A stretch of DNA of 5,040 nt, taken from the NCBI GenBank assembly GCA_027028665.1, contig JALVIU010000142.1, positions 1 through 5,040 on the forward strand, read 5' to 3'. Made by a program: the position numbers and the translations under genes. The DNA comes from Candidatus Atribacteria bacterium (GTDB lineage: Bacteria > Atribacterota > JALVIU01). Each line of letters begins with the position of its first letter. Positions within the stretch are counted from its first letter, which is position 1. Positions 1 to 5,040 of this stretch are shown one piece after another. The notes under the pieces were generated by a model that made no database searches, was not told the DNA's origin, and saw only the letters and a list, made by a program, of their open reading frames with translations.

Positions 1-569
1 GTGTAGAGACAATTTTAAAAAAGATGGAGGAACTTATTGCAAAAGAAGGTAAGGTTTTTACCAAGATTTCAGTAAATGGTGAGGTATTAAATGATGAAAA
101 TAGAGAGAGGATTCTCTCTTTGTCTCCTGAGAATATAAAGGAGATCTCTTTTGATACAGCAAATCCTCGTCTGCTTGCAGGAGAGGCGCTGGATGAGCTT
201 ATCAAATATTTACCAAAGTTAAAGGAAGGTGCATCTACTGTTTCTGAGCTTCTTTCTGTGGGTGAATATGAAAAAGGATATGGTCTCTTTGCAAAGGTGA
301 TAGATGGGATAAATTGGTTTGTAAAGCTCCTTAAAACTTTACCTCCTGTAGTAGGTATGAATTACAAAGATATTTATTATGGAGAGGTGAGTGTAGCAGA
401 TGCATTTTCGGAGTTTGAGAGGGTTATGAATGAACTTCTTGGTGCATTTGAGGAGAAAAATGATCTCAAAATAGCTGAGGTGCTTAAAGAAAAGCTCTCG
501 CCGGTATTACAAGAATGGATAGAAGTGGCAAAAGTACTAAAAGATTATACAGAAAAACCGATAAATTAA
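1..569 (+). CDS. Conserved flagellar-cluster protein of unknown function, 5' end outside window
   Basis: The frame is open to the left edge: codons from position 3 to the ATG at 24 encode VETILKK with no stop. No ribosome-binding site precedes that ATG, so I treat the gene as 5'-truncated by the window; if it did start at 24 it would be 181 residues. Counting from that Met, residues 1-10 continue a helix, residues 13-22 look like a beta strand ending in an NGEVLND turn, and residues 34-46 are a second strand-like stretch. The rest is mostly alpha-helical, with a GEYEKGYGLFAKVIDGINWF stretch near residues 82-101. There is no signal peptide, membrane segment or catalytic motif. The stop lies 38 bp before fliS and no terminator intervenes, so the two are probably cotranscribed. 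Its position suggests a cytoplasmic accessory or chaperone role in flagellum assembly, which is inference only. I do not recognise a named family. Confidence 0.75.
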   Translation, partial: VETILKKMEELIAKEGKVFTKISVNGEVLNDENRERILSLSPENIKEISFDTANPRLLAGEALDELIKYLPKLKEGASTVSELLSVGEYEKGYGLFAKVIDGINWFVKLLKTLPPVVGMNYKDIYYGEVSVADAFSEFERVMNELLGAFEEKNDLKIAEVLKEKLSPVLQEWIEVAKVLKDYTEKPIN

Positions 570-587
570 TAAAAGGGATTGAAAAGC

Positions 588-605
588 TTTGACAAGGAGG
601 TCAAA
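588..605 (+). promoter_or_regulatory. Hairpin presenting the fliS ribosome-binding site; possible CsrA site
   Basis: TTTGAC (588-593) pairs perfectly with GTCAAA (600-605), leaving the six-base loop AAGGAG (594-599), which is the Shine-Dalgarno core of fliS. The SD AAGGAGG ends 7 bases before the ATG at 608, so it also fixes the fliS start. The arrangement GAC-[AAGGAG]-GUC resembles the high-affinity CsrA target known from E. coli, in which ACARGGAUGU carries GGA in a hexaloop. The stem and loop are seen directly; regulation by CsrA is inference. Confidence 0.5.
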
Positions 606-607
606 AA

Positions 608-991
608 ATGTATTCCCCAGTAACATATCAGCAGGCATTTAATGAGTATAAAAAGGCTACTATAACCACCTCTTCACCCGGTGAACTTATACTTATGCTT
701 TACAATGGCCTTATAAGATTTCTTCGTCACGCAAAGCTTGCACTCAGGGAGAAGAAAATCGAGGATGCGCATAACTATATTATAAGGTCAGAAGATATAA
801 TTGAAGCCCTTTTATCCGCCTTAGATTATGAAAAGGGTGGAGATATAGCAAAGAATCTCTCTATGCTTTATGATTATGCATATTGGAGGCTTGTTGAAGC
901 AAATGCAAAGAAGGAGGAATCTTATATTGACGAGGTTATAGAGATAATAGAGCCATTGAGAGAGGCCTGGAAAGAGATTATAAAAAAATAG
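608..991 (+). CDS. fliS: Flagellar secretion chaperone FliS
   Basis: FliS is the cytoplasmic chaperone that binds the C-terminal helix of flagellin, prevents premature filament polymerisation and delivers flagellin to the flagellar type III export gate. The 127-residue length is normal for the family. Family signatures are visible in order: an N-terminal YQQAFNEYKKA helix; TSSPGELILMLYNGLIRFL at about residues 21-39, the hallmark of FliS; a central helix ending in SALDYEKGGDIAKNL at about 70-84; LYDYAYWRLVEAN at about 87-99; and a C-terminal PLREAWKEI stretch. It is all helical, without signal peptide or membrane segment, as expected for the four-helix bundle. The start at 608 is supported by the SD at 594-600. 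It follows the hypothetical flagellar gene by 38 bp, and no convincing terminator follows the stop, so some read-through into the ferredoxin gene is possible. Confidence 0.96.
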   Translation: MYSPVTYQQAFNEYKKATITTSSPGELILMLYNGLIRFLRHAKLALREKKIEDAHNYIIRSEDIIEALLSALDYEKGGDIAKNLSMLYDYAYWRLVEANAKKEESYIDEVIEIIEPLREAWKEIIKK

Positions 992-995
992 TAAA

Positions 996-1012
996 ATAAT
1001 TCGAAGAATTAT
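996..1012. repeat. AT-rich inverted repeat between fliS and ferredoxin gene
   Basis: ATAATTC (996-1002) and GAATTAT (1006-1012) form a perfect 7-bp inverted repeat around a GAA spacer. It starts 5 bases after the fliS stop and touches the proposed -35 of the ferredoxin promoter. With one G-C pair and no U-run after it, it is a poor terminator; an operator or a weak mRNA 3' end are both possible. Confidence 0.4.
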
Positions 1013-1040
1013 GGAAAAAACTCCGAAAATGTGATATCAT
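1012..1040 (+). promoter_or_regulatory. Probable promoter of the ferredoxin gene
   Basis: The -35-like TGGAAA (1012-1017) lies 17 bp before TATCAT (1035-1040). The -10 is preceded by TGA (1032-1034), giving an extended -10 (TGn-TATCAT) that could compensate for the weak -35. Transcription would begin near 1047, leaving a leader of about 39 bases before the ATG at 1086. The assignment is by eye and less secure than the promoters at 1353 and 3984. Confidence 0.45.
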
Positions 1041-1051
1041 ATAAATGTGAT
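1027..1051 (+). repeat. 9-bp direct repeat AAATGTGAT over the ferredoxin promoter
   Basis: AAATGTGAT occurs at 1027-1035 and again at 1043-1051, 16 bp apart start to start. The copies flank the proposed -10 and reach the likely start of transcription. Each contains TGTGA, the half-site recognised by CRP/FNR-family regulators, here in tandem and not inverted. An operator role is inference. Confidence 0.4.
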
Positions 1052-1085
1052 CTTCAATATCTTACCTTAATAAGGAGGTATATAA

Positions 1086-1262
<177 letters not shown>

Positions 1263-1289
1263 TTATCAATTTATTTAAACATTAGAGAT

Positions 1290-1329
1290 ATAAGGGCTGA
1301 AGTGATTTTACTTCAGCCCTTATTTTTTT
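1290..1329 (+). terminator. Rho-independent terminator after the ferredoxin gene
   Basis: A perfect 14-bp stem (1290-1303 with 1310-1323) has a GGGCTGAAGT core and a six-base loop GATTTT. A run of T follows at 1323-1329. It starts 27 bp after the ferredoxin stop. On the minus strand no T-run follows the stem, so it should act in the plus direction only. Confidence 0.95.
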
Positions 1330-1352
1330 GAAAGAAAGTTTAATATATTCTA

Positions 1353-1381
1353 TTGATTTAGGGATTTTTTTCTGTTATACT
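1353..1381 (+). promoter_or_regulatory. Sigma-70-type promoter of the TPR/coiled-coil operon
   Basis: TTGATT (1353-1358) and TATACT (1376-1381) are separated by exactly 17 bp, each one mismatch or two from consensus. The element lies between the ferredoxin terminator and the TPR gene. Transcription should start near 1388, giving a leader of about 28 bases that carries only the SD of the TPR gene. Confidence 0.8.
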
Positions 1382-1400
1382 TAATAAAAATGTCGAAATT

Positions 1401-1407
1401 AAAGGAG
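1401..1407 (+). promoter_or_regulatory. Ribosome-binding site that decides the TPR gene start
   Basis: AAAGGAG ends 8 bases before the ATG at 1416. The in-frame GTG at 1407 overlaps the last base of this SD and has no SD of its own, so it is very unlikely to be the start. The protein therefore begins MKNRF. Confidence 0.8.
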
Positions 1408-1415
1408 TGAGGAAT

Positions 1416-2618
1416 ATGAAAAACAGATTTTTATACAGTTTTTTATTTTTTACGGTCACTATCTTAATCTTTAGTACCCTCTCTTTTTCTCTTACTATTT
1501 CTATCTATAGACCATTTGAAAACCTTACTCAAAACAGCGATTATGATTGGCTTAATCTTGCATTACCACAAATTATATACGATCTTTTATATCCTAACTA
1601 TGATGTAGCATTTAATAAACCAGGAACTGATCTGATTGTAAAAGGAAGATTTTCTCCAGTGCAAGGGGGTATAGAGCTTACACTGGACATTACCTCTGTG
1701 GCAAAGGGAAGGGGGATTTATTCTGTTGTAATAGGAAACCCAAATGATCCTTTATCTATGAGAGATATAGTTTCACAATTCTTCCTGGAAAGGGCCTCTC
1801 TAGGAAAGATTCCTATTGTTGAATATTCGAGAGATGCCCTTATGGCATACTATAAAGGTATTTATTATAAATATATTGGAGAAGAGACCTATGGAGATTC
1901 AAGCTATCCTTCTCAGGCCCCGTGGAAGCTTGCTATAAATTATCTGAGAGAGGCTGTAAAGGTGGAGCCGGATTTTAAAGAGGCTTATAGAGAACTTGCA
2001 TTTTCTTTTAAAGAAACCAAATGGTATGCAGAAGAAGTAAAGGCATGGTCTTTCTACCTAAACCTCGCTACCTCAACTGAAAAGAAGAAAGTCTCTCTAT
2101 TTGTATCTGAGGCCTATTTTAACCTTGCCTATTCATTTTATCAAAAAGGGAGAAAGGATGTAGCTCTTTCTTATCTTATTGAATCTATAAATTATAATCC
2201 TAAAAATATAAAGGCGCATTATTGGCTTGCACGAATTTATTATGATCTTGGAAAACTCAACGAAGCAAAGGCTGAATGGGATACCGTAATAGCCATGAAT
2301 CCTAACTATAAGAGTGCAAAGTATTTTGAAGAGAAGGTGAAAAAGGCATTAAAATATGGAAAAGAGGCTTATGATTATTTTGAGAAGGGCTATCTTGCAT
2401 ACAAAAGAGGTAATATGGATCTTGCAGAAGACTATATAAACAAGGCTATGGAATTAAACTATAAGTTCATGGATACATATTATTGGCTTGGAAGGATAAA
2501 TATAGAGAGAGGAAGATACAAGGAAGCTCTTGAATATCTAAAACAAGGTCTTGAAGTAGATCCTTCTGATAAGAAGATTCGCTATCTTATAAAATTGGCA
2601 AAAAGTAAGATGAAATAG
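1416..2618 (+). CDS. Exported protein with TolB-N-like domain and TPR repeats
   Basis: Function is unknown; the 400-residue protein is probably exported. Residues 1-25 form a signal peptide or N-terminal anchor: KNR, then a hydrophobic stretch at about 5-22 ending in SFS. There is no lipobox cysteine. Residues 27-130 resemble the N-terminal domain of TolB/CsgG-like envelope proteins: a first strand TISIYRPFENLT (27-38), DYDWLNLALPQIIYDLL (42-58), DLIVKGRFSP (72-81) and GIELTLDITSVAKGRGIYS (85-103). From about residue 138 to the end run TPR-like helix pairs, roughly 138-186 (with an insertion near 154-168), 187-220, 231-264, 265-298, 318-350 and 352-385. Typical TPR residues are seen, such as YWLARIYYDLGKLNEA and NP or DP at repeat ends. 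TPRs mediate protein contacts. The gene is first in an operon with the coiled-coil gene 24 bp downstream, which may encode its partner. The TolB-N assignment rests on pattern resemblance. Confidence 0.85.
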   Translation: MKNRFLYSFLFFTVTILIFSTLSFSLTISIYRPFENLTQNSDYDWLNLALPQIIYDLLYPNYDVAFNKPGTDLIVKGRFSPVQGGIELTLDITSVAKGRGIYSVVIGNPNDPLSMRDIVSQFFLERASLGKIPIVEYSRDALMAYYKGIYYKYIGEETYGDSSYPSQAPWKLAINYLREAVKVEPDFKEAYRELAFSFKETKWYAEEVKAWSFYLNLATSTEKKKVSLFVSEAYFNLAYSFYQKGRKDVALSYLIESINYNPKNIKAHYWLARIYYDLGKLNEAKAEWDTVIAMNPNYKSAKYFEEKVKKALKYGKEAYDYFEKGYLAYKRGNMDLAEDYINKAMELNYKFMDTYYWLGRINIERGRYKEALEYLKQGLEVDPSDKKIRYLIKLAKSKMK

Positions 2619-2642
2619 AGATTTAAAAGGAGGGAAAAGGGA

Positions 2643-3884
2643 ATGAAAACATATCATTGGGCTTTAATTGTGCTTGTTGCCTTTATCTTTGGCATGGCTG
2701 TAATGGGAATATTTTCAAATATGAAGATTGCAAAAATCGAAAAGGATTGGAACCAAAAGGTAGAGATGCTAAAAGATAGGGTAAGCCAGACAGAAAAGAG
2801 TTTAGAGAAAAAAGAAGAAGAGTTAAAAGAAAAAGAGGCCAATATAGATTCTTTAAATAAGGCAATGGAAAAGAAAAGTAATACCATTAAGACATTAAAG
2901 GAAGAAGTTGAAAAGTGCAAAAATATGCTTTCTGGGGAAACTTCGAAAGAAAAAGAGTTGAAAAAGCAACTTGAAGATAATAAAAAAGAACTGGAAAAGG
3001 TGAGCAATCTTCTTGCAAAAAGAGAAAATGAAATTATATCACTTAGAACACAGATTGCACAGAAGGATGAAAAACTCTCCCAATTTACTACACTTGAAGC
3101 ACAGGTAGATAAAGATCAGAAAGAAATAGCAAAACTAAATAAGATTCTACAGGAGAAGGATAAAGAGATAGAAAGATTAAACACGCTACTTCTTAAAAAG
3201 GAAGAAGTAATCACCAGTATGGCACTTAAGTTAGAAGAGCTTCAGGATGAATTAAGTGCTCTTAAAAATACATTGTCCAAAAAAGATAAGAAACTAAAGA
3301 ATGCAGAGAAGGCCCTTGATGTGGTAAATAAAAAACTTATAGACAAGATACAGGAGCTCGCTTCCTTAAAGACACTGGCAAATAAGGCCCAGGGAGAGAT
3401 GAGTAAATTAAAAAAGGAACTTTTAAAAAGAGAAAATGTTATAAATACATTAAAAAATGCCTTTTCTGAAAAGGATAAGATAATCGAAAATATAAAGGGA
3501 GATTTTGAAGCACTTAAGAAAAAGCTTTCATCCCTTACTGATGAACTGGGTAAAAAGGATGAGCTTATTAATACTTATAAAAAACAGCTTCTTGAATTAA
3601 AAGAAGAAATGAAAAAAGAGGTCGAAGAGCTTAATAATAGTATAAAAAATCTAAAAGGTCTTTTGAGAGAAAGAGAAGAAGAAATTGCATTGTACAAGGA
3701 AAAGATTGAGAGGCTGGAAAAATACTTTAAAAACACCTCTTATCAGTTGGGTCTAAAGTTGGAAGAGATTGAAAAGTGTAATGCATCTTTAAAAGCCCTT
3801 CAGGCTAAACTTGAAGACCTTCAAGATGAAAATAAAAAATTAAAGACTCAACTTGAAGGGGAGTACAGGAAGAGTACACCATAA
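2643..3884 (+). CDS. Membrane-anchored long coiled-coil protein of unknown function
   Basis: The 413-residue protein has one hydrophobic segment at residues 6-25, then an almost unbroken coiled coil from about 28 to 405 that is very rich in Lys, Glu and Leu. Glycine-containing breaks that could act as hinges occur near residues 97-101 and 363-370. A signature close to K-[KR]-[ED]-x-x-[IL] recurs about ten times in register with the heptads. Cys92 and Cys379, both in an EKC context, lie near opposite ends. There is no globular or catalytic domain, and database similarity to myosin or SMC proteins would only reflect composition. The flank after the membrane segment carries several lysines, so which side of the membrane the coil occupies is uncertain. 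SD AAAGGAGG at 2626-2633 fits the ATG at 2643. It is cotranscribed with the TPR gene 24 bp upstream. A structural spacer or scaffold in the cell envelope is the best guess. Confidence 0.85.
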   Translation: MKTYHWALIVLVAFIFGMAVMGIFSNMKIAKIEKDWNQKVEMLKDRVSQTEKSLEKKEEELKEKEANIDSLNKAMEKKSNTIKTLKEEVEKCKNMLSGETSKEKELKKQLEDNKKELEKVSNLLAKRENEIISLRTQIAQKDEKLSQFTTLEAQVDKDQKEIAKLNKILQEKDKEIERLNTLLLKKEEVITSMALKLEELQDELSALKNTLSKKDKKLKNAEKALDVVNKKLIDKIQELASLKTLANKAQGEMSKLKKELLKRENVINTLKNAFSEKDKIIENIKGDFEALKKKLSSLTDELGKKDELINTYKKQLLELKEEMKKEVEELNNSIKNLKGLLREREEEIALYKEKIERLEKYFKNTSYQLGLKLEEIEKCNASLKALQAKLEDLQDENKKLKTQLEGEYRKSTP

Positions 3885-3890
3885 AAGATA

Positions 3891-3974
3891 TGCCGAAGGC
3901 GGGATTCGAACCCGCACAAGCTTGCGCTCACCAGGTCCTGAACCTGGCGCGTCTGCCAATTCCGCCACTTCGGC
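3891..3974 (-). tRNA. tRNA-Leu (anticodon CAG)
   Basis: On the minus strand the gene folds as an 84-base class II tRNA. The acceptor stem is GCCGAAG with CTTCGGC, followed by discriminator A. The D-loop contains AATTGGCAGA. The anticodon stem CCAGG/CCTGG encloses the loop TTCAGGA, giving anticodon CAG (3938-3940), which reads leucine codon CUG. The long variable arm GAGC-GCAA-GCTT is diagnostic for Leu, Ser or Tyr. The T arm is GCGGG-TTCGAAT-CCCGC. The 3' CCA is not encoded and must be added by a nucleotidyltransferase. It stands alone, convergent with the coiled-coil gene (6 bp away) and divergent from glgC. No terminator is seen after it. Confidence 0.97.
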
Positions 3975-3983
3975 TTATATTAA

Positions 3984-4012
3984 AGTATATATTATAATTA
4001 AAAAATAGTCAA
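3984..4012 (-). promoter_or_regulatory. Promoter of the tRNA-Leu gene
   Basis: On the minus strand TTGACT (4012-4007) and TATACT (3989-3984) are separated by 17 bp, a near-consensus sigma-70 promoter. Transcription would start near 3977, only about 3 bases before the mature tRNA 5' end at 3974. The -35 lies just 25 bp from the glgC start codon. Confidence 0.8.
3993..3998 (+). promoter_or_regulatory. Candidate -10 element of glgC
   Basis: A perfect TATAAT on the plus strand would start transcription near 4005, leaving a leader of about 33 bases with room for the glgC SD. No good -35 is seen 16-18 bp upstream, where the tRNA 5' end lies. The element falls in the spacer of the opposing tRNA promoter. 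The region is so AT-rich that chance is a real alternative. Confidence 0.3.
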
Positions 4013-4037
4013 GAGGCATTATAAGGGGAGGCACAGG

Positions 4038-5040
4038 ATGAAAGATGTTATTGCTATGATCCTTGCAGGAGGACAGGGGACAAGATTAAGCGTCCTCTCC
4101 GAAAAGAGGGCAAAACCTGCTGTTCCTTTTGGAGGAAAGTATAGAATCATAGATTTTGCCCTTAGTAATTGTGTAAATTCTGGCATATATACAGTGGGAG
4201 TGCTCACCCAGTATAGGCCTTTTTCACTTATAGATCATATAGGGATAGGAAAGTATTGGGATTTAGATAGAGCCAGAGGGGGTGTAAAAATCCTTCAACC
4301 TTATGAGGGAAGGGAAGGATTTGATTGGTATAAAGGCACTGCAGATGCTATATATCAAAATCTTGACTTTATTCATAGATATCACCCCAAATATGTTCTT
4401 ATACTTTCAGGGGATCATATATATAAGATGAACTATGGAGAGCTTATTAATTTTCATATAAAAAAAGGAGCAGATGTAACTATATCTTCTATAGAGGTAG
4501 ACTGGAATGAGGCATCTCGCTTTGGAATTATTACCCAGGATAAAGATGGGAAAATTATTCGCTTTCAGGAGAAACCTAAGAAACCTGAAAGTAATCTTGC
4601 ATCTATGGGTATATATGTATTTAATACCGATTTTTTAAGTGATGTAGTCACCTCTGATGCCCGTAATCCAGACTCCTCTCATGACTTTGGAAAGGATATA
4701 ATTCCATCAATAATAAATTCTTCTAGAATTTATACCTATATATTTAGAGGTTACTGGCGGGATGTAGGCACTATACAGTCTTACTGGGAAGCTAATATGG
4801 ACCTTTTACAGGAGCTCCCTCCCCTTAATCTGTATGATTCAGAATCTGTTATATATACAAGAAGCGAAGAAGAACCCCCAGTAAAGTTCTCTCTTGATTC
4901 TTATGTGAAAAGGAGTCTTCTTTCTAATGGGTGTATAATAGAGGGGAAGGTTATAAATTCTGTTCTCTCTCCAGGCGTATATGTAGAGGAAGGTGCAATA
5001 GTTAAAGATTCCATAGTTATGTCATTTACCTATATAGGAA
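4038..5040 (+). CDS. glgC: Glucose-1-phosphate adenylyltransferase (ADP-glucose pyrophosphorylase), 3' end outside window
   Basis: GlgC makes ADP-glucose from ATP and glucose-1-phosphate, the committed and usually allosterically controlled step of bacterial glycogen synthesis. The 334 codons visible cover most of a protein usually about 420 residues long, and the frame is intact to the edge. Motifs in order: nucleotide-binding AGGQGTRL (10-17); [18 protein letters not shown] (23-40), whose Lys23 matches the fructose-1,6-bisphosphate activator lysine (Lys39) of E. coli; [12 protein letters not shown] (97-108); [10 protein letters not shown] (124-133) with the catalytic-type Asp126; SRFGI (160-164); FQEKP (176-180) with the sugar-phosphate lysine; ASMGIYVF (188-195); HDFGKDIIP (215-223); and GYWRDVGTI (238-246). 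From about residue 290 the left-handed beta-helix domain begins. SD GGGGAGG (4025-4031) ends 6 bases before the ATG. The tRNA-Leu gene is divergent upstream; whether other glg genes follow cannot be seen. Confidence 0.97.

Follow-up and report, generated by a model that had tools for sequence, protein, structure and literature searches.

The fliS leader of a Candidatus Atribacteria contig presents its Shine-Dalgarno core in a CsrA-like hairpin: chance fold or regulatory site?

The window, which is the whole stretch of 5,040 nucleotides analysed here, contains the gene fliS for the flagellin export chaperone, with a long open reading frame (ORF) on one side and a non-flagellar gene on the other. 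The features found in it are the following:

3-569, + strand, ORF without assigned family, directly upstream of fliS
538-564, + strand, sigma-28 (FliA/SigD)-like promoter TAAA-N15-ACCGATAA, 11 of 12 consensus bases
571-607, + strand, putative fliS 5' leader of about 36-37 nt, placed by reference to the -10 element
576-578, + strand, second GGA (AAAGGGATTG), 20 nt upstream of the GGA of the Shine-Dalgarno sequence (SD)
588-605, + strand, hairpin TTTGAC-AAGGAG-GTCAAA, SD core in the hexaloop, AC/GU closing pairs
594-601, + strand, fliS SD AAGGAGGT, 6 nt 5' of the ATG
608-991, + strand, fliS, flagellin export chaperone of 127 aa (Pfam PF02561, E = 1.2e-40)
about 1086-1262, + strand, ferredoxin gene, non-flagellar neighbour of fliS
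1407-2618, + strand, TPR protein
2643-3884, + strand, coiled-coil protein
3891-3974, - strand, tRNA-Leu(CAG)
from 4038, + strand, glgC

The fliS product also matches TIGR00208 (1.9e-33, above the cut-off). The slot upstream of fliS is often occupied by fliD; the ORF located there in the window gave no significant match in Pfam or NCBIfam. The gene fliW, often a neighbour of csrA, was not found within the 5-kb window with the ORF list and Pfam. Downstream of the ferredoxin gene there is a strong hairpin (1290-1323) resembling an intrinsic terminator, with 15 pairs followed by a T run. At the other end of the window, the glgC leader (4019-4045) carries two GGA motifs, one within the SD and one that overlaps the start codon (ACAGGATG); glgC is a classical CsrA target in E. 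coli.

The sigma-28-like promoter, which the initial annotation did not mention, lies within the 3'-terminal part of the ORF preceding fliS. By chance, 100 nt of a single strand would contain 0.001 such matches, and the two strands of the entire window together 0.11 (spacers of 14-16). Sigma-28-dependent late flagellar genes are preceded by the pattern TAAA-N15-GCCGATAA, which is present here as a predicted promoter with the 11/12 score. Judging from its -10 element, transcription would start near 571, immediately 3' of the upstream ORF's stop codon. When the combination of this promoter and a perfect SD was searched for in 398 Bacillota genomes, the matches were no commoner than in the reversed control, so this pattern says nothing on sigma-28 leaders generally.

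Concerning the hairpin, the initial annotation had described a perfect 6-bp stem and a hexaloop carrying the core of the fliS SD, and the sequence contains exactly that: TTTGAC at 588-593, AAGGAG at 594-599 and GTCAAA at 600-605, with the last base two bases before the fliS ATG at 608. The isolated hairpin has a predicted energy of -4.0 kcal/mol at 37 °C and of about 0 at 60-65 °C, and inside the leader its inner pairs have a predicted probability near 1.0 at 37 °C, falling to about 0.8 at 70 °C. Around it, an outer stem is predicted in which GGGA and UG of the leader pair with the first fliS codons, while the SD core and the AUG remain unpaired. The structure of the 101-nt region overall is not unusual (z = -0.02), and Rfam gave no match at the fliS leader. 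An RNA thermometer was also considered and is thought unlikely because the SD core sits in the loop rather than in the stem.

The stretch ACAAGGAGGT agrees with the CsrA consensus ACARGGAUGU at nine of ten positions, as previously claimed. The accompanying warning was that any SD brings AGGA with it, and most of the match does come from the SD itself. The same score is reached by 3 of the 14 genes whose SD is a perfect 8/8 in a Bacillota survey whose frequencies are approximate because its genes were defined by a simple ORF criterion; the score thus carries little information. The sequence selected by E. coli CsrA is RUACARGGAUGU, for the most part within hexaloops that AC and GU close (PMC7652899). 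As proposed, the AC-hexaloop-GU geometry with a GGA in the loop is that of the E. coli CsrA ligands, although most SELEX hairpins have stems of four pairs or fewer (PMC7652899). A GGA within an ACARGGAUGU-like sequence in an AC/GU-closed hexaloop, as found here, would be a feature of CsrA-repressed leaders. The precedent invoked from Bacillus is correct too: in B. subtilis, CsrA covers the SD of hag and FliW relieves this repression (PMC7652899, PMC6529632). Within the literature library searched, no paper combines CsrA with the phrase 'fliS mRNA'.

The distance of 20 nt between the two GGA motifs would suit a CsrA dimer, though the upstream one is predicted to be paired at 37 °C, its GGGA with a UCCC in the first fliS codons. 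The two GGA sites in the leader of flaA from C. jejuni are 21 nt apart, and an optimum of 18 nt is quoted for the CsrA dimer (PMC4894983). A GGA located 15-25 nt upstream of the SD occurs by default in approximately 18.5% of the strong-SD genes of the Bacillota survey.

How often such a hairpin arises by chance was estimated by keeping AAGGAGGT fixed and randomising its flanks, counting stems of at least 6 Watson-Crick bp with the GGA in a loop of 3-12 nt. These stems appeared with P = 0.020 with random flanks and P = 0.0018 after shuffling the actual leader bases, and the exact AC-hexaloop-GU plus 4 further bp appeared with P = 2.3e-4 and 0.8e-4, respectively. In 1.2 Mb from 12 Bacillota genomes, stems of at least 6 bp were present, as approximate survey frequencies, in 1 of 151 strong-SD genes and in 13 of 837 GGA-SD genes, and none of these stems enclosed an AC/GU hexaloop. 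Hence, a 6-bp stem around a strong SD is uncommon and not exceptional (0.2-2% without selection), and the exact AC-hexaloop-GU geometry is rarer than the initial annotation could show, about 1-2e-4 per gene when four more pairs are included.

Similar structures were also found in other contexts. The SD of the ferredoxin gene (1063-1080) lies in a six-pair hexaloop hairpin, UACCUU-AAUAAG-GAGGUA, whose -5.7 kcal/mol exceeds the stability of the fliS hairpin. This genome therefore produces such structures outside a flagellar context too. The exact 18-mer of the fliS hairpin is absent from the 398 Bacillota genomes and is found identically in two viral contigs, in one of them without an adjoining start codon and in the other serving an unrelated small ORF as its SD. 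The latter ORF, which is membrane-protein-like, lies on the minus strand at the end of a phage contig (L154:1-170), and the 18-mer stands there shortly after a perfect TAAA-N16-GCCGATAA; this pairing was judged a coincidence because the promoter-like part lies within an open frame.

The comparison with other fliS leaders covered 58 of them from distant bacteria (the window excluded, one leader fetched twice), all with an assignable start preceded by a GGA-type SD. None has a 6-bp SD hairpin, the longest stem being of 5 bp and most of 1-3 bp, so fliS genes do not generally carry this hairpin; it may be specific to a lineage. The nearest relatives found, at most 49% identical for FliS and 59% over the full length for GlgC, are too distant to look for covariation in a 6-bp stem. 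The gene csrA is present in 96 of the 121 fliS-bearing genomes, counted by hand over the same 149 Bacillota genomes; of the 11 genomes that supplied the first FliS matches, 10 have it. By analogy, the organism of the window likely has csrA as well, which these counts do not prove for it. The CsrA pull-down of C. jejuni consists predominantly of flagellar mRNAs, the main targets there (PMC4894983), and fliS itself is not enriched, with 1.6x versus 304x for flaA (PMC4894983 Table 1).

Regarding these data, the fliS leader seems somewhat more probably than otherwise to be an ordinary late-flagellar leader, and its SD hairpin a chance fold of an AT-rich spacer. The sigma-28-type promoter, located where the upstream ORF ends, would be used to produce a short transcript with fliS behind a leader of about 36 nt, and the perfect SD would recruit ribosomes with no dedicated regulator; as AAGGAG would be left single-stranded in the loop, the hairpin would tune initiation slightly at most. 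The frequency of unselected stems of at least 6 bp, the 58 leaders lacking one, the ferredoxin hairpin, the viral 18-mers and the promoter match are all consistent with it, whereas an AC-hexaloop-GU with six pairs is rare by chance (about 1e-4 per strong-SD gene), stands here before a flagellar gene, and the main CsrA targets of C. jejuni are flagellar mRNAs (PMC4894983). Alternatively, a CsrA dimer would bind the GGA of the SD hexaloop together with the upstream GGA and cover the ribosome-binding site, with FliW keeping the chaperone in step with flagellin. We regard this as a tentative but serious possibility, given that the loop geometry is the one CsrA prefers (PMC7652899), the spacing of the two GGAs is near that of flaA and the dimer optimum (PMC4894983), a sigma-28-like promoter lies upstream and csrA commonly accompanies fliS. 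However, pairing is predicted for the upstream GGA, which belongs to a kind frequent before strong SDs, the 58 other fliS leaders lack such a hairpin, C. jejuni fliS is not enriched with CsrA (PMC4894983), and SELEX stems are mostly shorter (PMC7652899). The specific proposal that FliW-gated CsrA directly represses fliS via a two-site leader, throttling chaperone and flagellin together, is doubtful. With a geometry that is rare by chance on one side and a low prior probability of CsrA acting on fliS on the other, a rough weighing inclines to the ordinary leader and leaves CsrA repression as a minority view of some substance.

RNA structure could also act without any protein, if the SD hairpin, stacked in a longer stem, slowed fliS initiation, less so when hot. 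The 50-nt leader has a predicted energy of -10.5 kcal/mol, and its outer stem is predicted with a probability above 0.9 at 37 °C and would be looser by 70 °C, but the z-scores (-1.36 for 50 nt, -0.12 for 70 nt) and the unpaired SD core and AUG of the model make this improbable. Less probable still, to the point of being hardly credible, is that TTTGAC-N6-GTCAAA is the DNA operator of a dimeric repressor acting downstream of the promoter. It is a perfect 6-bp inverted repeat between promoter and start codon, but its centre is the SD, which partly constrains the repeat sequence, no second copy above chance occurs within the window, and no known regulator with such a site was found.

If CsrA does bind the fliS leader, the control of flagellin by CsrA and FliW would extend to its export chaperone, which would add one more target to a known circuit and no new mechanism. 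If the hairpin is due to chance, it illustrates the ease with which an SD imitates a CsrA site.

Among the closest known systems, the hag leader of B. subtilis with its CsrA-FliW switch likewise belongs to a flagellar mRNA and has an SD overlapped by a CsrA-type GGA, with another GGA further 5'; unlike hag, the target here would be the chaperone and not flagellin, and the CsrA site of fliS is a candidate site. The flaA leader of C. jejuni is also short and presents a hexaloop GGA at the SD with a second GGA at a distance close to the 20 nt of fliS (PMC4894983). Nevertheless, both GGAs are in hexaloops there, whereas the upstream one is predicted to be paired at fliS, and the fliS of C. jejuni itself showed no enrichment in the CsrA pull-down (PMC4894983). 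Finally, the leader resembles an ordinary sigma-28-dependent late flagellar leader in its TAAA-N15-(G/A)CCGATAA promoter, its short length and its strong SD, and differs from it in that this SD lies within a perfect 6-bp hairpin.
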